A stretch of DNA of 64,000 nt from contig NZ_JACHES010000001.1 of the NCBI RefSeq assembly GCF_014201585.1, positions 186,001 through 250,000 on the forward strand. The letters run 5' to 3'. The position numbers and the translations under genes were made by a program. The number at the start of each line of letters is the position of its first letter. The first letter of the stretch is position 1. The DNA comes from Anoxybacillus tengchongensis (GTDB lineage Bacteria > Bacillota > Bacilli > Bacillales > Anoxybacillaceae). Positions 1 through 64,000 of the stretch are shown here, piece after piece. A model generated the notes under the pieces. It had not been told where the DNA came from and searched no databases. It was given only the letters and a program-made list of their open reading frames with translations.

Positions 1-162
1 AATAATAAGTCCGACTTGCCCAACAGCGCGCGTTGCATAATGAATAAGATGCCAGTTGTGAACCGTTCCGTCTTCACGATCGCATGCATACATGCACATC
101 GGCGACATGACGATACGGTTTTTTAATGTGATGTCCCGAATCGTATATGGTGAAAAGAGCAT
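1..162 (-). CDS. namA: NADPH dehydrogenase NamA (YqjM), N-terminal 54 residues only
   Basis: The reading frame runs off the left edge. Only the first 54 residues are visible. They contain [15 protein letters not shown] followed by a stretch ending in [10 protein letters not shown], the start of the FMN barrel of old yellow enzymes of the YqjM class, which reduce C=C bonds of alpha,beta-unsaturated carbonyls with NADPH. The Cys in SPMCMY matches the flavin-tuning Cys of YqjM. The ATG at 160-162 (minus strand) is preceded by a GGGAAGGA ribosome binding site. In B. subtilis yqjM lies next to proI; here the same neighbourhood is interrupted by a tnpB element whose right-end hairpin lies only about 30 bp from this start codon, so upstream transcription of namA may have changed. 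Confidence 0.85.
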
Positions 163-191
163 ATTCCTTCCCGTTACAGAAAACTTACAAA

Positions 192-225
192 ACTTTATAA
201 ATCATCTATTCATTATTTATAAAGT
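192..225 (-). repeat. Subterminal hairpin at the right end of the tnpB element
   Basis: A perfect 11-bp inverted repeat (ACTTTATAAAT / ATTTATAAAGT) encloses a 12-nt loop. It lies about 110 bp past the tnpB stop codon, on the 3' side of tnpB. IS200/IS605 elements carry such AT-rich hairpins at their ends as transposase (TnpA) recognition structures, and it is not followed by a T run on the tnpB strand, so a terminator is less likely. The exact element boundary cannot be fixed from one copy. Confidence 0.6.
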
Positions 226-345
226 CTACGTTTCCTTCCTTGTTCATCGCGCCCGATTTCGCAAAAAAGCTACTCTCGTTTTCTTGGCACTCCGAAGGCT
301 TCACTTCCCCACTAACGTATGGGTACATAGTCATGTCACATCATG
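226..345 (-). ncRNA. Probable omega-RNA (reRNA) scaffold region of tnpB
   Basis: The stretch between the tnpB stop codon and the right-end hairpin is noncoding and has the look of the conserved 3' region of IS605-type tnpB genes, with GGGGAAGTGAAGCCTTCGGAG on the minus strand, a segment that can fold with GC-rich stems. In this family the TnpB guide RNA is processed from the 3' end of the tnpB transcript and extends past the right end, so the guide would be read from the flanking DNA near namA. Identity as a functional RNA is inferred from position and family knowledge; ends are approximate. Confidence 0.45.
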
Positions 346-1520
346 GATTCGGCATATTGTTTCAAGTTGATGCTCGCGTTGAGATCGCGATCCATTTGTA
401 ACCCACACACTTCGCAACGGTACGTCCGTTCCGATAAAGAAAGGTGGTCTTTCACATGACCGCAACGGCTACACTTTTTGCTTGACGGATAAAAGCGATC
501 TACGACGATCAACTCGATACCATGCCATGCACATTTGTACGTCATTTGCCGCTTGAACGCGTGGAATGTTTGTTGTTGAATCGCTTTCGATAGCTTGCGA
601 TTTTTTAACATGCCACTTGTGTTCAAGTCTTCCATCACGACATACGCTGGCTTGGCTTTCACCAACGTCGTTGTGATGTGGTGGGTATGATTAAGCTGTA
701 TGTTTTTCAGCCTTCGGCGTTTTTTTAAAACAAGGAACTCCAGTTTCTTGATGTTTTCCGTTTTTCTGTAACGGAATTCACCTCCTTCTGTTTTTGTTTT
801 ATTCATTTCGTACTTTCGTGATATTTGTCTTTGCATGCGCCTAATTGACTTTTCCAGCTTTTTTACTTTCGGTGTTTGGTTAATGTTTGGAAACATCATG
901 CCATTGCTGACGGTAGCGAACGACTTTACCCCTAAATCAATGCCGATGCCCTCGTTGTACGTTTCATGTTTTACTTCCGCTTCTTCTACACCGACCGTTA
1001 AAAACCAATGTATTCCGTCAAACACGATGCGTGGATTGACGTATGTTACATGTTTTCCGTGCGGAATACGTCCTCGCTCCGCCAAACGAATCCAATTGAG
1101 CTTCTGTCTATTTTTCTTTTTGGAAGGCGTCAGTTTCTCTAGTTTCACATGCGTGTCGGTGATTTTAATTTTCGATGTATCTTGATAAAAACTTGGGCGT
1201 GTTCGTTTCTTCGTTTTAAATTTCGGAAACTTCGCCCGTCCTGCAAAAAAGTTTTTGTAGGCTTGACACGCATCTTTGATCGCTTGTTTTGTAATGTTGT
1301 TGGAATAATTGTTGAGCCAACTGTACTCTTTCGTTTGTTTGAGCCGCGTTAATCTTTTTCTTAATTCACCATCATTTAAAAATTTACCGCCTTGTTTATG
1401 ATTTTCTTGTTGTTGTGCTAAGGCAAAATTATACGCCCACCTTGCTACACCAGCGCACTCAAATAATCTTGTTTGTTGTTTATGATTAGGAAGTAGCATA
1501 ACTTTAAATGTTTTAATCAT
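336..1520 (-). CDS. tnpB: IS200/IS605 family TnpB RNA-guided nuclease
   Basis: A 394-residue TnpB with an N-terminal OrfB helix-turn-helix region, a RuvC-like nuclease core and a zinc finger. The catalytic acidic residues appear intact: Asp195 in GIDLGVK, Glu297 in VVMEDLN and Asp377/Asp379 in MDRDLNAS. The zinc finger is C350-x2-C353 and C369-x2-C372. TnpB proteins are omega-RNA-guided DNA endonucleases that promote retention of the element after transposon excision. No tnpA (Y1 transposase) reading frame is adjacent, so this copy would have to be mobilised in trans. The element is inserted between namA and proI, in the same orientation as both. No frameshift or internal stop is visible, which suggests recent arrival or selection for activity. 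Confidence 0.93.
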   Translation of the reverse strand: MIKTFKVMLLPNHKQQTRLFECAGVARWAYNFALAQQQENHKQGGKFLNDGELRKRLTRLKQTKEYSWLNNYSNNITKQAIKDACQAYKNFFAGRAKFPKFKTKKRTRPSFYQDTSKIKITDTHVKLEKLTPSKKKNRQKLNWIRLAERGRIPHGKHVTYVNPRIVFDGIHWFLTVGVEEAEVKHETYNEGIGIDLGVKSFATVSNGMMFPNINQTPKVKKLEKSIRRMQRQISRKYEMNKTKTEGGEFRYRKTENIKKLEFLVLKKRRRLKNIQLNHTHHITTTLVKAKPAYVVMEDLNTSGMLKNRKLSKAIQQQTFHAFKRQMTYKCAWHGIELIVVDRFYPSSKKCSRCGHVKDHLSLSERTYRCEVCGLQMDRDLNASINLKQYAESMM

Positions 1521-1702
1521 TTTCAGTTAGCTCCTTAATCATCTTCTTGGCTTTATTTGCTCTTTTGCCTTGTAATTTTTTATAAATTGTATATAGAGTT
1601 TTATGGATTTTCACAAAAATATTTTAACAGTTACTAACCCTCCCATCGTATCTTTCATTACGAATGATACCACGTTCGTTTGGAAAAGAAAAACAATTTG
1701 CC

Positions 1703-2524
1703 TTATTGAACGGAAGAAAGAAGTGCCTCACCGAGCTCTTTCGAACGTTCGGTCGCTCGTTTAATGCAAGCAATCATCGCCTCTTGATAGCGATAGCGCT
1801 CAAGCACGCCGATGCCTGCTTCTGTCGTTCCGCCTGGGCTTGTGACTTCTTTACGCAAAACAGACGGATGTTTGTTTGTTGCTTTTAACATATGAGCAGC
1901 GCCGATAATCGTCTGTAAAATAAGCTCTTTTGCAATATCGCGATCGAGCCCGATTTCATCGGCTGCTTTTTCCATCGCTTCAACTAAATAATAAACGTAA
2001 GCTGGTCCGCTGCCGGATAACCCTGTCACAGCATGTAACTGTGTTTCATCAACAACCGTAACGATGCCGACCGTTTCAAATAGCTCTTTTGCCATGTGTA
2101 AATGTTCAGCCGTTGCGTATAATCCTTGTGAAATCGCTGTTGCAGATTGCCCGATGGCCGCTGATGTATTTGGCATGGCACGAATGACAGGGATTTTTTT
2201 TCCGATGAGCGATGCAATCGTATCCGTCGTCACCCCTGCAAGTAATGAAATAATAAGTTGTTGCTCATGAAAAGCATGTGCGATTGGCGTTAAGCTTTCT
2301 GCAACGTCTTTTGGTTTCATCGCTAAAATAACAATATCAGCTTCTTTGACCGCTTGTTCTTTATTTGTTTCGATTCGTACCCCGTATGTTTGTTGCATAT
2401 ACGTCAGTCGCTCCATTCGAGAGCGATTCGTTACAATCATTTGCTCTGGCTTATATAACGTTTGTGTAACCCCCGAAATAAGCGCTTCTGCCATCGACCC
2501 TGCACCGAGAAACGTCACTGTCAT
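1703..2524 (-). CDS. proI: Pyrroline-5-carboxylate reductase (ProI type)
   Basis: The 273-residue protein has the usual P5C reductase length. An N-terminal NAD(P)-binding Rossmann motif (FLGAGSMAEALISG, residues 5-18) and a C-terminal dimerisation domain with TSPGGTTEAGI near residue 233 identify it. It catalyses the last step of proline synthesis, reducing 1-pyrroline-5-carboxylate with NADPH in the cytoplasm. The start codon follows GAGGAGG. A T-box leader with a candidate proline specifier lies directly upstream, so expression should rise when uncharged tRNA-Pro accumulates. The neighbourhood (namA, MBL hydrolase, SDR) matches B. subtilis yqjM-proI-yqjPQ, which supports ProI rather than ProG or ProH. 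Confidence 0.95.
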   Translation of the reverse strand: MTVTFLGAGSMAEALISGVTQTLYKPEQMIVTNRSRMERLTYMQQTYGVRIETNKEQAVKEADIVILAMKPKDVAESLTPIAHAFHEQQLIISLLAGVTTDTIASLIGKKIPVIRAMPNTSAAIGQSATAISQGLYATAEHLHMAKELFETVGIVTVVDETQLHAVTGLSGSGPAYVYYLVEAMEKAADEIGLDRDIAKELILQTIIGAAHMLKATNKHPSVLRKEVTSPGGTTEAGIGVLERYRYQEAMIACIKRATERSKELGEALLSSVQ

Positions 2525-2548
2525 TTTTTCTCCTCCTCGTCTCCAAAA

Positions 2549-2780
2549 TAAAAAGACCTTTCGTCCGATAAAGGACGGAAAGGTCTTTATTTCCGCGGTA
2601 CCACCTTTGTTGGCACAAATGCGCCCACCTCTTATGCCGGTATCGTCGGCAAGACGGTTAGGTTTGCCTAACAGCTCATAGGGTAGGTTCCATGATAAAG
2701 AGGGTAATGAAACCTTTCAGCCGGTGGGTTTCACTCTCTTTTACCGTTTATCATGTACTGGCCCTATTCATCGCTTCGTA
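2549..2780 (-). promoter_or_regulatory. T-box riboswitch (proline-responsive) upstream of proI
   Basis: On the minus strand the leader contains the antiterminator T-box sequence AGGTGGTACCGCG (about 2592-2604), a long Stem I with an AG-rich bulge (AGAGAGTGAAA), and a terminator helix at 2549-2588 (AAGACCTTTCCGTCC pairing with GGACGAAAGGTCTT, then T residues). In the distal part of Stem I the unpaired stretch GAACCTACC gives a candidate specifier CCT (2685-2687) followed by the usual purine, consistent with proline. T-boxes sense the charge of the cognate tRNA by codon-anticodon pairing and by base pairing with the free NCCA end. The T-box call is firm; the specifier is an inference from position and from the proI context. 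Confidence 0.9.
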
Positions 2781-2961
2781 CATATATGATTTGTTTGCAA
2801 TTATGCACGAAAAACAAGCATGTTGTCAATACATTTTCAATATTTATTTTCTGAATTTTTTAATAAATAAATAAAAATAAATGACAAACAGAAAAAATAA
2901 GTGTAAACTGATAAACAGACGAAAAGGAAAATTATGATGATATAATGAAGGAGTCGAAAAA

Positions 2962-3909
2962 ATGGAACAATTGCATCGCATTGTCGTCCCAACGCCATTT
3001 GCCGTTGGCGATGTGAATATGTATATTGTCAAAGGCGAACGTTTAACGCTCATTGATGCGGGAGTGAAAACGGAAGAAGCATGGCATGTCTTCGTTCGTG
3101 AATTACGCGAACTCGGTTATGAACCGGAGGATATTGAGCAAGTCATCATTACACATCACCATCCAGATCACGTCGGTTTACTCGATTATTTACCGCCGTC
3201 GCTTCCCGTTATCGGCCATCGCAAAGCAGCCCCTTGGATTGCGAAAGATGCTGCTTTTTTTGCGTGGCATCAACAATATTTCGAGCAATTTTTAATTGAG
3301 TGTGGCATCGGTGAAGAAGGAATCGCGAAACTTGGGAACTTTCGACGTTCTCTCCGTTTTTCGTGCGAGCGCTCGCTCACACAAGAAGTGAAAGAAGGGG
3401 ACATGATTGAAGGTTGGACGGTCATTGAAACACCAGGACACGCACAAAGCCATATTGTTTTATATCGTGAAGCGGACGGTCTGATGATCGGGGGAGATCA
3501 TTTGCTAGCAACGATTTCATCAAATCCGCTGTTAGAGCCGCCTGCGATCGGTGAACAAGAGCGCCCGAAACCACTTTTGCAATATAACGATTCATTGGAA
3601 AAGTTGTTGAATTACGACATTACAACGATTGTCACCGGACACGGCGAAGATGTGACGAATGTCGCACCGCTTATCGCAAAGCGGCTTGAAAAACAAAAGG
3701 AGCGTGCACAATATGTATGGCAATTGTTGAGCGAAAAGCCGATGACGGCATTTGACGTATGCCGAGCACTTTTTCCAACCGTATATGAACGCGAATTTTT
3801 ATTGACGATGTCTGAAACGATTGGTCAGCTGGACTATTTAGAAGCGATTGGGGAAGTGAAAAAAGAAAAAGATGGTCAAATATATATGTACGAGGTGGTG
3901 AGAGCGTGA
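2962..3909 (+). CDS. MBL-fold metallo-hydrolase (YqjP-like)
   Basis: A 315-residue metallo-beta-lactamase-fold hydrolase. The metal-binding motif is THHHPDHVG (residues 64-72), followed by the distal motif TPGHAQSH and GGDHLL. The C-terminal third, rich in charged residues, resembles the winged-helix tail found on LACTB2/YqjP-type members. The substrate is unknown; candidates are thioesters or other activated hydrolysable metabolites. The start at 2962 follows GAAGGAG at good spacing. It overlaps the next gene by 4 nt, so the two are probably co-translated. Its position next to proI on the opposite strand matches B. subtilis yqjP. Confidence 0.85.
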   Translation: MEQLHRIVVPTPFAVGDVNMYIVKGERLTLIDAGVKTEEAWHVFVRELRELGYEPEDIEQVIITHHHPDHVGLLDYLPPSLPVIGHRKAAPWIAKDAAFFAWHQQYFEQFLIECGIGEEGIAKLGNFRRSLRFSCERSLTQEVKEGDMIEGWTVIETPGHAQSHIVLYREADGLMIGGDHLLATISSNPLLEPPAIGEQERPKPLLQYNDSLEKLLNYDITTIVTGHGEDVTNVAPLIAKRLEKQKERAQYVWQLLSEKPMTAFDVCRALFPTVYEREFLLTMSETIGQLDYLEAIGEVKKEKDGQIYMYEVVRA

Positions 3910-4691
3910 AGCTGAAAGGGAAATACGTCGTCATTACAGGAGCATCGAGCGGCATCGGTGAACAAATCGCATACGAAGTAGCTAAACGCGGTGGGACACC
4001 GATACTGCTTGCTCGATCAAAAGAAAAATTAGCACAAATTGCGCAACATATTGAGCAAACGTATGGCATGTCTTGCTTATATGAGCAGCTAGATGTTAGT
4101 AACGAAAAAGAAGTAGATGCTGTATTTGATCGTTTGCTTGCTTCTGTTGATGTACATATTCTTGTCAATAATGCTGGTTTTGGTGTGTTTCGTTATGTCG
4201 AACATATCGATCTCTCGGAAGCAAAACAAATGTTTGACGTCAATGTTCTCGGATTGATCTCGTGTACGAAAAAAGTGTATACGCATATGATGGAAAAACG
4301 ATCGGGGCATATTATTAACATCGCATCGCAAGCCGGAAAAATTGCCACACCGAAATCGAGCGTATATGCTGCCACAAAACATGCTGTTCTCGGATTTACA
4401 AATAGTTTACGAATGGAAGCATCGATGTATGGCATTTATGTGACAGCTGTGAACCCTGGACCAATTGAAACAAACTTTTTTACCGTTGCTGATACGTCTG
4501 GGGAATATGTGAAAAACGTGAAACGATGGATGCTTCGACCTGAATTTGTCGCACAGCGCATCGTTGATGTGATGCTTACTCCTACGCGTGAAGTGAATTT
4601 GCCGGTTTGGATGCACATTGGAAGTCGTATGTATCAACTATTCCCATCGCTTATCGAAAAAATCGGAAAACAAGCGTTTTTAAAAAAGTAA
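3906..4691 (+). CDS. Short-chain dehydrogenase/reductase (YqjQ-like)
   Basis: A classical SDR of 261 residues. The cofactor motif is TGASSGIGE near residue 11, the structural motif NNAG is near residue 90, and the catalytic Ser and YxxxK are in the middle of the protein (SQAG and YAATKHAV). The substrate cannot be inferred. A GTG start at 3906 overlaps the stop of the upstream MBL gene (GTGA) and is preceded by GAGGTGGTGAG. Gene order yqjP-yqjQ is as in B. subtilis. Confidence 0.88.
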   Translation: MKLKGKYVVITGASSGIGEQIAYEVAKRGGTPILLARSKEKLAQIAQHIEQTYGMSCLYEQLDVSNEKEVDAVFDRLLASVDVHILVNNAGFGVFRYVEHIDLSEAKQMFDVNVLGLISCTKKVYTHMMEKRSGHIINIASQAGKIATPKSSVYAATKHAVLGFTNSLRMEASMYGIYVTAVNPGPIETNFFTVADTSGEYVKNVKRWMLRPEFVAQRIVDVMLTPTREVNLPVWMHIGSRMYQLFPSLIEKIGKQAFLKK

Positions 4692-4705
4692 GTGAGGTGA
4701 ACAAG

Positions 4706-5020
4706 ATGAACATTACATTAACAAAACGAGCGATTGAACAACTTCATCGTGTTCGAGGGAACAAGCATGTCAAGCTGATATATGATATAGATGATTGTGG
4801 ATGTGCCGTGAATGGTGTGCCTGTTTTGCTCCTTGTCGATGAATTAGATGAGCATGATGTGGTGATTGAAACAAATGATCTGCCCATTTGGGTAGAGAAA
4901 CATCGGCTCATTTTTTTCGATGAACAAATGACGATTGACGTTGTCGACGGGGCAGGATGTTTTCAATTAAAAAGCCCGAATCAAATATTGAATCCGCGCA
5001 TGTCGCTTGTGGAGCGCTGA
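4706..5020 (+). CDS. yqkB: YqkB family protein (HesB/IscA-like fold)
   Basis: A 104-residue protein beginning MNITLTKRAIEQL. It matches the YqkB-type small proteins of Bacilli, which belong to the iron-sulfur biosynthesis (HesB-like) superfamily. Only one Cys pair (DDCGCAV, near residue 28) and one later Cys are present, so the classical three-Cys A-type carrier pattern is not complete and an Fe-S role is uncertain. The ATG at 4706 is preceded by GTGAGGTGAACA; the longer in-frame extension back into the SDR gene has no ribosome binding site and was not used. Confidence 0.75.
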   Translation: MNITLTKRAIEQLHRVRGNKHVKLIYDIDDCGCAVNGVPVLLLVDELDEHDVVIETNDLPIWVEKHRLIFFDEQMTIDVVDGAGCFQLKSPNQILNPRMSLVER

Positions 5021-5028
5021 AAAGAAAA

Positions 5029-6195
5029 ATGATGAACAATTATTTTGTTGATTTACATATTCATATTGGTCGAACGGCTTCACAACGACCAGTTAAAATG
5101 ACAGGAGCGAAATCATTAACGCTATCTAATATTGTCCATGAAGCGACATATACAAAAGGTTTACAAATGATTGGCATTGTTGATGCTCATGTGCCGGAAA
5201 TATTAAAAGAAATCAAGCAACATATTGAAAAACATGGTTGGACGGAACATCGAGATGGGGGAATTTTAGCGCAGGGTGTCACAATGTTGTTAGGAAGCGA
5301 AATAGAAATATACGATGAACATTGCCAAGGTCCAATCCATGTGTTAGTTTTCTTTCCAACCATGGATACAATGCGCAAATTTTCCGATTGGATGGCGAGT
5401 TATGTGAAAAATCGCTCGCTTAGCTCGCAGCGCATATACGTGTTAGGAAAGCAACTGCAGGAACAAGTAAAAAAATGGGATGGATTATTTATTTTAGCGC
5501 ATGCGTTTACTCCGTTTAAAAGTGTATATGGAAAAGGAGTCAAACAAAGTTTGACAGAAGTATTTGATCCTCGCCTTATTGATGCAGTTGAATTAGGATT
5601 AAGTGCGGATACAACGATGGCGGATCAAATCGAAGAGCTCCATCGTTATTGTTATGTATCTAACTCGGATGCTCATTCGTTAAAAAATATAGCGCGTGAA
5701 TATCAAATGATTGCGATGGAAGAAGCAACGTTTGCCGAATTAACAAAGGCGTTACGACATGAACAAGGAAGAAAAATAACAGCAAATTACGGGTTAAATC
5801 CGAGGCTTGGTAAATATTATCGCACAACTTGTGCGCGTTGTTTGTCGCGATGGAGCGGTGAACAATGTGAGCAGTGTGGTTATAATCAACAAATTGTTGG
5901 GGTATATGAGCGGCTGCAACAGCTACGCACCACTTTTTATACATCTGTTGTGCGTCCGCCATATATTCATCAAGTGCCTCTGTCGTTTATTCCCGGAATA
6001 GGCCAGAAGACATATAAAAAACTAATCGAACGAGTAGGAACGGAAATGTATATTATGCATGAAGCGTCTGAAGACGAATTAGCATATGCAGCAGGACAAA
6101 AAATTGCTCAAATGATTATCGCAGCTAGAAACGGTACATTGCAAGTAGATGAAGGAGGGGGAGGGAAATATGGCAAAGTAAAAAGCCCGGAATAA
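5029..6195 (+). CDS. Endonuclease Q-like protein (PHP domain, zinc finger, HhH)
   Basis: A 388-residue protein with an N-terminal PHP metal-binding domain (VDLHIHIGR near residue 7, later SNSDAHS), a four-Cys zinc ribbon (CARC...CEQC, about residues 270-287) and a helix-hairpin-helix (FIPGIGQKTYKKLI, about 322-335). This is the architecture of EndoQ, which nicks DNA 5' of deaminated bases such as uracil or hypoxanthine, and has been characterised from Thermococcales and from a Bacillus. For a thermophile or mesothermophile this would serve repair of deaminated bases. ATG at 5029 (or 5032) is chosen because the family begins just before the HIH motif; the ribosome binding site (GGAG) is weak and distant. 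The stop codon lies inside a terminator loop. Confidence 0.82.
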   Translation: MMNNYFVDLHIHIGRTASQRPVKMTGAKSLTLSNIVHEATYTKGLQMIGIVDAHVPEILKEIKQHIEKHGWTEHRDGGILAQGVTMLLGSEIEIYDEHCQGPIHVLVFFPTMDTMRKFSDWMASYVKNRSLSSQRIYVLGKQLQEQVKKWDGLFILAHAFTPFKSVYGKGVKQSLTEVFDPRLIDAVELGLSADTTMADQIEELHRYCYVSNSDAHSLKNIAREYQMIAMEEATFAELTKALRHEQGRKITANYGLNPRLGKYYRTTCARCLSRWSGEQCEQCGYNQQIVGVYERLQQLRTTFYTSVVRPPYIHQVPLSFIPGIGQKTYKKLIERVGTEMYIMHEASEDELAYAAGQKIAQMIIAARNGTLQVDEGGGGKYGKVKSPE

Positions 6196-6206
6196 AAGCC
6201 GGGCTT
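6183..6206. terminator. Bidirectional terminator shared by two convergent genes
   Basis: The stem AAGCCCGG/CCGGGCTT with an 8-nt loop is flanked by A runs on one side and T-rich sequence on the other. The stop codon of the endonuclease gene lies in the loop, and the stop codon of the opposite CDGSH gene overlaps the outer arm. Confidence 0.85.
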
Positions 6207-6411
6207 ATTCGCTTTTCGGCGCGCGAACGACCGATTCAAATTTTCCTTTATGGGCAGCATCACAAAACGGCATGCTTTGTGAAAGCCCACAACGACAGAG
6301 GGAAAACGTTTCTTTTGTTTCAAACTTGTTTCCTTCCATATCAATTAATTCCACATCTCCGGTTACACGAAAAGAACCGTTATCCATTACTTTAATTTGC
6401 ACTTTCGCCAT
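6205..6411 (-). CDS. CDGSH iron-sulfur domain protein
   Basis: A 68-residue protein with one CDGSH-type motif, CRCGLSQSMPFCDAAH, fitting C-x-C-x2-S-x3-P-x-C-D-x2-H. Such proteins bind a [2Fe-2S] cluster through three Cys and one His. In bacteria the role of the single-motif cytoplasmic form is unknown; electron or cluster transfer is proposed for the family. The start is set by an AAGGAGGTGGC ribosome binding site upstream of the ATG at 6411. It converges on the endonuclease gene and ends in the same hairpin. Confidence 0.88.
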   Translation of the reverse strand: MAKVQIKVMDNGSFRVTGDVELIDMEGNKFETKETFSLCRCGLSQSMPFCDAAHKGKFESVVRAPKSE

Positions 6412-6522
6412 ATTGCCACCTCCTTATATACCTTATATCGTATATACTATCTGTTTTATATCGGAAATGCAAGGACGTGCATGTTTGTCAGAATAGTGAC
6501 AAGATGGTTATGTGATACTTTT

Positions 6523-6538
6523 TGTGATGAATGTCACA
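6523..6538 (+). promoter_or_regulatory. Fnr site and class II promoter of the radical SAM gene
   Basis: Perfect TGTGA-N6-TCACA. The -10 hexamer TACAAT begins at 6560, 29.5 bp from the centre of the site, which places the site at about -41.5. No good -35 is present, as expected for an Fnr-activated promoter. Confidence 0.88.
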
Positions 6539-6597
6539 TGATCTATCTCCGCCTTTTTGTACAATGAGAGGTAGTGATCGAATCGGAGGGATCAAAT

Positions 6598-7713
6598 ATG
6601 CGTGATTTTCAACAAAATCCGTTTATTGTTATATGGGAGTTAACGCGGGCATGTCAGCTCAACTGTCTTCATTGTAGGGCAGAAGCGCAATATCATCGCG
6701 ATCCACGTGAGTTAACGTTTGAAGAAGGAAAGCGATTAATTGATGACATTTATGAAATGAATCAACCTCTTCTCGTGTTTACAGGTGGCGATCCACTGAT
6801 GCGTCCAGATGTATACGATATTGCTAAGTATGCGATTGATAAAGGACTTCGTGTATCAATGACGCCAAGTGCCACACCAAACGTAACAAAAGAAGCGATC
6901 CGAAAAGCGAAAGAAGTAGGACTTGCTCGTTGGGCGTTTAGTTTAGATGGACCAAATGCTCAAATTCACGATCACTTTCGCGGAACACCTGGCTCGTTCG
7001 ACTTAACGATGAAAGCGATTCAATATTTGCACGAGCTCGATATTCCAATTCAAATTAATACGGTCATTTCTCGTTATAACGTTCATGTGCTTGATGAAAT
7101 GGTGCAACTTGTTGAAAAGCTCCGGTGTGTGCTTTGGAGTGTATTTTTCCTCGTACCGACAGGCAGGGGAAAAGAGACGGATATGATTTCGCCCGTTGAA
7201 CATGAAAAAGTGTTTCGATGGCTGTATGAAACGAGCAAACGTGTACCGTTTGATATTAAAACGACAGCGGGACAACATTATCGACGTGTTGTGTTGCAGC
7301 AAAAAATGCGAGAGCAACAAATTCACGGTGACATTCGTTATGAAGACGTGTTAATGAAAGGGCTGACCGGGCAAGTAGATGGGCTAGGACGTGCCCCAAA
7401 AGGAGTAAACGACGGAAATGGCTTTGTATTTATTTCTCATATTGGCGATGTATATCCGAGCGGATTGTTGCCTGTAAAAGCAGGAAATGTGCGCGAACAA
7501 CCGCTATCATACATTTATCGCCATTCTCCGATTTTCAAACAGTTAAGAAATCCAGACGGATATAAGGGAAAATGTGGCGTGTGTGAATTTCGCTACGTTT
7601 GTGGCGGATCGCGTTCTAGAGCGTACGCGGTGACAGGCGATTACTTAGCAAGCGAACCGTATTGCATCTACATCCCGAAAGCGTGGAGGCAAAAAGAAAG
7701 GGTCGGCGAATAG
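6598..7713 (+). CDS. Radical SAM/SPASM protein (NirJ-like, TIGR04053-type)
   Basis: A 371-residue radical SAM enzyme with the SAM cluster motif CQLNCLHC (C-x3-C-x2-C, about residues 19-26), GGDP shortly after, and a C-terminal SPASM-type region (CGVCEFRYVCGG). It resembles the NirJ/AhbC/AhbD class that edits tetrapyrroles or peptides, and the TIGR04053 family by overall shape. Cytochrome cd1 genes and other heme d1 genes are absent, so a heme d1 role is unlikely, and the substrate is unknown. The ATG at 6598 follows GGAGGGATC. A perfect Fnr site lies upstream, tying it to anaerobic nitrate respiration. It is transcribed alone and ends at a strong hairpin. Confidence 0.8.
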   Translation: MRDFQQNPFIVIWELTRACQLNCLHCRAEAQYHRDPRELTFEEGKRLIDDIYEMNQPLLVFTGGDPLMRPDVYDIAKYAIDKGLRVSMTPSATPNVTKEAIRKAKEVGLARWAFSLDGPNAQIHDHFRGTPGSFDLTMKAIQYLHELDIPIQINTVISRYNVHVLDEMVQLVEKLRCVLWSVFFLVPTGRGKETDMISPVEHEKVFRWLYETSKRVPFDIKTTAGQHYRRVVLQQKMREQQIHGDIRYEDVLMKGLTGQVDGLGRAPKGVNDGNGFVFISHIGDVYPSGLLPVKAGNVREQPLSYIYRHSPIFKQLRNPDGYKGKCGVCEFRYVCGGSRSRAYAVTGDYLASEPYCIYIPKAWRQKERVGE

Positions 7714-7725
7714 CCAACCCTTTTT
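7698..7725. terminator. Bidirectional terminator
   Basis: AAAGGGTCGGC and GCCAACCCTTT pair around a short loop, followed by TTTTT. It lies between the radical SAM gene and the convergent membrane protein gene. Confidence 0.8.
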
Positions 7726-8214
7726 CTACATGTTCATATGATGCCCATGCCCGCTTCCGAGAGAAGGATCTAACATACCAAAAATCATTGCAATGTGAGC
7801 GACAATTAAAAAAATGCCAACGAATATAGCGTGAACTTTTAATTTTTTTTCTTCACTCCAACTGCGGCCGATGATGTGTAAATCTAACAAGCTTAATCCA
7901 ACGAGTGGGATGACGCCTAATAAATAAAATGTCACAGCGATCACGTCAATCCACCCTCTCCATTCCCCATTCATTGTGAGTGGAATGACAGCTGATATGA
8001 ACAAATAAATGAAAACAAACAAAAAATAAAATCCACCTATAATACTACATATTTTATTTAGTCTTCTCACATTTCCATCAAAACGCCGCGTAAACAAAAT
8101 GACTAATTCGGTAATAGCAACAGTTTCGGCTAGAATAACAGGGATTGCCATAAACAAAATTAAATTCCATGGTTGATTAACAGCTAACAACTCCATGTAG
8201 TGCGTCATACTCAT
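7726..8214 (-). CDS. Multi-pass membrane protein of unknown function with His-rich C terminus
   Basis: A 162-residue protein with about four or five hydrophobic segments (residues 15-40, 55-80, 90-110, 125-148) and the C-terminal tail GSGHGHHMNM. Several His sit at predicted membrane boundaries (HYMELL, LDLHIIG, HAIFVG, AHIAM), which could hold heme or a metal, but nothing proves it. I do not recognise a characterised family. It is convergent to the Fnr-controlled radical SAM gene and divergent from the cytochrome maturation operon, so a role in anaerobic respiration is plausible only by position. The ATG at 8214 follows AAAGGAGG. Confidence 0.75.
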   Translation of the reverse strand: MSMTHYMELLAVNQPWNLILFMAIPVILAETVAITELVILFTRRFDGNVRRLNKICSIIGGFYFLFVFIYLFISAVIPLTMNGEWRGWIDVIAVTFYLLGVIPLVGLSLLDLHIIGRSWSEEKKLKVHAIFVGIFLIVAHIAMIFGMLDPSLGSGHGHHMNM

Positions 8215-8541
8215 ACATGCTTCCTCCTTTGTTTTATTCTTTCATCATTGTATGTAACGAAAAAGTGTGCATTTTTTTTGCAGAAATGAAGAAAAAATTG
8301 TGACAATGTTTTATATTAAAAAAATAATTTGTGAAAATATGATCATTCTATTTGTGTTCTAAAACAAAATTATAACGTTAAGAAAATGAATAAAATATGA
8401 ACTTTATCACATTTTATGTTGTATTTTTCGTGAAAACTATTATTGAACAAATTGTGAAAATGTTATCATGCATACACAAAAATCCCAGATGTTTTTCTAT
8501 ACTAAACGTAGAAGAATGATCAAAGAAACGAGGGAACAACG
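8215..8541 (+). promoter_or_regulatory. Divergent intergenic region: control region of the ccm-nrf operon
   Basis: About 327 bp of AT-rich noncoding DNA. It holds three same-strand TTGTGA repeats (8298, 8329, 8452) and one on the other strand (ATGTGATAA, about 8405-8413). A -10 candidate TATACT starts at 8498 with no -35. A degenerate Fnr site, TGTTA-N6-ATACA (8461-8476, 7 of 10 half-site positions), lies exactly 29.5 bp before that -10, the same geometry as the perfect Fnr sites elsewhere in the island. The TTGTGA repeats resemble ResD-type half sites; that is inference. Confidence 0.5.
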
Positions 8542-9351
8542 GTGAAAAAGTATGTATATACATTCGTATGTTTGCTTTTCTTATGTTGTGTTCGTTCCAC
8601 GGCTGCACAAGAAAATGCTTTTGTACTAGAAAACGGACTTATCCAAGTAATGCCAGAATATGCGAATCATCCGGATGATCAAAGCGATAAACCGTCCATG
8701 TTAGTCGGAATGCATCTTTCTTTCCGCAACGTAAGCAAGCAAGGACAAAAAGGAATGATTGTCATCCCGCTTCCAACGAAAGAAAAAGAGTTTCGAGTTG
8801 GTTACGTTGCTCAGTATGTAAATGATGAGCCAAAAGAAATCGATTATACACTCGACCAAGAGAAAGGGTATATCTCTTTCGAAGTAGACAAAGAAATTCA
8901 GCCAAATGAACGTTACGATATTGTAATCGAATACTACACAAAAAATATAAGGCTAGAAAAAAAGAAACGGACGATCACATACACATATCATCATTTGTTA
9001 CCTATTGAACATATGAAAATTGTTTTTTATCAACCATTAGGAGCGAATGATTTTAAGATCGTTCCCTCACCACAATATTATGAGGAAAATACGTATGGGA
9101 TGGGGATGTATTTATATGAGTTCACAAAAATGAAGCAAGGGGATGTAAAAACGTTCAATATCACATATAGCCGAGAAGATATGCGCACAACGTATGAATT
9201 GTTAAATGAATATCACGGGAATGAACAAGAAAAGGAAAATAAAACATTATCACCTATATTCGTAGCAAGTGGTGTTATCGGTGGCAGCTTGCTTTCGATC
9301 GCAACGATGATTATTACGCTTCACAAAAGGAGGGGGAAAAATGGGAAATAA
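8542..9351 (+). CDS. Exported, membrane-anchored protein of unknown function, first gene of the ccm-nrf operon
   Basis: A 269-residue protein with an N-terminal signal peptide (hydrophobic residues 5-18, cleavage likely after STAAQ), an extracytoplasmic region of about 200 residues predicted to be rich in beta strands, and one C-terminal membrane segment (about 240-260) followed by a basic tail (HKRRGKNGK). The mature part has no Cys, so it is not itself a c-type cytochrome or a thiol reductase. I do not recognise the family. It overlaps ccmE by 11 nt, so it is co-transcribed and probably co-translated with the cytochrome c maturation genes; a role in handling heme or apocytochrome outside the membrane is an inference from this. 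GTG start at 8542 after CGAGGGA. Confidence 0.8.
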   Translation: MKKYVYTFVCLLFLCCVRSTAAQENAFVLENGLIQVMPEYANHPDDQSDKPSMLVGMHLSFRNVSKQGQKGMIVIPLPTKEKEFRVGYVAQYVNDEPKEIDYTLDQEKGYISFEVDKEIQPNERYDIVIEYYTKNIRLEKKKRTITYTYHHLLPIEHMKIVFYQPLGANDFKIVPSPQYYEENTYGMGMYLYEFTKMKQGDVKTFNITYSREDMRTTYELLNEYHGNEQEKENKTLSPIFVASGVIGGSLLSIATMIITLHKRRGKNGK

Positions 9352-9763
9352 AAAAATTATCGTCGGTATATGTTTCATTGTTTTAGCCATTGGTATGTTG
9401 CTGTTTACATCGATGCCTTCTGCAAGTGTCGTAGAAGTGAAATTGAAAGATTTAACAAAGAACGAACAATATAAAAATGAATATGTGTTAACACAAGGCA
9501 TGCTGAAACAATCTTCTGTGCGATGGGATGCCAAACGTACGCAATTATCGTTTGAGCTATACGATCAAAGTGAAACGATTCAAGTTCGTTACACAGGGGC
9601 CAAACCCGATAATTTTTCTGATGGCGTCATTGTGATTATCGAAGGGAAATGGCGAAATGACATATTTTATGCTGAAAAAGTACAAACGAAATGCCCATCC
9701 AAATATGAAGGAGAGGATATGAAAAAGTACGACAAAGAAATGCACAAAAAACTTTTAGATTGA
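9341..9763 (+). CDS. ccmE: Cytochrome c maturation protein CcmE, CxxxY type
   Basis: A 140-residue heme chaperone with one N-terminal membrane anchor (about 5-22) and an OB-fold domain outside the membrane. The C-terminal signature is GVIVIIEGKW...KCPSKYEG. In classical CcmE a His in HxxxY binds heme covalently; here Cys118 and Tyr122 form CPSKY, the CxxxY variant known from archaea and Desulfovibrio. This protein would carry heme from CcmABCD to CcmF. The ATG at 9341 follows AAAGGAGGGGG. It lies second in an operon ending in nrfHA. No ordinary HxxxY motif is present elsewhere in the window. Confidence 0.9.
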   Translation: MGNKKIIVGICFIVLAIGMLLFTSMPSASVVEVKLKDLTKNEQYKNEYVLTQGMLKQSSVRWDAKRTQLSFELYDQSETIQVRYTGAKPDNFSDGVIVIIEGKWRNDIFYAEKVQTKCPSKYEGEDMKKYDKEMHKKLLD

Positions 9764-9774
9764 GGCGGTGCTTT

Positions 9775-11724
9775 ATGTATATATTAGGATACACAACGAT
9801 GGTTGCTAGTTTTGTTTTTGCTTTGTATGGCCTTTGGGCGTATGGATACGGGATCAAACGAAAAAAAGAAATGTATCTTGAAAGCGGTAAAGGGGCTGTC
9901 CTTGCTGTTTTTGTTACAGCTACAATTGGAATTTGTTTGCTTGTTTATTTGTTAGTAACAAACCATTTTGAGTATAAATATGTCGCTTCATATACAAATT
10001 CATCGTTAGCGTGGTTTTATCGATTTTGCGCGCTTTGGGCAGGGAATGCAGGTTCTCTTCTCTTATGGGCATTTTTGCTTAGTTTATTTGCTTTGATTAT
10101 CGCATACTCAAAACGTACGCAAACGCATGCTTTAACACCTTATGCGTTGCTCGTTTTACTAATGAATCTCGTATTTTTCTTTCTCGTTTTATCCGTGAAC
10201 GAAAATCCATTTAAAATGACGAAAACGATTCCGTTTGATGGAAACGGCATGAATCCGATGCTATTACATCCTGGCATGATTATTCACCCTGTTTCCACAT
10301 ACGTTGGTTATGTTGTTTTGGCTGTGCCATTTGCTTATACGATTGGGGCTCTTTTTCAAAAAGATTGGAGTACGATGTGGGTTCCTATTGTAAGAAGGTG
10401 GACGCTCATCGCGTGGTTTAGCTTGACAATTGGAAATATAGTGGGTGCGTGGTGGGCTTACGTCGAATTAGGATGGGGAGGATATTGGGCTTGGGATCCG
10501 GTTGAGAATGCCTCATTTATGCCATGGCTAACGACGACAGCATTGTTACATTCATTAATGATGCAAGAAAAAAAACAGATGTTGAAAGGATGGAACGTGG
10601 CGCTCGTTATCGTATCATATTTCCTTACACTATTTGGGACATTTATCGTGCGTAGCGGTGTGCTAACATCTGTTCACGCTTTTTCAAATTCAACGTTAGG
10701 AACGTACTTCCTTATATTTATGATCGTTATGTTTATATTTACGATGTACGTCGTAGTTGATCGTGCTCATGTGTGGAAACAAAATAAAGTCGTGATTGAA
10801 CATGTGATTTCAAAAGAAATGAGCTTTTTAGTCGCCAATTTAATTTTTATTGGTGGGGCGGTAGCTATTTTTTGGGGTACGATTTTCCCGCTCGTATCAG
10901 AAATGTTGAATGGAAAAAAAGTAAATGTTGGCCCCCCATATTTTAATGAAGTGACCGCACCCATTTTTCTATCATTAATTTTATTGATGGCGATCTGTCC
11001 AATTGTTCCGTGGAAATCGGCATCACTCCCGATAATGTTGCGACGGTTAAGTATGCCGTTAATCATGAGCGTATGTATAGCTGTTGCGTTGTATGTCAAT
11101 GGAAAAAAGGATTTATACGTCATTTTAGCATGTTTTATTGTTACGCTCATGATCATTGTACACATGATCGAGTTATTTCATGATGTGTGGAAAAGAAGAA
11201 AAAGAACGCAACAATCCATTGGTCGTGTGCTTGTTGATTTGTTAAAACATAACGGACGAAAGTATGGGGGGTATATTGTTCATATCGGTGTTGCTTTCAT
11301 CGCTTTTGGCGTTATTGGTTCGCAAGCATATAGCGTAGAAATGATGAAAACGCTCTCGCTTGGGGAAAGTGTGAAAATTGGAAAGTATGAATTGCTGTAT
11401 AAATCATTGGATGAACGATATGAAAAAGATAAAGATGTCGTATATGCAACGTTAAAAGTACATGACGACAATAAGAAGACGAATGTACTAGAGGCAGAAA
11501 AATGGTTTTATCACCATTGGAAAGAACCTTCAAGTGAAGTAGCTTTACAGTCAAGCATATTCGAAGATTTATATGTTGTATTAAGTTCATGGGAAAGCGA
11601 TCGAAGTGCGACATTTTTAATAAAAATGAATCCGCTCGTTTCATGGATTTGGATCGGTGGGATAATCATGATGATCGGAGCGATGATTGCCATGACACAT
11701 CCAATGAGAGGGTGGAGAAAATGA
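9775..11724 (+). CDS. ccmF: Cytochrome c heme lyase subunit CcmF
   Basis: A 649-residue integral membrane protein with many hydrophobic segments. The heme-handling WWD domain is at about residues 233-252 (GWGGYWAWDPVENASFMPW). Likely heme ligands His165/His171 and a later His in SVHAFSNSTLG are present, as in E. coli CcmF (similar length). It is thought to transfer heme from holo-CcmE to apocytochrome on the outer face of the membrane. I chose ATG 9775 (after GAGGCGG) rather than the upstream TTG at 9760. Its stop overlaps the next start in an ATGA. Confidence 0.95.
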   Translation: MYILGYTTMVASFVFALYGLWAYGYGIKRKKEMYLESGKGAVLAVFVTATIGICLLVYLLVTNHFEYKYVASYTNSSLAWFYRFCALWAGNAGSLLLWAFLLSLFALIIAYSKRTQTHALTPYALLVLLMNLVFFFLVLSVNENPFKMTKTIPFDGNGMNPMLLHPGMIIHPVSTYVGYVVLAVPFAYTIGALFQKDWSTMWVPIVRRWTLIAWFSLTIGNIVGAWWAYVELGWGGYWAWDPVENASFMPWLTTTALLHSLMMQEKKQMLKGWNVALVIVSYFLTLFGTFIVRSGVLTSVHAFSNSTLGTYFLIFMIVMFIFTMYVVVDRAHVWKQNKVVIEHVISKEMSFLVANLIFIGGAVAIFWGTIFPLVSEMLNGKKVNVGPPYFNEVTAPIFLSLILLMAICPIVPWKSASLPIMLRRLSMPLIMSVCIAVALYVNGKKDLYVILACFIVTLMIIVHMIELFHDVWKRRKRTQQSIGRVLVDLLKHNGRKYGGYIVHIGVAFIAFGVIGSQAYSVEMMKTLSLGESVKIGKYELLYKSLDERYEKDKDVVYATLKVHDDNKKTNVLEAEKWFYHHWKEPSSEVALQSSIFEDLYVVLSSWESDRSATFLIKMNPLVSWIWIGGIIMMIGAMIAMTHPMRGWRK

Positions 11725-12095
11725 TGAAAAAGCTTGGGCTATGTTTGCTTTTACTGCTTGTTCTACCGATTCACGTTTCAGCGCAAACGTATGATTACAA
11801 TTCTAAGTTATTTCAACGTATCGTGAATCAACTATCAATGCAAGGGCATAAAGAACACGATCTTGCTACATGTACAGTAAAGCAACAATATTATAAAGAA
11901 GTACTTGATATGTTGAATAAAGGAAAAAGTGAGGAAGAGATTTTAAATTATTATGTTGAACAACTAGGAGAACAGGCGCTTGTCGTTCCGCAAAAAAGCG
12001 GATTTAGTTTAACAGCTTGGATCGTCCCGATAGCTATCTTTATGTTCGGAATTTTCGTCATTTATCGGACGGTTCGTCGGAGAGAGGGGAATTAA
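11721..12095 (+). CDS. ccmH: CcmH-like protein lacking the CxxC motif
   Basis: A 124-residue protein with a signal peptide (about 1-21), a helical domain, and a C-terminal membrane segment (about 97-116). The stretch GKSEEEILNYYVEQLGEQALVVP and the following VPI membrane region align well with CcmH/CcmL. At the position of the usual LRCxxCQ redox motif it reads LSMQGHK (residues 38-44), so both redox Cys are gone; a single Cys51 lies a little downstream. It may have become a structural partner of CcmF rather than a thiol reductant of apocytochrome. ATG overlaps the ccmF stop (ATGA). Confidence 0.82.
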   Translation: MMKKLGLCLLLLLVLPIHVSAQTYDYNSKLFQRIVNQLSMQGHKEHDLATCTVKQQYYKEVLDMLNKGKSEEEILNYYVEQLGEQALVVPQKSGFSLTAWIVPIAIFMFGIFVIYRTVRRREGN

Positions 12096-12191
12096 ATGGA
12101 GTATATGTATATGGTTATAAGCATAGCAGTTGTCACAGGATGTTCGTATTTTATCGTTAGCCCGTTTTTTAAAAAGAGGGAGAGCGAATGA
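12096..12191 (+). CDS. 31-residue membrane peptide between ccmH and ccmA (possible CcmI remnant)
   Basis: A short frame with a start directly after the ccmH stop, its own purine-rich site (AGAGAGGGG), and a stop overlapping the ccmA start (ATGA). It encodes one hydrophobic segment (VISIAVVTGCSYFIVSPFF) and a basic tail KKRESE. The ending resembles the first membrane helix and PLLRR-like junction of CcmI/CycH, which usually sits near CcmFH. The tight packing and translational coupling argue that it is translated. Function is inferred, not shown. Confidence 0.6.
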   Translation: MEYMYMVISIAVVTGCSYFIVSPFFKKRESE

Positions 12192-12883
12192 TTGTATTAC
12201 ACAACGTTCAAAAAAAGCTCGGTATGCGTCCTGTACTGCGACACATTCATATGGAAGTAAAAAAAGGAGAATGTCTCTCGATTGTCGGGCCAAATGGTGC
12301 GGGGAAAACAACTCTTTTGAAAGTTTGTGCATGCATTCATCAAATTGATGCTGGAAGTATGTATTGGAACGGTCAAGACGTATATAAACAATTGACTGAA
12401 TATAAAAGAAATCTCGGATGGATTTCACATCACCACTTTTTATATGAAAATTTTACGCCAGTAGAAAATTTACGATTTTACAGTGAGTTGTACGGAGTAA
12501 AAAACTGTGAAGAAACGATTAAAAGGTGGTTAAAGATTGTCGATTTATATGTATTTAAAGACATTCCTGTGCGCACTTTTTCAAAAGGAATGAAGCAACG
12601 GTTATCTTTGGCGCGTGCGCTATTACATGAACCGAGCATTTTACTTCTCGACGAGCCATTTACAGGATTAGATCAAGATGGAGTGCAGTTGCTTTTTCAC
12701 TTGTTGCAACAAGAAAAAGAAAAACAAACAGCAATCATGATGGTGACACATGATTTTAGTCATATTGAAAAAATAAGCAATAAAGTTATTTTTCTTCACA
12801 AAGGAGAAATTGCTGCTGAAAGCGTCCAAACAGAAGAAAAACATATAAAGGAAATGTATAAAACATTGGTGGATGAACGATGA
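12188..12883 (+). CDS. ccmA: Heme exporter ATP-binding subunit CcmA
   Basis: A 231-residue ABC ATPase with Walker A VGPNGAGKTTLLK (about residues 35-47), signature FSKGMKQRLSLARAL and Walker B ILLLDEPFTGLD. The FSKGMKQR form of the signature is typical of CcmA and related export ATPases. Together with CcmB it releases holo-CcmE from CcmC-CcmD. It starts in an ATGA overlap with the preceding peptide and overlaps ccmB by 4 nt. The surrounding ccmB and ccmC genes make the assignment secure over other export ATPases. Confidence 0.93.
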   Translation: MIVLHNVQKKLGMRPVLRHIHMEVKKGECLSIVGPNGAGKTTLLKVCACIHQIDAGSMYWNGQDVYKQLTEYKRNLGWISHHHFLYENFTPVENLRFYSELYGVKNCEETIKRWLKIVDLYVFKDIPVRTFSKGMKQRLSLARALLHEPSILLLDEPFTGLDQDGVQLLFHLLQQEKEKQTAIMMVTHDFSHIEKISNKVIFLHKGEIAAESVQTEEKHIKEMYKTLVDER

Positions 12884-13542
12884 ATATAAAACAAATATGG
12901 ATGATCACGAAAAAAGAGCTGTATTACGAGTACAAAGAGAAGCAAAACGTCATGTTTATTCTCGTTTTTGCGCTATTAATGATTACAACGTATAGCTTTT
13001 CGTTTACGATTACACAAGATTTACTAAAACAAATTACGCCTGGTTTTATTTGGATTGTGACCATTTTTACAGGCGTGATGTGTTTCGAACGTTCTATTTC
13101 CTATGAGCTACATAATGATTGTTTGACAGGATTGCTCGTTGCTCCAATTGAAAAAAGTGCGATTTATATCGGGAAAGCAATTGCAAATTTTTTAATCCTT
13201 TTTTGCACTAATGTTATCGTGATTCCGCTTCTGTTTATATTGTTTGATTTTCGCTATTATCAACATCTTTCTCTTTTCTTCGTTGTCATGGTTGTTGGCT
13301 TATTTGGGTTTTCAATCGTTGGTACATTTTTAGCGTGCATCTCAAACAAAGTATTGTTTTACATTTTACTTTTACCAATGGTTAGTCCTTTGCTTATTGC
13401 AGGTGCTCAGTCTACAAAAATATTGTTTCTTACCGAAAATCAAATTCATGATATGTTCAGTTGGCTAAAGATGATGATTGCGTATGATTGCATCTTTTTT
13501 ACCGTCTGTTACTGGTTAATTGATTTTGTGTTAGGAGAGTGA
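12880..13542 (+). CDS. ccmB: Heme exporter permease subunit CcmB
   Basis: A 220-residue protein with about six membrane segments. CcmB-type features are the short N-terminal cytoplasmic region (ITKKELYYEYKEKQN), then EKSAIYIGKAIANFLILF and a C-terminal PMVSPLLIAG segment. It is the membrane half of the CcmAB ABC complex. It overlaps ccmA by 4 nt, and the next gene starts 4 nt downstream, so the export complex is translated as a unit. Confidence 0.9.
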   Translation: MNIKQIWMITKKELYYEYKEKQNVMFILVFALLMITTYSFSFTITQDLLKQITPGFIWIVTIFTGVMCFERSISYELHNDCLTGLLVAPIEKSAIYIGKAIANFLILFCTNVIVIPLLFILFDFRYYQHLSLFFVVMVVGLFGFSIVGTFLACISNKVLFYILLLPMVSPLLIAGAQSTKILFLTENQIHDMFSWLKMMIAYDCIFFTVCYWLIDFVLGE

Positions 13543-13546
13543 AGAG

Positions 13547-14242
13547 ATGAAGAGGCTTGATGCCATTTTGCTTGCGTGTTCGGCGGTTTGTATGTTCATC
13601 GCATTATACATGGTGTTTATTTGGTCGCCAATCGAAGTAAAAATGGGCGTTGTACAAAAAATTTTTTACATTCACGTGTCATCAGCGTGGGTAAGTTTTT
13701 TAGCGTTTTTCGTCGTGTTTATTTGTAGCTTGCTTGTCATTTGGAAATCGAATGAGTTAGCTTATCACATAGCGGGAGCGTCAGCAGAAATTGGTGTCGT
13801 GTTCACAGCCATTGTACTAACGACCGGGCCTATTTGGGCGCGTAGTGCATGGAATACGTGGTGGACGTGGGAACCGCGCTTAACGACAACGTTGATTTTG
13901 TTTTTTATGTATATTGGTTATTTACTATTGCGCCAATCAGATGGGGAACGGAATAAAGTTGCTCGTTTTTCTTCCGCATTCGGTCTCGTGGCGTTCATTA
14001 ACGTTCCGATTGTGTTTATGGCCATTCGTTGGTGGAACTCCCGTTTGCATCCTGTCGTTTTTGGGGATGGAAAAAATCAAAAAGGTGGCGGTGTAGAACC
14101 AGAAATGTTGTTGACTTTAATTGTTTGTGTGGTAACGATGACATTTCTTTATGTCGTCCTGGTCAGAAAAGGTGTTCGTATTGCACGAATGAAAGAAAAA
14201 ATAAAAATGTATATGGAACAAGTGTATACACATTTTTCATAA
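13547..14242 (+). CDS. ccmC: Heme handling protein CcmC
   Basis: A 231-residue protein with six predicted membrane helices. The WWD-like domain reads TWWTWEPRLTTTLILFF (about 104-120). The two axial His are conserved: FYIHVSSAW near residue 43 and RLHPVVFG near residue 166. CcmC loads heme onto CcmE. It belongs to System I rather than the CcsA/ResC class, because it is short and accompanied by ccmABE. ATG follows GGAGAGTGAAGAG. Confidence 0.93.
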   Translation: MKRLDAILLACSAVCMFIALYMVFIWSPIEVKMGVVQKIFYIHVSSAWVSFLAFFVVFICSLLVIWKSNELAYHIAGASAEIGVVFTAIVLTTGPIWARSAWNTWWTWEPRLTTTLILFFMYIGYLLLRQSDGERNKVARFSSAFGLVAFINVPIVFMAIRWWNSRLHPVVFGDGKNQKGGGVEPEMLLTLIVCVVTMTFLYVVLVRKGVRIARMKEKIKMYMEQVYTHFS

Positions 14243-14257
14243 TAAGGGGGATGTCAA

Positions 14258-14410
14258 ATGATTTATTTATTTAGCGCTTACACAGTTGCTTGGCTGATCA
14301 TTTTCTCATATTTGTTCCTTCTTTTTCGGCGCGAAAACAAAATTAGAGAGCAACTGCATTTTATTGAACATTGCTTACAAGAAAAAAAGAATAGGAAGAT
14401 GGTGAGATGA
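14258..14410 (+). CDS. ccmD: Small membrane protein CcmD
   Basis: A 50-residue frame with one membrane helix (SAYTVAWLIIFSYLFLLF) followed by a basic cytoplasmic tail (RRENKIREQ). This matches the AY-(V/T)-W-helix-RRR pattern of CcmD, which holds CcmC and holo-CcmE together and is often missed because it is short. The ATG at 14258 follows AAGGGGGATG, and the stop overlaps the ccmG start (ATGA). Its place between ccmC and ccmG is the usual one. Confidence 0.85.
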   Translation: MIYLFSAYTVAWLIIFSYLFLLFRRENKIREQLHFIEHCLQEKKNRKMVR

Positions 14411-14901
14411 AAAAAAGGGTATGGTGGTTTGCGCTATTGATGATAACCATGATGGTTGCTGTGCTTATTGTCAATAAAAAACAAGAAAAGCTTCATGTTG
14501 GAGATGTTGTTGAAGAAATTCAATTACCGACGTTAGAAGGAGAAATATGGAATATAGAAGAAACAAGAGGAAAAGTAACGGTATTAAACTTTTTCGCAAC
14601 ATGGTGTGAACCGTGTGAAAAAGAGTTTCCTGAATTAGAAGCTTTTCATAAACAATATAAACAAGCGAACATATTTGTTATTTCAAAAGGCGAACCAAAA
14701 AGTTGGGTACAACAGTTTGTTCATAAGCATCAAACTTCTCTTCCTTTTTTACTCGATGTGGATGAAAAAATTGCAAAGCGATTTCAAATTGTTGGACAAC
14801 CGGAAACCGTCATTCTTGATCGCGATGGTGTCATTCGTGAAAAGATTGTCGGTCCGGTGACAAAAGAAATGTTAGTTGAAAAAGTCAAAGCGATGCAATG
14901 A
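14407..14901 (+). CDS. ccmG: Thioredoxin-like protein CcmG/ResA type
   Basis: A 164-residue protein with an N-terminal membrane anchor (about 5-22) and an extracytoplasmic thioredoxin fold. The active site is ATWCEPC (Cys67, Cys70), with a cis-Pro in VGQPETVIL. The WCEPC site is shared by CcmG and ResA, which reduce the Cys of CxxCH in apocytochrome c. Since CcmH has lost its Cys pair, CcmG could act directly on the substrate. It starts in ATGA overlap with ccmD and is followed by nrfH. CcmG versus ResA is settled by context only. Confidence 0.88.
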   Translation: MKKRVWWFALLMITMMVAVLIVNKKQEKLHVGDVVEEIQLPTLEGEIWNIEETRGKVTVLNFFATWCEPCEKEFPELEAFHKQYKQANIFVISKGEPKSWVQQFVHKHQTSLPFLLDVDEKIAKRFQIVGQPETVILDRDGVIREKIVGPVTKEMLVEKVKAMQ

Positions 14902-14960
14902 TAGCAGCGCTTCATTTAAAGCGTTGTTATAGATCATTCAATGAGAAAGGAGGTGAGAAT

Positions 14961-15476
14961 ATGTGGAAGAAGCTATTTAGTCTTGATAAAAAGGTGCTCG
15001 TTGTCGTTTTCTTATTTGTCGGAATTGTTGGCACAGTGGCAACTGCAGAGACATTGAGCTATACAGATTCCCCAGAGTTTTGTAGCAACTGTCACATTAT
15101 GAACGAGGCACATGATTCGTTCGCAGCATCGACGCACGCAAATGTGGCATGTAACGATTGTCACTTACCACACGACAGTGCAGTAAATAAACTTGTTTTT
15201 AAGGCGAAAGCAGGCATGACGCACGTTTACTTTAATACGTTAGGTTCTGAAAAAATACCGAAAGTGCTTCATGCAACAACAGCTTCAAAAGATGTGATTA
15301 ATAAAAACTGTATCAGTTGCCACGAAGCAACCATTCAAAACGTCTCGCATGACGCTAAAGAAAACTGTTTTGATTGTCATCGTGATGTACCACATGGGAA
15401 AGCGACGTTTAAAACAAAAGAATTTTATGAGCCATTGCCTTCAAGAACATTATTAAATAGAAAAGGAGGGTTTTAA
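14961..15476 (+). CDS. nrfH: Cytochrome c nitrite reductase quinol-oxidising subunit NrfH
   Basis: A 171-residue NapC/NrfH family tetraheme protein. One N-terminal membrane helix (about 11-28) anchors it. The four heme sites are CSNCH, CNDCH, CISCH and CFDCH. The first reads CSNCHIM, with Met47 placed like the heme-1 Met ligand of NrfH. It takes electrons from menaquinol and passes them to NrfA. I chose ATG 14961 (after AAAGGAGGTG) over an upstream in-frame ATG that overlaps ccmG, because the helix then starts at the expected distance. Confidence 0.95.
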   Translation: MWKKLFSLDKKVLVVVFLFVGIVGTVATAETLSYTDSPEFCSNCHIMNEAHDSFAASTHANVACNDCHLPHDSAVNKLVFKAKAGMTHVYFNTLGSEKIPKVLHATTASKDVINKNCISCHEATIQNVSHDAKENCFDCHRDVPHGKATFKTKEFYEPLPSRTLLNRKGGF

Positions 15477-15477
15477 G

Positions 15478-16902
15478 GTGATGAAAAAAGCTTTCATGCT
15501 TATTGGATCGCTTCTTCTCGTCCTTGTCGGTTGTGGTCAAACAGAGGAAGCATCTAAACAAAGCAAAAGCACAGGTCTTGCCAAAGATGAGTATCGCAAC
15601 GAAGCATTTAAAGACTTGTTTCCGTTACATTATGAAAGCTATATGAAAAACAAAAAAGAAGAAGACACGAAATATAACGGCTCCGTCAAAAGAAGTAAGT
15701 TTGAACACGATAAAGAGCCGTATTTACCGATTTTATTTAACGGATTTGGATTTGCGACAGAATACAACGAAGATCGCGGACATGTGTACGCGGCAGAAGA
15801 TGTGCGCAACATTAAACGGATTACCGACAAATCGGTCGGATCATGCTTAACTTGTAAAAGTACAGCTGTGCCAAAGTTAATTGAAGAGATGGGCGATGAT
15901 TATTGGGGGGCAAATTTCAACCAAGTCGTTTGGCCGAAGGCAGAAGCAATGGGGCATTCTCCAATCGGATGTTCCGACTGCCACGATCCGCAAACGATGG
16001 ATTTGCGAATTACACGCCCAAGTTTTATTGAGGCGATGAAAACTCGTGGTGTGGATGTAACGAAAGCAACGAAAAACGAAATGCGTTCATACGTATGTGC
16101 ACAATGCCATGTAGAGTATTATTTTGAACCATCGAAATCAAAAGTGACGTTCCCATGGGCAAAAGGATTTAAACCTGAAGAAATGTACGCATATTACGAA
16201 GAAATCGGGAAACAGCAAGGGTTTGAAAAAGATTGGATCCATAACGTATCAGGCACACCAATGTTAAAAGCGCAACATCCAGAGTTTGAAACGTGGATTG
16301 AAGGACCTCATGGAAAAGCAGGGGTATCTTGTTCAGATTGCCATATGCCATATGAACGAGTAAATGGCAAGAAGAAAATAACATCTCATTACTGGACGTC
16401 GCCATTAAAAACGATTGAACAATCTTGTTTAACATGTCACGCCGATAAGTCCGAACAATGGATTAAAACACGTGTAGACGAAATTCAAACAACACATATG
16501 GAAATGCTTCATAAAGCGGAAGAAGTATCCGTTTTTGCTCATTATTATGTTAATAAAATGATTACGGCAAAAGTAGATGAAGTAAAAATTAAAGCGGCAC
16601 AAGAACATATAAGAAAAGGTCAATGGTATTGGGACATTGTCGCGGCAGAAAACTCTGCAGGATTTCATAATCCACAAGGGACGATGGCAACGTTAAGCAA
16701 GTCCATTGAGGAATCTAATCAAGCGATTTTAATTGCGACAGAGGAGCTCATGAAAAAGGGAATAGATGTAGATAAGTTGAAAAAAGAAATTGAGGAGCGG
16801 ATGAAAGCTGTCTATAATGAAGCGGATCCGTTTAAGAAGAAGGATCACGCGATTACAGACAGTTTCCCAGGTCAAACTCCGCCTCCTCCTGCAAAAAAAT
16901 AA
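15478..16902 (+). CDS. nrfA: Ammonia-forming cytochrome c nitrite reductase NrfA (lipoprotein)
   Basis: A protein of about 474 residues with a lipoprotein signal: the lipobox LVGC puts the lipidated Cys at residue 19. Five heme sites are visible: the active-site CLTCK, then CSDCH, CAQCH, CSDCH and CLTCH. The CxxCK site, with Lys as heme ligand, is diagnostic of NrfA. It reduces nitrite to ammonium by six electrons on the outer face of the membrane. The GTG at 15478 or the ATG at 15481 may be used (AAAGGAGGG upstream). In Gram-negatives the CxxCK heme often needs an extra lyase; here only the adjacent Ccm set is present. Confidence 0.97.
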   Translation: MMKKAFMLIGSLLLVLVGCGQTEEASKQSKSTGLAKDEYRNEAFKDLFPLHYESYMKNKKEEDTKYNGSVKRSKFEHDKEPYLPILFNGFGFATEYNEDRGHVYAAEDVRNIKRITDKSVGSCLTCKSTAVPKLIEEMGDDYWGANFNQVVWPKAEAMGHSPIGCSDCHDPQTMDLRITRPSFIEAMKTRGVDVTKATKNEMRSYVCAQCHVEYYFEPSKSKVTFPWAKGFKPEEMYAYYEEIGKQQGFEKDWIHNVSGTPMLKAQHPEFETWIEGPHGKAGVSCSDCHMPYERVNGKKKITSHYWTSPLKTIEQSCLTCHADKSEQWIKTRVDEIQTTHMEMLHKAEEVSVFAHYYVNKMITAKVDEVKIKAAQEHIRKGQWYWDIVAAENSAGFHNPQGTMATLSKSIEESNQAILIATEELMKKGIDVDKLKKEIEERMKAVYNEADPFKKKDHAITDSFPGQTPPPPAKK

Positions 16903-16906
16903 ATGG

Positions 16907-16935
16907 AAAGAGGGGACCGGCATCCCCTCTTTTTC
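16907..16935 (+). terminator. Terminator of the ccm-nrf operon
   Basis: AGAGGGGA and TCCCCTCT pair, followed by TTTTT, immediately downstream of nrfA. Confidence 0.85.
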
Positions 16936-17009
16936 ATCTTATTGTGATTTATACGATGTTGCAAGTGAAATGAATGAATGTATGAAAGTTTTGTGAACAT
17001 AGAAAAAAT

Positions 17010-17025
17010 TGTGAACAATATAACA
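17010..17025 (+). promoter_or_regulatory. Fnr site and class II promoter of the first narK gene
   Basis: TGTGA-N6-TAACA (9 of 10 half-site positions). A weak -10 TACGAT starts at 17047, 29.5 bp from the centre, matching the perfect sites. A second TTGTGAACA lies 18 bp upstream (16991-16999). Confidence 0.7.
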
Positions 17026-17088
17026 GTATCAAACAATTACGTTTTTTACGATAAAATTGTCAAATGGTAAGTGAAGGAGGAGATAAGG

Positions 17089-18261
17089 ATGGAACGATTA
17101 AAACAATTTTTGCGGGTGGGACATTTACCAACACTTCTTTCATCTTTTTTGTACTTCGACATTAGTTTTATGATTTGGGTGATTCTTGGGGCGACGGGAA
17201 CGTTTATTGTAGAAGATTTAGGTTTGACGCCTGCTCAAAAAGGAATGATGGTAGGTATTCCTGTATTAGGAGGGGCGTTGCTTCGTATTCCGATGGGGCT
17301 GCTAGCTGACCGATTTGGTGGTAAGAAAATGGGGATGATTGGAATGATACTGACGTCCATTCCACTTTTTTGGGGATGGTTGTTTGCTGATACACTGACA
17401 CACATTTATGCACTCGGATTGTTGCTAGGGATTGCAGGGGCGAGTTTTGCAGTTGCGCTTCCTTTAGCTAGTCGATGGTATCCGAAAGAACACCAAGGAC
17501 TAGCGATGGGAATTGCAGGAGCCGGGAATAGTGGAACGGTGTTGGCGATGTTATTTGGCCCTCGTCTTGCTGAAGCGCATGGATGGAACAGTGTATTCGG
17601 ATTAGCGCTCATTCCTCTTATCGTTGCATTTATTGTATTTATCCTATTTGCGAAAGAATGTCCGACAGCGGTAAAACCAACGAAAATGTCAGAATATACA
17701 CGCGTAATGAAAATGAAGGAGACATGGTTGTTTAGCTTCTTTTACAGCTTATCTTTTGGTGGATTTGTAGGAATGACGAGCTATTTAACGTTATTCTTTT
17801 TTGATCAATACGGGGTTGACAAGGTGACGGCAGGGGACTTTGTGACGCTTGTCGTATTTGCAGGAAGCTTTGTTCGGCCAATTGGTGGATATTTGGCGGA
17901 TAAATACGGCGGGATGAAATTGCTCGTTTGGTTATTTACTGGTGCGACTGTCACATTAACGATTGTTGGTATGCTTCCACCTGTCTATGTCGCGTTAGCG
18001 CTTTTATTTGTTACACTTATTTTTTTTGGTACAGCGAACGGAGCGTTATTCCAAGTCATCCCTAACGTATTCCCGAAAGAAGTTGGATTATTAACAGGTT
18101 TTGTTGGAGCTGCCGGCGGGTTAGGAGGGTTCTTTTTACCGAATATTTTAGGGATGTTTAAGCAATGGACGAATTCATATTCGTACGGATTTTGGTGGAT
18201 TGCAGCGACGATGCTCGTTGCGATGCTCATTATGAGACGACTGCGCAAAACGATCGCTTAA
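17089..18261 (+). CDS. narK: Nitrate/nitrite transporter, NarK family (first copy)
   Basis: A 390-residue MFS transporter of about 12 helices in the nitrate/nitrite porter family. The nitrate-signature-like Gly-rich segments are GIAGAGNSGTVLAMLFGPR (about residues 143-161) and GFVGAAGGLGGFFLP in the second half, and the helix 2-3 loop has GLLADRFGGKK. The start follows GGAGGAGATAAGG. It is followed by a second narK. The two copies may differ in nitrate uptake by H+ symport and nitrate/nitrite exchange; which does which cannot be read from the sequence. Confidence 0.9.
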   Translation: MERLKQFLRVGHLPTLLSSFLYFDISFMIWVILGATGTFIVEDLGLTPAQKGMMVGIPVLGGALLRIPMGLLADRFGGKKMGMIGMILTSIPLFWGWLFADTLTHIYALGLLLGIAGASFAVALPLASRWYPKEHQGLAMGIAGAGNSGTVLAMLFGPRLAEAHGWNSVFGLALIPLIVAFIVFILFAKECPTAVKPTKMSEYTRVMKMKETWLFSFFYSLSFGGFVGMTSYLTLFFFDQYGVDKVTAGDFVTLVVFAGSFVRPIGGYLADKYGGMKLLVWLFTGATVTLTIVGMLPPVYVALALLFVTLIFFGTANGALFQVIPNVFPKEVGLLTGFVGAAGGLGGFFLPNILGMFKQWTNSYSYGFWWIAATMLVAMLIMRRLRKTIA

Positions 18262-18298
18262 ATATCATTTTTTAACATTGTATGAACATTTCATAATA

Positions 18299-18314
18299 TG
18301 TGATGCACATCACA
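18299..18314 (+). promoter_or_regulatory. Fnr site and class II promoter of the second narK gene
   Basis: Perfect TGTGA-N6-TCACA. A -10 TATGAT starts at 18336, 29.5 bp from the centre. Confidence 0.88.
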
Positions 18315-18399
18315 TTCTTGTTTATACACTTTCTATATGATGAAAGTACAGCAATGATTTTTATAATTATATACTGTCAAAAAAGGAGAGACGATCGTT

Positions 18400-19731
18400 A
18401 TGAGTCAAACATTGAAAACGGCTTCAGATTATGCTGAACGAAAAAGTCGCATCGGTTCGTACTGGAATCCAGAGGATCCTGAATTTTGGGAAAAAGAAGG
18501 AAAAAAACATGCTCGAAGAAACCTTTGGATTTCTGTTCCAACGTTAATGCTTGCATTTATTGTTTGGCAAATTTGGTCTATCGTTGCTGCCCGATTAAAT
18601 GATATTGGATTCCAATTCACGCAAAGTCAATTGTTTACGTTAGCTGCTGTCCCTGGACTTGTCGGTGCGACGCTACGCTTCATTTACACATTTGCAGTCG
18701 GGAAATTCGGAGGAAGAAATTGGGTTGTTTTCTCGACAGGGGTGTTGCTCATCCCAGCCATTGGGGTTGGTTTAGCGGTACAAAATCCGAATACACCGTA
18801 CTGGGTTATGTTGTTGCTAGCTGCCCTCTGTGGACTCGGTGGTGGAAACTTTTCATCTGCATTAGCGAATATTAGCTTTTTCTTTCCGAAAAAAGAAAAA
18901 GGGACAGCGCTCGGTATTAACGGTGGCCTTGGAAATATGGGAGTATCGGTCGTTCAGTTCGTCACACCGTTAATCGTGACAGTCGGTGTATTTGGGGCCA
19001 TCGGTGGTGAACCACAAGTACTAGCAGATGGTTCAAAAATTTGGTTACAAAACGCTGCGTTTATTTGGGTCATTCCGATTGTGTTCTTTACGATTTTAGC
19101 ATATTTCGGTATGGATAACTTACCAAATGCAAAACAATCTGTATCAGAGCAGTTTGTCATCGTAAAAAGAAAACATACGTGGATTATGACATGGTTGTAT
19201 ATCGCAACGTTCGGTTCGTTTATTGGATATGCGGCAGCGTTTCCGCTTTTATTAAAATCACAATTTCCAGAACACGTCTCGCTTGCCTTTTTAGGGGCAT
19301 TTTTAGCAGCTTCATTCCGTCCAGTCGGTGGTTGGTTGTCTGATAAGCTAGGAGGGGCGCGCGTAACAAACTACGTCCTAATGACTATGGGGCTTGGCGC
19401 TGCTGCGGTCATGTATTTTACAACTGAAAAACATTTTATCGGATTTATTGTATCTTTCATGATCTTATTTATTGCTGCTGGAATGGGATCAGGGTCAACA
19501 TTCCAAATGATCCCGATCATCTTCCCACCAAAAGAAGCAGCACCTGTTCTCGGTTTTACAGCAGCATTTGCAGCGTATGGTTCATTTTTCATTCCAAAGC
19601 TATTCGGTTGGGCAGCCCAAAATACAGGTACACCAATTACAGCATTTTACTTCTTTATCGCATTTTATATCGTATCCATTGCATTAAATTGGTATTATTA
19701 TGCTAGAAAAAATGCGGAAGTGAAATGTTAG
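18400..19731 (+). CDS. Nitrate/nitrite transporter, NarK family (second copy)
   Basis: A 443-residue MFS porter, longer than the first copy because of about 40 extra N-terminal residues (YWNPEDPEFWEKEGKKHARR) and a longer middle loop. This WNPEDPxFW start is typical of one branch of respiratory NarK proteins. The nitrate-signature-like segment is GINGGLGNMGVSVVQF in the first half and GFTAAFAAYGSFFIPK in the second. It has its own perfect Fnr site and ends at a terminator before modA. Confidence 0.9.
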   Translation: MSQTLKTASDYAERKSRIGSYWNPEDPEFWEKEGKKHARRNLWISVPTLMLAFIVWQIWSIVAARLNDIGFQFTQSQLFTLAAVPGLVGATLRFIYTFAVGKFGGRNWVVFSTGVLLIPAIGVGLAVQNPNTPYWVMLLLAALCGLGGGNFSSALANISFFFPKKEKGTALGINGGLGNMGVSVVQFVTPLIVTVGVFGAIGGEPQVLADGSKIWLQNAAFIWVIPIVFFTILAYFGMDNLPNAKQSVSEQFVIVKRKHTWIMTWLYIATFGSFIGYAAAFPLLLKSQFPEHVSLAFLGAFLAASFRPVGGWLSDKLGGARVTNYVLMTMGLGAAAVMYFTTEKHFIGFIVSFMILFIAAGMGSGSTFQMIPIIFPPKEAAPVLGFTAAFAAYGSFFIPKLFGWAAQNTGTPITAFYFFIAFYIVSIALNWYYYARKNAEVKC

Positions 19732-19737
19732 AAGAAT

Positions 19738-19770
19738 AAAAGGGGATATCTGTAATAGATATTCTCTTTT
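19738..19770 (+). terminator. Terminator downstream of the second narK gene
   Basis: AGGGGATATCT and AGATATTCTCT pair (two G-T wobbles), followed by TTTT. Only about 20 nt separate it from modA, so modABC may depend partly on read-through. Confidence 0.75.
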
Positions 19771-19792
19771 ATTGATATGTGGGGGGACTAAA

Positions 19793-20554
19793 GTGAAAAA
19801 CATATGGTTTCTTGTTTTGATTTTGTCGTTAGTGGCGTGTAATCCTAACATCGCTCAACCAAATGTGGCACCAACGATTAAAGTTGCCGCAGCAGCCGAC
19901 TTAACCAATGCGTTTAAAGAAATTGGAGAACAATTTAAAAAAGAAACAGGAATAGACGTTACATTTATTTTTGGATCAAGTGGTCAGTTAGCGGAACAAA
20001 TTAAACAAGGGGCGCCGTTTGATATATTTGCTTCAGCAAATGTAGAATATGTCGATGAACTCGTTCACGAGCATATTGCTATTGAACAAACAAAAAACAT
20101 ATACGCCTTTGGGCGCATTGGACTTGCCGTAAAAGAAGGAGTAGCTGTAACGTCATTACAAGATGTAGTGAAACAAGAAGTGAAAAAGGTAGCGATTGCT
20201 AACCCAGACCATGCACCGTATGGGCTAGCAGCAAAACAAGCGTTACAAAAAGCGGGTTTATGGGAACAAGTAGAGCCGAAGCTCGTTTATGGAAAAAATA
20301 TTGCTGATACACTTACTTATGTGGAATCAGGCAATGTTGAAGCGGCGATCGTGGCGCTTGCACTTATGAAAGATCATCATCTTCCATTTTATCTCATTGA
20401 TGAGCATATGCATGAACCAATTCAGCAAGCGATTGTCATTGTCAAACAAACGAAACATGAAAAAGAAGCGGACAAATTTATTGAATTTTTGCAAGGACCG
20501 ACTGGGACGAGTATTATGAAAAAATATGGGTTTATCATTCCTGAGGAGAAATAA
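19793..20554 (+). CDS. modA: Molybdate ABC transporter substrate-binding lipoprotein ModA
   Basis: A 253-residue binding protein with a lipoprotein signal ending LSLVAC. The ModA signature is visible: VAAAADLTNAFKEIG, then FIFGSSGQLAEQIKQGAPFDIFASA and NPDHAPYGLAAKQAL. It captures molybdate outside the cell for ModBC. GTG at 19793 follows GGGGGGAC; an upstream TTG extension was rejected. It supplies molybdenum for the NarG cofactor made by the neighbouring moa/moe genes. Confidence 0.95.
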   Translation: MKNIWFLVLILSLVACNPNIAQPNVAPTIKVAAAADLTNAFKEIGEQFKKETGIDVTFIFGSSGQLAEQIKQGAPFDIFASANVEYVDELVHEHIAIEQTKNIYAFGRIGLAVKEGVAVTSLQDVVKQEVKKVAIANPDHAPYGLAAKQALQKAGLWEQVEPKLVYGKNIADTLTYVESGNVEAAIVALALMKDHHLPFYLIDEHMHEPIQQAIVIVKQTKHEKEADKFIEFLQGPTGTSIMKKYGFIIPEEK

Positions 20555-20556
20555 TT

Positions 20557-21252
20557 GTGCAGGCGATTAATCTTTTTCCGCTCTTTTTATCGTTAAAAGT
20601 AGCAACAATAGCAACCATTTGTGCACTTGTTGTTGGTTTGCCCATTTCTTACTATTTAAGCCGTTCTAACAATAAAATAGGTGATATACTTGATTCATTG
20701 TTTACGTTGCCGATTGTATTGCCACCGACCGTTCTCGGCTACTATTTACTTGTGTTGCTCGGGAGATCGAGTCCACTTGGTCGTTTTTTAGAAGAAACGT
20801 TTGGGATATTTATTGTATTTACACCGACAGGAGCAGTTGTTGCTGCTTTTGTTGTTGCTTTACCGTTTTTTGTGAAAACGGCGCGGGCAGCATTTGCGAG
20901 CATTGATGAGCAATTGCTAAATGCTGCAAGAGTGCTCGGTCGATCTGAATGGGATATTTTTTTCGCCGTTGTCATCCCGCTTTTTTGGCGTAGCATTGCA
21001 TCTGCAACTACACTTGTCTTTGCACGTGCGCTCGGCGATTTTGGAACGACGTTAATGGTTGCAGGAAGCATTCCAAATGAAACGATGACGATGCCTATTG
21101 CCATTTACGATGCGTTGCTTGCGGGGGATAAAAAAATGGCGAATATACTCGTCCTTATCATGACCGTTGTATCTATTGCTTTGTTGTACACAATGAAACG
21201 ATTAGAAAAACGAATGATTCGAGGAGAAAACGATGCTGTACGTCGCCATTAA
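20557..21252 (+). CDS. modB: Molybdate ABC transporter permease ModB
   Basis: A 231-residue permease with about five or six membrane segments. The EAA loop for contact with the ATPase is AARVLGRSEWDIFFAVVIPLFW, about residues 128-149, and LFTLPIVLPPTVLGYYLL is the typical ModB N-terminal helix. It starts with GTG two bases after the modA stop, and it overlaps modC by 20 nt. Confidence 0.95.
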   Translation: MQAINLFPLFLSLKVATIATICALVVGLPISYYLSRSNNKIGDILDSLFTLPIVLPPTVLGYYLLVLLGRSSPLGRFLEETFGIFIVFTPTGAVVAAFVVALPFFVKTARAAFASIDEQLLNAARVLGRSEWDIFFAVVIPLFWRSIASATTLVFARALGDFGTTLMVAGSIPNETMTMPIAIYDALLAGDKKMANILVLIMTVVSIALLYTMKRLEKRMIRGENDAVRRH

Positions 21253-22270
21253 GAAAACATTTCCACACTTTCAGTTAGACGCTCATTTTACAATTCAAAA
21301 CGGAATTGTCGGGATTTTAGGTGCATCGGGATGTGGAAAAAGTTTAACATTGCAAAGCATTGCAGGATTACAGCAGCCGGATGAAGGAATTATTCAATTG
21401 CACGATCGGTTATTTTTTCATTCAGACAAACGGATTCATGTCCCTGCTCGTCATCGAAACGTCGGGTATATGTTTCAACATTATGCTCTTTTCCCACATT
21501 TAACAGTTTACGAAAATATCGCGTTCGGTTTAAAAAAATGGCCCAAAAAGAAAGTACAACATACAGTTTTAAATATGATTGAAAATATCGGATTAAAAGG
21601 ATACGAACATCATTACCCACATCAACTATCTGGCGGTCAGCAACAGCGAGTTGCGCTTGCACGTACGCTTGTCACAAAGCCGAGTATATTATTGCTTGAT
21701 GAACCATTCTCAGCGCTCGATCATCACACAAAACAAGTGATGGAACAACAATTTTTCTCTTATTTACAACAACACTTTTCTGGTATCGTTCTTTTTGTTA
21801 CACATCATTTAGAAGAAGCCTATCGGTTATGTGACGAACTTATTTTATATGACCGTGGTCGCGTCATACAACAAGGAAAGAAAGAATGTGTATTTCATGA
21901 ACCGGACAATGTACAGGCTGCAAAAATTGTCGGCTGTAAAAACATATTTCCTTGTACGGTTGATGATAGGGGAAAGCAGCTCGTTTGCTCCGTCAATGGC
22001 GCATCACTCATTGTTCCTGCCCATAAAAAAAAGAATAAGGCAACACATATGGGCATTCACTCACACCATATTCGTTTTGTAGATGAAGCGACATGCAACG
22101 CTTTTTCTTTTCAGATCATTCGGGCCGTTCCAAATGTATATACGTATGATGTGACATTGCAAACCGATCATTTTACATTGCAGGCAAGCGTAAGTGAAGA
22201 ACAGTGGAAGCATATACACAATAAAAAAGTATATTTGCCGCCCGAGCATTTATTTCTTTTATTTGAATAA
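21233..22270 (+). CDS. modC: Molybdate ABC transporter ATPase ModC
   Basis: A 345-residue ATPase with Walker A GASGCGKSLTLQ (about 31-42), signature LSGGQQQRVALARTL, Walker B ILLLDEPFSALD and a C-terminal domain of about 110 residues at the place of the molybdate-binding TOBE domain (from about 230). The domain contains CSVNGASLIVPA and is consistent with the family length. ATG at 21233 follows GAGGAGAAAACG and lies inside modB. Confidence 0.93.
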   Translation: MLYVAIKKTFPHFQLDAHFTIQNGIVGILGASGCGKSLTLQSIAGLQQPDEGIIQLHDRLFFHSDKRIHVPARHRNVGYMFQHYALFPHLTVYENIAFGLKKWPKKKVQHTVLNMIENIGLKGYEHHYPHQLSGGQQQRVALARTLVTKPSILLLDEPFSALDHHTKQVMEQQFFSYLQQHFSGIVLFVTHHLEEAYRLCDELILYDRGRVIQQGKKECVFHEPDNVQAAKIVGCKNIFPCTVDDRGKQLVCSVNGASLIVPAHKKKNKATHMGIHSHHIRFVDEATCNAFSFQIIRAVPNVYTYDVTLQTDHFTLQASVSEEQWKHIHNKKVYLPPEHLFLLFE

Positions 22271-22303
22271 ATCATGAACAAATATGTTTGACAAATATGT
22301 TTG

Positions 22304-22319
22304 TGTGACGTACGTCACA
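22304..22319 (+). promoter_or_regulatory. Fnr site and class II promoter of moaA
   Basis: Perfect and fully palindromic TGTGACGTACGTCACA. A -10 TAACAT begins at 22341, 29.5 bp from the centre. Just before it an ACAAATATGTTTG repeat occurs twice (about 22278-22302). Confidence 0.88.
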
Positions 22320-22384
22320 TTTGTTTGTTCACAAATTTAGTAACATGGACATAGAACCTCGGTAAATGAAATGAGGGATTGACG

Positions 22385-23386
22385 ATGGTATATGATGTAT
22401 ATGGACGTCCATTATTAGACTTACGCATGTCGGTAACGGATCGGTGTAATTTTCGTTGCACGTATTGCATGCCGGATATAGAGGGAAAACAGTATTGTTT
22501 TATGAAGCGGGAACAACTGATGACATTTGAAGAAATGGAGCGTTTAGCCCGGCTATTCGTACAACTAGGAGTAAGGAAAATTCGCTTAACGGGTGGCGAG
22601 CCGTTATTGCGTAAAAATATTGATGTACTTGTGGCGATGTTGACAAATATTGAAGGTGTTCAAGATGTAGCGTTAACGACAAATGGTTTTTTTTTAAAAA
22701 AGTATGCAAAAAAATTAAAAGATGCGGGTATGAAGCGTGTGAATGTTAGTTTAGATGCACTCGATGACCGCATTTTTATGAAAATGAATGGTGTTGGTGT
22801 TTGTTCTACCCATATTTTAGAAGGGATTGACACGGCGCTTGCCGAAGGGCTTACGGTGAAAGTCAATATGGTTGTAAAAAAGGGATTGAACGATAGTGAA
22901 ATTTTACCGATGGCTTACTTTTTTAAAAAGAAAGGTATAACGCTCCGTTTCATCGAATTTATGGATGTTGGCTCCTTGAATGGATGGAAGTTAGACGATG
23001 TTGTGACGAGTAAACAAATTTATGACATGATTTCTGAACATATGCCGCTTGAGCCTGTTGCTCCTGCCCATGTCGGTGAAGTAGCTAAACGTTATCGTTA
23101 CGTAGGAACAGATGTGGAAGTCGGCTTTATTTCCTCGGTTTCTGCCGCTTTTTGTTCCGGCTGTACACGGAGCCGACTATCCGCTGATGGAAAGCTGTAT
23201 ACATGTTTATTTGCGATAAACGGAACAGATTTATTAAGCATGATGCGCGCTGGAGCGAACGATGAACAACTTCTTACATGTATTGAACATGTTTGGCGAA
23301 AACGAGCCGATCGCTATTCAGAGGAGCGTGGGGAACAAACGGCGTGGAACGGAAAACGAATCGAAATGTCATATATTGGAGGTTGA
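22385..23386 (+). CDS. moaA: GTP 3',8-cyclase MoaA
   Basis: A 333-residue radical SAM enzyme, first step of molybdopterin synthesis (GTP to 3',8-cyclo-GTP). The N-terminal cluster site is CNFRCTYC (C-x3-C-x2-C) and the C-terminal cluster site is CSGC...C within [18 protein letters not shown]. The conserved C-terminal GG tail is present (SYIGG). ATG 22385 follows GAGGGATTGACG. It is the first gene of moaA-moaB-mobA, under a perfect Fnr site. Confidence 0.96.
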
Positions 23387-23390
23387 CGAC

Positions 23391-23888
23391 ATGGGTGTTT
23401 ATGATCATAAAAAGCAAGCGACGCTTCCCGTTCGTTGTAAAATTGTTACTGTTTCAGATACTCGTACGTATGAAACGGATAAGAGTGGACAAATCATTCA
23501 CGAACAATTACAGCAAGCGGATATCATCGTTGCTGCATACGAAATTGTCAAAGATGACGTATTTGCCATTCGGCAAGCGGTTCAAATAACGGAACAAGTC
23601 GATGTGATTTTAATCAATGGAGGAACGGGATTTACAAAGCGCGATGTGACAATTGAAGCGATTCAACCGTTGCTTGAGAAAGAAATGGTTGGATTCGGTG
23701 AACTGTTTCGTTTTTTAAGTTACGAACAAATTGGTAGTGCAGCGATGTTAAGTCGGGCGCTTGCTGGCTCGATGAACAACATGATGGTTTTTTGTATGCC
23801 CGGATCGACAAATGCGGTGCGCTTGGCGATGGAAAAGTTAATTTTACCAGAAATTCGTCATCTTGTTTGGGAGCTTCGTCGCCAATGA
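23391..23888 (+). CDS. moaB: Molybdenum cofactor biosynthesis protein MoaB/MogA family
   Basis: A 165-residue MoaB/MogA-like protein. It has the TVSDTRTYETDKSG segment near residue 21, and the family's INGGTGFTKRDVTIEA and MPGSTNAVRLAMEK motifs. In Bacilli this protein adenylylates molybdopterin. ATG at 23391 is set by GGAGGTTGACG. It overlaps mobA by 4 nt. Confidence 0.93.
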   Translation: MGVYDHKKQATLPVRCKIVTVSDTRTYETDKSGQIIHEQLQQADIIVAAYEIVKDDVFAIRQAVQITEQVDVILINGGTGFTKRDVTIEAIQPLLEKEMVGFGELFRFLSYEQIGSAAMLSRALAGSMNNMMVFCMPGSTNAVRLAMEKLILPEIRHLVWELRRQ

Positions 23889-24454
23889 AAACGATCGGGA
23901 TCGTTTTGGCAGGGGGACAGTCGAAACGGTTTGGAGAACCAAAGGCGCTCGCATTGCGTCGTGGGAAACCTTTCCTTTTTTATAGCGTGGAGGCGTTACG
24001 TCCGATAGTTGATCAAGTTGTTGTTGTTGCTCAGCCGCATATTCAAAAACAGATTCAACTGAAAGATGTGCAATGGATAGAGGACGTTTCGCAACATAAA
24101 GGAAAAGGGCCGTTAGCCGGGATTTATTCAGCGATGAAGCATCACGGGGCGACGTGGTATATCGTATTGCCGTGTGATATCCCATTTATTCATGAAACGA
24201 TTGTAACTGCGTTAAAGCAGCAAGCAGACGATGCATTTGATGCTATTGTCCCATATGTAAACAGGCGACCTCAACCGCTTGTTGCGATATATCATCATCG
24301 TGTGAAATCGCTCATTTACGATTGCCTTCAGCAAGGGGAGTATCGCATGTACACGTTTCTTTCTTCTTGCCGAGTGAAGCATATAGAAATGAAAGAAGAG
24401 CAGCCGTTTATGAATATTAATACAAAAGAACAATATTACAAATGGATTGGCTAG
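23885..24454 (+). CDS. mobA: Molybdenum cofactor guanylyltransferase MobA
   Basis: A 189-residue nucleotidyltransferase with the N-terminal LAGGQSKRFGEPKAL signature and an LPCDIPF motif near residue 95. It joins GMP to the Mo cofactor, giving the bis-MGD form needed by NarG. ATGA overlap with moaB. It ends at a hairpin. Confidence 0.9.
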   Translation: MKTIGIVLAGGQSKRFGEPKALALRRGKPFLFYSVEALRPIVDQVVVVAQPHIQKQIQLKDVQWIEDVSQHKGKGPLAGIYSAMKHHGATWYIVLPCDIPFIHETIVTALKQQADDAFDAIVPYVNRRPQPLVAIYHHRVKSLIYDCLQQGEYRMYTFLSSCRVKHIEMKEEQPFMNINTKEQYYKWIG

Positions 24455-24477
24455 AGGCAATACGCCTCTTTTTTTAT
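24452..24477 (+). terminator. Terminator of the moaA-moaB-mobA operon
   Basis: AGAGGC and GCCTCT pair around AATAC, followed by a run of seven T. Confidence 0.85.
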
Positions 24478-24495
24478 CAACATTTATGAAAAAAA

Positions 24496-24511
24496 TGTGA
24501 ACTTCGTCACA
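24496..24511 (+). promoter_or_regulatory. Upstream Fnr site of the moeA operon
   Basis: Perfect TGTGA-N6-TCACA whose centre is exactly 30 bp upstream of the second site (about -71.5). Three helical turns separate the two, so two dimers could bind on the same face. Confidence 0.8.
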
Positions 24512-24525
24512 GTATGCAATGTTTT

Positions 24526-24541
24526 TGTGACGTACATCACA
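24526..24541 (+). promoter_or_regulatory. Fnr site and class II promoter of the moeA operon
   Basis: Perfect TGTGA-N6-TCACA. The -10 TATAGT starts at 24563, 29.5 bp from the centre. Confidence 0.9.
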
Positions 24542-24607
24542 CGATTTGATAGCCGAAAGCGATATAGTAAAAGTAGGAATAGATTGTTTAAGAAGGGATG
24601 AACATAT

Positions 24608-25861
24608 ATGCGCAAGCCGATTCCGGTTGACGAAGCAATTGAACGAGTCATGAAATGGTGTCAAGAAGGGGAAAAAGAATATGTTTCGTTAGAACAATGC
24701 GATGGGCGCATTTTAGCAGAGCATATTGACGCAACGATGCCAATTCCTTGGTTTGATCGCTCACCATATGATGGTTATGCTCTCTCAGCTGAAGCGACAG
24801 CAGAAGCATCATCTGATCACCCTGTATTATTAGAAGTCGTTGCCACAGTTGGTGCTGGGACGGTTTGGGATGGCTCATTGATGCCAAAGCAAGCGGTGAA
24901 AATTATGACCGGTGCAGCCATTCCAGATGGTGCAAATGCTGTCATCATGGTTGAATTGACGAAGGAAATTGAAAAAGATGGGACGCGTTTTGTAGAAATA
25001 AAAAGAAAAGTGCATGAAGGTGAAAATATTTCGCGTATAGGGGAAGACATGAAGCAGGGTGATGTTGTTGTTGAAAAAGGAACGATGATTCATCCAGGCA
25101 TTGTCGCTGTTTTAGCAACATTTGGATATGATCGAGTGCCTGTTATGAAAAAGCCGAAAGTCGCTATTATTTCAACGGGAAGCGAGCTTCTTCATGTTTA
25201 TGAGCCACTTGAAAAAGGGAAAATCCGAAACAGCAACGCCTACATGCTTCAAGCGCAAATTCGACGCGCGGGTGGAGAGCCGATTTTATTTGGAAAAGTA
25301 GCAGATACATTTGAACATACGTTATACGTCGTACAAAAAGCATTGCGGGAAGCGGATGTTGTCATCACAACGGGCGGGGTATCTGTTGGGGACTTTGATT
25401 ATATGCCTCGCGTATATGAGCATCTAGGAGCGCAATTATTATTCAATAAAGTAGCCATGCGACCAGGAAGTGTAACGTCGGCAGCAATATTTGAAAAGAA
25501 AATGTTGTTTGGACTATCAGGCAATCCTTCTGCATGTTATGTGGGCTTTGAATTATTTGCTCGTCCATTTATAAAAGCGATGTTAGGGCAGTCGAAACGT
25601 TATTTAAAGAGAGCGCAAGCGGTTTTACAAAAAGATTTTTTAAAACCGAACCCATTTACTCGTTTTGTTCGTGCCAACGTATCGTATGATGATGGTATGT
25701 TACACGTGGAACCGGTTGGAAAAGATAAATCAAATATTGTTTCGTCGCTTGTCCAGGCGAACGCCCTGCTCGTCTTGCCAGGAGGGACGCGCGGGTTTCA
25801 AGCAGGGGATCGCGTCGATGTGCTTTTATTCGAGGATGAGGGGGATGATATTTGGCGATGA
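24608..25861 (+). CDS. moeA: Molybdopterin molybdenumtransferase MoeA
   Basis: A 417-residue MoeA of normal length. Visible landmarks are PWFDRSPYDGYAL (residues 47-59), IMTGAAIPDGANAV, ISTGSELL, GGVSVGDFDYMP and LPGGTRGFQAGD near the C terminus. It inserts molybdenum into adenylylated molybdopterin. First gene of a seven-gene operon (moeA-mobB-moaE-moaD-moaC-moeB-fnr) behind two perfect Fnr sites. Its stop overlaps the mobB start. Confidence 0.96.
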   Translation: MRKPIPVDEAIERVMKWCQEGEKEYVSLEQCDGRILAEHIDATMPIPWFDRSPYDGYALSAEATAEASSDHPVLLEVVATVGAGTVWDGSLMPKQAVKIMTGAAIPDGANAVIMVELTKEIEKDGTRFVEIKRKVHEGENISRIGEDMKQGDVVVEKGTMIHPGIVAVLATFGYDRVPVMKKPKVAIISTGSELLHVYEPLEKGKIRNSNAYMLQAQIRRAGGEPILFGKVADTFEHTLYVVQKALREADVVITTGGVSVGDFDYMPRVYEHLGAQLLFNKVAMRPGSVTSAAIFEKKMLFGLSGNPSACYVGFELFARPFIKAMLGQSKRYLKRAQAVLQKDFLKPNPFTRFVRANVSYDDGMLHVEPVGKDKSNIVSSLVQANALLVLPGGTRGFQAGDRVDVLLFEDEGDDIWR

Positions 25862-26355
25862 TTATTTTACAAGTTGTTGGTTATCAAAATAGCGGAAAAA
25901 CGACGCTTATTGAAAAGGTGATTCAACGGTTATGTGAAATCGGATATCGTGTCGGAACATTAAAACACCACGGTCACGAAGGAAAAGTGACGTTGCCGAA
26001 AGAAAAAGACACAACACGTCATGCCCAGGCTGGTGCGGCTGTATGTGCAGTTGAAGGAGACGGTACATTTTTTCTTCACGCAAAAGGAAATTGGACGCTC
26101 AATGAGTTAATTTCTCTCTATAAAACATTTCCGCTCGATGTATTGCTTATTGAAGGATTTAAACATGCATCCTATCCGAAAATCGTTTGTTTGCGTAGTC
26201 GAGAAGATGAGCATTTATTACATTTAAAAAATGTGCTTATTTCAATTAGTTGGCAACGCACGGACGGCTCATTTTTTATTGAAGATGAACAAGCGTATAT
26301 GGAGCACATTATTGCTTATGTAAAGGGGGAAAAACATGTTTGCCATCGTTCGTGA
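25858..26355 (+). CDS. mobB: Molybdopterin-guanine dinucleotide biosynthesis adapter MobB
   Basis: A 165-residue P-loop GTPase: GYQNSGKTTLIEKV (residues 8-21), then HHGHEGKV and LIEGFKHASYPK. It helps MobA in MGD formation. ATG at 25858 is chosen for the ATGA overlap with moeA. It overlaps moaE by 20 nt. Confidence 0.93.
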   Translation: MIILQVVGYQNSGKTTLIEKVIQRLCEIGYRVGTLKHHGHEGKVTLPKEKDTTRHAQAGAAVCAVEGDGTFFLHAKGNWTLNELISLYKTFPLDVLLIEGFKHASYPKIVCLRSREDEHLLHLKNVLISISWQRTDGSFFIEDEQAYMEHIIAYVKGEKHVCHRS

Positions 26356-26791
26356 GCCCATTCATGTAGGGAGTGTAATTGAGGCGGTCGTTGATCGTAA
26401 TGCGGGTGCTATTGTGACGTTTCTTGGCACAGTAAGAGAATTGACGAATGGAAAAAAAACTGTATATTTGCAATATGAAGCGTATGAGTCGATGGCGCAA
26501 AAACAATTAAAGCAAATCGGTGAAGAAATTGTTGCGCGCTTTCCACAAGCAAAAGTAGCGATTGTACATCGTATTGGACGGCTTGATGTTACCGATATCG
26601 CAGTAGCGATTGCTGTTTCCACTCCTCATCGCGCAGATGCATATGAAGCGAATCGCTATGCAATTGAAAGAATAAAAGAGATCGTTCCCATTTGGAAAAA
26701 AGAATATTGGGAAGATGGGGAAATGTGGATTGGTAATCAAAAAGAAACCGTTCGCTACGATGGCGGTGCGCCGAGGGAGGAAGAGGAATGA
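26336..26791 (+). CDS. moaE: Molybdopterin synthase large subunit MoaE
   Basis: A 151-residue protein with GAIVTFLGTVRELTNG near residue 25 and the catalytic-Lys region near IKEIVPIWKKEYWEDGE. It transfers sulfur from MoaD thiocarboxylate to precursor Z. ATG 26336 lies inside mobB after GGGG; its stop overlaps moaD. Confidence 0.95.
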   Translation: MFAIVREPIHVGSVIEAVVDRNAGAIVTFLGTVRELTNGKKTVYLQYEAYESMAQKQLKQIGEEIVARFPQAKVAIVHRIGRLDVTDIAVAIAVSTPHRADAYEANRYAIERIKEIVPIWKKEYWEDGEMWIGNQKETVRYDGGAPREEEE

Positions 26792-27021
26792 TTCGCGTAT
26801 TATTATTTGCATATATAAAGGAGAGGCTAGGTACAGAGGAAGTGATGTTTCATGAGCAACAAATGACTGTTCGGCAACTTCGCGAACGCCTGCAACATGA
26901 ATATGATTTACAAACAGCTCCGTCGCTCATGATTGCGATTAACGAAGAATTTGCAACAGACGATGATATCATATATGCCGATGACGTTGTGGCTCTTATT
27001 CCACCGGTAAGTGGGGGGTGA
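26788..27021 (+). CDS. moaD: Molybdopterin synthase sulfur carrier MoaD
   Basis: A 77-residue ubiquitin-like protein ending PPVSGG, the Gly-Gly tail that is adenylylated by MoeB and thiocarboxylated. It starts in an ATGA overlap with moaE. Confidence 0.95.
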
Positions 27022-27025
27022 TAAC

Positions 27026-27505
27026 ATGGGAACGTTTACACATTTTAACGAACAAGGTCGGGCAAAAATGGTTGACATTTCTGAGAAGGAGGAAACGATG
27101 CGAACGGCTCGAGCGGTATCTCGTGTCATCGTTTCGAAAGAAGTGTATGAAAAAATTGCACGTTCAGAAGTCAAAAAAGGGGACGTACTCGCCGTTGCCC
27201 AAGTGGCAGGCATTATGGCGGCAAAACGCACGGCTGACTTGATTCCGATGTGTCATCCTCTCTCTTTAACAGGGGTCGACATTTCGTTTACTTGGCAAAT
27301 GAAAGAAGCAAACTATGAGTTGCAAATTGAAGCATTTGTTAAAACAAAGGGAAGTACGGGAGTAGAAATGGAGGCATTAACAGCTGCTTCCGTTTGTGCG
27401 CTAACAATTTATGACATGTGTAAAGCTATTGATAAAGGAATTGTCATTGGTCCAACGTACGTAGTGGAAAAAACGGGTGGAAAGAGCGGAACTTTTAAAA
27501 GATAA
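27026..27505 (+). CDS. moaC: Cyclic pyranopterin monophosphate synthase MoaC
   Basis: A 159-residue MoaC. It has [16 protein letters not shown] (near residue 13), [13 protein letters not shown] (metal/substrate-binding region) and GGKSGTFKR at the C-terminus. It converts cyclo-GTP to cPMP. ATG at 27026 follows a GGGGGG stretch (27012-27018) overlapping the end of moaD. Confidence 0.96.
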
Positions 27506-27516
27506 GAGGGATTGTA

Positions 27517-28527
27517 ATGGAGCGATATTCGCGACAAATATTATTTTCGCCAATTGGTGAAGAAGGACAACAAACGATTCGACATAAACATGTTCTCGTT
27601 GTTGGGGCAGGAGCGCTCGGTTCGGCGAATGCAGATATGTTAGTGCGCGCAGGCGTCGGGCGACTGACAATCGTTGATCGCGATTATGTCGATTGGACGA
27701 ATTTACAGCGGCAAACGTTATATAGTGAAGAAGATGCTGAAAAAGGGTGGCCAAAGGCGATTGCTGCTAAACGTCGTCTTTCTTCTGTAAATCGTGACGT
27801 CCATGTGGAAGCGCTTGTCATGGATATGCAAGATACATCGTTTGATGCACTTTTTGAGCAGCAGATTGACATTATGATTGATGGAACAGATAATTTTGAA
27901 ACACGTTTTCTACTAAATGATTTATCACAAAAATACCGAATTCCATGGGTATACGGTGCTTGTGTGGGAAGTTATGGTCTTTCTTTTACGATCATTCCAG
28001 GGCAAACGCCATGTTTTCGCTGTTTCGTCAATCATTTGCCTTCTTATCATTTGACTTGTGATAATGTTGGTATCGTTTCTCCCGCTGTACAAATGGTAGC
28101 CTCTTATCAAACAGCGGAAGCGTTAAAAATATTAGTTGGAGATGTTGCGGCGATCCGACGTTCGCTCGTTATGTTTGACGTTTGGCAAAATGAACATCGA
28201 TTTTTACGAGTTGATAAATTAAAAAACGAACATTGTCCGTCTTGTGGGAGCAATCGCACATATCCGGCTTTGCAAAGCGAAAAAGCGAAAATGTCCGTCT
28301 TATGTGGACGAGATACGGTGCAGATTCGCCATGTGCATCCATTTCATATAACTGAAATGATGGAGCAAATGAAAGCAAGCGGTCAACAAGTACATGGGAA
28401 CGAGTATTTGTTAATGACCCAACTCGAAGGACATCGTGTCGTTTTATTTGCTGACGGCCGCATGCTCGTGCACGGGACGAAAGATGTCACATTTGCTCGC
28501 TCGTTATACCAAAAATACTTTTCCTAA
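27517..28527 (+). CDS. moeB: Adenylyltransferase MoeB/ThiF family
   Basis: A 336-residue E1-like enzyme. The ATP-binding motif VVGAGALGSANADMLVRAGVG (residues about 30-50), the DGTDNFETRFLLND stretch, the CFRC and CPSCG zinc Cys pairs and a C-terminal extension after residue 255 are visible. It activates MoaD by adenylylation; related proteins activate ThiS. Context (moaD nearby) supports MoeB. The start is 11 nt after moaC. Confidence 0.9.
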   Translation: MERYSRQILFSPIGEEGQQTIRHKHVLVVGAGALGSANADMLVRAGVGRLTIVDRDYVDWTNLQRQTLYSEEDAEKGWPKAIAAKRRLSSVNRDVHVEALVMDMQDTSFDALFEQQIDIMIDGTDNFETRFLLNDLSQKYRIPWVYGACVGSYGLSFTIIPGQTPCFRCFVNHLPSYHLTCDNVGIVSPAVQMVASYQTAEALKILVGDVAAIRRSLVMFDVWQNEHRFLRVDKLKNEHCPSCGSNRTYPALQSEKAKMSVLCGRDTVQIRHVHPFHITEMMEQMKASGQQVHGNEYLLMTQLEGHRVVLFADGRMLVHGTKDVTFARSLYQKYFS

Positions 28528-28542
28528 AAAGGAGGCATACGC

Positions 28543-29232
28543 ATGTCTCAGTTTATTAGCGAAAAAAATTTTGAACAACTAAAAAAGTTGGCCTACAAAA
28601 CGATGAAAGTGAAAAAAGGAATGTTTTTGTTTCAAGAAGGGCAACTTGGCGAAAATTTCTTCGTCGTTCTATCGGGTAAATTTCAAATTAGTAAATTTTC
28701 TGGTGATGGAAAAGAGTTATGTTTACGGTTATGCGGTTCGAATGCTGTTATTGGCGAGCTTATGATTTTTGCCGAGAATGGAAGATATTTATTTAACGGG
28801 CGGGCGTTAGAAGATAGTGAAGTGCTTGCGATTAAAAATGAAGATATTGAAAAAGAGCTGCTTGCCAATCCAGAGTTTGCTGTCGAATTTTTGAAAATGA
28901 TGACCGATCATTTTCGTAAACAACATACGAAATTTCGCGATCTCGTTTTATATGGCAAAAAGGGGGCGTTATATTCTACACTGATTCGTATGGCTAATAG
29001 TTATGGTATTCAGACGAAAGATGGTATTTTATTAGACGTTCCTGTTACACATCAAGATTTAGCGAATTTTAGTTCTACATCTCGTGAAAGTGTAAATCGC
29101 GAATTAAATACATTAAAAAGTAAAGGTATCATTTCTTTCAAAGGAAGAAAAATTATTATTCATAGCTTAGACTATTTAAAAAAGCAAATTAACTGCGAAG
29201 GTTGTCCATCGTCATATTGCAACATTGAATAG
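28543..29232 (+). CDS. fnr: Anaerobic regulator Fnr (Bacillus type, C-terminal Fe-S ligands)
   Basis: A 229-residue Crp/Fnr regulator. It has a cyclic-nucleotide-binding-like fold in the N-terminal half (GQLGENFFVVLSGKFQI), a winged helix-turn-helix near 165-195 (HQDLANFSSTSRESVNRELN) and the C-terminal cluster CEGCPSSYC (Cys218, Cys221, Cys226). C-x2-C-x4-C at the C terminus is the B. subtilis Fnr [4Fe-4S] arrangement, unlike the N-terminal cluster of E. coli FNR. It should bind TGTGA-N6-TCACA, which occurs repeatedly in this island. ATG follows AAAGGAGG. As the last gene of the moeA operon it is likely to amplify its own synthesis without oxygen. Confidence 0.93.
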   Translation: MSQFISEKNFEQLKKLAYKTMKVKKGMFLFQEGQLGENFFVVLSGKFQISKFSGDGKELCLRLCGSNAVIGELMIFAENGRYLFNGRALEDSEVLAIKNEDIEKELLANPEFAVEFLKMMTDHFRKQHTKFRDLVLYGKKGALYSTLIRMANSYGIQTKDGILLDVPVTHQDLANFSSTSRESVNRELNTLKSKGIISFKGRKIIIHSLDYLKKQINCEGCPSSYCNIE

Positions 29233-29262
29233 TCAATAAACATTCAATTTTTTCGAAAGATG

Positions 29263-29278
29263 TGTGACGTGCATCACA
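29263..29278 (+). promoter_or_regulatory. Fnr site and class II promoter of the hemerythrin gene
   Basis: Perfect TGTGA-N6-TCACA. The -10 TACAAT starts at 29300, 29.5 bp from the centre. Confidence 0.88.
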
Positions 29279-29340
29279 CGAAAAATCGTTTTCCTTTTAT
29301 ACAATAAACATGCAAGCACATAAAGAAAAGAGGGATGACG

Positions 29341-29868
29341 ATGGAGTTTTCACCTTGCAGTCTCATTGGAAATGAACCAGTTTCATTATGTCCACCATTA
29401 CAACGACTAAAAGAAGAACACGGCCCATTAAATGAAGAAAAGTATGCCCTTTTTGTTGCTGCAAAAAACATTTACGATGGCAAAGAGCAAGATGTTGTTC
29501 AAGCGCTTATTCGTTTGCGCGAACATGTGCAGCAATTTTTACAACATTTAGATCCGCATTCACGACGAGAAGAGGAAGTATTATTTCCAATGATGGAACG
29601 CTATATTGGCAAACAGTTCGGTCCGATTGCGGTCATGGAATACGAGCATCATGAAGCAAAACAAAATATCGCAACATTTTTACAAAAAACAGAAACAATT
29701 CGTGCGGAAGAAGCAAAACCATTAGCTTCTTATGTAATGAACGCTTATATGATTTTAACCGATCATTTTGCGAAAGAAGAACAAGTGCTTTTTCCGATGG
29801 CTGAGAAGTTGTTATCTCTCGAAGAAAAAGAACAATTAGCAAAAAGAATAAATGAAATCGCAGGCTAA
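29341..29868 (+). CDS. Hemerythrin domain protein
   Basis: A 175-residue protein with a hemerythrin-like four-helix bundle. The iron-ligand candidates are EEHGPL near residue 25, HxxxE patterns in LDPHSRREEEVLFP (about 78-91), YEHHEAKQ and LTDHFAKEEQVLFP. It has two N-terminal Cys (PCSL, SLCP). Related di-iron proteins sense or scavenge O2 or NO, or repair Fe-S clusters under nitrosative stress, as with Ric/ScdA. The perfect Fnr site and its place between fnr and narG suggest protection from NO made by nitrate respiration; that is inference. The second ATG (29341) is chosen because the first one abuts the AGAGGG site. Confidence 0.85.
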   Translation: MEFSPCSLIGNEPVSLCPPLQRLKEEHGPLNEEKYALFVAAKNIYDGKEQDVVQALIRLREHVQQFLQHLDPHSRREEEVLFPMMERYIGKQFGPIAVMEYEHHEAKQNIATFLQKTETIRAEEAKPLASYVMNAYMILTDHFAKEEQVLFPMAEKLLSLEEKEQLAKRINEIAG

Positions 29869-29891
29869 TCCATTGTGGGTTAGTCTTTTTT
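29862..29891 (+). terminator. Terminator downstream of the hemerythrin gene
   Basis: GCTAATCC and GGGTTAGTC pair around ATTGT, followed by seven T. Confidence 0.8.
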
Positions 29892-29930
29892 TATATAATA
29901 TTTCGACATATTTGTGACAATTGAAAAACA

Positions 29931-29946
29931 TGTGAGGTACCTCACA
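29931..29946 (+). promoter_or_regulatory. Fnr site and class II promoter of narGHJI
   Basis: Perfect, fully palindromic TGTGAGGTACCTCACA. The -10 TATAGT starts at 29968, 29.5 bp from the centre. Confidence 0.92.
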
Positions 29947-30011
29947 TTTATTTATCACGTCCCGTTTTATAGTGAAGATAGAAGGATTTCATACGAAGAG
30001 GAGTGAGCGAT

Positions 30012-33000
30012 ATGAAAAAGAAATCACCGTTGTTCAAGCGATGGAACTATGTGAAACCGATTGAACGTCAAGCGGATGGACATAGTGAAGTTACACATCA
30101 AGATCGTGATTGGGAGCAAATATATCGCAGAAGATGGCAACATGACAAAGTGGTGCGCTCAACGCACGGTGTAAATTGTACAGGTTCGTGTAGTTGGAAT
30201 ATTTACGTGAAAGATGGCATCGTGACATGGGAAGGACAAAAGCTTGACTACCCAACGACCGGACCTGATATGCCAGATTTTGAGCCTAGAGGCTGTCCAC
30301 GGGGAGCGAGCTTTTCGTGGTACATTTATAGCCCGCTTCGTGTCAAATACCCATACGTTCGCGGTGTGTTGTTAAATATGTGGCGTGAAGCATTGCAGCA
30401 ACATAAAAATCCGATTGATGCTTGGAAAAGCATCGTTGAAAACCCGGAGAAAGCAAAGCGTTATAAGCAGGCGCGTGGAAAAGGTGGATTTGTTCGTGCG
30501 GAGTGGGATGAAGTATTAAAACTTGTTGCTACTTCTTTACTTTACACAGTAATCAAGTATGGACCGGATCGCAATGTCGGTTTCTCTCCAATTCCAGCGA
30601 TGTCGATGGTAAGTCATGCGGCTGGCGCACGCTTTATGTCATTGATGGGTGGACCGATTTTAAGCTTTTATGATTGGTACGCTGACTTGCCACCAGCTTC
30701 ACCACAAATTTGGGGAGATCAAACGGACGTTCCAGAAAGTAGCGACTGGTATAACGCTGGTTACATTATGACATGGGGATCAAACGTTCCAATGACGCGT
30801 ACTCCAGACGCTCACTTTTTAGCAGAAGTTCGATACAAAGGAACAAAAGTCGTCTCGATTAGTCCAGACTTTGCTGAATCGACGAAGCTAGCGGATGAAT
30901 GGTTGAGCGTTAAACAAGGGACAGACGGCGCCTTAGCGATGGCGATGGGGCATGTTATTTTAAAAGAGTTTTATGTAGATAGGCAAGTACAATACTTTAC
31001 AAACTATGCGAAAACATACACAGATTTTCCATTTTTAGTTACGTTGAAAAAGAAAGAAGATGGGCAATTTGTTGCTGATCGTTTCCTACACGCGTCTGAT
31101 ATTGGACGGAACACGACAAATGGGGAATGGAAACCAGCGCTTTGGAATGAACGAACAAATGATTTTGCGATTCCGAATGGAACAATTGGTTCACGCTGGG
31201 AAAACAAAGGAAAATGGAACTTAAACATGGTAGACGAAGAAACAGAGGAAGCGATCGAGCCGCGACTGACGATGTTAGGCATAGAAGACGAGGTTGTAAC
31301 TATACAAATTCCGTATTTTTCTCATGATGGAAACAAAATTTTAAAACGTGCTGTGCCTGTAAAACGCGTACAAACGGAGCATGAAGAATTATACGTCACG
31401 ACCGTATATGATTTAGTGCTTGCTAACTATGGGGTTGATCGTGGGATCGGTGGTGAAGTAGCGAAAACATACGATGACCTTATTCCGTTTACGCCAGCAT
31501 GGCAAGAAAACATCACAGGTGTGAAGCGCGATCTCGTTATTCAAATTGCGCGTGAGTTTGCGCAAAATGCAATCGATACAAAAGGTCGCTCAATGATTAT
31601 CGTTGGCGCAGGGATTAACCATTGGTTTAACTCAGATACGATTTATCGTGCCGTCTTAAACCTCGTTTTATTCGTTGGTGCACAAGGAGTAAACGGGGGT
31701 GGTTGGGCGCATTACGTTGGTCAAGAAAAGTTGCGTCCGGTAGAAGGTTGGCAAACGATTGCGATGGCACGAGATTGGCAGGCTCCACCAAAACTGCAAA
31801 ACGGCACATCATTTTATTATTTTGCAACGGATCAATGGCGGTATGAGGATACGCCGGTTGGGCAACTCGTCTCACCGCTTGTTAAAAAGGCGCGTTACCA
31901 GCATTATGCCGATTATAACGTCCTTGCGGCGCGTTTAGGTTGGCTCCCTTCATATCCAACGTTTGAGCGAAACGGAATTGATTTGTATAACGAAGCTTTG
32001 GCATCAGGAGCGGAAACAATTGAAGACATTGGCACATACGTAGCAAACCAATTAAAAGAGAAGAAGTTGCGTTTTGCGATTGAAGACCCGGACAACGAGA
32101 AAAACTTCCCGCGTAACTTAATCGTTTGGCGTGCCAACTTAATTTCAAGCTCCGGAAAAGGGCACGAATACTTTTTAAAACATTTGCTTGGTACGTCGCA
32201 CGGATTAATGAACGATGACAAAGATAGCCTCCGTCCGCAAGAAATTACATGGCGTGAAGAAGCGCCAGAAGGAAAATTAGATTTGCTCATTAATCTCGAT
32301 TTTCGGATGGCTGGAACAGCTTTATATTCTGATGTTGTATTACCTGCAGCAACATGGTATGAGAAACATGATTTAAGTAGCACAGATATGCATCCGTTTA
32401 TTCATCCGTTTAATCCAGCGATTGCTGTACCTTGGGAAGCGCGATCAGATTGGGAAATTTTTAAATCGCTTGCGAAAGCAGTGTCACAAGTAGCGGAAGA
32501 AGTAGGAATGGCACCGATGAAAGAAGTTGTAGCGACACCGATTCTTCACGATACGCCACAAGAGTTAGCACAACCGTTTGGAAAAATTAAAGACTGGAGT
32601 AAAGGAGAATGTGAACCAATTCCAGGAAAAACGATGCCACAAATTCACGTCGTTGAACGTGACTATACAAAAATATTTGAAAAAATGACAGCGCTCGGTC
32701 CAAACGTTGTGAAAGCGCCTTTCGGTGTAAAAGGGATGACGTGGTCAGTAGAAGAAGAATATGGAAAATTAAAACGTGTGCTCGGGACCGTTCGTGGTTC
32801 TTCGGTTGCGAACGGTTGCCCGGATATAAGCGATGCGAAAAAAGTAGCTGAAGCGATTTTAACACTTTCATCAACAACAAATGGGCATGTGGCTGTGAAG
32901 GCATGGGAATCGCTTGAAAAGAAAACAAATTTACAACTAAAAGATTTAGCAGAAGAACGGGAAGAAGAATGTTTCACATTTGAACAAATTACAGCGCAAC

Positions 33001-33695
33001 CAAAAACAGTCATTACATCGCCGGCATTTAGCGGATCAGAAAAAGGCGGACGTCGTTACTCGCCATTTACGACAAATGTTGAGCGGCTCATTCCTTGGCG
33101 GACGTTAACAGGGCGTCAATCATTTTATATTGATCATGAGTTAATGCAAGAATTTGGTGAAACAATGGCAACGTTTAAGCCAATTTTGCAGCATAAACCG
33201 TTTCGCAAAAATCGACCAGATATCGAAGGAAAAGAGATTACGCTCAATTACTTAACACCGCACAATAAATGGTCTGTCCATAGCATGTATTTCGATTCAC
33301 AACCGATTTTGACGCTATTCCGAGGCGGTCCAACTATTTGGTTAAGCAAAGAAGATGCAGAAGAAGCAGGAATTCAAGATAACGATTGGATTGAATGTTT
33401 CAACCGAAACGGCGTTGTTGTTGCGCGTGCAGTCGTTTCTCATCGTCTTCCAAGAGGAATTGCATTTATGCATCATGCGCAAGATCGTCACATTAACGTG
33501 CCCGGGTCGAAGTTAACGAACAACCGAGGTGGTACGCACAACAGCCCGACGCGCATTCACGTCAAACCGACGCATATGATCGGTGGTTATGCGCAGTTAA
33601 GCTATGGATTTAACTATTACGGACCGACAGGAAACCAACGCGACTTGAACGTCATTATTCGCAAGTTGAAGGAGGTTGATTGGCTTGAAGATTAA
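30012..33695 (+). CDS. narG: Respiratory nitrate reductase alpha subunit NarG
   Basis: A 1227-residue catalytic subunit that reduces nitrate to nitrite at a bis-MGD molybdenum site in the cytoplasm. The FS0 cluster motif THGVNCTGSC (His52, Cys56, Cys60) is the Nar-type His/Cys ligand set, with a further Cys in EPRGCPRGA. The Mo-ligand Asp lies in SFYDWYADLPPASPQ. It has no Tat signal, as expected for the cytoplasmic Nar type. ATG at 30012 follows GAGGAGTGAG. First gene of narGHJI. Confidence 0.98.
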   Translation: MKKKSPLFKRWNYVKPIERQADGHSEVTHQDRDWEQIYRRRWQHDKVVRSTHGVNCTGSCSWNIYVKDGIVTWEGQKLDYPTTGPDMPDFEPRGCPRGASFSWYIYSPLRVKYPYVRGVLLNMWREALQQHKNPIDAWKSIVENPEKAKRYKQARGKGGFVRAEWDEVLKLVATSLLYTVIKYGPDRNVGFSPIPAMSMVSHAAGARFMSLMGGPILSFYDWYADLPPASPQIWGDQTDVPESSDWYNAGYIMTWGSNVPMTRTPDAHFLAEVRYKGTKVVSISPDFAESTKLADEWLSVKQGTDGALAMAMGHVILKEFYVDRQVQYFTNYAKTYTDFPFLVTLKKKEDGQFVADRFLHASDIGRNTTNGEWKPALWNERTNDFAIPNGTIGSRWENKGKWNLNMVDEETEEAIEPRLTMLGIEDEVVTIQIPYFSHDGNKILKRAVPVKRVQTEHEELYVTTVYDLVLANYGVDRGIGGEVAKTYDDLIPFTPAWQENITGVKRDLVIQIAREFAQNAIDTKGRSMIIVGAGINHWFNSDTIYRAVLNLVLFVGAQGVNGGGWAHYVGQEKLRPVEGWQTIAMARDWQAPPKLQNGTSFYYFATDQWRYEDTPVGQLVSPLVKKARYQHYADYNVLAARLGWLPSYPTFERNGIDLYNEALASGAETIEDIGTYVANQLKEKKLRFAIEDPDNEKNFPRNLIVWRANLISSSGKGHEYFLKHLLGTSHGLMNDDKDSLRPQEITWREEAPEGKLDLLINLDFRMAGTALYSDVVLPAATWYEKHDLSSTDMHPFIHPFNPAIAVPWEARSDWEIFKSLAKAVSQVAEEVGMAPMKEVVATPILHDTPQELAQPFGKIKDWSKGECEPIPGKTMPQIHVVERDYTKIFEKMTALGPNVVKAPFGVKGMTWSVEEEYGKLKRVLGTVRGSSVANGCPDISDAKKVAEAILTLSSTTNGHVAVKAWESLEKKTNLQLKDLAEEREEECFTFEQITAQPKTVITSPAFSGSEKGGRRYSPFTTNVERLIPWRTLTGRQSFYIDHELMQEFGETMATFKPILQHKPFRKNRPDIEGKEITLNYLTPHNKWSVHSMYFDSQPILTLFRGGPTIWLSKEDAEEAGIQDNDWIECFNRNGVVVARAVVSHRLPRGIAFMHHAQDRHINVPGSKLTNNRGGTHNSPTRIHVKPTHMIGGYAQLSYGFNYYGPTGNQRDLNVIIRKLKEVDWLED

Positions 33696-35160
33696 AGCGC
33701 AAATCGGCATGGTGATGAATTTGGACAAATGTATTGGGTGCCATACGTGTAGCGTTACATGCAAAAACACCTGGACGAATCGTCCAGGTGCCGAGTATAT
33801 GTATTTTAACAACGTAGAAACGAAACCTGGCATCGGTTATCCGAAAAAATGGGAAGACCAAGAGAAATATAAAGGCGGTTGGGAGTTGAAAAACGGAGAG
33901 ATTCAACTAAAGTCCGGCTCGAAAGTAAACCGATTGCTCAACCTATTTTACAATCCGAACTTACCAACGATTGATGACTATTATGAGCCATGGACTTACG
34001 ATTATGAAACGTTAACAAATAGCCCTGAAAAGAAACATCAGCCAGTCGCTCGACCAAAATCTGCATTAACCGGAGAGTTTATGGAGTTAAAATGGGGGCC
34101 AAACTGGGAAGATGATTTAGCTGGTGCGCATGTCACAGCGTTAGAAGATCCAAATGTCGTGAAAATGGAGCAATCGATTCAAGCAGAATTTGAGCAAGTG
34201 TTTATGATGTATTTACCGCGTATTTGTGAGCATTGTGTGAATCCTCCTTGCGTATCAAGCTGTCCATCTGGGGCAATGTATAAGCGAGAAGAGGATGGCA
34301 TTGTTCTTGTTGACCAAAATGCTTGTCGTGCTTGGCGGTATTGTGTATCAAGCTGTCCGTACAAAAAAGTATATTTTAACTGGCAAACAAGTAAAGCAGA
34401 AAAATGTACATTATGCTTCCCACGATTAGAAGCAGGATTACCAACGATTTGTTCTGAAACGTGCGTAGGAAGAGTGCGTTACCTCGGCGTTATGTTATAT
34501 GACGCAGATCGCGTAAAAGAAGTGGCGAGCGTCGCGAATGAAAAAGATTTATATGAAGCACAGTTATCAATTTTCTTAGATCCGCATGATCCAGAAGTGA
34601 TTGCGAAAGCAAAAGAAGAAGGCATTCCACAAGCGTGGATTGAAGCGGCACAACAATCACCTATTTATAAAATGATCGTTGATTGGAAAATTGCTTTGCC
34701 GCTACATCCGGAGTATCGGACATTGCCGATGGTATGGTACATTCCGCCATTAAGCCCAATTACAAATATGATTGAAGGAAAGGGAAGTCGAGCAAGTGAA
34801 TATGACATTTTCCCAGCGATTGATGATATGCGCATTCCAATTGAGTATTTAGCTCATTTATTAACGGCTGGGGATCAAGGGCATATTCGTACCGTACTGA
34901 AAAAAATGGCAGCGATGCGTTTATATATGCGCGCGCTTCAAACGAACAAACAACCAAATGAACAAATGGTTCAGTCACTAGGACTAACCGAAGAAGACAT
35001 TGAAGAAATGTATCGCTTATTGGCAATTGCAAAATACAATGATCGTTTCGTCATTCCAGCATCGCACCGCGAACAAGTTGCTGAGTTATACGCAGAACAA
35101 GGTACATGCGGATTATCGTTTATGGGTGGACCGGGATCATGCGGCACCATTTCGTCATAA
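33685..35160 (+). CDS. narH: Respiratory nitrate reductase beta subunit NarH
   Basis: A 491-residue Fe-S protein. Four Cys groups are CIGCHTC(x3)C, CEHCVNPPC, CRAWRYC (Trp in place of a Cys, giving the [3Fe-4S] centre of Nar-type beta subunits) and CTLC(x)C. It relays electrons from NarI to NarG. The likely start is TTG at 33685 (MKIKAQIGMVMNLDKCIGC), with AAGGAGG at 33668; a TTG three codons earlier is also in frame. It overlaps narG by 11 nt. Confidence 0.97.
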   Translation: MKIKAQIGMVMNLDKCIGCHTCSVTCKNTWTNRPGAEYMYFNNVETKPGIGYPKKWEDQEKYKGGWELKNGEIQLKSGSKVNRLLNLFYNPNLPTIDDYYEPWTYDYETLTNSPEKKHQPVARPKSALTGEFMELKWGPNWEDDLAGAHVTALEDPNVVKMEQSIQAEFEQVFMMYLPRICEHCVNPPCVSSCPSGAMYKREEDGIVLVDQNACRAWRYCVSSCPYKKVYFNWQTSKAEKCTLCFPRLEAGLPTICSETCVGRVRYLGVMLYDADRVKEVASVANEKDLYEAQLSIFLDPHDPEVIAKAKEEGIPQAWIEAAQQSPIYKMIVDWKIALPLHPEYRTLPMVWYIPPLSPITNMIEGKGSRASEYDIFPAIDDMRIPIEYLAHLLTAGDQGHIRTVLKKMAAMRLYMRALQTNKQPNEQMVQSLGLTEEDIEEMYRLLAIAKYNDRFVIPASHREQVAELYAEQGTCGLSFMGGPGSCGTISS

Positions 35161-35175
35161 AGGGAGAGGATTCAA

Positions 35176-35727
35176 ATGGATTATGTTCACGTACAAACGG
35201 TGTTTGAAATCGTTTCGTATTTGTTATCGTACCCAGATCGACAATGGCGCGAACAACTAGATGATTGTGCAACGTTTAGTCAACAAATTCCGCATCGTCC
35301 GATTGTTCAAAACATCCAAAAATTTATTGATTATGTGAAACAAACGGGTGAAACGTCATGGATTGAAACATATGTGTATATGTTTGACTTTGGAAAAAAA
35401 ACAAATTTATATGTCACATATATGAGCACGGGTGAGCAAAGAGAACGTGGAATTGAACTATTGCAATTAAAGCAATTATACAAATCAGCAGGTTTTGACA
35501 TAACGGAGCGAGAATTGCCGGACTACTTACCGCTTATGCTTGAATTTGCATCACAAGCAGAGCGTGTGTATGTTCAACCGCTCATGCAAAAATATCTCAA
35601 TCATCTTTCTTACCTTCGTGAACAGCTCATTGCAGCTGAAAGTTATTACGCCATTTTATTCGATGTGTTGCTCATGGCACTTGAAGAGATCGGGGTGCGT
35701 AAACTTGCAGAAGGGAGCGTGTCGTAA
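35176..35727 (+). CDS. narJ: Nitrate reductase assembly chaperone NarJ
   Basis: A 183-residue helical protein with the NarJ-type VSYLLSYPD start (residues 12-21), then LPLMLEFAS. It is a dedicated chaperone for Mo-cofactor insertion into NarG and assembly of NarGH. It follows narH by 15 nt, after AGGGAGAGG. Confidence 0.92.
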   Translation: MDYVHVQTVFEIVSYLLSYPDRQWREQLDDCATFSQQIPHRPIVQNIQKFIDYVKQTGETSWIETYVYMFDFGKKTNLYVTYMSTGEQRERGIELLQLKQLYKSAGFDITERELPDYLPLMLEFASQAERVYVQPLMQKYLNHLSYLREQLIAAESYYAILFDVLLMALEEIGVRKLAEGSVS

Positions 35728-36411
35728 TTGCTCGAACAATTTCTTTGGGGATACTTCCCTTACATCGTTTTAACGATTTTTATTGGCGGACATATTTATC
35801 GCTATCAGCACGATCAGTTTGGGTGGACGACAAAATCGAGCGAGTTTCTTGAAAAAAAATCGTTGCGGCTCGGAAGCACGTTATTTCACTGGGGGATCAT
35901 CATCGTTTTTATCGGTCATGTGATGGGCATTCTTATTCCGAAATCGGTCTACGATGCGGTTGGTATTTCTGAGCACACGTATCATACGATGGCGATCGCG
36001 TTCGGGCTTCCAGCAGGGATTGTTTCTATTGTTGGTTTAGCGATTCTTATTCAACGTCGTTTAACAGTGAAGCGCATTCGTTTGATAACTAGTAAAGCAG
36101 ATTGGTTCGTTTTAATTTTATTAGCGATTGTCATGTTGACCGGTTTTGCTTCTACATCGTTGAACGTGAATGCTGACGGATTTGACTATCGAACAACGAT
36201 CAGCCCTTGGTTTCGCACCGTTTTAACGTTTCGTGCAGATCCAACATACATGGAAAGCGTACCGATTTGGTTTAAAATTCATATCATCTCAGCTTTATGT
36301 ATTTTCATCGTCTGGCCGTTTACACGGTTAGTTCACATATTCAGCATGCCGTTTCGTTATTTGGGTCGCAGCTACGTTGTGTATCGTCGTCGCGTGCCAA
36401 AGCAACAATGA
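35728..36411 (+). CDS. narI: Respiratory nitrate reductase gamma subunit NarI
   Basis: A 227-residue integral membrane cytochrome b with five helices. His residues at membrane edges (GGHIYRY, FHWGIIIVFIGHVMG, and later KIHIIS and RLVHIFS) are candidate heme b ligands. It oxidises menaquinol and passes electrons to NarH. A TTG start directly abuts the narJ stop. Confidence 0.95.
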   Translation: MLEQFLWGYFPYIVLTIFIGGHIYRYQHDQFGWTTKSSEFLEKKSLRLGSTLFHWGIIIVFIGHVMGILIPKSVYDAVGISEHTYHTMAIAFGLPAGIVSIVGLAILIQRRLTVKRIRLITSKADWFVLILLAIVMLTGFASTSLNVNADGFDYRTTISPWFRTVLTFRADPTYMESVPIWFKIHIISALCIFIVWPFTRLVHIFSMPFRYLGRSYVVYRRRVPKQQ

Positions 36412-36442
36412 AAAGAGGTCTCTTTTTCGAGATCTCTTTTCT
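36411..36442 (+). terminator. Terminator of narGHJI
   Basis: AAAAGAGGTCTC and GAGATCTCTTTT pair; marks the right end of the nitrate island. Confidence 0.8.
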
Positions 36443-36505
36443 TATTTTACGATATTGAGTTAAAATGATGGTGTATATGTAAATGACATAGAAAGAGTGA
36501 TAGTT

Positions 36506-36745
36506 GTGAATGATCAAGTAAACCGTCTTCGAAAAATAGCAAAAGAAAAAACGTGGGTGTCGTTTTTGTACAATAACCATCCGTATAGCTTGCTTCATTG
36601 GTCTGTTGCAGGATTTTCAAATGATGAACGCGACGTTTGGTTACTGCAAGATGAAATGACATTTGAAACACAATCGTTCGTTCAGTTAGATGAAGCGCTT
36701 GCCTGGATTGAACAACATATGCCGCATATTACAGATATTTTGTAA
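36506..36745 (+). CDS. yqkC: YqkC family protein (DUF2552-type)
   Basis: A 79-residue protein, beginning MNDQVNRLRKIAKEKTW, with Trp/Phe-rich and Asp/Glu-rich segments (HWSVAGFSND, DEALAWIEQHMP). It fits the small YqkC (DUF2552) family by length and context; function unknown. GTG at 36506 after GAAAGAG. Its position just beyond the nitrate island, ahead of yqkE and yqkF, restores B. subtilis order. Confidence 0.7.
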   Translation: MNDQVNRLRKIAKEKTWVSFLYNNHPYSLLHWSVAGFSNDERDVWLLQDEMTFETQSFVQLDEALAWIEQHMPHITDIL

Positions 36746-36765
36746 GGAGGCGAGATGCCCCCTTT

Positions 36766-36885
36766 CTATTGCGGAGAGTTTTGACGCTTTGTCGGATGAA
36801 TCGCTTTTTCTAATTCCTCTTTAGCAATCACAGGACGAACGGTATCAGCTGTCGTTTTTCCTTTTTGGCTTTTATTTTTTGTCAT
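36766..36885 (-). CDS. Small basic protein, 39 residues
   Basis: A short frame (MTKNKSQKGK...) rich in Lys and Thr, with no membrane segment. It has a good ribosome binding site (AAAGGAG) 9 nt before the ATG at 36885. No family recognised. It lies on the opposite strand between yqkC and yqkE, and may be a sporulation-type small protein, but that is a guess. Confidence 0.55.
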   Translation of the reverse strand: MTKNKSQKGKTTADTVRPVIAKEELEKAIHPTKRQNSPQ

Positions 36886-36936
36886 GACAGTTCACTCCTT
36901 TACGTTTGTTCTTTATTAGTTTGGAGAAAGAAAGGG

Positions 36937-37137
36937 ATGTTTATGCTAAAAGATCGATTAAATGAGCAACTGATCGAACAGTTAAAGCAAAAACAAAAGC
37001 AGCTGCAAGAAAAAGAACAAAAACGAAAAGAAGAAGAGGAAGAGAAACGAAAAGAAGAAGCTCGCAAGCGCGAAAAAAACAAAACGTTTGCGGAGTGGTT
37101 AGAAGAAAGTGATTTAGATTGGCGAAAATTTAAATAA
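36937..37137 (+). CDS. yqkE: YqkE family protein (DUF3886-type), coiled coil
   Basis: A 66-residue, highly charged protein: residues 14-48 are almost entirely Lys, Glu, Gln and Arg (a single helix or coiled coil) followed by NKTFAEWLEESDLDWRKFK. The C-terminal FAEWLEESDLDW motif is the recognisable YqkE tail. Function unknown. ATG 36937 or 36943 is possible. Confidence 0.75.
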   Translation: MFMLKDRLNEQLIEQLKQKQKQLQEKEQKRKEEEEEKRKEEARKREKNKTFAEWLEESDLDWRKFK

Positions 37138-37159
37138 CCGAGGTTCGAACCTCGGTTAT
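37134..37159. terminator. Bidirectional terminator between yqkE and yqkF
   Basis: Perfect palindrome ATAACCGAGGTTC/GAACCTCGGTTAT. The outer arms match the terminator after lysA (53812-53841). Confidence 0.85.
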
Positions 37160-38070
37160 CGATGAGCAGTAAAAATCGTTTGTTTTGTTAGTTGTTTTAA
37201 TATAGCTATTTGTTCATCGCTTAACGTCACCGATTGGGCAGCGACGTTTTCGATGAGCTGTGTTAATCGGCTTGCACCTGGAATGACTGTTGCAACCGCA
37301 TCATGAGCTAAACAAAAGCGAAGGGCAATCGCCGTTAGCGTTTCATTTGGTGCAACGGCTTTTAGTTTTGGAATGAGTGTAACTAATTCAGCGAACGAAT
37401 AATCGACATAGCCGTTTTGTTTCGTTTCATCGCTTGCTCGTTCAATGGGACGTTCAGTTAATAATCCTTTCGCAAGCGGTCCGCGCGCAATGACGCTAAT
37501 GCGATGTTGCTTTAAAAGCGGAAACCATTCTTCAGCGCGGCGATCGAGCAAACTATACGGCATCATTACAGAAACGATGCGCGAGCGTTTGACGTATTCA
37601 CGAATGACATTTGGACGCATAGAGGAGATACCGTAATAACGAATAACGCCTTCTTGTTGCAACTCTTCAAACGCTTCAATTGCCTCATCGATCGGATCAT
37701 CGATTGTTCCGCCGTGTAATTGATATACATCAATATAATCGGTTTGTAACCGTCGCAAGCTATGTTTCACAGCCTCTTTGATGTATGCTTTTGACGGATC
37801 CCACGTCCAACCGTCTCCTTGTTCTGTCCAACGATTCCCTACTTTCGTTGCAACGATGACATCGTGGCGCTTGCCTTTTAATGCTTTACCAACGATTTCT
37901 TCATTCAAGCCACGATCATATAAATCGGCTGTATCGAAGTAGTTCACTCCTTTGTCTATTGCTTCATGAATGATGCGAATCGCATCACTTTCCGATGTAC
38001 CGAGCGACATGCAACCAAACCCAATTTCACTTACGTATAAGTTTGAATGTCCGAGCTTTCGTTTTTTCAT
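37156..38070 (-). CDS. yqkF: Aldo/keto reductase (YqkF-like)
   Basis: A 304-residue aldo/keto reductase. The NADPH barrel motifs are GFGCMSLG, then YFDTADLYDRGLNEE (catalytic Asp and Tyr), the catalytic His in VYQLHGG and the late PGASR region. Substrates are general carbonyls; the physiological one is unknown. Convergent to yqkE and divergent from nudF, as in B. subtilis. Confidence 0.92.
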   Translation of the reverse strand: MKKRKLGHSNLYVSEIGFGCMSLGTSESDAIRIIHEAIDKGVNYFDTADLYDRGLNEEIVGKALKGKRHDVIVATKVGNRWTEQGDGWTWDPSKAYIKEAVKHSLRRLQTDYIDVYQLHGGTIDDPIDEAIEAFEELQQEGVIRYYGISSMRPNVIREYVKRSRIVSVMMPYSLLDRRAEEWFPLLKQHRISVIARGPLAKGLLTERPIERASDETKQNGYVDYSFAELVTLIPKLKAVAPNETLTAIALRFCLAHDAVATVIPGASRLTQLIENVAAQSVTLSDEQIAILKQLTKQTIFTAHR

Positions 38071-38168
38071 GTGACCACCTCTTTTTCCCCATTATATCGA
38101 ATAAATTTCCCATTTGTCTTTAAGTATGTAGTACAATCAATATGAAACGATAAAATGGTGGTGAAACA

Positions 38169-38708
38169 ATGGATCATTTATATGAAAAAACGATCAGTAA
38201 GCAACGCATTTTTTCAGGAAAAGTGATTGACGTATATGTTGAAGATGTGTTGTTGCCGAACGGAGAAATGAGCAAGCGAGAAGTTGTAAAACATCCTGGA
38301 GCAGTTGCGGTACTTGCGATCACAGAGGAAAATAAAATCGTGCTTGTTCGTCAATATCGGAAAGCGTTGGAGCGAGTGCTTGTTGAAATTCCAGCAGGAA
38401 AACTAGAAAAAGGGGAAGAACCGCTTGAAACAGCGAAACGTGAACTCGAGGAAGAAACGGGATACGTATGCAGGGACATGGAGCCGCTTCACTCTTTTTA
38501 CACTTCCCCAGGATTTGCGGATGAATTAGTACATATATTTCTTGCGAAAGGACTAATGAAAAAAAGCGCAAAGCAAATGCTCGATGATGACGAGTTTGTG
38601 GATGTGCTCGAAGTCACGTTAGAAGAAGCGCTTAACATGGTCAAAGAAAAGCAAATTTACGATGCAAAAACGATTTACGCACTTTTATATTGGCAATTGT
38701 ATGCGTAA
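38169..38708 (+). CDS. nudF: ADP-ribose pyrophosphatase (Nudix)
   Basis: A 179-residue Nudix hydrolase. The Nudix box (GKLEKG...RELEEETGY) is complete, at about residues 77-99. The preceding EIPAGK and following FYTSPGFADE are typical of ADP-ribose pyrophosphatases. It splits ADP-ribose to AMP and ribose 5-phosphate. Confidence 0.93.
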   Translation: MDHLYEKTISKQRIFSGKVIDVYVEDVLLPNGEMSKREVVKHPGAVAVLAITEENKIVLVRQYRKALERVLVEIPAGKLEKGEEPLETAKRELEEETGYVCRDMEPLHSFYTSPGFADELVHIFLAKGLMKKSAKQMLDDDEFVDVLEVTLEEALNMVKEKQIYDAKTIYALLYWQLYA

Positions 38709-38732
38709 AAGCGGTCTGTGTGACCGCTTTTT
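38707..38732 (+). terminator. Terminator downstream of nudF
   Basis: AAAAGCGGTC and GACCGCTTTT pair around TGTGT, followed by T. Confidence 0.85.
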
Positions 38733-38735
38733 GTC

Positions 38736-38761
38736 ATATTGCGCTCCTTTTCCCATACAAT
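38736..38761 (+). promoter_or_regulatory. Candidate sigma-E promoter of spoIIM
   Basis: GTCATATT (38733-38740, core ATA at 38736) and CATACAAT (38754-38761), with 15 nt between, match the sigma-E pattern (ATA, then CATACANT). Confidence 0.65.
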
Positions 38762-38792
38762 GTAGTAACAGAATGTGTAGGGGGATGGGGCG

Positions 38793-39437
38793 ATGAGAAA
38801 GCGGTCATGGATGACAGCATGGGGACAACACGTGCAAGAGAATTATACGACATATGTGTTTACCGTCGTTCTTTTTGTGATGGGCATTATTTTTGGTGCG
38901 ATTGTCGTCAATAGCTTAAGTTTTAGTCAAAAAGAAGATTTATATTATTATTTAACGAATTTTTTTGGACAAGTTTCTTCAGGAAATATTGCAAGTGCGC
39001 ATGATGTGTGGAAAGAAAGTTTTTTACAAAATTTAAAATATATTGGGTTGATGTGGATTTTAGCGATGTCACTCGTTGGATTGCCACTTATTTTAATTTT
39101 ATTGTTTTTAAAAGGACTTGTTGTCGGTTTTACGGTTGGATTTTTAGTCAATCAAATGGGGTGGAACGGATTTTTGCTAGCTTTCGTATCTGTCGTCCCA
39201 CAAAACATTATTCTCGTTCCCATTTTTATTATGATGGCGGCTGTATCCATCTCGTTTTCATTAAAAATGATTCGGCATCAATTTGTGAAACGAACCCACG
39301 AACCGATTTTTCGAGCGATGCTTCGTTATACGTTTGTCATGTTGTCGTTTAGTATCGCTTTAGCGTTAGCATCTTCACTTGAAGCATACGTATCCCCATT
39401 ACTTATGAAAGAAGTTGTTGAATTAATAGAAAAATAA
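38793..39437 (+). CDS. spoIIM: Stage II sporulation protein M
   Basis: A 214-residue membrane protein with five predicted helices. With SpoIID and SpoIIP it forms the peptidoglycan-degrading complex (DMP) that drives engulfment of the forespore; it is the membrane anchor. ATG at 38793 follows AGGGGGATGGGG. Confidence 0.92.
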   Translation: MRKRSWMTAWGQHVQENYTTYVFTVVLFVMGIIFGAIVVNSLSFSQKEDLYYYLTNFFGQVSSGNIASAHDVWKESFLQNLKYIGLMWILAMSLVGLPLILILLFLKGLVVGFTVGFLVNQMGWNGFLLAFVSVVPQNIILVPIFIMMAAVSISFSLKMIRHQFVKRTHEPIFRAMLRYTFVMLSFSIALALASSLEAYVSPLLMKEVVELIEK

Positions 39438-39447
39438 TTATTATTTA

Positions 39448-39483
39448 ATAATCATTTTATTTATCAGTTTATAATCATTTTAT
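39448..39483 (+). promoter_or_regulatory. Direct repeat operator candidate upstream of fur
   Basis: Two copies of ATAATCATTTTAT (39448-39460 and 39471-39483), 23 bp apart start to start. They resemble a Fur/PerR half-operator (TTATAATNATTATAA). They lie upstream of and abutting the -35, so they may control fur. Confidence 0.5.
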
Positions 39484-39484
39484 T

Positions 39485-39512
39485 TTGACACGTTCCTTTC
39501 TTTTGTTATAAT
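39485..39512 (+). promoter_or_regulatory. Sigma-A promoter of fur
   Basis: TTGACA (39485-39490), 16-nt spacer, TATAAT (39507-39512). Consensus in both boxes. Confidence 0.88.
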
Positions 39513-39541
39513 GAGAATGAGTAACGAGGGAGGGAATAACA

Positions 39542-39994
39542 ATGGAAGGTCGCCTTGAACGAATTAAAAAACAATTGCATGCAGCAAGTTATAAATTAAC
39601 GCCGCAACGGGAAGCAACAGTACGTGTGTTGCTTGAACATGAAGAAGATCATTTAAGCGCGGAAGATGTGTACCTCCTCGTGAAGGAAAAAGCACCTGAA
39701 ATTGGGTTAGCTACAGTATATCGCACGTTGGAGTTATTAACGGAATTAAAAATTGTCGATAAAATTAACTTCGGGGATGGCGTTTCCCGCTACGATCTTC
39801 GCAAAGAAGGTGCGGCGCATTTTCATCATCATTTAGTGTGTATTGAATGTGGAGCGGTCGATGAAATTCAAGAAGATTTATTAGAAGATGTTGAAGCGAT
39901 TGTAGAACGGGATTGGAATTTTAAAATTAAAGACCACCGTTTAACATTTCACGGCATTTGCCATCGTTGTCAAGATAAGCATGAGGAGCAGTAA
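39542..39994 (+). CDS. fur: Ferric uptake regulator Fur
   Basis: A 150-residue Fur. The winged helix (LTPQREATVRVLLEHEEDHLSAEDVY), the metal-site HHHHLVCIECG and the C-terminal CHRCQ zinc Cys pair are visible. It represses iron uptake when Fe2+ is plentiful. The HLVCIECG / CHRC pattern fits Fur rather than PerR; B. subtilis has fur at this place (between spoIIM and yqzK). Confidence 0.95.
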   Translation: MEGRLERIKKQLHAASYKLTPQREATVRVLLEHEEDHLSAEDVYLLVKEKAPEIGLATVYRTLELLTELKIVDKINFGDGVSRYDLRKEGAAHFHHHLVCIECGAVDEIQEDLLEDVEAIVERDWNFKIKDHRLTFHGICHRCQDKHEEQ

Positions 39995-40023
39995 AACCTT
40001 TTCGTCTATGAAAAGGTTTTTTC
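39993..40023 (+). terminator. Terminator downstream of fur
   Basis: AAAACCTTTTC and GAAAAGGTTTT pair, followed by T. Confidence 0.85.
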
Positions 40024-40090
40024 ATTTGTGTATAAAATGCGGTCAAACGGGCATATCCTCTTACTATATGACAGTTGACGGAGGTGTGCC

Positions 40091-40303
40091 ATGAGAAGAA
40101 TGTTGGACGTGTTAAAAGTGTTTCTACTGTTTACGGGATGTACGATTTTATTTTATTATAGTATTGTATGGATGAGTGAGGAATATAACTATTATCGTCG
40201 CTACGATGAGCCGATGGGATCAGCTGTAAAAGTATCGACGACGGAGCAACAAGAAGCATATTGGCTCGATCGACTATTGTTTTTCTATCAAAACGGGGAG
40301 TAG
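40091..40303 (+). CDS. yqzK: YqzK family membrane protein (DUF4227-type)
   Basis: A 70-residue protein with one N-terminal membrane helix ([19 protein letters not shown]) and a Tyr/Arg-rich tail. It matches the short YqzK proteins found between fur and xerD in Bacilli. Function unknown. Only about 8 nt separate it from xerD, suggesting co-transcription. Confidence 0.8.
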
Positions 40304-40310
40304 AGTGCGT

Positions 40311-41207
40311 GTGGAAGATCAAGTAAAAGATTTTATTCATTATTTAATTGTGGAACGAAACTTAGCTCATAACACGATCGTATCGTATGAACGTGATTTA
40401 AAAAAATATGTTCAATATTTACAAAAAGTCGAACAAATATGTCGTTGGAACGATGTCACCCGTTTTCATATTATGCAATTTTTAAAGTTTTTAAAAGAAA
40501 AAGGAAATTCTCCGAAAACGATTGCGCGCCATTTGGCGTCAGTTCGGTCGTTTCATCAATTTTTATTGCGTGAAAAAGCCGTTGATCAAGATCCGACTGT
40601 TCATATTGAAACACCGCAACTACCAAGGACGTTGCCAAACGTGTTGTCGATGGCGGAAGTCGAGGCCTTACTCGAGGCGCCGAAGCAAAACACACCGTTT
40701 AGCATTCGGGATAAGGCGATGTTAGAATTGTTATATGCGACTGGTATTCGGGTGAGCGAGCTCATTCAATTAAACGTATCTGACGTTCATTTGACGATGG
40801 GATTCATTCGTTGTTACGGAAAGGGACGGAAAGAACGGATCGTGCCGATTGGAAAAATGGCGACTGACGCGTTAAAACGGTATATAGAGCAAGGTCGACC
40901 AGAGCTGTTACGAAGAAAAAAAGGAGCGACAGACGCCCTGTTTTTAAACCATCACGGTGAACGGTTAACAAGACAAGGATGCTGGAAAATTTTAAAACGG
41001 CTCGCTCAAGAAGCGAACATTCAAAAACAATTAACTCCTCATACGTTGCGCCATTCATTTGCGACGCATTTATTAGAAAACGGAGCAGATTTACGGGCCG
41101 TGCAAGAAATGCTCGGACATGCTGATATTTCGACGACGCAAATTTATACGCACGTAACGAAAACGAGATTAAAAGATGTGTACAAGCAGTTTCACCCGCG
41201 AGCATAA
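40311..41207 (+). CDS. xerD: Tyrosine recombinase XerD
   Basis: A 298-residue site-specific recombinase. The catalytic set is visible: Arg in TGIRVSEL, Lys in [24 protein letters not shown] in [10 protein letters not shown] and the nucleophile Tyr in QIYTHV. With CodV/XerC it resolves chromosome dimers at dif. GTG at 40311 follows GGGGAG at better spacing than the GTG at 40305. Confidence 0.95.
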
Positions 41208-41237
41208 CTGTGACGATGATTTGTCACAGTTTTTTTA
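41207..41237 (+). terminator. Terminator downstream of xerD
   Basis: AACTGTGAC and GTCACAGTT pair, followed by a T run. Confidence 0.85.
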
Positions 41238-41267
41238 TTGCACATCATTATGAAAACGTTTTATAAT
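41238..41267 (+). promoter_or_regulatory. Promoter of drm-pupG-pdp with overlapping cre-like site
   Basis: TTGCAC (41238-41243), 18-nt spacer, TATAAT (41262-41267). TGAAAACGTTTTAT, within the spacer and the -10, matches 12 of 14 positions of the CcpA cre consensus (TGWAANCGNTNWCA). Carbon catabolite repression is therefore likely. Confidence 0.7.
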
Positions 41268-41271
41268 ATAG

Positions 41272-41289
41272 TTGTCAGACTTCTGACAA
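41272..41289. promoter_or_regulatory. Perfect 18-bp inverted repeat over the drm transcription start
   Basis: TTGTCAGA-CT-TCTGACAA: two perfect 8-bp arms, starting 5 bp after the -10. The placement fits a repressor operator; the TTGTC/GACAA shape resembles GntR-type operators. The cognate regulator is not in the window. Confidence 0.65.
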
Positions 41290-41363
41290 ATAGGGACAAT
41301 GCGTGATTTTGTTTTGTAGTGGGTATGCTATGAAGCGAATGAAGCGATTGAGGAGGTAAAAAG

Positions 41364-42545
41364 GTGAAGCCTACATATAAACGTGTATTTTTAATTGTGA
41401 TGGACTCTGTTGGAATTGGCGAAGCGCCAGATGCTGAAAAATATAATGATAAAGGTGCGGATACACTTGGACATATTGCTGAACATCGCGGGGGCTTGCA
41501 TATGCCGAATATGGCGAAGCTAGGTTTAAGTAATATTCGTGAAATTAAAGGTGTTCCAAAAGCGGAAAAACCACTTGCATATTTCACGAAAATGCAAGAA
41601 GCGTCGGCTGGAAAAGATACGATGACAGGACATTGGGAGTTGATGGGACTTCGCATTGATACGCCGTTTCAAGTATTTCCTGACGGATTTCCAAAAGAGC
41701 TGATTGATGAATTAGAAAAACGCACAGGAAGAAAAGTGATCGGAAATAAACCGGCAAGTGGAACAGCGATTATTGATGAACTTGGCCCAGAGCATATGGA
41801 AACAGGTGCACTTATTGTGTATACATCAGCCGATTCCGTTTTACAAATTGCTGCGCATGAAGAAGTCATTCCGTTAGAAGAACTATATCGCATTTGTAAA
41901 ATTGCACGTGAACTAACGCTCGATGAAAAATATATGGTCGGTCGTGTCATTGCTCGTCCATTCATCGGCACACCGGGTAACTTCCAGCGAACAGCGAATC
42001 GTCATGACTATGCGTTAAAACCGTTTGGTCGTACGGTAATGAATGAATTACAAGATGCAGGTTACGACGTGATCGCCATCGGTAAAATTGCTGATATTTA
42101 CGATAACGAAGGTGTGACACAAACGTTGCGCACAAAATCAAATATGGACGGAATGGACAAATTAGTCGATACGTTACAAATGGACTTTACAGGGCTCAGC
42201 TTTGTGAATCTTGTTGATTTCGATGCATTATACGGTCATCGTCGCGACCCAAAAGGATATGGTGATGCGTTAGAAGAGTTTGATGCCCGTTTACCAGAAG
42301 TGTTTGAACGTTTAAAAGAAGACGATTTATTAATTATTACGGCAGACCATGGAAATGACCCGGTTCATCATGGAACCGACCATACGCGCGAATATGTTCC
42401 CCTTCTCGTTTATAGTCCGAGCATGAACGGAGGAAAACAACTGCCGTTGCGTGAAACGTTTGCAGACGTTGGAGCAACAATTGCAGAAAACTTCCGTGTA
42501 AATATGCCGAAATACGGAACGAGCTTTTTACATGAGTTGAAATAA
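41364..42545 (+). CDS. drm: Phosphopentomutase
   Basis: A 393-residue alkaline-phosphatase-superfamily enzyme. [13 protein letters not shown] (metal-binding Asp near residue 11), DTMTGHWE (the phosphorylated Thr) and [17 protein letters not shown] (metal ligands) are present. It interconverts (deoxy)ribose 1- and 5-phosphate. GTG start at 41364 after GAGGTAAAAAG. First gene of the nucleoside operon. Confidence 0.96.
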
Positions 42546-42558
42546 GGAGCGTGAAAGC

Positions 42559-43383
42559 ATGAATCGAGCAGCAATTGAACAAGCGGCACAATTTTTAAAA
42601 GAAAAGTTTCCAACTTCACCGCAAATCGGCTTAATTCTTGGCTCTGGTTTAGGTGTGTTGGCAGATGAAATTGAACAAGCGATTAAAATTTCGTACAGTG
42701 ATATTCCGAATTTTCCTGTATCGACGGTCGAAGGACATGCAGGTCAGCTCGTATACGGTCAATTAGAAGGAGCGACAGTTGTCGTTATGCAAGGTCGTTT
42801 CCATTATTATGAAGGATACAGTTTCGATAAAGTGACGTTTCCTGTACGCGTGATGAAAGCACTCGGTGTGGAACAGCTTATTGTCACAAATGCAGCAGGT
42901 GGTGTGAACGAATCGTTTGAACCGGGCGATTTAATGATTATTTCAGACCATATTAACAATATGGGCGGCAATCCGCTTATCGGTCCGAATGATGCTGCAC
43001 TTGGTGTGCGTTTCCCAGACATGTCGGAAGCATATAGTAAACGACTTCGTCAACTCGCGAAAGATGTGGCGAATGAAATTGGATTGCGTGTGCGCGAAGG
43101 GGTATATGTCGCCAATACAGGTCCTGCATACGAAACGCCTGCAGAAATCCGCATGATTCGTGTCATGGGTGGTGATGCAGTCGGCATGTCTACCGTGCCT
43201 GAAGTCATTGTTGCACGCCATGCTGGAATGGAAGTGTTAGGTATTTCGTGCATTTCTAATATGGCTGCCGGCATTTTAGATCAGCCACTGACACACGATG
43301 AAGTGATCGAAACGACAGAAAAAGTAAAAGCGGACTTTTTACGATTTGTAAAAGCGATTGTACGCCATATGGCGAAAAAATAA
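42559..43383 (+). CDS. pupG: Purine nucleoside phosphorylase
   Basis: A 274-residue PNP of the trimeric class: LGSGLGVLAD, HAGQLVYG, GRFHYYEGY, and AGGVNESFEPGDLMI. It splits purine (deoxy)nucleosides to base and sugar 1-phosphate, which Drm then uses. 13 nt separate it from drm. Confidence 0.95.
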   Translation: MNRAAIEQAAQFLKEKFPTSPQIGLILGSGLGVLADEIEQAIKISYSDIPNFPVSTVEGHAGQLVYGQLEGATVVVMQGRFHYYEGYSFDKVTFPVRVMKALGVEQLIVTNAAGGVNESFEPGDLMIISDHINNMGGNPLIGPNDAALGVRFPDMSEAYSKRLRQLAKDVANEIGLRVREGVYVANTGPAYETPAEIRMIRVMGGDAVGMSTVPEVIVARHAGMEVLGISCISNMAAGILDQPLTHDEVIETTEKVKADFLRFVKAIVRHMAKK

Positions 43384-43401
43384 GCGAGAAGGTGAACGGC
43401 G

Positions 43402-44703
43402 ATGAGAATGGTCGATTTAATTGAGAAAAAACGGGACGGTCATGCGTTAACGAAAGAAGAAATTCAGTTTATGATTGAAGGTTATACAAAAGGCGACATT
43501 CCAGACTATCAAATGAGCGCATTAGCGATGGCGATTTTCTTTCGCGGTATGAACGAAGAAGAAACAGCAGAATTGACGATGGCGATGGTACATTCCGGGG
43601 ATACGATCGACCTTTCACGAATCGAAGGAATTAAAGTCGATAAACATTCAACGGGTGGTGTAGGCGATACTACAACGTTAGTGCTCGGACCTCTTGTTGC
43701 CTCCGTTGGTGTACCGGTTGCGAAAATGTCTGGGCGCGGACTCGGTCATACAGGGGGAACAATTGATAAATTAGAATCTGTCCCAGGATTTCACGTTGAA
43801 ATTAGCAACGACGAATTTATCGAACTTGTCAATAAAAATAAAATTGCTGTTGTCGGTCAGTCTGGTAATTTAACGCCAGCCGATAAAAAATTGTATGCGC
43901 TTCGTGACGTGACGGCAACGGTGAACAGCATTCCGTTAATTGCTTCATCGATTATGAGCAAAAAAATTGCCGCAGGGGCAGATGCGATCGTACTTGACGT
44001 AAAAACAGGTGCAGGTGCATTTATGAAAGATTTAAACGACGCTAAAGCGTTAGCAAAAGCGATGGTTGATATCGGAAACCGCGTTGGACGTAAAACGATG
44101 GCAATTATTTCTGATATGAGTCAACCGCTTGGATATGCAATCGGAAATGCGCTTGAAGTGAAAGAAGCGATCGATACGTTAAAAGGTGAAGGTCCAGAAG
44201 ACTTACAAGAGCTTTGCTTAGTGCTTGGAAGCCACATGGTATATTTAGCTGAAAAAGCATCTTCGCTCGAAGAAGCTCGCCATATGTTAGAGAAAGCAAT
44301 GAAAGACGGTTCAGCACTTCAAACATTTAAAACGTTTTTAGCTGCGCAAGGTGGCGATGCGTCTGTTGTTGATGATCCGAGCAAATTGCCACAAGCGAAA
44401 TATGTCATTGAACTTGAAGCAAAGGAAGATGGATACGTATCAGAAATTGTCGCGGATGCGGTCGGAACAGCAGCGATGTGGCTCGGTGCCGGACGTGCGA
44501 CGAAAGAATCGACAATTGATTTAGCCGTCGGTTTAGTGCTTCGTAAAAAAGTTGGCGATGCGGTGAAAAAAGGGGAATCGCTTGTCACCATTTACAGCAA
44601 CCGCGAACAAATTGATGATGTAAAACAAAAACTATATGAAAACATTCGTATTTCAGCGACACCAGTTCAAGCACCAACATTAATTTACGATAAAATTTCG
44701 TAA
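43402..44703 (+). CDS. pdp: Pyrimidine-nucleoside phosphorylase
   Basis: A 433-residue nucleoside phosphorylase. The signature [17 protein letters not shown] (about 113-129) is clear, with KHSTGGVGD (phosphate loop). It splits uridine/thymidine. In B. subtilis pdp lies with deoC and nupC at another locus; here it has joined drm-pupG. Confidence 0.95.
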
Positions 44704-44731
44704 CCTGAAGGATTCGCTCCTTCAGGTTTTT
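44702..44731 (+). terminator. Terminator of drm-pupG-pdp
   Basis: AACCTGAAGGA and TCCTTCAGGTT pair, followed by T. Confidence 0.88.
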
Positions 44732-44734
44732 TAT

Positions 44735-44764
44735 GTATATAAAAAATAAAAAATGGAAAAGATG
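44735..44764 (+). promoter_or_regulatory. Candidate sigma-F promoter of dacF
   Basis: GTATA (44735-44739), 15-nt spacer, GGAAAAGATG (44755-44764), 9 of 10 positions of GGnnAnAnTR. dacF is sigma-F dependent in B. subtilis. Confidence 0.7.
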
Positions 44765-44792
44765 GCAAGTATAAAGAAATGGAGGGTTGGAG

Positions 44793-45950
44793 ATGAAGCG
44801 ATTTTTTTATGTGCTTGCCATCGCGTTATTATTTATTCCGATCGTATCCGTGCATGCGGAACAACCGAAAGTTGAATTAGCGACTGAAGCGCGATCTGCT
44901 ATTTTAATTGAACGCGATACAGGGGCTATTTTGTATGAAAAAAATGCCCATGAGCCGCTTCCACCTGCGAGCATGACAAAAATTATGACGATGCTCCTCG
45001 TTATGGAAGCAATTGATCAAGGAAAGTTGAAGTTAGATGAACGGGTACGTGCGAGTGAATATGCTGCATCGATGGGCGGTTCGCAAATTTTTCTTGAACC
45101 CGGAGAAGAAATGACGGTTGACGATTTACTAAAAGGTGTTGCGATCGGATCAGGCAATGACGCATCGGTTGCATTAGCAGAACGAATTGCAGGATCAGAG
45201 GAAGCGTTTGTTCATATGATGAACGAAAAAGCAAGGGAACTTGGTTTAAAGCATACTGCATTCGAAAATACGACAGGTTTACCAGCGAAAAATCATTATA
45301 GTACAGCATATGATATGGCGATTATGGCAAAAGAGTTATTGAAATATGATTTAATTACAAAATACACAGGTACGTATGAAGATTATTTACGAGAGCATAC
45401 AGATAAAAAATTTTGGCTCGTCAATACAAATCGACTTGTGAAATTTTATCCAGGTGTTGATGGTTTAAAAACGGGTTACACGAGCGAAGCAAAATATTGT
45501 TTAACAGCGACGGCGAAAAAAGGGAATATGCGCGTTATTGCTGTTGTGTTTGGAGCGCCGACGCCAAAGGCGCGAAATGCACAAATTACAAAAATGTTAG
45601 ATTATGCATTTAGTCATTACGAAACGAAGCCGCTTTATAAAAAAGGCGAGACGATTGCGATGCTCCCTGTCAGCAAAGGAAAGAAAAAGGCAGTCGCCGC
45701 CGTGACATCTGAACCGATTTCTGTCCTATTGAAAAAAGGAGAAAAATCTGAATCAGTACAAACGAAATGGAAGTTAAATGAGAAAGTGAAAGCCCCTGTG
45801 AAAAAAGGGGAGGTGCTCGGCACGCTCGTTATAAAAAAAGATGGAGCGGTTATCGCTAAAAGTTCTTTAGTGGCGAAAGAGCCAGTAGAAGAAGCAAATA
45901 TGTGGGAATTGTTTAAACGAATGTTTCGCTCCTTCTCACGCACATCTTGA
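44793..45950 (+). CDS. dacF: D-alanyl-D-alanine carboxypeptidase DacF
   Basis: A 385-residue low-molecular-weight PBP. Signal peptide 1-20 (ending SVHA), active-site SMTK, SGN in GSGNDA, and KTG in DGLKTGYT. The C-terminal helix may bind the membrane. It trims peptide stems of spore cortex peptidoglycan. It lies next to the spoIIA operon, as in B. subtilis. Confidence 0.93.
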   Translation: MKRFFYVLAIALLFIPIVSVHAEQPKVELATEARSAILIERDTGAILYEKNAHEPLPPASMTKIMTMLLVMEAIDQGKLKLDERVRASEYAASMGGSQIFLEPGEEMTVDDLLKGVAIGSGNDASVALAERIAGSEEAFVHMMNEKARELGLKHTAFENTTGLPAKNHYSTAYDMAIMAKELLKYDLITKYTGTYEDYLREHTDKKFWLVNTNRLVKFYPGVDGLKTGYTSEAKYCLTATAKKGNMRVIAVVFGAPTPKARNAQITKMLDYAFSHYETKPLYKKGETIAMLPVSKGKKKAVAAVTSEPISVLLKKGEKSESVQTKWKLNEKVKAPVKKGEVLGTLVIKKDGAVIAKSSLVAKEPVEEANMWELFKRMFRSFSRTS

Positions 45951-45963
45951 CGAAATGAGACGA
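45948..45963 (+). promoter_or_regulatory. Candidate Spo0A boxes upstream of spoIIA
   Basis: TGACGAA (45948-45954) fits TGNCGAA exactly, and AGACGAA follows at 45957-45963, overlapping the dacF stop. They lie about 35 bp upstream of a sigma-H promoter, as in B. subtilis spoIIA. Confidence 0.55.
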
Positions 45964-45986
45964 ATGACGACTAGTTTTGTCAATAA

Positions 45987-46016
45987 GAAGGATTGACGCA
46001 TAAACAAATCGAATTC
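45987..46016 (+). promoter_or_regulatory. Sigma-H promoter of the spoIIA operon
   Basis: GAAGGATTG (matching RNAGGAWWW but for the last base), 12-nt spacer, ATCGAATTC (matching RNNGAATWW but for the last base). Confidence 0.75.
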
Positions 46017-46050
46017 TTCCTTAACCTAAACGGATAAGGAGGAAACGATA

Positions 46051-46401
46051 GTGAGTTTATCGATTCAGTTGGAAGTGAAACAACACGTATTGCTTGTTCG
46101 ATTAGCTGGCGAACTAGACCATCATACAGCCGAACAGTTGCGCGCAGCTATCACGGATGTATTAGAACGAGAGCGAATTCAAGCGATCGTTTTAAACTTG
46201 AATGAGTTAACGTTCATGGATAGCTCAGGGTTAGGTGTTATTTTAGGAAGATATAAACAAATACAACGTATGGGTGGAGAAATGATCGTCTGTTCCGTTT
46301 CTCCATCCATTAAACGCTTATTTGATATGTCAGGATTGTTTAAAATTATTCGTTTAGAAGTAAATGAACAATTTGCATTACAAACGTTGGGGGTGGCGTG
46401 A
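46051..46401 (+). CDS. spoIIAA: Anti-sigma factor antagonist SpoIIAA
   Basis: A 116-residue STAS protein. The phosphorylated Ser lies in [13 protein letters not shown] (about residues 55-67). Unphosphorylated SpoIIAA releases sigma-F from SpoIIAB in the forespore. GTG start after AAGGAGG; directly followed by spoIIAB. Confidence 0.97.
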
Positions 46402-46842
46402 ATGAGAAATGAAATGCATCTTCAATTTTCCGCCCTCAGCCAAAATGAATCATTTGCGCGTGTGACAGTTGCAGCGTTTGTTGCGCAACTCGATCCGACG
46501 CTCGATGAGTTGACCGAAATTAAAACCGTTGTATCTGAAGCAGTAACGAACGCGATTATTCATGGCTATGAAAATGATCCGAGCGGTGTCGTCTATATTT
46601 CTGTCATGATTGAAGGACATACCGTTCATTTAACGATTCGCGATCATGGAAAAGGAATTGAAAATGTTGAAGAAGCGCGGCAACCGTTATTTACGACGAA
46701 GCCAGAGCTCGAACGTTCCGGCATGGGATTTACGATCATGGAAAACTTTATGGATGAAGTGAACATTTATTCTAAAGTGAATGAAGGAACGACTGTGGAG
46801 TTGATTAAGCATTTAACGAAAAGTAAAGCGCTATGTAATTAA
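46402..46842 (+). CDS. spoIIAB: Anti-sigma F factor and kinase SpoIIAB
   Basis: A 146-residue GHKL kinase: [11 protein letters not shown] (N box) and [12 protein letters not shown] with GMGFTIME (G boxes). It binds sigma-F and phosphorylates SpoIIAA. Its ATG abuts the spoIIAA stop. Confidence 0.97.
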
Positions 46843-46855
46843 GGGAGACGTGCCT

Positions 46856-47593
46856 ATGGATGTCGAGGTACAAGCTGTCAAAGACCATGAAATCAAAGAG
46901 TTGATTCGGAGGAGTCAGCAAGGCGATCAGCAGGCGCGCGATGAGATTATCGAAAAAAATATGCGGCTTGTCTGGTCGGTTGTGCAGCGGTTTTTAAACC
47001 GCGGATACGAGCCTGAAGATTTGTTTCAAATCGGTTGTATCGGTTTAATGAAGTCGGTCGATAAGTTTGATTTATCTTACGATGTCAAGTTTTCAACATA
47101 TGCGGTACCGATGATTCTTGGGGAAATTCAACGATTCATTCGTGATGATGGGTCTGTCAAAGTGAGTCGTTCATTAAAAGAAATTGGCAATAAAATTAGA
47201 AAAGCAAAGGACGAATTATCGAAACAAAACGGTCGCGTTCCAACGGTGAATGAAATCGCACAGTTTTTACAAATTTCACCCGAGGATGTTGTACTAGCCC
47301 AAGAAGCGGTCCGTTCACCGACGTCTATTCATGAAACGGTATATGAAAACGATGGCGATCCGATTACGCTGCTCGATCAAATTGCAGATGAGCAAGACGT
47401 TTGGTTTGACAAAATTGCGTTAAAAAAGGCGATGGAAGAGTTAGATGAACGGGAACGGCTCATCGTTTACTTGCGCTATTATAAAGACCAAACCCAATCA
47501 GAAGTGGCAGCTAGATTAGGCATCTCTCAAGTGCAAGTGTCTCGTTTAGAGAAAAAAATATTGCAACAAATGAAAGCTCGAATGGATGAATAA
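46856..47593 (+). CDS. sigF: RNA polymerase sigma-F factor
   Basis: A 245-residue sporulation sigma factor. Region 2 (LFQIGCIGLMKSVDKFDLSY, FSTYAVPMILGEIQRF) and region 4 (TQSEVAARLGISQVQVSRLEKKI) are clear. It is active in the forespore. ATG at 46856 gives better spacing to GGGAG than the GTG at 46850. Confidence 0.96.
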   Translation: MDVEVQAVKDHEIKELIRRSQQGDQQARDEIIEKNMRLVWSVVQRFLNRGYEPEDLFQIGCIGLMKSVDKFDLSYDVKFSTYAVPMILGEIQRFIRDDGSVKVSRSLKEIGNKIRKAKDELSKQNGRVPTVNEIAQFLQISPEDVVLAQEAVRSPTSIHETVYENDGDPITLLDQIADEQDVWFDKIALKKAMEELDERERLIVYLRYYKDQTQSEVAARLGISQVQVSRLEKKILQQMKARMDE

Positions 47594-47614
47594 GTCCGTT
47601 CGGGCTTTTCTTAT

Positions 47615-47644
47615 GCATATAGGGAACGTTCATATGTCATACTA
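47615..47644 (+). promoter_or_regulatory. Sigma-G promoter of the spoVA operon
   Basis: GCATA (47615-47619), 18-nt spacer, CATACTA (47638-47644): the sigma-G consensus GHATR-N18-CATWHTA. Confidence 0.78.
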
Positions 47645-47674
47645 CGAATACAATGATGGAAGCAAGGTGTCAGT

Positions 47675-48295
47675 ATGAAAGAAACGATTTTTTTGAAAAT
47701 GCGTCATCGTGTCCAAGTACAACCGAACGCAACGATTCGGGTAGGAGATGTAGCACAAGTCGTCGCAAACAAACGAATCGACGATATTGTACAAACTCCC
47801 ATTTATACAGTACAAAAGAAAGATCGTAACATTGTTATTATTGATGTGATGCATGTGATGAAAGTATTAATGGCCGTTGCACCTCATGATGACATTCAGT
47901 CGCTCGGACCGTCGCAAACGATCGTTGAAGTTGTTTATGAAAAAAAACGATGGGGGTATTTGTACGTCCCGATCGTTTGGCTTCTTTTGTTTGTCGGATC
48001 GGGGCTTGCGATTATGAACTTTCATGAAGATGTAAGCATGCAACAAGTGCAACAACGGTTATATCGGGTCATTACAGGAAAGGACGTAGAAAAACCATTG
48101 TGGTTTCAAATTCCGTATTCACTTGGGCTTGGTATTGGTATGATTTTATTTTTTAATCATTTCTTTAAAAAACGAATTAATGAAGAGCCGAGCCCACTTG
48201 AAGTTGAAATGTTTCAATATCAACAGTCACTCGATCAATACGTCATTATGCATGAAAATAAAGAGGCGATGAGGCGAATGGACGATGATTCGTGA
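47675..48295 (+). CDS. spoVAA: Stage V sporulation protein AA
   Basis: A 206-residue protein with an N-terminal cytoplasmic domain (KMRHRVQVQPNATIRVGDVA) and two membrane segments (about 90-110 and 148-165). Part of the SpoVA channel that moves Ca-dipicolinate into spores and out during germination. First gene behind a sigma-G promoter; overlaps spoVAB. Confidence 0.92.
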   Translation: MKETIFLKMRHRVQVQPNATIRVGDVAQVVANKRIDDIVQTPIYTVQKKDRNIVIIDVMHVMKVLMAVAPHDDIQSLGPSQTIVEVVYEKKRWGYLYVPIVWLLLFVGSGLAIMNFHEDVSMQQVQQRLYRVITGKDVEKPLWFQIPYSLGLGIGMILFFNHFFKKRINEEPSPLEVEMFQYQQSLDQYVIMHENKEAMRRMDDDS

Positions 48296-48704
48296 ATTCG
48301 TTGTGGCATTTGTCGGATTGGCGGGAGGATTAGCTGTCGGCTCTGGCTTTGTCGCATTTTTAACTGTGCTTGGCGTTATCCCGCGCTTAACACAATTAAC
48401 TAAAACGATGAAATGGATTGCGACGTACGAATGGGGCGTTGTACTTGGGGCGGTCGTAAGCAGCTGGATGAGCTTGCGCGATCCTCTTTTTTCTTTTCCT
48501 CCTATTTTGGCAGGCGCTATTGGGCTGTTTAGCGGTGTATTTGTCGGCATGCTTGCAGCTGCATTAACGGAAGTATTAAATGTTTTCCCGATTTTAGCTA
48601 AACGGCTCGGCATTGACGAGCAAATTGTCGTTTTACTCATGGCCATGGTATTTGGTAAAGTAGCAGGCTCGCTTTTTCATTGGATATATTTCGTGAATCG
48701 ATAA
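48285..48704 (+). CDS. spoVAB: Stage V sporulation protein AB
   Basis: A 139-residue membrane protein with four helices; VALGVIPRLTQLTK region and AALTEVLNVFPILAKR are typical of SpoVAB. Works with SpoVAA in the inner spore membrane. Overlaps spoVAA by 11 nt. Confidence 0.9.
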   Translation: MIREFVVAFVGLAGGLAVGSGFVAFLTVLGVIPRLTQLTKTMKWIATYEWGVVLGAVVSSWMSLRDPLFSFPPILAGAIGLFSGVFVGMLAAALTEVLNVFPILAKRLGIDEQIVVLLMAMVFGKVAGSLFHWIYFVNR

Positions 48705-48716
48705 GGGGGAAGCAGA

Positions 48717-49060
48717 TGGGAAAAGCATTTTTGTTCGGAGGATTCATTGCAGTCGTTGGACAGGCGCTTCATGATATGTACAGTATGTGGTTTCAGATGA
48801 ATGAAGAGGAGGCGATTCGTTGGATGAATGGGACGCTCATCGTATGTGCTGCGATATTTACACCGAATCGATTGTATCGCCGATTGACGCAATTTGCAGG
48901 AGCGGGAATGATCGTGCCGATGATGAGTTTAGCAAACATATGGAGTGCTAGTGCCCTTGAACATCGCAATGAAGGAGCAACAGAGCATATGCTTTCTGTT
49001 GGAGGGAGCATCATTGTCACGTTAATTGTAGCATCATATGTTGCAGCATTGTTTTTATGA
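48717..49060 (+). CDS. spoVAC: SpoVAC-like channel protein, short form
   Basis: A 114-residue membrane protein. QFAGAGMIVPMMSLANIWSA and the late EHRNEGA...LSVGG segment match the SpoVAC core (the mechanosensitive DPA channel subunit), but the N-terminal ~35 residues usual in B. subtilis SpoVAC are missing and the sequence is divergent. ATG 48717 after AAGGGGGAAG; the longer in-frame ORF would overlap spoVAB without a ribosome binding site. Confidence 0.8.
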
Positions 49061-49071
49061 GGGGGACTGAG

Positions 49072-50079
49072 ATGAAAAGAGTAGGGGCACAAACGATTGT
49101 GTTTGATAAAAACATTTATATTGAATCAGTTGGCACTGTCGTGGGACCAAAGGAGCGCCAAGGTCCGCTCGGTCCATCGTTTGATCGCGCATACGACGAT
49201 TTATATTGTGGTGAACAAAGTTGGGAGCTAGCTGAACGCCGCCTTATGAAAGAAGCGATTACAGTTTGTTTAGCGAAAGGAAATGTACAAACGCAAAATG
49301 TTGATTTATTTATCGCAGGGGATTTACTTAATCAAACGGTCACTGCAAATTACGTGGCAAGTGAATTAGACCTTCCCTTTTTAGGCGTATTTAGCGCTTG
49401 TTCAACGATTACGGAGGCGATGCTTGTAGCTAGCACGTTTATTGACGGTGCATTTGCCCATCGTGTATTAGTTGCCACAAGCAGTCACTACGGTGCAGCT
49501 GAGCGGCAGTTTCGTTTCCCAACGACAATCGGTGTTCAAAAAGGGGAAAGTGCATCGTGGACTGTGACAGGGGGAGCGGCAGCACTATTAAGTACGACAC
49601 GTTCCCCTTTTCGCATTCGCGCCGCAACGATCGGACGAGTCATTGATAACGGGGTGACCGATCCACTCGATATGGGACGAGCCATGGCACCGGCAGCGTT
49701 TGCAACAATTAAACAACATTTGACGGACTGTGGACTTTCGCTTGAAGCGTATGATGTTATTGTCACAGGAGATTTAGGAAAAGTCGGGAGTAGTGAATTG
49801 AAGTCGCTATGCTATCATACGGGCATGAACTTAAGTGAGCGATATGATGATTGTGGTGTGCTCATTTACGACGCGGAACAACAAGCATTTGCAGGCGGGA
49901 GTGGATGTGCATGTTGTGCCGTTGTGGCGTATAGTTATTTTCTTGAGAAAATGAGGGAGAAAAAAATAAAGACGATGCTCGTTGTGGCGACAGGAGCATT
50001 ATTTAATAGTACGATGGTGAAACAAAATCAAAGCATTCCAGCGATCGCTCATGCGATTGCAATTGAAGCGGTGACGTAA
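49072..50079 (+). CDS. spoVAD: Stage V sporulation protein AD
   Basis: A 335-residue thiolase-fold protein without catalysis, which binds dipicolinic acid. FSACSTITEAMLVAS and GDLGKVGSSEL are the SpoVAD landmarks. ATG at 49072 after GGGGGACTGAG. Confidence 0.95.
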   Translation: MKRVGAQTIVFDKNIYIESVGTVVGPKERQGPLGPSFDRAYDDLYCGEQSWELAERRLMKEAITVCLAKGNVQTQNVDLFIAGDLLNQTVTANYVASELDLPFLGVFSACSTITEAMLVASTFIDGAFAHRVLVATSSHYGAAERQFRFPTTIGVQKGESASWTVTGGAAALLSTTRSPFRIRAATIGRVIDNGVTDPLDMGRAMAPAAFATIKQHLTDCGLSLEAYDVIVTGDLGKVGSSELKSLCYHTGMNLSERYDDCGVLIYDAEQQAFAGGSGCACCAVVAYSYFLEKMREKKIKTMLVVATGALFNSTMVKQNQSIPAIAHAIAIEAVT

Positions 50080-50081
50080 AG

Positions 50082-50402
50082 ATGGAAACGTACGTATACG
50101 CATTTATTGTTGGCGGTATGTTATCACTTATTGGACAATTATTGCTTATAAAATGGTCGTTTATTCGCATGATGACAATACTTTTGTTCATCGGCATGAC
50201 GATCGAGGCAATTAGTTTATACGATCCTATGCAGTCATTTGCGCATGCTGGGATCGAGATGACGCTTGTCCATGTTGGCGCTTCTTGTATACAAGCGGTA
50301 AAAACGGGGGACTTTACAAATGTCATCTTTTTCATTTCATTTCCGATTTTCGTCGCGCGGATGACCGCTATCGTTTGTAGACCGAGAGGAAGGATCGAAT
50401 GA
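50082..50402 (+). CDS. spoVAEB: Stage V sporulation protein AEb
   Basis: A 106-residue membrane protein with three helices, beginning [21 protein letters not shown], the SpoVAC/SpoVAEb start. It follows spoVAD by 2 nt and overlaps spoVAEa by 4 nt. Confidence 0.88.
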
Positions 50403-51001
50403 AAAAAAGAAAAGTCATTTTAGTGACAGATGGTGATCAACATGTACAACGTGCGCTTGAGAAGCTGGCAAAGCAGTTTGGTGCTCGTTGCATTAGCCAA
50501 TCGCAAGGCAATCCATCGCGGTTAACAGGGAAACAGCTTGTTGACCTTATTTTACAGACGCCATATGACCCTGTTTTTGTCATGTTTGATGATAGTGGCA
50601 TTATTGGTGAAGGATCTGGTGAACAAGCGCTTCGTTATGTTGCGACACATGAACAAATTGATGTGCTCGGAGCGGTTGCTGTTGCGTCTGACACGAACAA
50701 TCAAGAATGGACAAAAGTCGATATTTGTGTCGATTATGATGGGAATTTGACGGCATACGGTGTCGATAAAGAAGGCATTCCAGAATGGGAGTTTGGCCGA
50801 ATTAATGGAGATACGGTATATTGTTTAGATCAATTATCGATTCCGATCATCGTCGGAATTGGCGATATCGGAAAGATGAGACGTCGGGATGACATTCGTA
50901 GCGGTTGTCGCATTACTCGCAAAGCGATTGAATATATTCTCGAAAGGAGCAAACATGATGAAAATAGAAAGTTACACACCGATTTCTCCGAAGTTGAATG
51001 A
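50399..51001 (+). CDS. spoVAEA: Stage V sporulation protein AEa
   Basis: A 200-residue soluble protein; [18 protein letters not shown] and [16 protein letters not shown] are SpoVAEa-type motifs. No membrane segment. Overlaps spoVAF. Confidence 0.9.
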
Positions 51002-52427
51002 AAACGAACAGTTTTTCAAAGACGCAATCGGGGTCGGAACGAGCTTCGATTTAGGTGTGCGCAAGCTACACATTTTAAAAACAGATGTCCACTTATATTA
51101 TTGTAACGGACTTTGTGATACGCAATATATTATTGAGTTGCTTGAAATGCTCATTCAAATAAACGATCGTGAGCGTCAGCCGACTAAGTTACTTGAAATT
51201 ATCGAAAATCGTCTCGTTCACCAACAAGTAAATCCTGTAAAAAGTTTAGATGAAGCGGTTGACTTTTTGTTAACCGGTCTCATTTTATTGTTTATTGATG
51301 GAGAGACGAAAGCGTTTGCTGTCGATGTGCGCAGTTATCCAGGTCGCTCGCCTGAAGAACCGGATACAGAAAAAGTGGTGCGCGGGGCGCGCGATGGGTA
51401 TGTTGAAAATATTGTCGTTAATACGGCCCTTACGCGTCGACGCATTCGCGATGAACGGCTTCGCTTTGAAATGATGCAAGTCGGTGAGCGGTCAAAAACG
51501 GACATTTGTATCGCATACATTCAAGATGTGGCCGATCCGGGATTGGTTGAACTTATTAAGAAGGAATTGAACGAAATTCAAATTGATGGGTTAACGATGG
51601 CAGATAAAACGATTGAAGAATTTTTAGTGAAACAAGGATACAATCCGTATCCGCTCGTTCGTTATACAGAGAGACCTGACGTCGCTGCTACGCATTTATT
51701 AGAAGGGCATGTCATTATTATGGTTGATACGTCGCCAAGCGTCATTATTACACCAACGACGTATTTCCATCACGTTCAACATGCAGAAGAATATCGGCAA
51801 TCGCCAGCTGTGGGGACGTTTGTGCGTTGGGTAAGATTTTTAGGTATTTTTGCTTCGCTTTTTTTACTTCCTCTTTGGTTTTTATTTGTTCTTGACCCAT
51901 CGTTATTACCTGAGAAATTAGCATATATTGGTCCAAATGAAAAAACAAACATCCCGATTTTTGTGCAACTTCTCATTGCTGATATTGGTATTGAGTTTTT
52001 ACGTATGGCTGCAATCCATACTCCAACACCTCTCTCCACAGCGATGGGCTTAATTGCAGCAGCGTTAATTGGACAAATTGCGATTGATGTTGGGCTGTTT
52101 GTACCGGAGGTGATTTTATACGTATCTGTCGCAGCGATCGGTTCTTTTGCGACACCGAGCTATGAATTAAGCATTGCAAATAAAATTTTTCGCCTTTTAT
52201 TTTTAGTTGTTATTGCTTTGTTCGGTGTTCCTGGGTTTATGATTGGCGTTACGGTGTTTTTACTTTTCCTTGCAAACATTCGCTCGTTAAATACTCCATA
52301 TTTATGGCCGTTTATCCCATTTGATCCGGGGGCATTTATGCAAATTATTGTGCGACGATCTGTGGCTGGTTCATCGATTCGACCGAGCATTGTGCATCCA
52401 CAAAATAAGCAAAAGCAGCCAACATAA
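50955..52427 (+). CDS. spoVAF: Stage V sporulation protein AF
   Basis: A 490-residue protein of the GerA-A/SpoVAF family: soluble N-terminal half (about 1-280) and about five helices after residue 290. It may form a channel with germinant receptor-like partners. ATG at 50955 after GAAAGGAG; the extension upstream overlaps spoVAEa. Confidence 0.94.
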
Positions 52428-52436
52428 AAAGGTTGA

Positions 52437-52467
52437 AACGTACCAAAATTTATGGTACGTTTTCTTT
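52437..52467 (+). terminator. Terminator of the spoVA operon
   Basis: AACGTACC and GGTACGTT pair around AAAATTTAT, then TTCTTT. Confidence 0.85.
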
Positions 52468-52502
52468 AATTATTTCGGAATCATCAGGGGGAATGTATAA
52501 TT

Positions 52503-53816
52503 ATGCACGGAACGATGCGAATTAATGAACGGGGTCATTTAGAAATTGGTGGTGTCGATACGATTGAACTTGCTTGCACATATGGAACACCGCTTTATAT
52601 TTACGATGTTGCCCTTATTCGAGAACGCGCGCGAGCATTTAAACGAATGTTTGATCAACACGGTGTGCGCGCGCAAGTCGCTTATGCAAGTAAAGCATTT
52701 TCGACAATAGCGATCGTGCAATTAATGGAACAAGAAGGTTTGTCGCTTGATGTTGTTTCTGGTGGCGAGTTATATACGGCGTTAGCTGCTAAATTTCCTG
52801 TAGAACGCATCCATTTTCACGGAAATAATAAAAGTGAAGAAGAGTTACAAATGGCGATCGAAGCGAAAATTGGTTGTATCGTCGTCGATAATTTTTATGA
52901 GTTAGAGATGCTACAACAGCTTTGTCATACTCATAAATATACGATGCCGATTTTATTACGTGTCACACCTGGAATTGAAGCTCATACACATGACTATATT
53001 TTAACAGGTCAAGAAGACTCAAAGTTCGGATTTGATTTGCATAACGGACAAGCGGATGAAGCGTTGCAACGTGCTCTCGCTTCCTCACATGTTCATGTAC
53101 TCGGCATTCATTGTCACATTGGCTCGCAAATTTTTGATGCGACGGGTTTTGTGCTTGCGACAAAGAAATTATTTGAAAAACTTGCTGTATGGCGTGATAC
53201 GTATCATTTTACTGCGCAAGTTGTCAATCTTGGTGGCGGTTTTGGCATTCGATATACGAAAGAAGATGACCCGCTCGCACCTGAACAATACGTGGAACAA
53301 ATTATTGAAGAAGTGAAAAGAAATGTGACATCGTTTCATCTGCCATTCCCGGAAATTTGGATTGAGCCGGGTCGTTCGCTTGTCGGGGATGCTGGAACAA
53401 CCATTTATACGGTCGGTTCCCGTAAAGAAGTGCCAAACGTTCGCCAATACGTTGCGGTAGATGGAGGAATGAGCGACAACATTCGGCCTGCGCTATATGA
53501 AGCGAAATATGAAGCGGTGCTAGCAAATCGGATGCATGACCGTTGTGAAGAAGTGGTAGCGATTGCGGGGAAATGTTGTGAGTCAGGTGATATGCTCATT
53601 TGGGATTTACCGCTTCCGCAGGCCCAACCGGGCGACTATTTAGCTGTTTTTTGTACCGGTGCTTACGGCTATGCAATGGCAAATAACTACAACCGCATTC
53701 CGCGTCCAGCCGTCGTATTTGTTGAAGATGGCGAGGCAACGCTTGTTGTAAAGCGTGAAACGTATGAAGATTTAATTCGCCTTGATTTGCCATTAAGAAC
53801 GAAAGTGAAAAAATAA
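52503..53816 (+). CDS. lysA: Diaminopimelate decarboxylase
   Basis: A 437-residue PLP decarboxylase. The PLP Lys is in AYASKAFST near residue 62; HCHIGSQI, NLGGGFGIRY and EPGRSLVGDAG, and the late CCESGD, are the DAPDC set. It makes L-lysine from meso-DAP. The gene follows spoVAF, as in B. subtilis. Confidence 0.97.
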   Translation: MHGTMRINERGHLEIGGVDTIELACTYGTPLYIYDVALIRERARAFKRMFDQHGVRAQVAYASKAFSTIAIVQLMEQEGLSLDVVSGGELYTALAAKFPVERIHFHGNNKSEEELQMAIEAKIGCIVVDNFYELEMLQQLCHTHKYTMPILLRVTPGIEAHTHDYILTGQEDSKFGFDLHNGQADEALQRALASSHVHVLGIHCHIGSQIFDATGFVLATKKLFEKLAVWRDTYHFTAQVVNLGGGFGIRYTKEDDPLAPEQYVEQIIEEVKRNVTSFHLPFPEIWIEPGRSLVGDAGTTIYTVGSRKEVPNVRQYVAVDGGMSDNIRPALYEAKYEAVLANRMHDRCEEVVAIAGKCCESGDMLIWDLPLPQAQPGDYLAVFCTGAYGYAMANNYNRIPRPAVVFVEDGEATLVVKRETYEDLIRLDLPLRTKVKK

Positions 53817-53841
53817 CCGAGGCGACAACCTCGGTTATTTT
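53812..53841. terminator. Bidirectional terminator between lysA and ypuA
   Basis: AATAACCGAGG and CCTCGGTTATT pair around CGACAA, followed by T. Confidence 0.88.
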
Positions 53842-54704
53842 TATGCGCCAAATGCTCCGCGAAGGGCATTCCATATTTCGCGCAAAATGTCAACGATGCG
53901 TTGAATAAACGTTCGACCTTCTTCCGTTTGTAAAAAAGCAGATAGCTTGTCTTTCGCTTGAGCAAGCTGTTCGTTTACTTGATTCCAATCAATGTTGACG
54001 TTTTTCATTTTATTGAATAAAGAAAGCAAGCTGTTTATTTCGTCCTCTGTTAACGTAATGCCAAGCTCTTGAGCGATTTTCTCAATGAGCGCACGCATAT
54101 CCGCATCTGTTTGCGGTGGATTTTTCGCTATTTCTTCTTTAATTTTTGCAAGCAGCGCGACCGCTTTATCGTTTCCGATTGATTCGCCGAGTTGCGCTGT
54201 TTTTACCATTTCTTCGTTTGCTACTTTTTTTACTTCATCAGGAATGACCTCATTTGATGAAAGTTCGTACGCTTTCATTAACCCTGTTAACGCAGCTGTC
54301 CCTGATACAGGAAACGGTGCAGTAATATAAATGACTGCATCTTTCACCCCTGCGGTAATGAGTGCATTCATATACATTTCTTTTGTTACCCAGTTAATGT
54401 TATTTGTTTCAACTTGCAACCCCGAACCTGGTGCTCCAATTGTAATTTTTGATGACGAAATCGCCTTCGTTCCGATTTGTCCTTTTGGAATAATGTCACC
54501 GAGATATTTATGCTCTTCTGCATTTGTGACCGTAATCATTTCCGCGTTCTCTGGTGCATTCATCTCTTTTAATATTTGTTGCTTTTGCTGTTCTGTTAAA
54601 TTTTCTCCGAGCGTAATAATGACATCTCCTTCAATCGCATCAGCTAAACTAACCGATGGAATCATAAACAGTAATAAAATAAATATCGTAAACCACTTCT
54701 TCAT
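53841..54704 (-). CDS. ypuA: DUF1002 secreted protein (YpuA-like)
   Basis: A 287-residue protein with a signal peptide (1-20, ending SLA) and the DUF1002 region (VIITLGENLTEQQK, GSGLQVETNNINW). The C-terminal 60 residues are helical. B. subtilis YpuA lies at the same place and is a cell-envelope protein of unknown function. Convergent to lysA, divergent from ppiB. Confidence 0.9.
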   Translation of the reverse strand: MKKWFTIFILLLFMIPSVSLADAIEGDVIITLGENLTEQQKQQILKEMNAPENAEMITVTNAEEHKYLGDIIPKGQIGTKAISSSKITIGAPGSGLQVETNNINWVTKEMYMNALITAGVKDAVIYITAPFPVSGTAALTGLMKAYELSSNEVIPDEVKKVANEEMVKTAQLGESIGNDKAVALLAKIKEEIAKNPPQTDADMRALIEKIAQELGITLTEDEINSLLSLFNKMKNVNIDWNQVNEQLAQAKDKLSAFLQTEEGRTFIQRIVDILREIWNALRGAFGA

Positions 54705-54823
54705 TTCATGCCCTCCTTCAGTCTCCTTCTGTACTATTGTACAAACATTTGCGTGAATATAGAAGCGAAATATAGTAAAATGAAGCTACATTTGTTTTTA
54801 CGATAGAAAGGTGGAAAAGTTTC

Positions 54824-55264
54824 ATGAAGAAAAAAGGATACATTTTAATGGAGAATGGTGGAAAGGTGCAATTTGAACTATTCCCAAACGAAGCGCCAAC
54901 AACAGTTGCGAATTTTGAAAGGTTAGCGAATGAAGGATTTTATAACGGATTGACATTTCATCGCGTCATTAAGGGATTTGTGAGCCAAGGTGGTTGCCCA
55001 ATTGGAAATGGAACAGGGGATGCAGGTTACACGATTCCTTGTGAAACAGATAACAATCCACATAAACATATCGAAGGTGCGATATCGATGGCGCATCGCG
55101 GTCGTCATACGGGAAGTTGTCAATTCTTTATTTGTCATGAGCCACAGCCACATTTAAATGGTGTACATACAGTATTTGGTCAAGTGACGGCTGGAATGGA
55201 TGTTGTCAAAGCGATGAAAAATGGTGATGTGATGAAAGAAGTGAAAGTGTGGGATGAACAATAA
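54824..55264 (+). CDS. ppiB: Peptidyl-prolyl cis-trans isomerase B (cyclophilin)
   Basis: A 146-residue cyclophilin: [13 protein letters not shown] and [23 protein letters not shown]. Cytoplasmic. It is preceded by AGAAAGGTGGAAAAG. Length is normal. Confidence 0.95.
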
Positions 55265-55279
55265 AAGGAAGATGAAGCG

Positions 55280-55366
55280 ATGAAAAAAAACTGGGTATTA
55301 TTTTTCATCCTTTTGTTTGTTAGCTTGATTTGGGGAGTCGTGTATTGGCTAGTTATTGCAAAATAA
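55280..55366 (+). CDS. 28-residue single-span membrane peptide
   Basis: A short frame (MKKNWVLFFILLFVSLIWGVV...) with one hydrophobic helix and an AAAAGGAAG site upstream. It lies between ppiB and the rib leader. Possibly translated; function unknown. Confidence 0.5.
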   Translation: MKKNWVLFFILLFVSLIWGVVYWLVIAK

Positions 55367-55394
55367 TAGACATTTCGTTTTATTGTGCTATAAT
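55367..55394 (+). promoter_or_regulatory. Sigma-A promoter of the rib operon
   Basis: TAGACA (55367-55372), 16-nt spacer, TATAAT (55389-55394). It feeds the FMN riboswitch. Confidence 0.75.
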
Positions 55395-55413
55395 GAATAA
55401 AAATGGAATAAAC

Positions 55414-55545
55414 GCATCCTTCGGGGCAGGGTGAAATTCCCGACCGGCGGTAATGAAACGGATGTTTCTCAGCCCGCGAGCCGTTAAGGCATGATCCGGT
55501 GAGATTCCGGAGCCGACAGTATAGTCTGGATGGGAGAAGGATTGC
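55414..55545 (+). promoter_or_regulatory. FMN riboswitch (RFN element)
   Basis: The conserved parts of the RFN element are present in order: ATCCTTCGGGGCAGGGTGAAATT, CCCGACCGGCGGTA, a variable hairpin, then AGCCCGCGAGCC, GATCCGGTGAGATTCCGGAGCCGACAGT and a closing AGAAGGAT. It turns the rib operon off when FMN is abundant, most likely through the terminator at 55632-55658. Confidence 0.97.
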
Positions 55546-55631
55546 CAAAGCTCACGTCACTTATTGGAAAAATAAGTTTGGCGATGGGTTATTTTTGCTA
55601 TGCAAAAAAGGCGATCTTTACATACATCTTG

Positions 55632-55658
55632 CCCTAGGACGTCGTTCCTAGGGTTTTT
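55632..55658 (+). terminator. Terminator of the rib leader (riboswitch expression platform)
   Basis: CCCTAGGA and TCCTAGGG pair around CGTCGT, then TTTTTT. It lies just before ribD, so it can only attenuate. Confidence 0.85.
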
Positions 55659-55683
55659 TATTATTAAGGAAAGGTGGGGCGAT

Positions 55684-56760
55684 ATGGACGAACGATATAT
55701 GCGTTTCGCCTTACAATTAGCTGAATCGGCGAGTGGACAAACGTCACCAAATCCGCTTGTTGGCGCAGTTGTTGTAAAAAATGGTGAAATTGTTGGCTTT
55801 GGCGCACACTTAAAAGCAGGCGAGCCACATGCAGAAGTACATGCGCTACGTATGGCGGGCGAGAAAGCGGAAGGAGCAACTGTTTATGTGACGCTTGAAC
55901 CGTGCAGTCATTATGGAAGGACGCCTCCTTGTGCCGATTTGTTAATTGAAAAAAAGGTGAAGCGTGTCGTTGTGGCGACAACGGATCCAAATCCGCTCGT
56001 TGCAGGAAAAGGCATTGAAAAATTAAGGCGAGCGGGAATTGATGTCACCGTCGGGGTGTTGAAAGAAGAAGCGGATGCGTTAAACGAAATGTTTTTTCAT
56101 TATATTTCAACGAAAACACCGTATGTGACGTTAAAGTATGCGATGAGTTTAGATGGAAAAATTGCAACGAAAACAGGTGAAAGCAAATGGATTACGTCGG
56201 AAGATGCGCGGCGTGACGTGCATCGCGAGCGACGGATGCACGATGCGATCGTTGTCGGTGTTGGCACGATTTTAGCGGACGATCCGAGTTTGACCGTTCG
56301 TTTCGGTCATGAAGGGAAGCAACCGATTCGTATTGTGCTCGATACGCATTTGCGCACACCGCTTCATGCGAATGTTGTCACAGACCGAATGGCGCCAACA
56401 TGGATCGTCGTCGGCCATCACGTCACAGAAGAACAAATGAAGCCATATGAACATGCAGGTGTACAAATCATTCGTATGAATGAAAATAAAATTGATGTTC
56501 CAACACTTTTACTTGAACTTGGTAAGCGCAACGTCATGTCCATATTTGTTGAAGGTGGCGCACATGTGCACGGCAGCTTTTTACGTTCTCGTTCCGTGCA
56601 ACAAGTGTTGGCATATATCGCTCCCACATTGATTGGGGGGAACGAAGCGCCTTCCGCTGTTGGTGGGGAAGGTTTTGGACGAATGATGGATGCGCTTCGC
56701 TTGCAAGTGAAACATGTTCAAATGATCGGACGAGATATAAAAATCGTTGCTAAAGGATGA
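55684..56760 (+). CDS. ribD: Riboflavin biosynthesis bifunctional deaminase/reductase RibD
   Basis: A 358-residue fusion: N-terminal deaminase (HAEVHAL zinc/catalytic motif, then PCSHYGRTPPC) and C-terminal reductase (from about 145). It catalyses two steps from DARPP. ATG 55684 (after AAAGGTGGGGCG) is used; the upstream in-frame extension lies in the leader and was rejected. Confidence 0.96.
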   Translation: MDERYMRFALQLAESASGQTSPNPLVGAVVVKNGEIVGFGAHLKAGEPHAEVHALRMAGEKAEGATVYVTLEPCSHYGRTPPCADLLIEKKVKRVVVATTDPNPLVAGKGIEKLRRAGIDVTVGVLKEEADALNEMFFHYISTKTPYVTLKYAMSLDGKIATKTGESKWITSEDARRDVHRERRMHDAIVVGVGTILADDPSLTVRFGHEGKQPIRIVLDTHLRTPLHANVVTDRMAPTWIVVGHHVTEEQMKPYEHAGVQIIRMNENKIDVPTLLLELGKRNVMSIFVEGGAHVHGSFLRSRSVQQVLAYIAPTLIGGNEAPSAVGGEGFGRMMDALRLQVKHVQMIGRDIKIVAKG

Positions 56761-56765
56761 TCGCG

Positions 56766-57404
56766 ATGTTTACAGGAATTATTGAAGAAATTGGAACAAT
56801 TCAACAAATGAAACAAACAGGGGAAGCGATCGTCTTTACGATCGGGGCACAAAAAGTGTTACAAGACGTACAGCTCGGTGACAGCATTGCGGTAAATGGC
56901 GTTTGTTTAACAGTGACGTCATTTACAGATCGTTTTTTTACTGTCGATGTCATGCCTGAGACGGTCCGGGCAACATCGCTTCGCACGCTTACAGTAGGAG
57001 CAAAAGTAAATTTAGAGCGGGCGATGGCAGCAAACGGTCGTTTTGGCGGACACTTCGTTTCGGGGCATGTCGATGGCATCGGACGCATCGTTCGTAAACA
57101 ACCTGTCGCAAACGCTGTTTATTATGACATTGAAGTGCCAAGTCATTTGCGTAAATATATGATTTTAAAAGGCTCTGTTGCTGTCGATGGCACAAGCTTG
57201 ACGATTTTCGGTTTAACCGACCGAACGTTTACGATTTCGCTCATTCCGCATACGCGTGAAGCGACGATTTTAGGAGCAAAAAAAGTCGGTGATGTTGTCA
57301 ATATTGAATGTGATATCATTGGAAAATATGTTGAACAGTTCGTCAGCGGTAAACGTGAAGGATTGACGATGCAATTTTTACAAGAGCACGGATATAAGGA
57401 GTGA
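56766..57404 (+). CDS. ribE: Riboflavin synthase
   Basis: A 212-residue enzyme with the usual [10 protein letters not shown] start and two barrel repeats (NGVCLTV and DGTSLTIFG). It makes riboflavin from two lumazines. An in-frame ATG overlaps ribD in ATGA, but the second ATG (56766) begins the conserved sequence. Confidence 0.95.
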
Positions 57405-57409
57405 GCGCG

Positions 57410-58603
57410 ATGTTTCATACGATTGAAGAAGCGATTTACGATTTAATGCAAGGAAAAATTGTTATCGTTTGCGATGACGAAGACCGTGAAAACGAAGGTG
57501 ATTTTGTAGCGCTTGCTGAAAAAGCGACACCGGAAGTCATTAACTTTATGATTACACACGGTCGTGGTCTCGTATGTGTGCCGATTACCGAAGAACTAGC
57601 TGATCGGCTCGATTTAACGCCAATGGTCAATCATAATACAGATGCCCACGGTACAGCATTTACCGTCAGTATTGACCATAAAGCGACAACAACAGGCATT
57701 AGCGCCTTTGAGCGCTCGTTGACGATTCAAGAAATGCTCAATCCAGAAGCAAAAGCAAGCGATTTTAAACGACCAGGTCATATTTTTCCGCTTGTTGCGA
57801 AAAAAGGTGGAGTATTGCGCCGCGCTGGACATACGGAAGCAGCTGTCGATTTAGCCCGTCTTTGCGGGGCGAAACCGGCAGGCGTCATTTGCGAAATTAT
57901 AAAAGATGATGGAACGATGGCGCGCGTACCTGATTTGAAACAAATCGCTGAAAAATTTGATATGAAAATGATTACGATTAAAGATTTAATCGCCTATCGC
58001 AACCGGAAAGAAAAGCTCGTCAAACGCGAAGTCGAAATTACGTTACCAACCGATTTTGGCGAATTTAAAGTGATCGGATATTCAAATACGTTAGACGGGA
58101 AAGAACATATCGCCATCGTCAAAGGAGAAATCATCCCAGATGAACCTGTGCTCGTGCGCGTTCATTCGGAATGTTTAACAGGTGACGTGTTCGGCTCGCA
58201 TCGTTGCGATTGTGGCCCGCAACTTCATGCCGCATTAGCGCAAATCGAAGAAGAAGGTCGCGGGGTATTGTTATATATGCGCCAAGAAGGTCGCGGCATC
58301 GGCTTGTTAAATAAATTGCGCGCCTATAAGTTGCAAGAACAAGGATATGATACGGTAGAAGCGAACGAAAAATTAGGCTTTGCGCCAGATTTGCGCGACT
58401 ATGGAATCGGTGCGCAAATTTTAAAAGATTTAGGCGTGACAAAAATGCGCTTATTGACGAACAATCCACGTAAAATTACCGGATTGAAAGGATACGGCTT
58501 AGAAGTCGTTGAGCGCGTTCCATTGCAAATGCCAGCGAAACGCCATAACGAGCGCTATTTGCGCACAAAATACGAAAAGCTAGGACATATGTTGCACTTT
58601 TAA
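57410..58603 (+). CDS. ribBA: DHBP synthase / GTP cyclohydrolase II (RibBA)
   Basis: A 397-residue fusion. N-terminal Rib[13 protein letters not shown] and [12 protein letters not shown]-terminal Rib[19 protein letters not shown] (zinc site) and GRGIGL. It supplies both riboflavin precursors. ATG at 57410 after AAGGAG. Confidence 0.97.
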
Positions 58604-58616
58604 GGAGGAGAATGAG

Positions 58617-59081
58617 ATGAACGTATATGAAGGAAATTTAGTTGGAACAGGGTTAAAAGTAGGCATCGTTGTTGCGCGATTTAACGAATTTATTACAAGC
58701 AAATTGCTAAGCGGTGCGCTTGATGGCTTAAAGCGCCACGGAGTAGAGGAACAACATATTGATGTTGCTTGGGTGCCGGGAGCGTTTGAAATCCCGCTCG
58801 TCGCGAAAAAAATGGCGGAGTCGAAAAAATATGATGCAGTTATTACGCTTGGCGCCGTCATTCGCGGAGCAACAAGCCATTACGATTACGTATGTAATGA
58901 AGTGGCGAAGGGAACGTCTCATGCGGCACTTTCATCAGGCGTTCCGGTTATTTTTGGTGTGCTGACGACTGATACGATTGAACAAGCGATTGAGCGTGCT
59001 GGGACAAAAGCCGGAAATAAAGGTTGGGAAGCAGCGCTCAGCGCCATTGAAATGGCGAATGTCATGCGCACATTTTCTTAA
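58617..59081 (+). CDS. ribH: 6,7-dimethyl-8-ribityllumazine synthase
   Basis: A 154-residue lumazine synthase: [43 protein letters not shown] and [22 protein letters not shown]. Forms a 60-mer capsid in the family. ATG after AAGGAGGAG. Confidence 0.97.
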
Positions 59082-59087
59082 AAAATG

Positions 59088-59116
59088 TTTAAAAAAGCGA
59101 CAAGACCGTTTATAAT
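59088..59116 (+). promoter_or_regulatory. Possible promoter of ribT
   Basis: TTTAAA (59088-59093), 17-nt spacer, TATAAT (59111-59116). ribT may therefore be expressed without the riboswitch. Confidence 0.55.
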
Positions 59117-59154
59117 AGCAATAGCGAGTAAACAATAAGTCTTGTCGATAATGA

Positions 59155-59506
<352 letters not shown>

Positions 59507-59508
<2 letters not shown>

Positions 59509-59536
59509 CAGGGATTAACGTCCCTGTCTTTTTTGT
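59507..59536. terminator. Bidirectional terminator between ribT and ypuF
   Basis: GACAGGGA and TCCCTGTC pair around TTAACG, then TTTTTT. Confidence 0.88.
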
Positions 59537-60042
59537 CTTTGTCGTTCGCGCTCAGCAATGACATCACTTCGGTCGCGCAATGTATGTTTATGAATGAGAT
59601 AGTCGTTTGTCATATCGCTTTTTTCTCCCCATACGAGTCCTTTTTGCTCACATTGCTGTTGACATATATGTAATAAGGAAGCATCACTAATCGGCAAGCA
59701 AGTGCTTTCATACGGTTGTCCATGATTGATTCGCTTTACATATGTATGAATAAGCGCAATAAGTTGCTCCGCATGTATCCCTAGCGCTTCATATGCTTGC
59801 TTCTCTCTTTCACATGCGTTCATTGCTTTTGTAAACATTCGTTTGGCGCCGGCAATATTTCCTCGGCGATAATGATACATCCCGACCGCGAGCTGAATAA
59901 AGCCGACCCATACATGTTCGCCTGTTTGTTTCCAATGTTCTTCTAGCACTTCATGACATTCAAAATAATCGCGCGTGGCGTGAAAATGAAGTAAATATTC
60001 GATATATGCCTTCGGATACAAGTGAAAGCCCCCTTTTTTCAT
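59515..60042 (-). CDS. ypuF: DUF309 family protein (YpuF-like)
   Basis: A 175-residue helical protein with the DUF309 motif [11 protein letters not shown] (residues 28-38). Its place (rib operon and scpA on either side) matches B. subtilis ypuF. Function unknown. The last 30 residues are highly basic. Divergent from scpA. Confidence 0.88.
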
Positions 60043-60090
60043 ATACTCACCTGTATTATACTATTAGTTATGAACAAAGGTGGGATCGAT

Positions 60091-60831
60091 GTGCATTATC
60101 ATGTAAAATTAGATCAATTTGAAGGGCCGCTTGATTTATTGCTGCATTTAATTCATCGCTATGAAATTGATATTTACGATATTCCTGTCGCACAAATTAC
60201 AGAGCAATATATGGCTTACATTCACGCGATGAAAGAATTGCAGCTTGATGTAGCGAGCGAATATTTAGTAATGGCGGCAACGCTTATTGAAATGAAAAGT
60301 AAAATGTTGTTACCTAAACATGAAGAAACGCTTGAGGATGATGAATTTTTTATCGAAGAAGACCCGCGTGAGCAATTAATGCAACAGTTAATCGAGTATA
60401 AAAAGTTTAAAGAAGCAGCGAAACAGTTGCGCGAGCGAGAAGAAGAGCGAGCGCTTTTATTTACGAAGCCGCCGAGCGATTTAACCGCTTATGCGACAAA
60501 CGGTGCACCGCTTGCGCTCGATGTTGATTTGTACGATATGCTTGGGGCGCTTGCGAAATTGTTGCGGCGGAAAAAATTACAAAAGCCACTTCATACGAAA
60601 GTAGCACGTCAAGAAATTCCGATCGGACGACGGATGGAAGAAATTTTACACATATTAAAACATGGAGAACGAGTGAACTTTTACGATTTATTTCCGTATG
60701 ACGATCGCGAGCAAATTGTCGTGACGTTTTTAGCTTTGCTTGAATTGATGAAACGAAACGAAATTATTGTTGAACAAGAAAACAATTTTGCTGATTTATA
60801 CATTCGACGAAAAGGTGATTGGTATGAATGA
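60091..60831 (+). CDS. scpA: Segregation and condensation protein A
   Basis: A 246-residue kleisin: [12 protein letters not shown] near residue 10, then a C-terminal winged helix ([21 protein letters not shown]). It bridges Smc heads with ScpB. GTG at 60091 (after AAAGGTGG) is preferred to the upstream in-frame ATG. Overlaps scpB by 8 nt. Confidence 0.95.
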
Positions 60832-61405
60832 ATTTGCGATTATGGAAGCGTTATTGTTTGCGGTGGGAGAAGAAGGATTGACGTATAAACAAATGGCTGA
60901 TGTGCTTGATATACAAGAAGAACGTGTATATGAGCTTGTGGAACAATTGAAGCATATGTATGAAACAGCAGAACGCGGCATTATGGTCGTTGAGATGGCA
61001 GGAACGCTTCAGCTTGTGACGAAAAAACAATGCGCTCCATATTTGCAAAAGCTTGTTGAATCACCAGCGACGTCATCGTTGTCACAAGCTGCGCTTGAAA
61101 CGTTAGCGATCATCGCATACCGCCAACCAATTACGCGTGCCGAAATTGAACATATTCGTGGCGTGAAAAGCGATAAACCGCTTCAAACCTTATTAGGAAA
61201 AGCGTTAATTAAAGAAGTAGGTCGCGCAGAAGGAACAGGTCGCCCGATTTTATATGGAACGACGAAAGAGTTTTTAGACTACTTTGGCTTAAAGACGTTA
61301 GACGAACTCCCGCCTCTTCCAGAATGGGACGAACAGGAAGAAGAACGCGAAGCCGACTTATTTTTCGAACGTCTAAACGAACAACTGCAAGCAGTGAATG
61401 AGTAA
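60824..61405 (+). CDS. scpB: Segregation and condensation protein B
   Basis: A 193-residue protein with two winged helices: [17 protein letters not shown] and [24 protein letters not shown]. Partner of ScpA in the Smc complex. ATG lies inside scpA after AAAGGTG. Confidence 0.95.
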
Positions 61406-61422
61406 ATCAAAGGTGATGGGGG

Positions 61423-61695
61423 ATGAGTTCTCGTTTTTTCTTTGGGCTTCTTTTTATTTTTGTTTTTGGAAGAATGGTTGAGTACCATGTAGAGACGTAT
61501 ATTTTACATCCAATTTTGCAAAGTGCCGTTCTCGCTATTTTTGTTGCTGTTGTGTTTATATTAAGTGGGAAGGTGAGCAAGCGTTACGATCTTTTGGATA
61601 AAAAAGTGAAGATGCACATCTGGCTCCCAAGCCTGATCGGTGCGTTATGTATAGCGATCTTTTTATACGAAATCGGTATTTTGCCTGGAAAGTAA
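61423..61695 (+). CDS. Small membrane protein of unknown function
   Basis: A 90-residue protein with three hydrophobic segments (about 5-17, 31-49, 66-84). Not recognised. It follows scpB by 17 nt with GATGGGGG upstream and is probably in the scp operon. Confidence 0.75.
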   Translation: MSSRFFFGLLFIFVFGRMVEYHVETYILHPILQSAVLAIFVAVVFILSGKVSKRYDLLDKKVKMHIWLPSLIGALCIAIFLYEIGILPGK

Positions 61696-61724
61696 GCAGG
61701 TGCCTTTGTGCGCCTGTTTTTCTT
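61694..61724 (+). terminator. Terminator downstream of the scpAB operon
   Basis: CAGGTGC and GCGCCTG pair around CTTTGT, then TTTTT. Confidence 0.75.
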
Positions 61725-61813
61725 TTTGGAGAAGAAGTTTTATTAATTTGTTAGGTTTCTAGTAACGACTCTGGGGTGAAATTAATCCTATTTTTATTTT
61801 TAAATTTCTAATA

Positions 61814-61842
61814 TTGACAAAAAAAAGAATCTGTAGTAACAT
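61814..61842 (+). promoter_or_regulatory. Sigma-A promoter of the terminal cassette
   Basis: TTGACA (61814-61819), 17-nt spacer, TAACAT (61837-61842). The octamer array begins immediately after the -10. Confidence 0.75.
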
Positions 61843-61843
61843 T

Positions 61844-61891
61844 ATTACGTAATTACGTAATTACGTAATAATGTAATTATGTAATTATATA
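61844..61891. repeat. Tandem octamer array at the promoter (ATTACGTA x3, then three variants)
   Basis: Six contiguous 8-bp units: three exact ATTACGTA, then ATAATGTA, ATTATGTA, ATTATATA. Within it ATTACGTAAT is palindromic. It covers the likely transcription start and ends at the AAGGAGG site, as a multi-site operator would. Confidence 0.8.
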
Positions 61892-61905
61892 AGGAGGAAT
61901 GGTCA

Positions 61906-62967
61906 GTGATTGACTTGAGAAGCGATACGTTGACGTTACCAACTCAAGAAATGAGAAAGGTTATTGCTGATGCGATAGTTGGTGATGATTGTTATGGAGA
62001 AGATGGAAGTGTTATGGAATTGGAGGAATATTGTAAACAATTATTTTGTGTGGAAGATGCTCTATTTGTTCCAACGGGCACAATGGCTAATCAATTAGCA
62101 ATTAAATCACAAGTAACTGAAGGAAATGAGGTGATTACAGAAACAAATTATCATATAAACTTTTACGAAAGTTCTTCAATTGCTATGTTAAGTAGAGCTG
62201 TTTTGCATACATGTAGAACAGAAGATGGCATTTTAAGAGTCGAACATGTTGACGAGTTAATTCATTCTAAGCCTAGAGGCTCTTTTTATGCTTATCCTCA
62301 ATTAGTTTCTATCGAGAATACTATTAACTATTATCAGGGAAAAATATTTCCTCTTAAAGAAATCGAACAATTGTATGAGTTCACGAGAGAGAAGAACATA
62401 TCTTTACATATGGATGGAGCAAGGTTGTTTAATGCACACGTAGCAACGGATATTCCATTAAGTAACTATGCAAAATTTGTGGATTCACTTAGTATATGTT
62501 TTGCAAAAGGACTTGGTGCTCCATTTGGGTCGATGCTTATGGGAAAAAAGGAAGTGATCAGCAAAGCTAGGATTTATAGAAAACAATTTGGAGCAGGATT
62601 TCATCAAATAGGTATGTATGCAGCTGCGGCGTCGTATGCTTTAAAACATCATATATCCTATTTGCATACAGATCATCTGCTTGCAAAAAAATTAGCAATG
62701 ATGCTATCTAAAATAGATGGACTGTATGTCGATCCTCATGCCGTTGAAACAAATATGATCTTTTTCCATGTGAATAACTTTCATATCAATTCATTTGAGT
62801 TTGCCGATAGGTGCAAGAAAAAGGGATTACTTTTATTTCCTTGGTTACCTTATGAAGTAAGGATTGTGGTTAGTAGAAATGTTAATGAAGAAGATATATG
62901 TGAAGCAGCTAATATTATTGAAGCAGTATGTAAAGAGCTGACGAGAGGGATTATGTATGCTTTCTAA
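61906..62967 (+). CDS. Threonine aldolase-like PLP enzyme
   Basis: A 353-residue fold-type I PLP enzyme. MIDLRSDTLTLPTQEM, the GDDCYGEDG stretch, HMDGARLFNA and the PLP Lys201 in CFAKGLGAPFGS match low-specificity L-threonine aldolase (beta-eliminating lyase family), splitting threonine to glycine and acetaldehyde. Synthetic aldol reactions are possible, so the substrate is uncertain. GTG start after AAGGAGG. Codon use is more AT-rich than that of neighbouring rib and scp genes. It overlaps the MFS gene by 11 nt. Confidence 0.85.
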   Translation: MIDLRSDTLTLPTQEMRKVIADAIVGDDCYGEDGSVMELEEYCKQLFCVEDALFVPTGTMANQLAIKSQVTEGNEVITETNYHINFYESSSIAMLSRAVLHTCRTEDGILRVEHVDELIHSKPRGSFYAYPQLVSIENTINYYQGKIFPLKEIEQLYEFTREKNISLHMDGARLFNAHVATDIPLSNYAKFVDSLSICFAKGLGAPFGSMLMGKKEVISKARIYRKQFGAGFHQIGMYAAAASYALKHHISYLHTDHLLAKKLAMMLSKIDGLYVDPHAVETNMIFFHVNNFHINSFEFADRCKKKGLLLFPWLPYEVRIVVSRNVNEEDICEAANIIEAVCKELTRGIMYAF

Positions 62968-64000
62968 AGTTAATGAAGGAGTTTTAACGTTTAGTATCAG
63001 AATTTTCAATTCCATCGGTTTTTTTGTGTATGTTCCGTTACTTTCTTTATGGTTAGTGAAAATGAAAAATCTCGATATTACGGAAATGAGTGTGGTGGTG
63101 GCAGCGTTTACGTTTGTATCGAAAGCAGGGAATTTATTGGTTGGGGGAGTTGTTAATAAGCTTGGAATTAAAAATAGCCTTATTGTTGGTTTATGGGGAT
63201 CGGCTTTGTTGCTCACAATTTTAACGTTCATTCAATCTTATACATTCATATTTGTAATCGTGTTACTATTGGGAATATCGATCTCGCTTTACAATGTGAG
63301 TTTGAAAACACATATTTCGTTATTAAAGGAAGACGAGAGGTTGCAGGCGTTTGCATTATTAAACGTCGCTGTCAACGTTGGTGCTTCTGTTGGCCCTTTA
63401 TTAGGTGGATGGTTATTGGATTGGAATTCTTTTGGTATCATCATTGCTGCGATTGTTTGTTATGTTTTGGCCGGATGTGTTTCGTTACTATTACCTCGCA
63501 TCATCATTGAAGATGCAGAGAAGGGGATTCATATCGTACAGTTCGTTAAAAGCAGCAAATCGAACCCGCATTTTTTTGTCTTTGTAAGATTTATTGCTTT
63601 TTCAGGGTTATTTTGGTTTTTGTACACACAACTATTTACGACTTTTCCTGTCGTAGTTTCTCAATATTTTTCTGGAAAAACGATTGGATTGTTTTTTACG
63701 GTAAATGCGATGACGATTATTGCTCTTCAAGGCTTCTATCCAAAAATACAGCCGAAATGGAAGTTGGAGTATTGGTATGCGCTAGCCTTAGTTCTCAACA
63801 CCATATCTTATTTCTTACTATGGATTTCACATCATTTTTGGATCATCTTTGTCGGTGTGATCTTGTTCAGCATTGCGGAAATTATTTGGGTTCCTACCGT
63901 TGATCATCAAATTGTAGAAAAAAAGGGGATGTTAAGCTCTTCATGGGCCTTCGGAATATCAGGGGTGCTTTGGGGAATGTGGGAGTCTATCGGTGGATTC
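62957..64000 (+). CDS. MFS transporter, C terminus beyond the window
   Basis: An open frame of 348 codons with no stop before the edge. About nine or ten hydrophobic segments and the helix 4-5 region NVAVNVGASVGPLLGG, typical of the drug:H+ antiporter or sugar/amino acid exporter branches. It starts within the aldolase gene (ATG 62957, GAGAGGG upstream), so the two are translationally coupled; export of a product or uptake of a substrate of the enzyme is likely. Confidence 0.85.
   Translation, partial: MLSKVNEGVLTFSIRIFNSIGFFVYVPLLSLWLVKMKNLDITEMSVVVAAFTFVSKAGNLLVGGVVNKLGIKNSLIVGLWGSALLLTILTFIQSYTFIFVIVLLLGISISLYNVSLKTHISLLKEDERLQAFALLNVAVNVGASVGPLLGGWLLDWNSFGIIIAAIVCYVLAGCVSLLLPRIIIEDAEKGIHIVQFVKSSKSNPHFFVFVRFIAFSGLFWFLYTQLFTTFPVVVSQYFSGKTIGLFFTVNAMTIIALQGFYPKIQPKWKLEYWYALALVLNTISYFLLWISHHFWIIFVGVILFSIAEIIWVPTVDHQIVEKKGMLSSSWAFGISGVLWGMWESIGGF

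Follow-up and report, generated by a model that had tools for sequence, protein, structure and literature searches.

A nrfHA-linked System I*-type cytochrome c maturation cluster beside System II in Anoxybacillus tengchongensis and other Bacillales

We analyzed a 64,000-nucleotide stretch of the Anoxybacillus tengchongensis genome (hereafter, the window), in which an array of cytochrome c maturation (ccm) genes lies directly upstream of nrfH and nrfA. This array probably encodes a System I* that is dedicated to NrfHA as its cargo and runs beside the housekeeping System II. The proposal is based on gene content, linkage, co-occurrence, motifs, and a predicted fold; from these, we infer the biochemical steps, the role of an exported protein designated Lead, and the specificity for the CXXCK heme.

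The genes named in the initial annotation were all present and co-directional on the plus strand, in the order Lead, ccmE-F-H-(31 aa)-A-B-C-D-G, and nrfH-nrfA, with Pfam and NCBIfam support for the proteins from CcmE to NrfA other than the 31-aa ORF. As far as the ccmG place, neighboring genes are spaced by −11 to +15 bp; nrfH follows after ~59 bp, and a single base pair separates it from nrfA. NrfH, a tetraheme quinol dehydrogenase (14961..15476; PF03264 over the cut-off; TIGR03153 131.7 bits, just under 134.2), most likely starts at ATG 14961 behind AGGAGGTGAG, and CcmH at 11721, both being corrected calls. The CcmF frame is open from TTG 9760, but its most likely start is ATG 9775 behind a GAGGAGG site. 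NrfA, the pentaheme nitrite reductase (15478..16902; PF02335, 6e-129), has CLTCK, the motif of the active-site heme, as its first heme motif. A box with one mismatch to the pattern that we take to be the Fnr box was located at 8396..8411, ~130 bp upstream of Lead. The cluster recurred in 27 other genomes of a 397-genome sample of the order, each time in one of two gene orders, indicating that the array is more than a chance assembly.

Next, we assigned the components. By its sequence, CcmE (9341..9763; PF03100, E 2.7e-22) is of the cysteine type (System I*), in which Cys replaces His as the heme ligand; it carries CPSKY, and CP[ST]xY was found in 33 of 33 related CcmE proteins (loci L073-L107). 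It is thus not the His-type CcmE of classical, E. coli-type System I. In the CcmF heme lyase (9775..11724; PF16327, 2.8e-62; PF01578, 2.1e-36), the WWD region and H171, H259, H301, and H503 were invariant among 18 Bacillales CcmF proteins, the window's included; a WWD domain and four His residues characterize the CcmF of System I*. The System I* gene set is completed by CcmA, an ABC ATPase (12188..12883; TIGR01189 over the cut-off), the CcmB permease (12880..13542; PF03379, 8.7e-24), and CcmC (13547..14242; PF01578, 1.8e-25; TIGR01191 below the cut-off), which has WWE in place of WWD (WNTWWTWEPRL). CcmD (14258..14410) is of an alternative family (TIGR04391, 39.2 bits vs. a cut-off of 24). The complete heme-loading set, CcmA-E, was present in 27 of 27 judgeable linked clusters, a 3-kb fragment (G210) being excluded from counts that need the whole cluster.

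The array had been described as a complete System I. It departs from the textbook form, and "complete" is too strong: CcmH carries only one Cys beyond the signal peptide, the 31-aa stub stands in place of CcmI, and the scores of the thiol reductase place it closer to ResA than to DsbE/CcmG. CcmH (11721..12095; PF03918, 9e-14) has Cys only at positions 8, in the signal peptide, and 51, without the LRCxxC thiol pair of classical System I and without the C-terminal tail of its relatives. As the single-Cys form recurred in 23 of the 27 judgeable linked clusters, the window's included (20 alone and 3 beside a CGCG-type copy), we rejected an error; four of the 27 had the CGCG type only, and two outside CcmH rows had LRCPDC pairs. 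The 31-aa membrane stub (12096..12191) aligned with the beginning of longer open frames (117-135 aa) that occupy this position in related clusters, so it was rejected as an unrelated small gene; the CcmI-like protein of the Neobacillus cucumis relative matched TIGR03142 (ccmI) at E 9.5e-4, below the cut-off. The stub is all that the array has of the classical CcmI with its cytosolic loop and TPR domain. The thioredoxin-fold protein at the ccmG place (14407..14901) scored 108 bits with NF002854 (ResA) vs. 55 bits with TIGR00385 (DsbE), neither over the cut-off, and the genome's own ResA scored 296 bits with NF002854.

These reductions could mean that the window's copy, with its CcmI stub, single-Cys CcmH, and no HNP, is degenerate and no longer working. 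Four cytosolic elements were lost in the window's genus, and distances in the genus relative to those among the others were raised for CcmF (1.85x) and CcmB (2.16x), as compared over 17 of the 27 other linked clusters (the same-genus genome G149 and 16 others). However, NrfA, NrfH, and Lead were not faster (0.97, 0.90, and 1.06), the ORFs were intact and nearly all had a purine-rich ribosome site, the CcmF His residues and WWD region were kept, single-Cys CcmH is widespread among the linked clusters, and the 31-aa ORF was identical at 29 of 31 residues in G149. Decay is therefore very improbable.

Lead (8542..9351) stands at the array front. The initial description of an exported protein of no known family was borne out: a beta ectodomain and a C-terminal transmembrane segment were predicted, and Pfam, NCBIfam, and PDB sequence searches gave no classification. 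In an AF2 model built from 3 sequences, the predicted ectodomain fold resembles oligosaccharyltransferase domains and the N-domain of M1 aminopeptidases. The structure rows name only the oligosaccharyltransferase complex; the matching chain is presumably Ribophorin I/Ost1, with which Lead would share the ectodomain fold followed by a transmembrane segment. The likeness is in the predicted fold; identity is 7-9%, and Ost1 is eukaryotic and belongs to another enzyme. Full-length Lead, an unstudied protein, accompanied NrfA in 30 of 30 sampled genomes and occurred in none of the 367 NrfA-less ones. A strict bond to NrfA was nevertheless rejected, as N. cucumis V32-6, with no NrfA match, carries Lead and ccm genes next to a diheme cytochrome, and a second nrfHA of Bacillus sp. 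DNRA2 has no Lead nearby.

System II was then considered. The genome keeps ResA, ResB, and ResC, with ResB and ResC at C1:259374-262186, ~56 kb past the array end, and has five other Cytochrom_C loci; ResB was also found in 32 of 33 CcmE genomes. The array itself has neither ResB/CcsB nor ResC/CcsA, the only trace being a part of CcmF that resembles ResB below the threshold. Of 69 NrfA genomes outside the order, 32 gave no CcmE match among the matches listed (the 69 being those with an NrfA match past about 1e-70, our own cut, with weaker matches left out), indicating that System I is not a general requirement of NrfHA. ResB genes adjoined NrfA in other Bacillota among the matches listed, with adjacency read by eye.

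Of the 397 genomes in the order sample, 33 had CcmE, and the 30 with NrfA were all among these (Fisher 5e-42, kinship ignored; counted by genus, the 11 with NrfA fall within the 14 with CcmE, out of 135, 8e-14). The 30 NrfA genomes represent 11 genera only, and co-occurrence is weakened as evidence of interaction because genes of one ancestry correlate without interacting. In the window's genus, G149 has NrfA, CcmE, and Lead, and G122, G225, and G291 have none of the three. The pairing of ccmE/ccmF with nrfHA held in relatives, being adjacent in 28 of the 30 NrfA genomes in two gene orders; one genome (G168) has nrfHA-Lead without linked ccm. A separate scan of named genomes gave at least 80 CcmF loci, with 2 Bacillales among the matches listed.

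Bacillus sp. DNRA2 provides a natural split. One of its clusters reads Lead-ccmF-H-I-HNP-G-nrfHA; ccmABCDE was not found there in 19.5 kb but is present in its other cluster. In the 15 kb covered, its second nrfHA lacked both ccm and Lead. By analogy with E. coli NrfEFG, the nrf cluster of DNRA2 that contains Lead would be a ligation module. The dedication to NrfHA claimed initially thus gains inferential support from the retained ResA/B/C and other Cytochrom_C loci, from NrfA never occurring without CcmE, from the adjacency, and from the DNRA2 ligation half staying with nrfHA. The dedication is not exclusive, and a rule that Ccm serves NrfHA only was rejected, as 3 of the 33 CcmE genomes lack NrfA and a second ccm cluster type adjoins a diheme cytochrome.

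These exceptions show that other cargo is possible, and Ccm* might instead be a general second maturase for any anaerobically made cytochrome c, adjoining nrfHA only through a shared Fnr-controlled nitrate-respiration island. The window is such an island, with a NarK-like transporter, ModB and MoaA over their cut-offs, a Crp/Fnr-type regulator, NarG/NarH domains, and 14 Fnr-like boxes (at most one mismatch) against 2.44 expected. We regard this reading as unlikely: in either gene order, the nrf-linked copy remains beside nrfHA, DNRA2 keeps its ligation module beside one nrfHA despite a complete cluster elsewhere, and full-length Lead was confined to the NrfA genomes of the sample.

A narrower reading leaves the eight CXXCH hemes to System II and limits the need for Ccm* to the CXXCK heme of NrfA, as with E. 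coli NrfEFG or Wolinella NrfI. All 60 rows (58 different) of the NrfA tree set have CXXCK as the first motif, the NrfEFG-like subset is kept in DNRA2, and special lyases for CXXCK are described in other bacteria in reviews (PMC12285233, PMC3601427). However, the linked clusters keep the whole of CcmA-E, NrfH has no CXXCK, and in one genome (G016) a partial ccm cluster adjoins a pentaheme protein with five CXXCH, which makes this restriction quite improbable.

The transfer origin suggested initially was not supported as a recent event. The Bacillales CcmF proteins formed one clade (support 86; 100 for a 25-row core) in a tree of 77 of 120 sequences, near-copies and distant outgroups being excluded, and family-level groups were common to the CcmF and NrfA trees. 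Recent import into the genus was rejected, as both proteins follow Bacillales groups; the GC content of the array, 37.8% vs. 41.3% in the remaining window sequence, hints at import only weakly. Among the 16 other clusters of the rate comparison, without G149, correlations with NrfA distances were 0.92 for CcmG, 0.85 for Lead, 0.83 for NrfH, and 0.62 for CcmF.

In the proposed dedicated system, CcmABCD would export heme and load it onto the Cys-type CcmE. CcmF and the single-Cys CcmH, joined in relatives by the CcmI-like protein and HNP, would attach all nine hemes, that of the CXXCK motif among them, to NrfH and NrfA, and the ResA-like protein would hold the Cys pairs reduced. Lead, a beta protein anchored in the membrane and predicted to fold like ribophorin, may hold apo-NrfA and apo-NrfH at the ligase, a job done elsewhere by the TPR proteins NrfG and CcmI. 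More tentatively, Lead could found a new class of apocytochrome-handling factor, a ligase-bound ribophorin-like chaperone specific to NrfHA in Bacillales. With the thiol-pair-free CcmH, it might form a ligation module that is specific to its cargo and works with an interchangeable CcmABCDE loader; in most species, the helical hairpins and tails of Lead, CcmH, CcmI, and HNP might assemble in the cytosol into a hub that joins the module, a hub that the window's genus would have discarded as a set. With two maturation systems per cell and gene losses that part heme loading from ligation, cargo choice is open to genetic dissection.

Among known systems, System I* is described as the Cys-type CcmE Ccm system of Desulfovibrio, archaea, and some Chloroflexi and Firmicutes; in Desulfovibrio, CcmE binds heme covalently and cytochrome c is made without CcmH and CcmG (PMC3601427). 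The window array has in common with it the CPSKY CcmE, CcmABCF, and the lack of a thiol-pair CcmH (PMC3601427), but differs in its one-Cys CcmH homologue, alternative CcmD, Lead, and nrfHA linkage, to which relatives add a CcmI-like protein and HNP. The array was rightly called under-described, although its linkage was noted in 2012: Heylen and Keltjens mention nrfAH-ccmEFHABC of Bacillus azotoformans in a single sentence, counting six of the eight System I proteins (PMC3475470). In the parts of that account available to us, Lead, CcmD, CcmI, the single-Cys CcmH, the retention of System II, and the distribution are not mentioned.

In E. coli, NrfEFG likewise serves NrfA as a dedicated ligation module of CcmF/CcmH/CcmI-like proteins, next to a heme-loading system of general use; DNRA2 comes closest to this arrangement. 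However, the window CcmF and CcmH were below the cut-offs of the NrfE (TIGR03145, 451 of 927 bits) and NrfF (TIGR03147, 25.6 of 159 bits) models, a Pfam scan of ten array proteins gave no TPR match as for NrfG, and the partner of NrfA here is NrfH, in contrast to NrfBCD in the E. coli NrfEFG system. Wolinella NrfI, a CcsBA-type CXXCK lyase of System II, is likewise a dedicated lyase beside nrfHA, from an unrelated system. In a 2025 review, as far as consulted, NrfHA uses System II, and CXXCK heme attachment in such organisms is explained only for Wolinella NrfI (PMC12285233). In Bacillales, a dedicated System I* probably carries out this attachment, and its candidate parts, Lead among them, are named by the gene set.

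The array at 8542-16902 was confirmed as the initial annotation had described it, with the ccm and nrf genes backed by family models (Pfam/NCBIfam). Most of its twelve co-directional genes overlap or are separated by a few bases: Lead (8542..9351, + strand; an exported protein with a beta ectodomain and a C-terminal transmembrane segment, TM), ccmE, ccmF, ccmH, a 31-aa ORF, ccmA, ccmB, ccmC, ccmD, a thioredoxin-fold gene occupying the place of ccmG, nrfH and nrfA. CcmD was of the alternative family TIGR04391, and the first heme motif of NrfA was CLTCK. Based on ribosome sites, the probable starts of ccmF and nrfH were ATG 9775 and ATG 14961, respectively. The window is a nitrate-respiration island, with family matches for NarK-like, ModB, MoaA, a Crp/Fnr-type regulator, NarG and NarH; the remaining island genes were read from sequence. 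The window has 14 Fnr-like boxes with at most one mismatch, where 2.44 would be expected, and one of them lies ~130 bp upstream of Lead. An exact box also precedes the gene of a radical SAM protein (TIGR04053; 6523-7713), which in addition reached 384 bits with the model of AhbD heme b synthase (cut-off 500). A DUF6803 membrane protein was encoded upstream of the array (7726-8214, - strand), and, by eye, a protein resembling it is encoded close to the N. cucumis ccm cluster of diheme type (locus L109, 6358-6876).

Next, we analyzed whether the array serves NrfHA, as had been proposed. An absence of System II (ResA/ResB/ResC), which would speak against such dedication, was not found, because ResA, ResB and ResC lie in a row ~56 kb beyond the array end (contig coordinates C1:258828-262186; ResA and, by TIGR03144, ResC over cut-off, ResB by PF05140), and, in the sample from the order (Bacillales), ResB was present in 32 of the 33 genomes that have CcmE; G184 (90% complete) gave no ResB match. 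The genome (29 contigs, 2.73 Mb) also had Cytochrom_C matches at five loci. Among the 397 sampled genomes, CcmE was detected in 33 and NrfA in 30, all 30 within the CcmE set (Fisher 5e-42 over genomes, kinship ignored; at genus level 11 genera within 14 of 135, 8e-14). The two sets of genes adjoined in a common cluster in 28 of the 30 NrfA genomes, with nrfHA behind ccm in 13 (the window's order) and ahead of it in 15. Of the two exceptions, the G276 cluster was broken by contig ends, and G168 carried ccm and nrfHA-Lead on different contigs. CcmE also occurred in three NrfA-negative genomes, namely G016, G120 (83% complete) and G273. In the window's genus, G149 had both NrfA and CcmE, and G122, G225 and G291 had neither; G291 was missing the counterpart of 7913-18174, whereas the sequences on either side were 87 and 92% identical to the window and met at a junction that carries a Mutator-family transposase. 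A Ccm array dedicated to NrfHA is the best-supported reading and probably the correct one.

Other loci were noted alongside. In G016, ccmE-F-H-I-C-D adjoined a pentaheme CXXCH protein (cytochrome c554-like; L091 6186-12505), with no nrfHA, ccmA, ccmB, ccmG or Lead at that locus. Two further window segments had no counterpart in G122, G225 and G291, where the sites are collinear apart from this: ~157-1637, with a TnpB-like ORF (336-1520, OrfB_IS605), and 5030-6179, covering most of an ORF (4957-6195) that had no Pfam match below 1e-5.

The system had been called a complete System I; the named genes are present, but by sequence it is a variant and not the textbook type, as seen in CcmE, CcmH and the thioredoxin-fold protein. 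CcmE carries the cysteine motif CPSKY, the defining trait of System I*, a system that a review (PMC3601427) describes in Desulfovibrio and archaea, and also in chloroflexi and firmicutes; CP[ST]xY was found in 33/33 CcmE of loci L073-L107. CcmH has a single cysteine outside the signal peptide, within DLATC. Loci L073-L109 gave 37 CcmH ORFs, of which 24 were single-Cys, 11 had a thiol pair (CGCG type) and two had two separated cysteines; outside Bacillales the pair was present in 46/48, LRCPDC being visible in the remaining two. The 27 judgeable linked clusters (nrfHA and ccm at one locus) had single-Cys CcmH alone (20), both forms in tandem (3) or CGCG alone (4). The thioredoxin-fold protein leaned toward ResA (108 bits, against 55 for DsbE; both below cut-off), and the genome's separate ResA scored 296 bits with the ResA model. 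In CcmC, WWE replaces WWD, as in 31/33 Bacillales compared to 9/41 outside.

A transfer origin had also been proposed initially; a recent horizontal gain was not supported. In quick trees, a single branch set Bacillales CcmF apart (27 rows with support 86, and 100 for a core of 25 rows), with diheme-linked copies as a nested subclade, and NrfA formed a Bacillales clade (support 100) within which a Nitriliruptoraceae MAG (Actinomycetota) was nested. In this MAG ccm adjoins nrfHA (L177 3994-11935) and CcmF is not Bacillales-type, so that, from this single MAG, nrfHA looks to have moved to another phylum and settled beside a different Ccm set. Outside the order, CcmE was found in 37 and ResB in 46 of the 69 NrfA genomes sampled from the phylum. 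By eye from coordinates, CcmE lay within ~8 kb of NrfA in at least 12 and a ResB gene within ~5 kb in at least 15 others, indicating that some heme ligase, not always of the Ccm type, often travels along with Bacillota NrfHA. At L224 (554-6769) and L225 (5207-11357), from two genomes that belong to a single family outside the order, NrfA adjoins ccmABC-ccmE, behind which come ResB and a CcsA-like gene (supported by Pfam at L224); this pair may represent a split CcmF like that of Methanosarcina. Comparable CcmE-ResB neighbours without NrfA were seen at L226 and L233.

Relatives carry two additional proteins between ccmH and ccmA, a CcmI-like protein (open frames of 117-135 aa in linked clusters; the N. 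cucumis copy matched TIGR03142 at E 9.5e-4, under cut-off) and HNP, which we read from its sequence as an extracytoplasmic HNPGH/HPEW stretch, one TM and a cytosolic helical hairpin. Full-length CcmI, HNP and a charged, mostly EERKKYF-like CcmH tail were present in 25/25 other linked clusters (3-kb fragment G210 excluded) and in 0/2 of the window's genus (G000 and G149), which is thus streamlined. The C-terminal hairpin of Lead was similarly present in 26/26 and 0/2 (G028, missed by the pattern search, was counted from its tail sequence), and the unlinked Lead copy of G168 also had none. By hhalign, the hairpin of HNP is similar to those of CcmI (78%) and Lead (88%), whereas CcmI-Lead gave only 4%. 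From charge and TM position, we read the lost pieces as facing the cytosol. The distance of the window's genus to 16 other clusters, relative to the distance among those, was raised for CcmB (2.16), CcmF (1.85), CcmA (1.68), CcmG (1.43), CcmE (1.39) and CcmC (1.35), but not for NrfA (0.97), NrfH (0.90) and Lead (1.06). Because four elements were lost and the Ccm distances alone were raised, our reading is that a cytosolic hub may have been lost and the membrane machine then re-fitted. Across the 16 clusters, NrfA distances correlated with those of CcmG (0.92), Lead (0.85), NrfH (0.83), CcmC (0.76), CcmE (0.74), CcmF (0.62), CcmI (0.62), CcmB (0.60), CcmA (0.47) and HNP (0.46), and resampling placed the difference between Lead and CcmF at 0.11 to 0.36. 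Lead correlated similarly with CcmC (0.90) and CcmE (0.89); common ancestry by itself can produce such correlations. At the two deepest Bacillales Ccm clusters, which are NrfA-less, a beta-looking exported protein, which has a TM and a charged tail, lies between CcmI and CcmA (L089 6696-7628, L090 11893-12858), with no family above cut-off.

The system had also been considered under-described, which holds. Its kind is, however, already known, and the nrfAH-ccm linkage was noted once before: Heylen and Keltjens (2012, PMC3475470) report that in B. azotoformans nrfAH is linked with ccmEFHABC, which makes up six of the eight proteins of System I. In the sections consulted, a 2025 review (PMC12285233) assigns NrfHA to System II and treats CXXCK attachment as unexplained in the NrfHA class, Wolinella excepted. 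No description of Lead, single-Cys CcmH or the present distribution was found in the open-access literature as far as consulted, and within the literature searched the variant, its front protein Lead and the modular losses appear new.

A second Bacillales Ccm cluster type (L108 6927-16719, L109 7047-16727, L102 4442-14239, L100 5569-11209) adjoins a diheme cytochrome c, identified by Pfam at L108 and L109 but not seen at L100, and a PCYCGC protein, identified by Pfam at L109, with HNP in a long beta-domain form and, by sequence, efp-like genes nearby and spoIIIA-like ones where read. The nrf cluster of Bacillus sp. DNRA2 was Lead-ccmF-ccmH-ccmI-HNP-ccmG-nrfH-nrfA, with no ccmE or ccmABCD by profile search in the 19.5 kb read; its second cluster, adjoining a diheme cytochrome, had ccmE and ccmABCD. 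G220 showed the opposite, a complete nrf cluster and a diheme-type cluster without ccmABCD and ccmH, at which no diheme gene was seen. In G168, nrfHA was accompanied by Lead only. From these layouts, ccmABCD stood at one site in each of the three genomes, among the sites read, and Lead at every site read but the second nrfHA of DNRA2 (L249), where 15 kb held neither Lead nor ccm. The layouts resemble the way tasks are split in E. coli, in which CcmABCDE is general and NrfEFG serves NrfA (PMC12285233).
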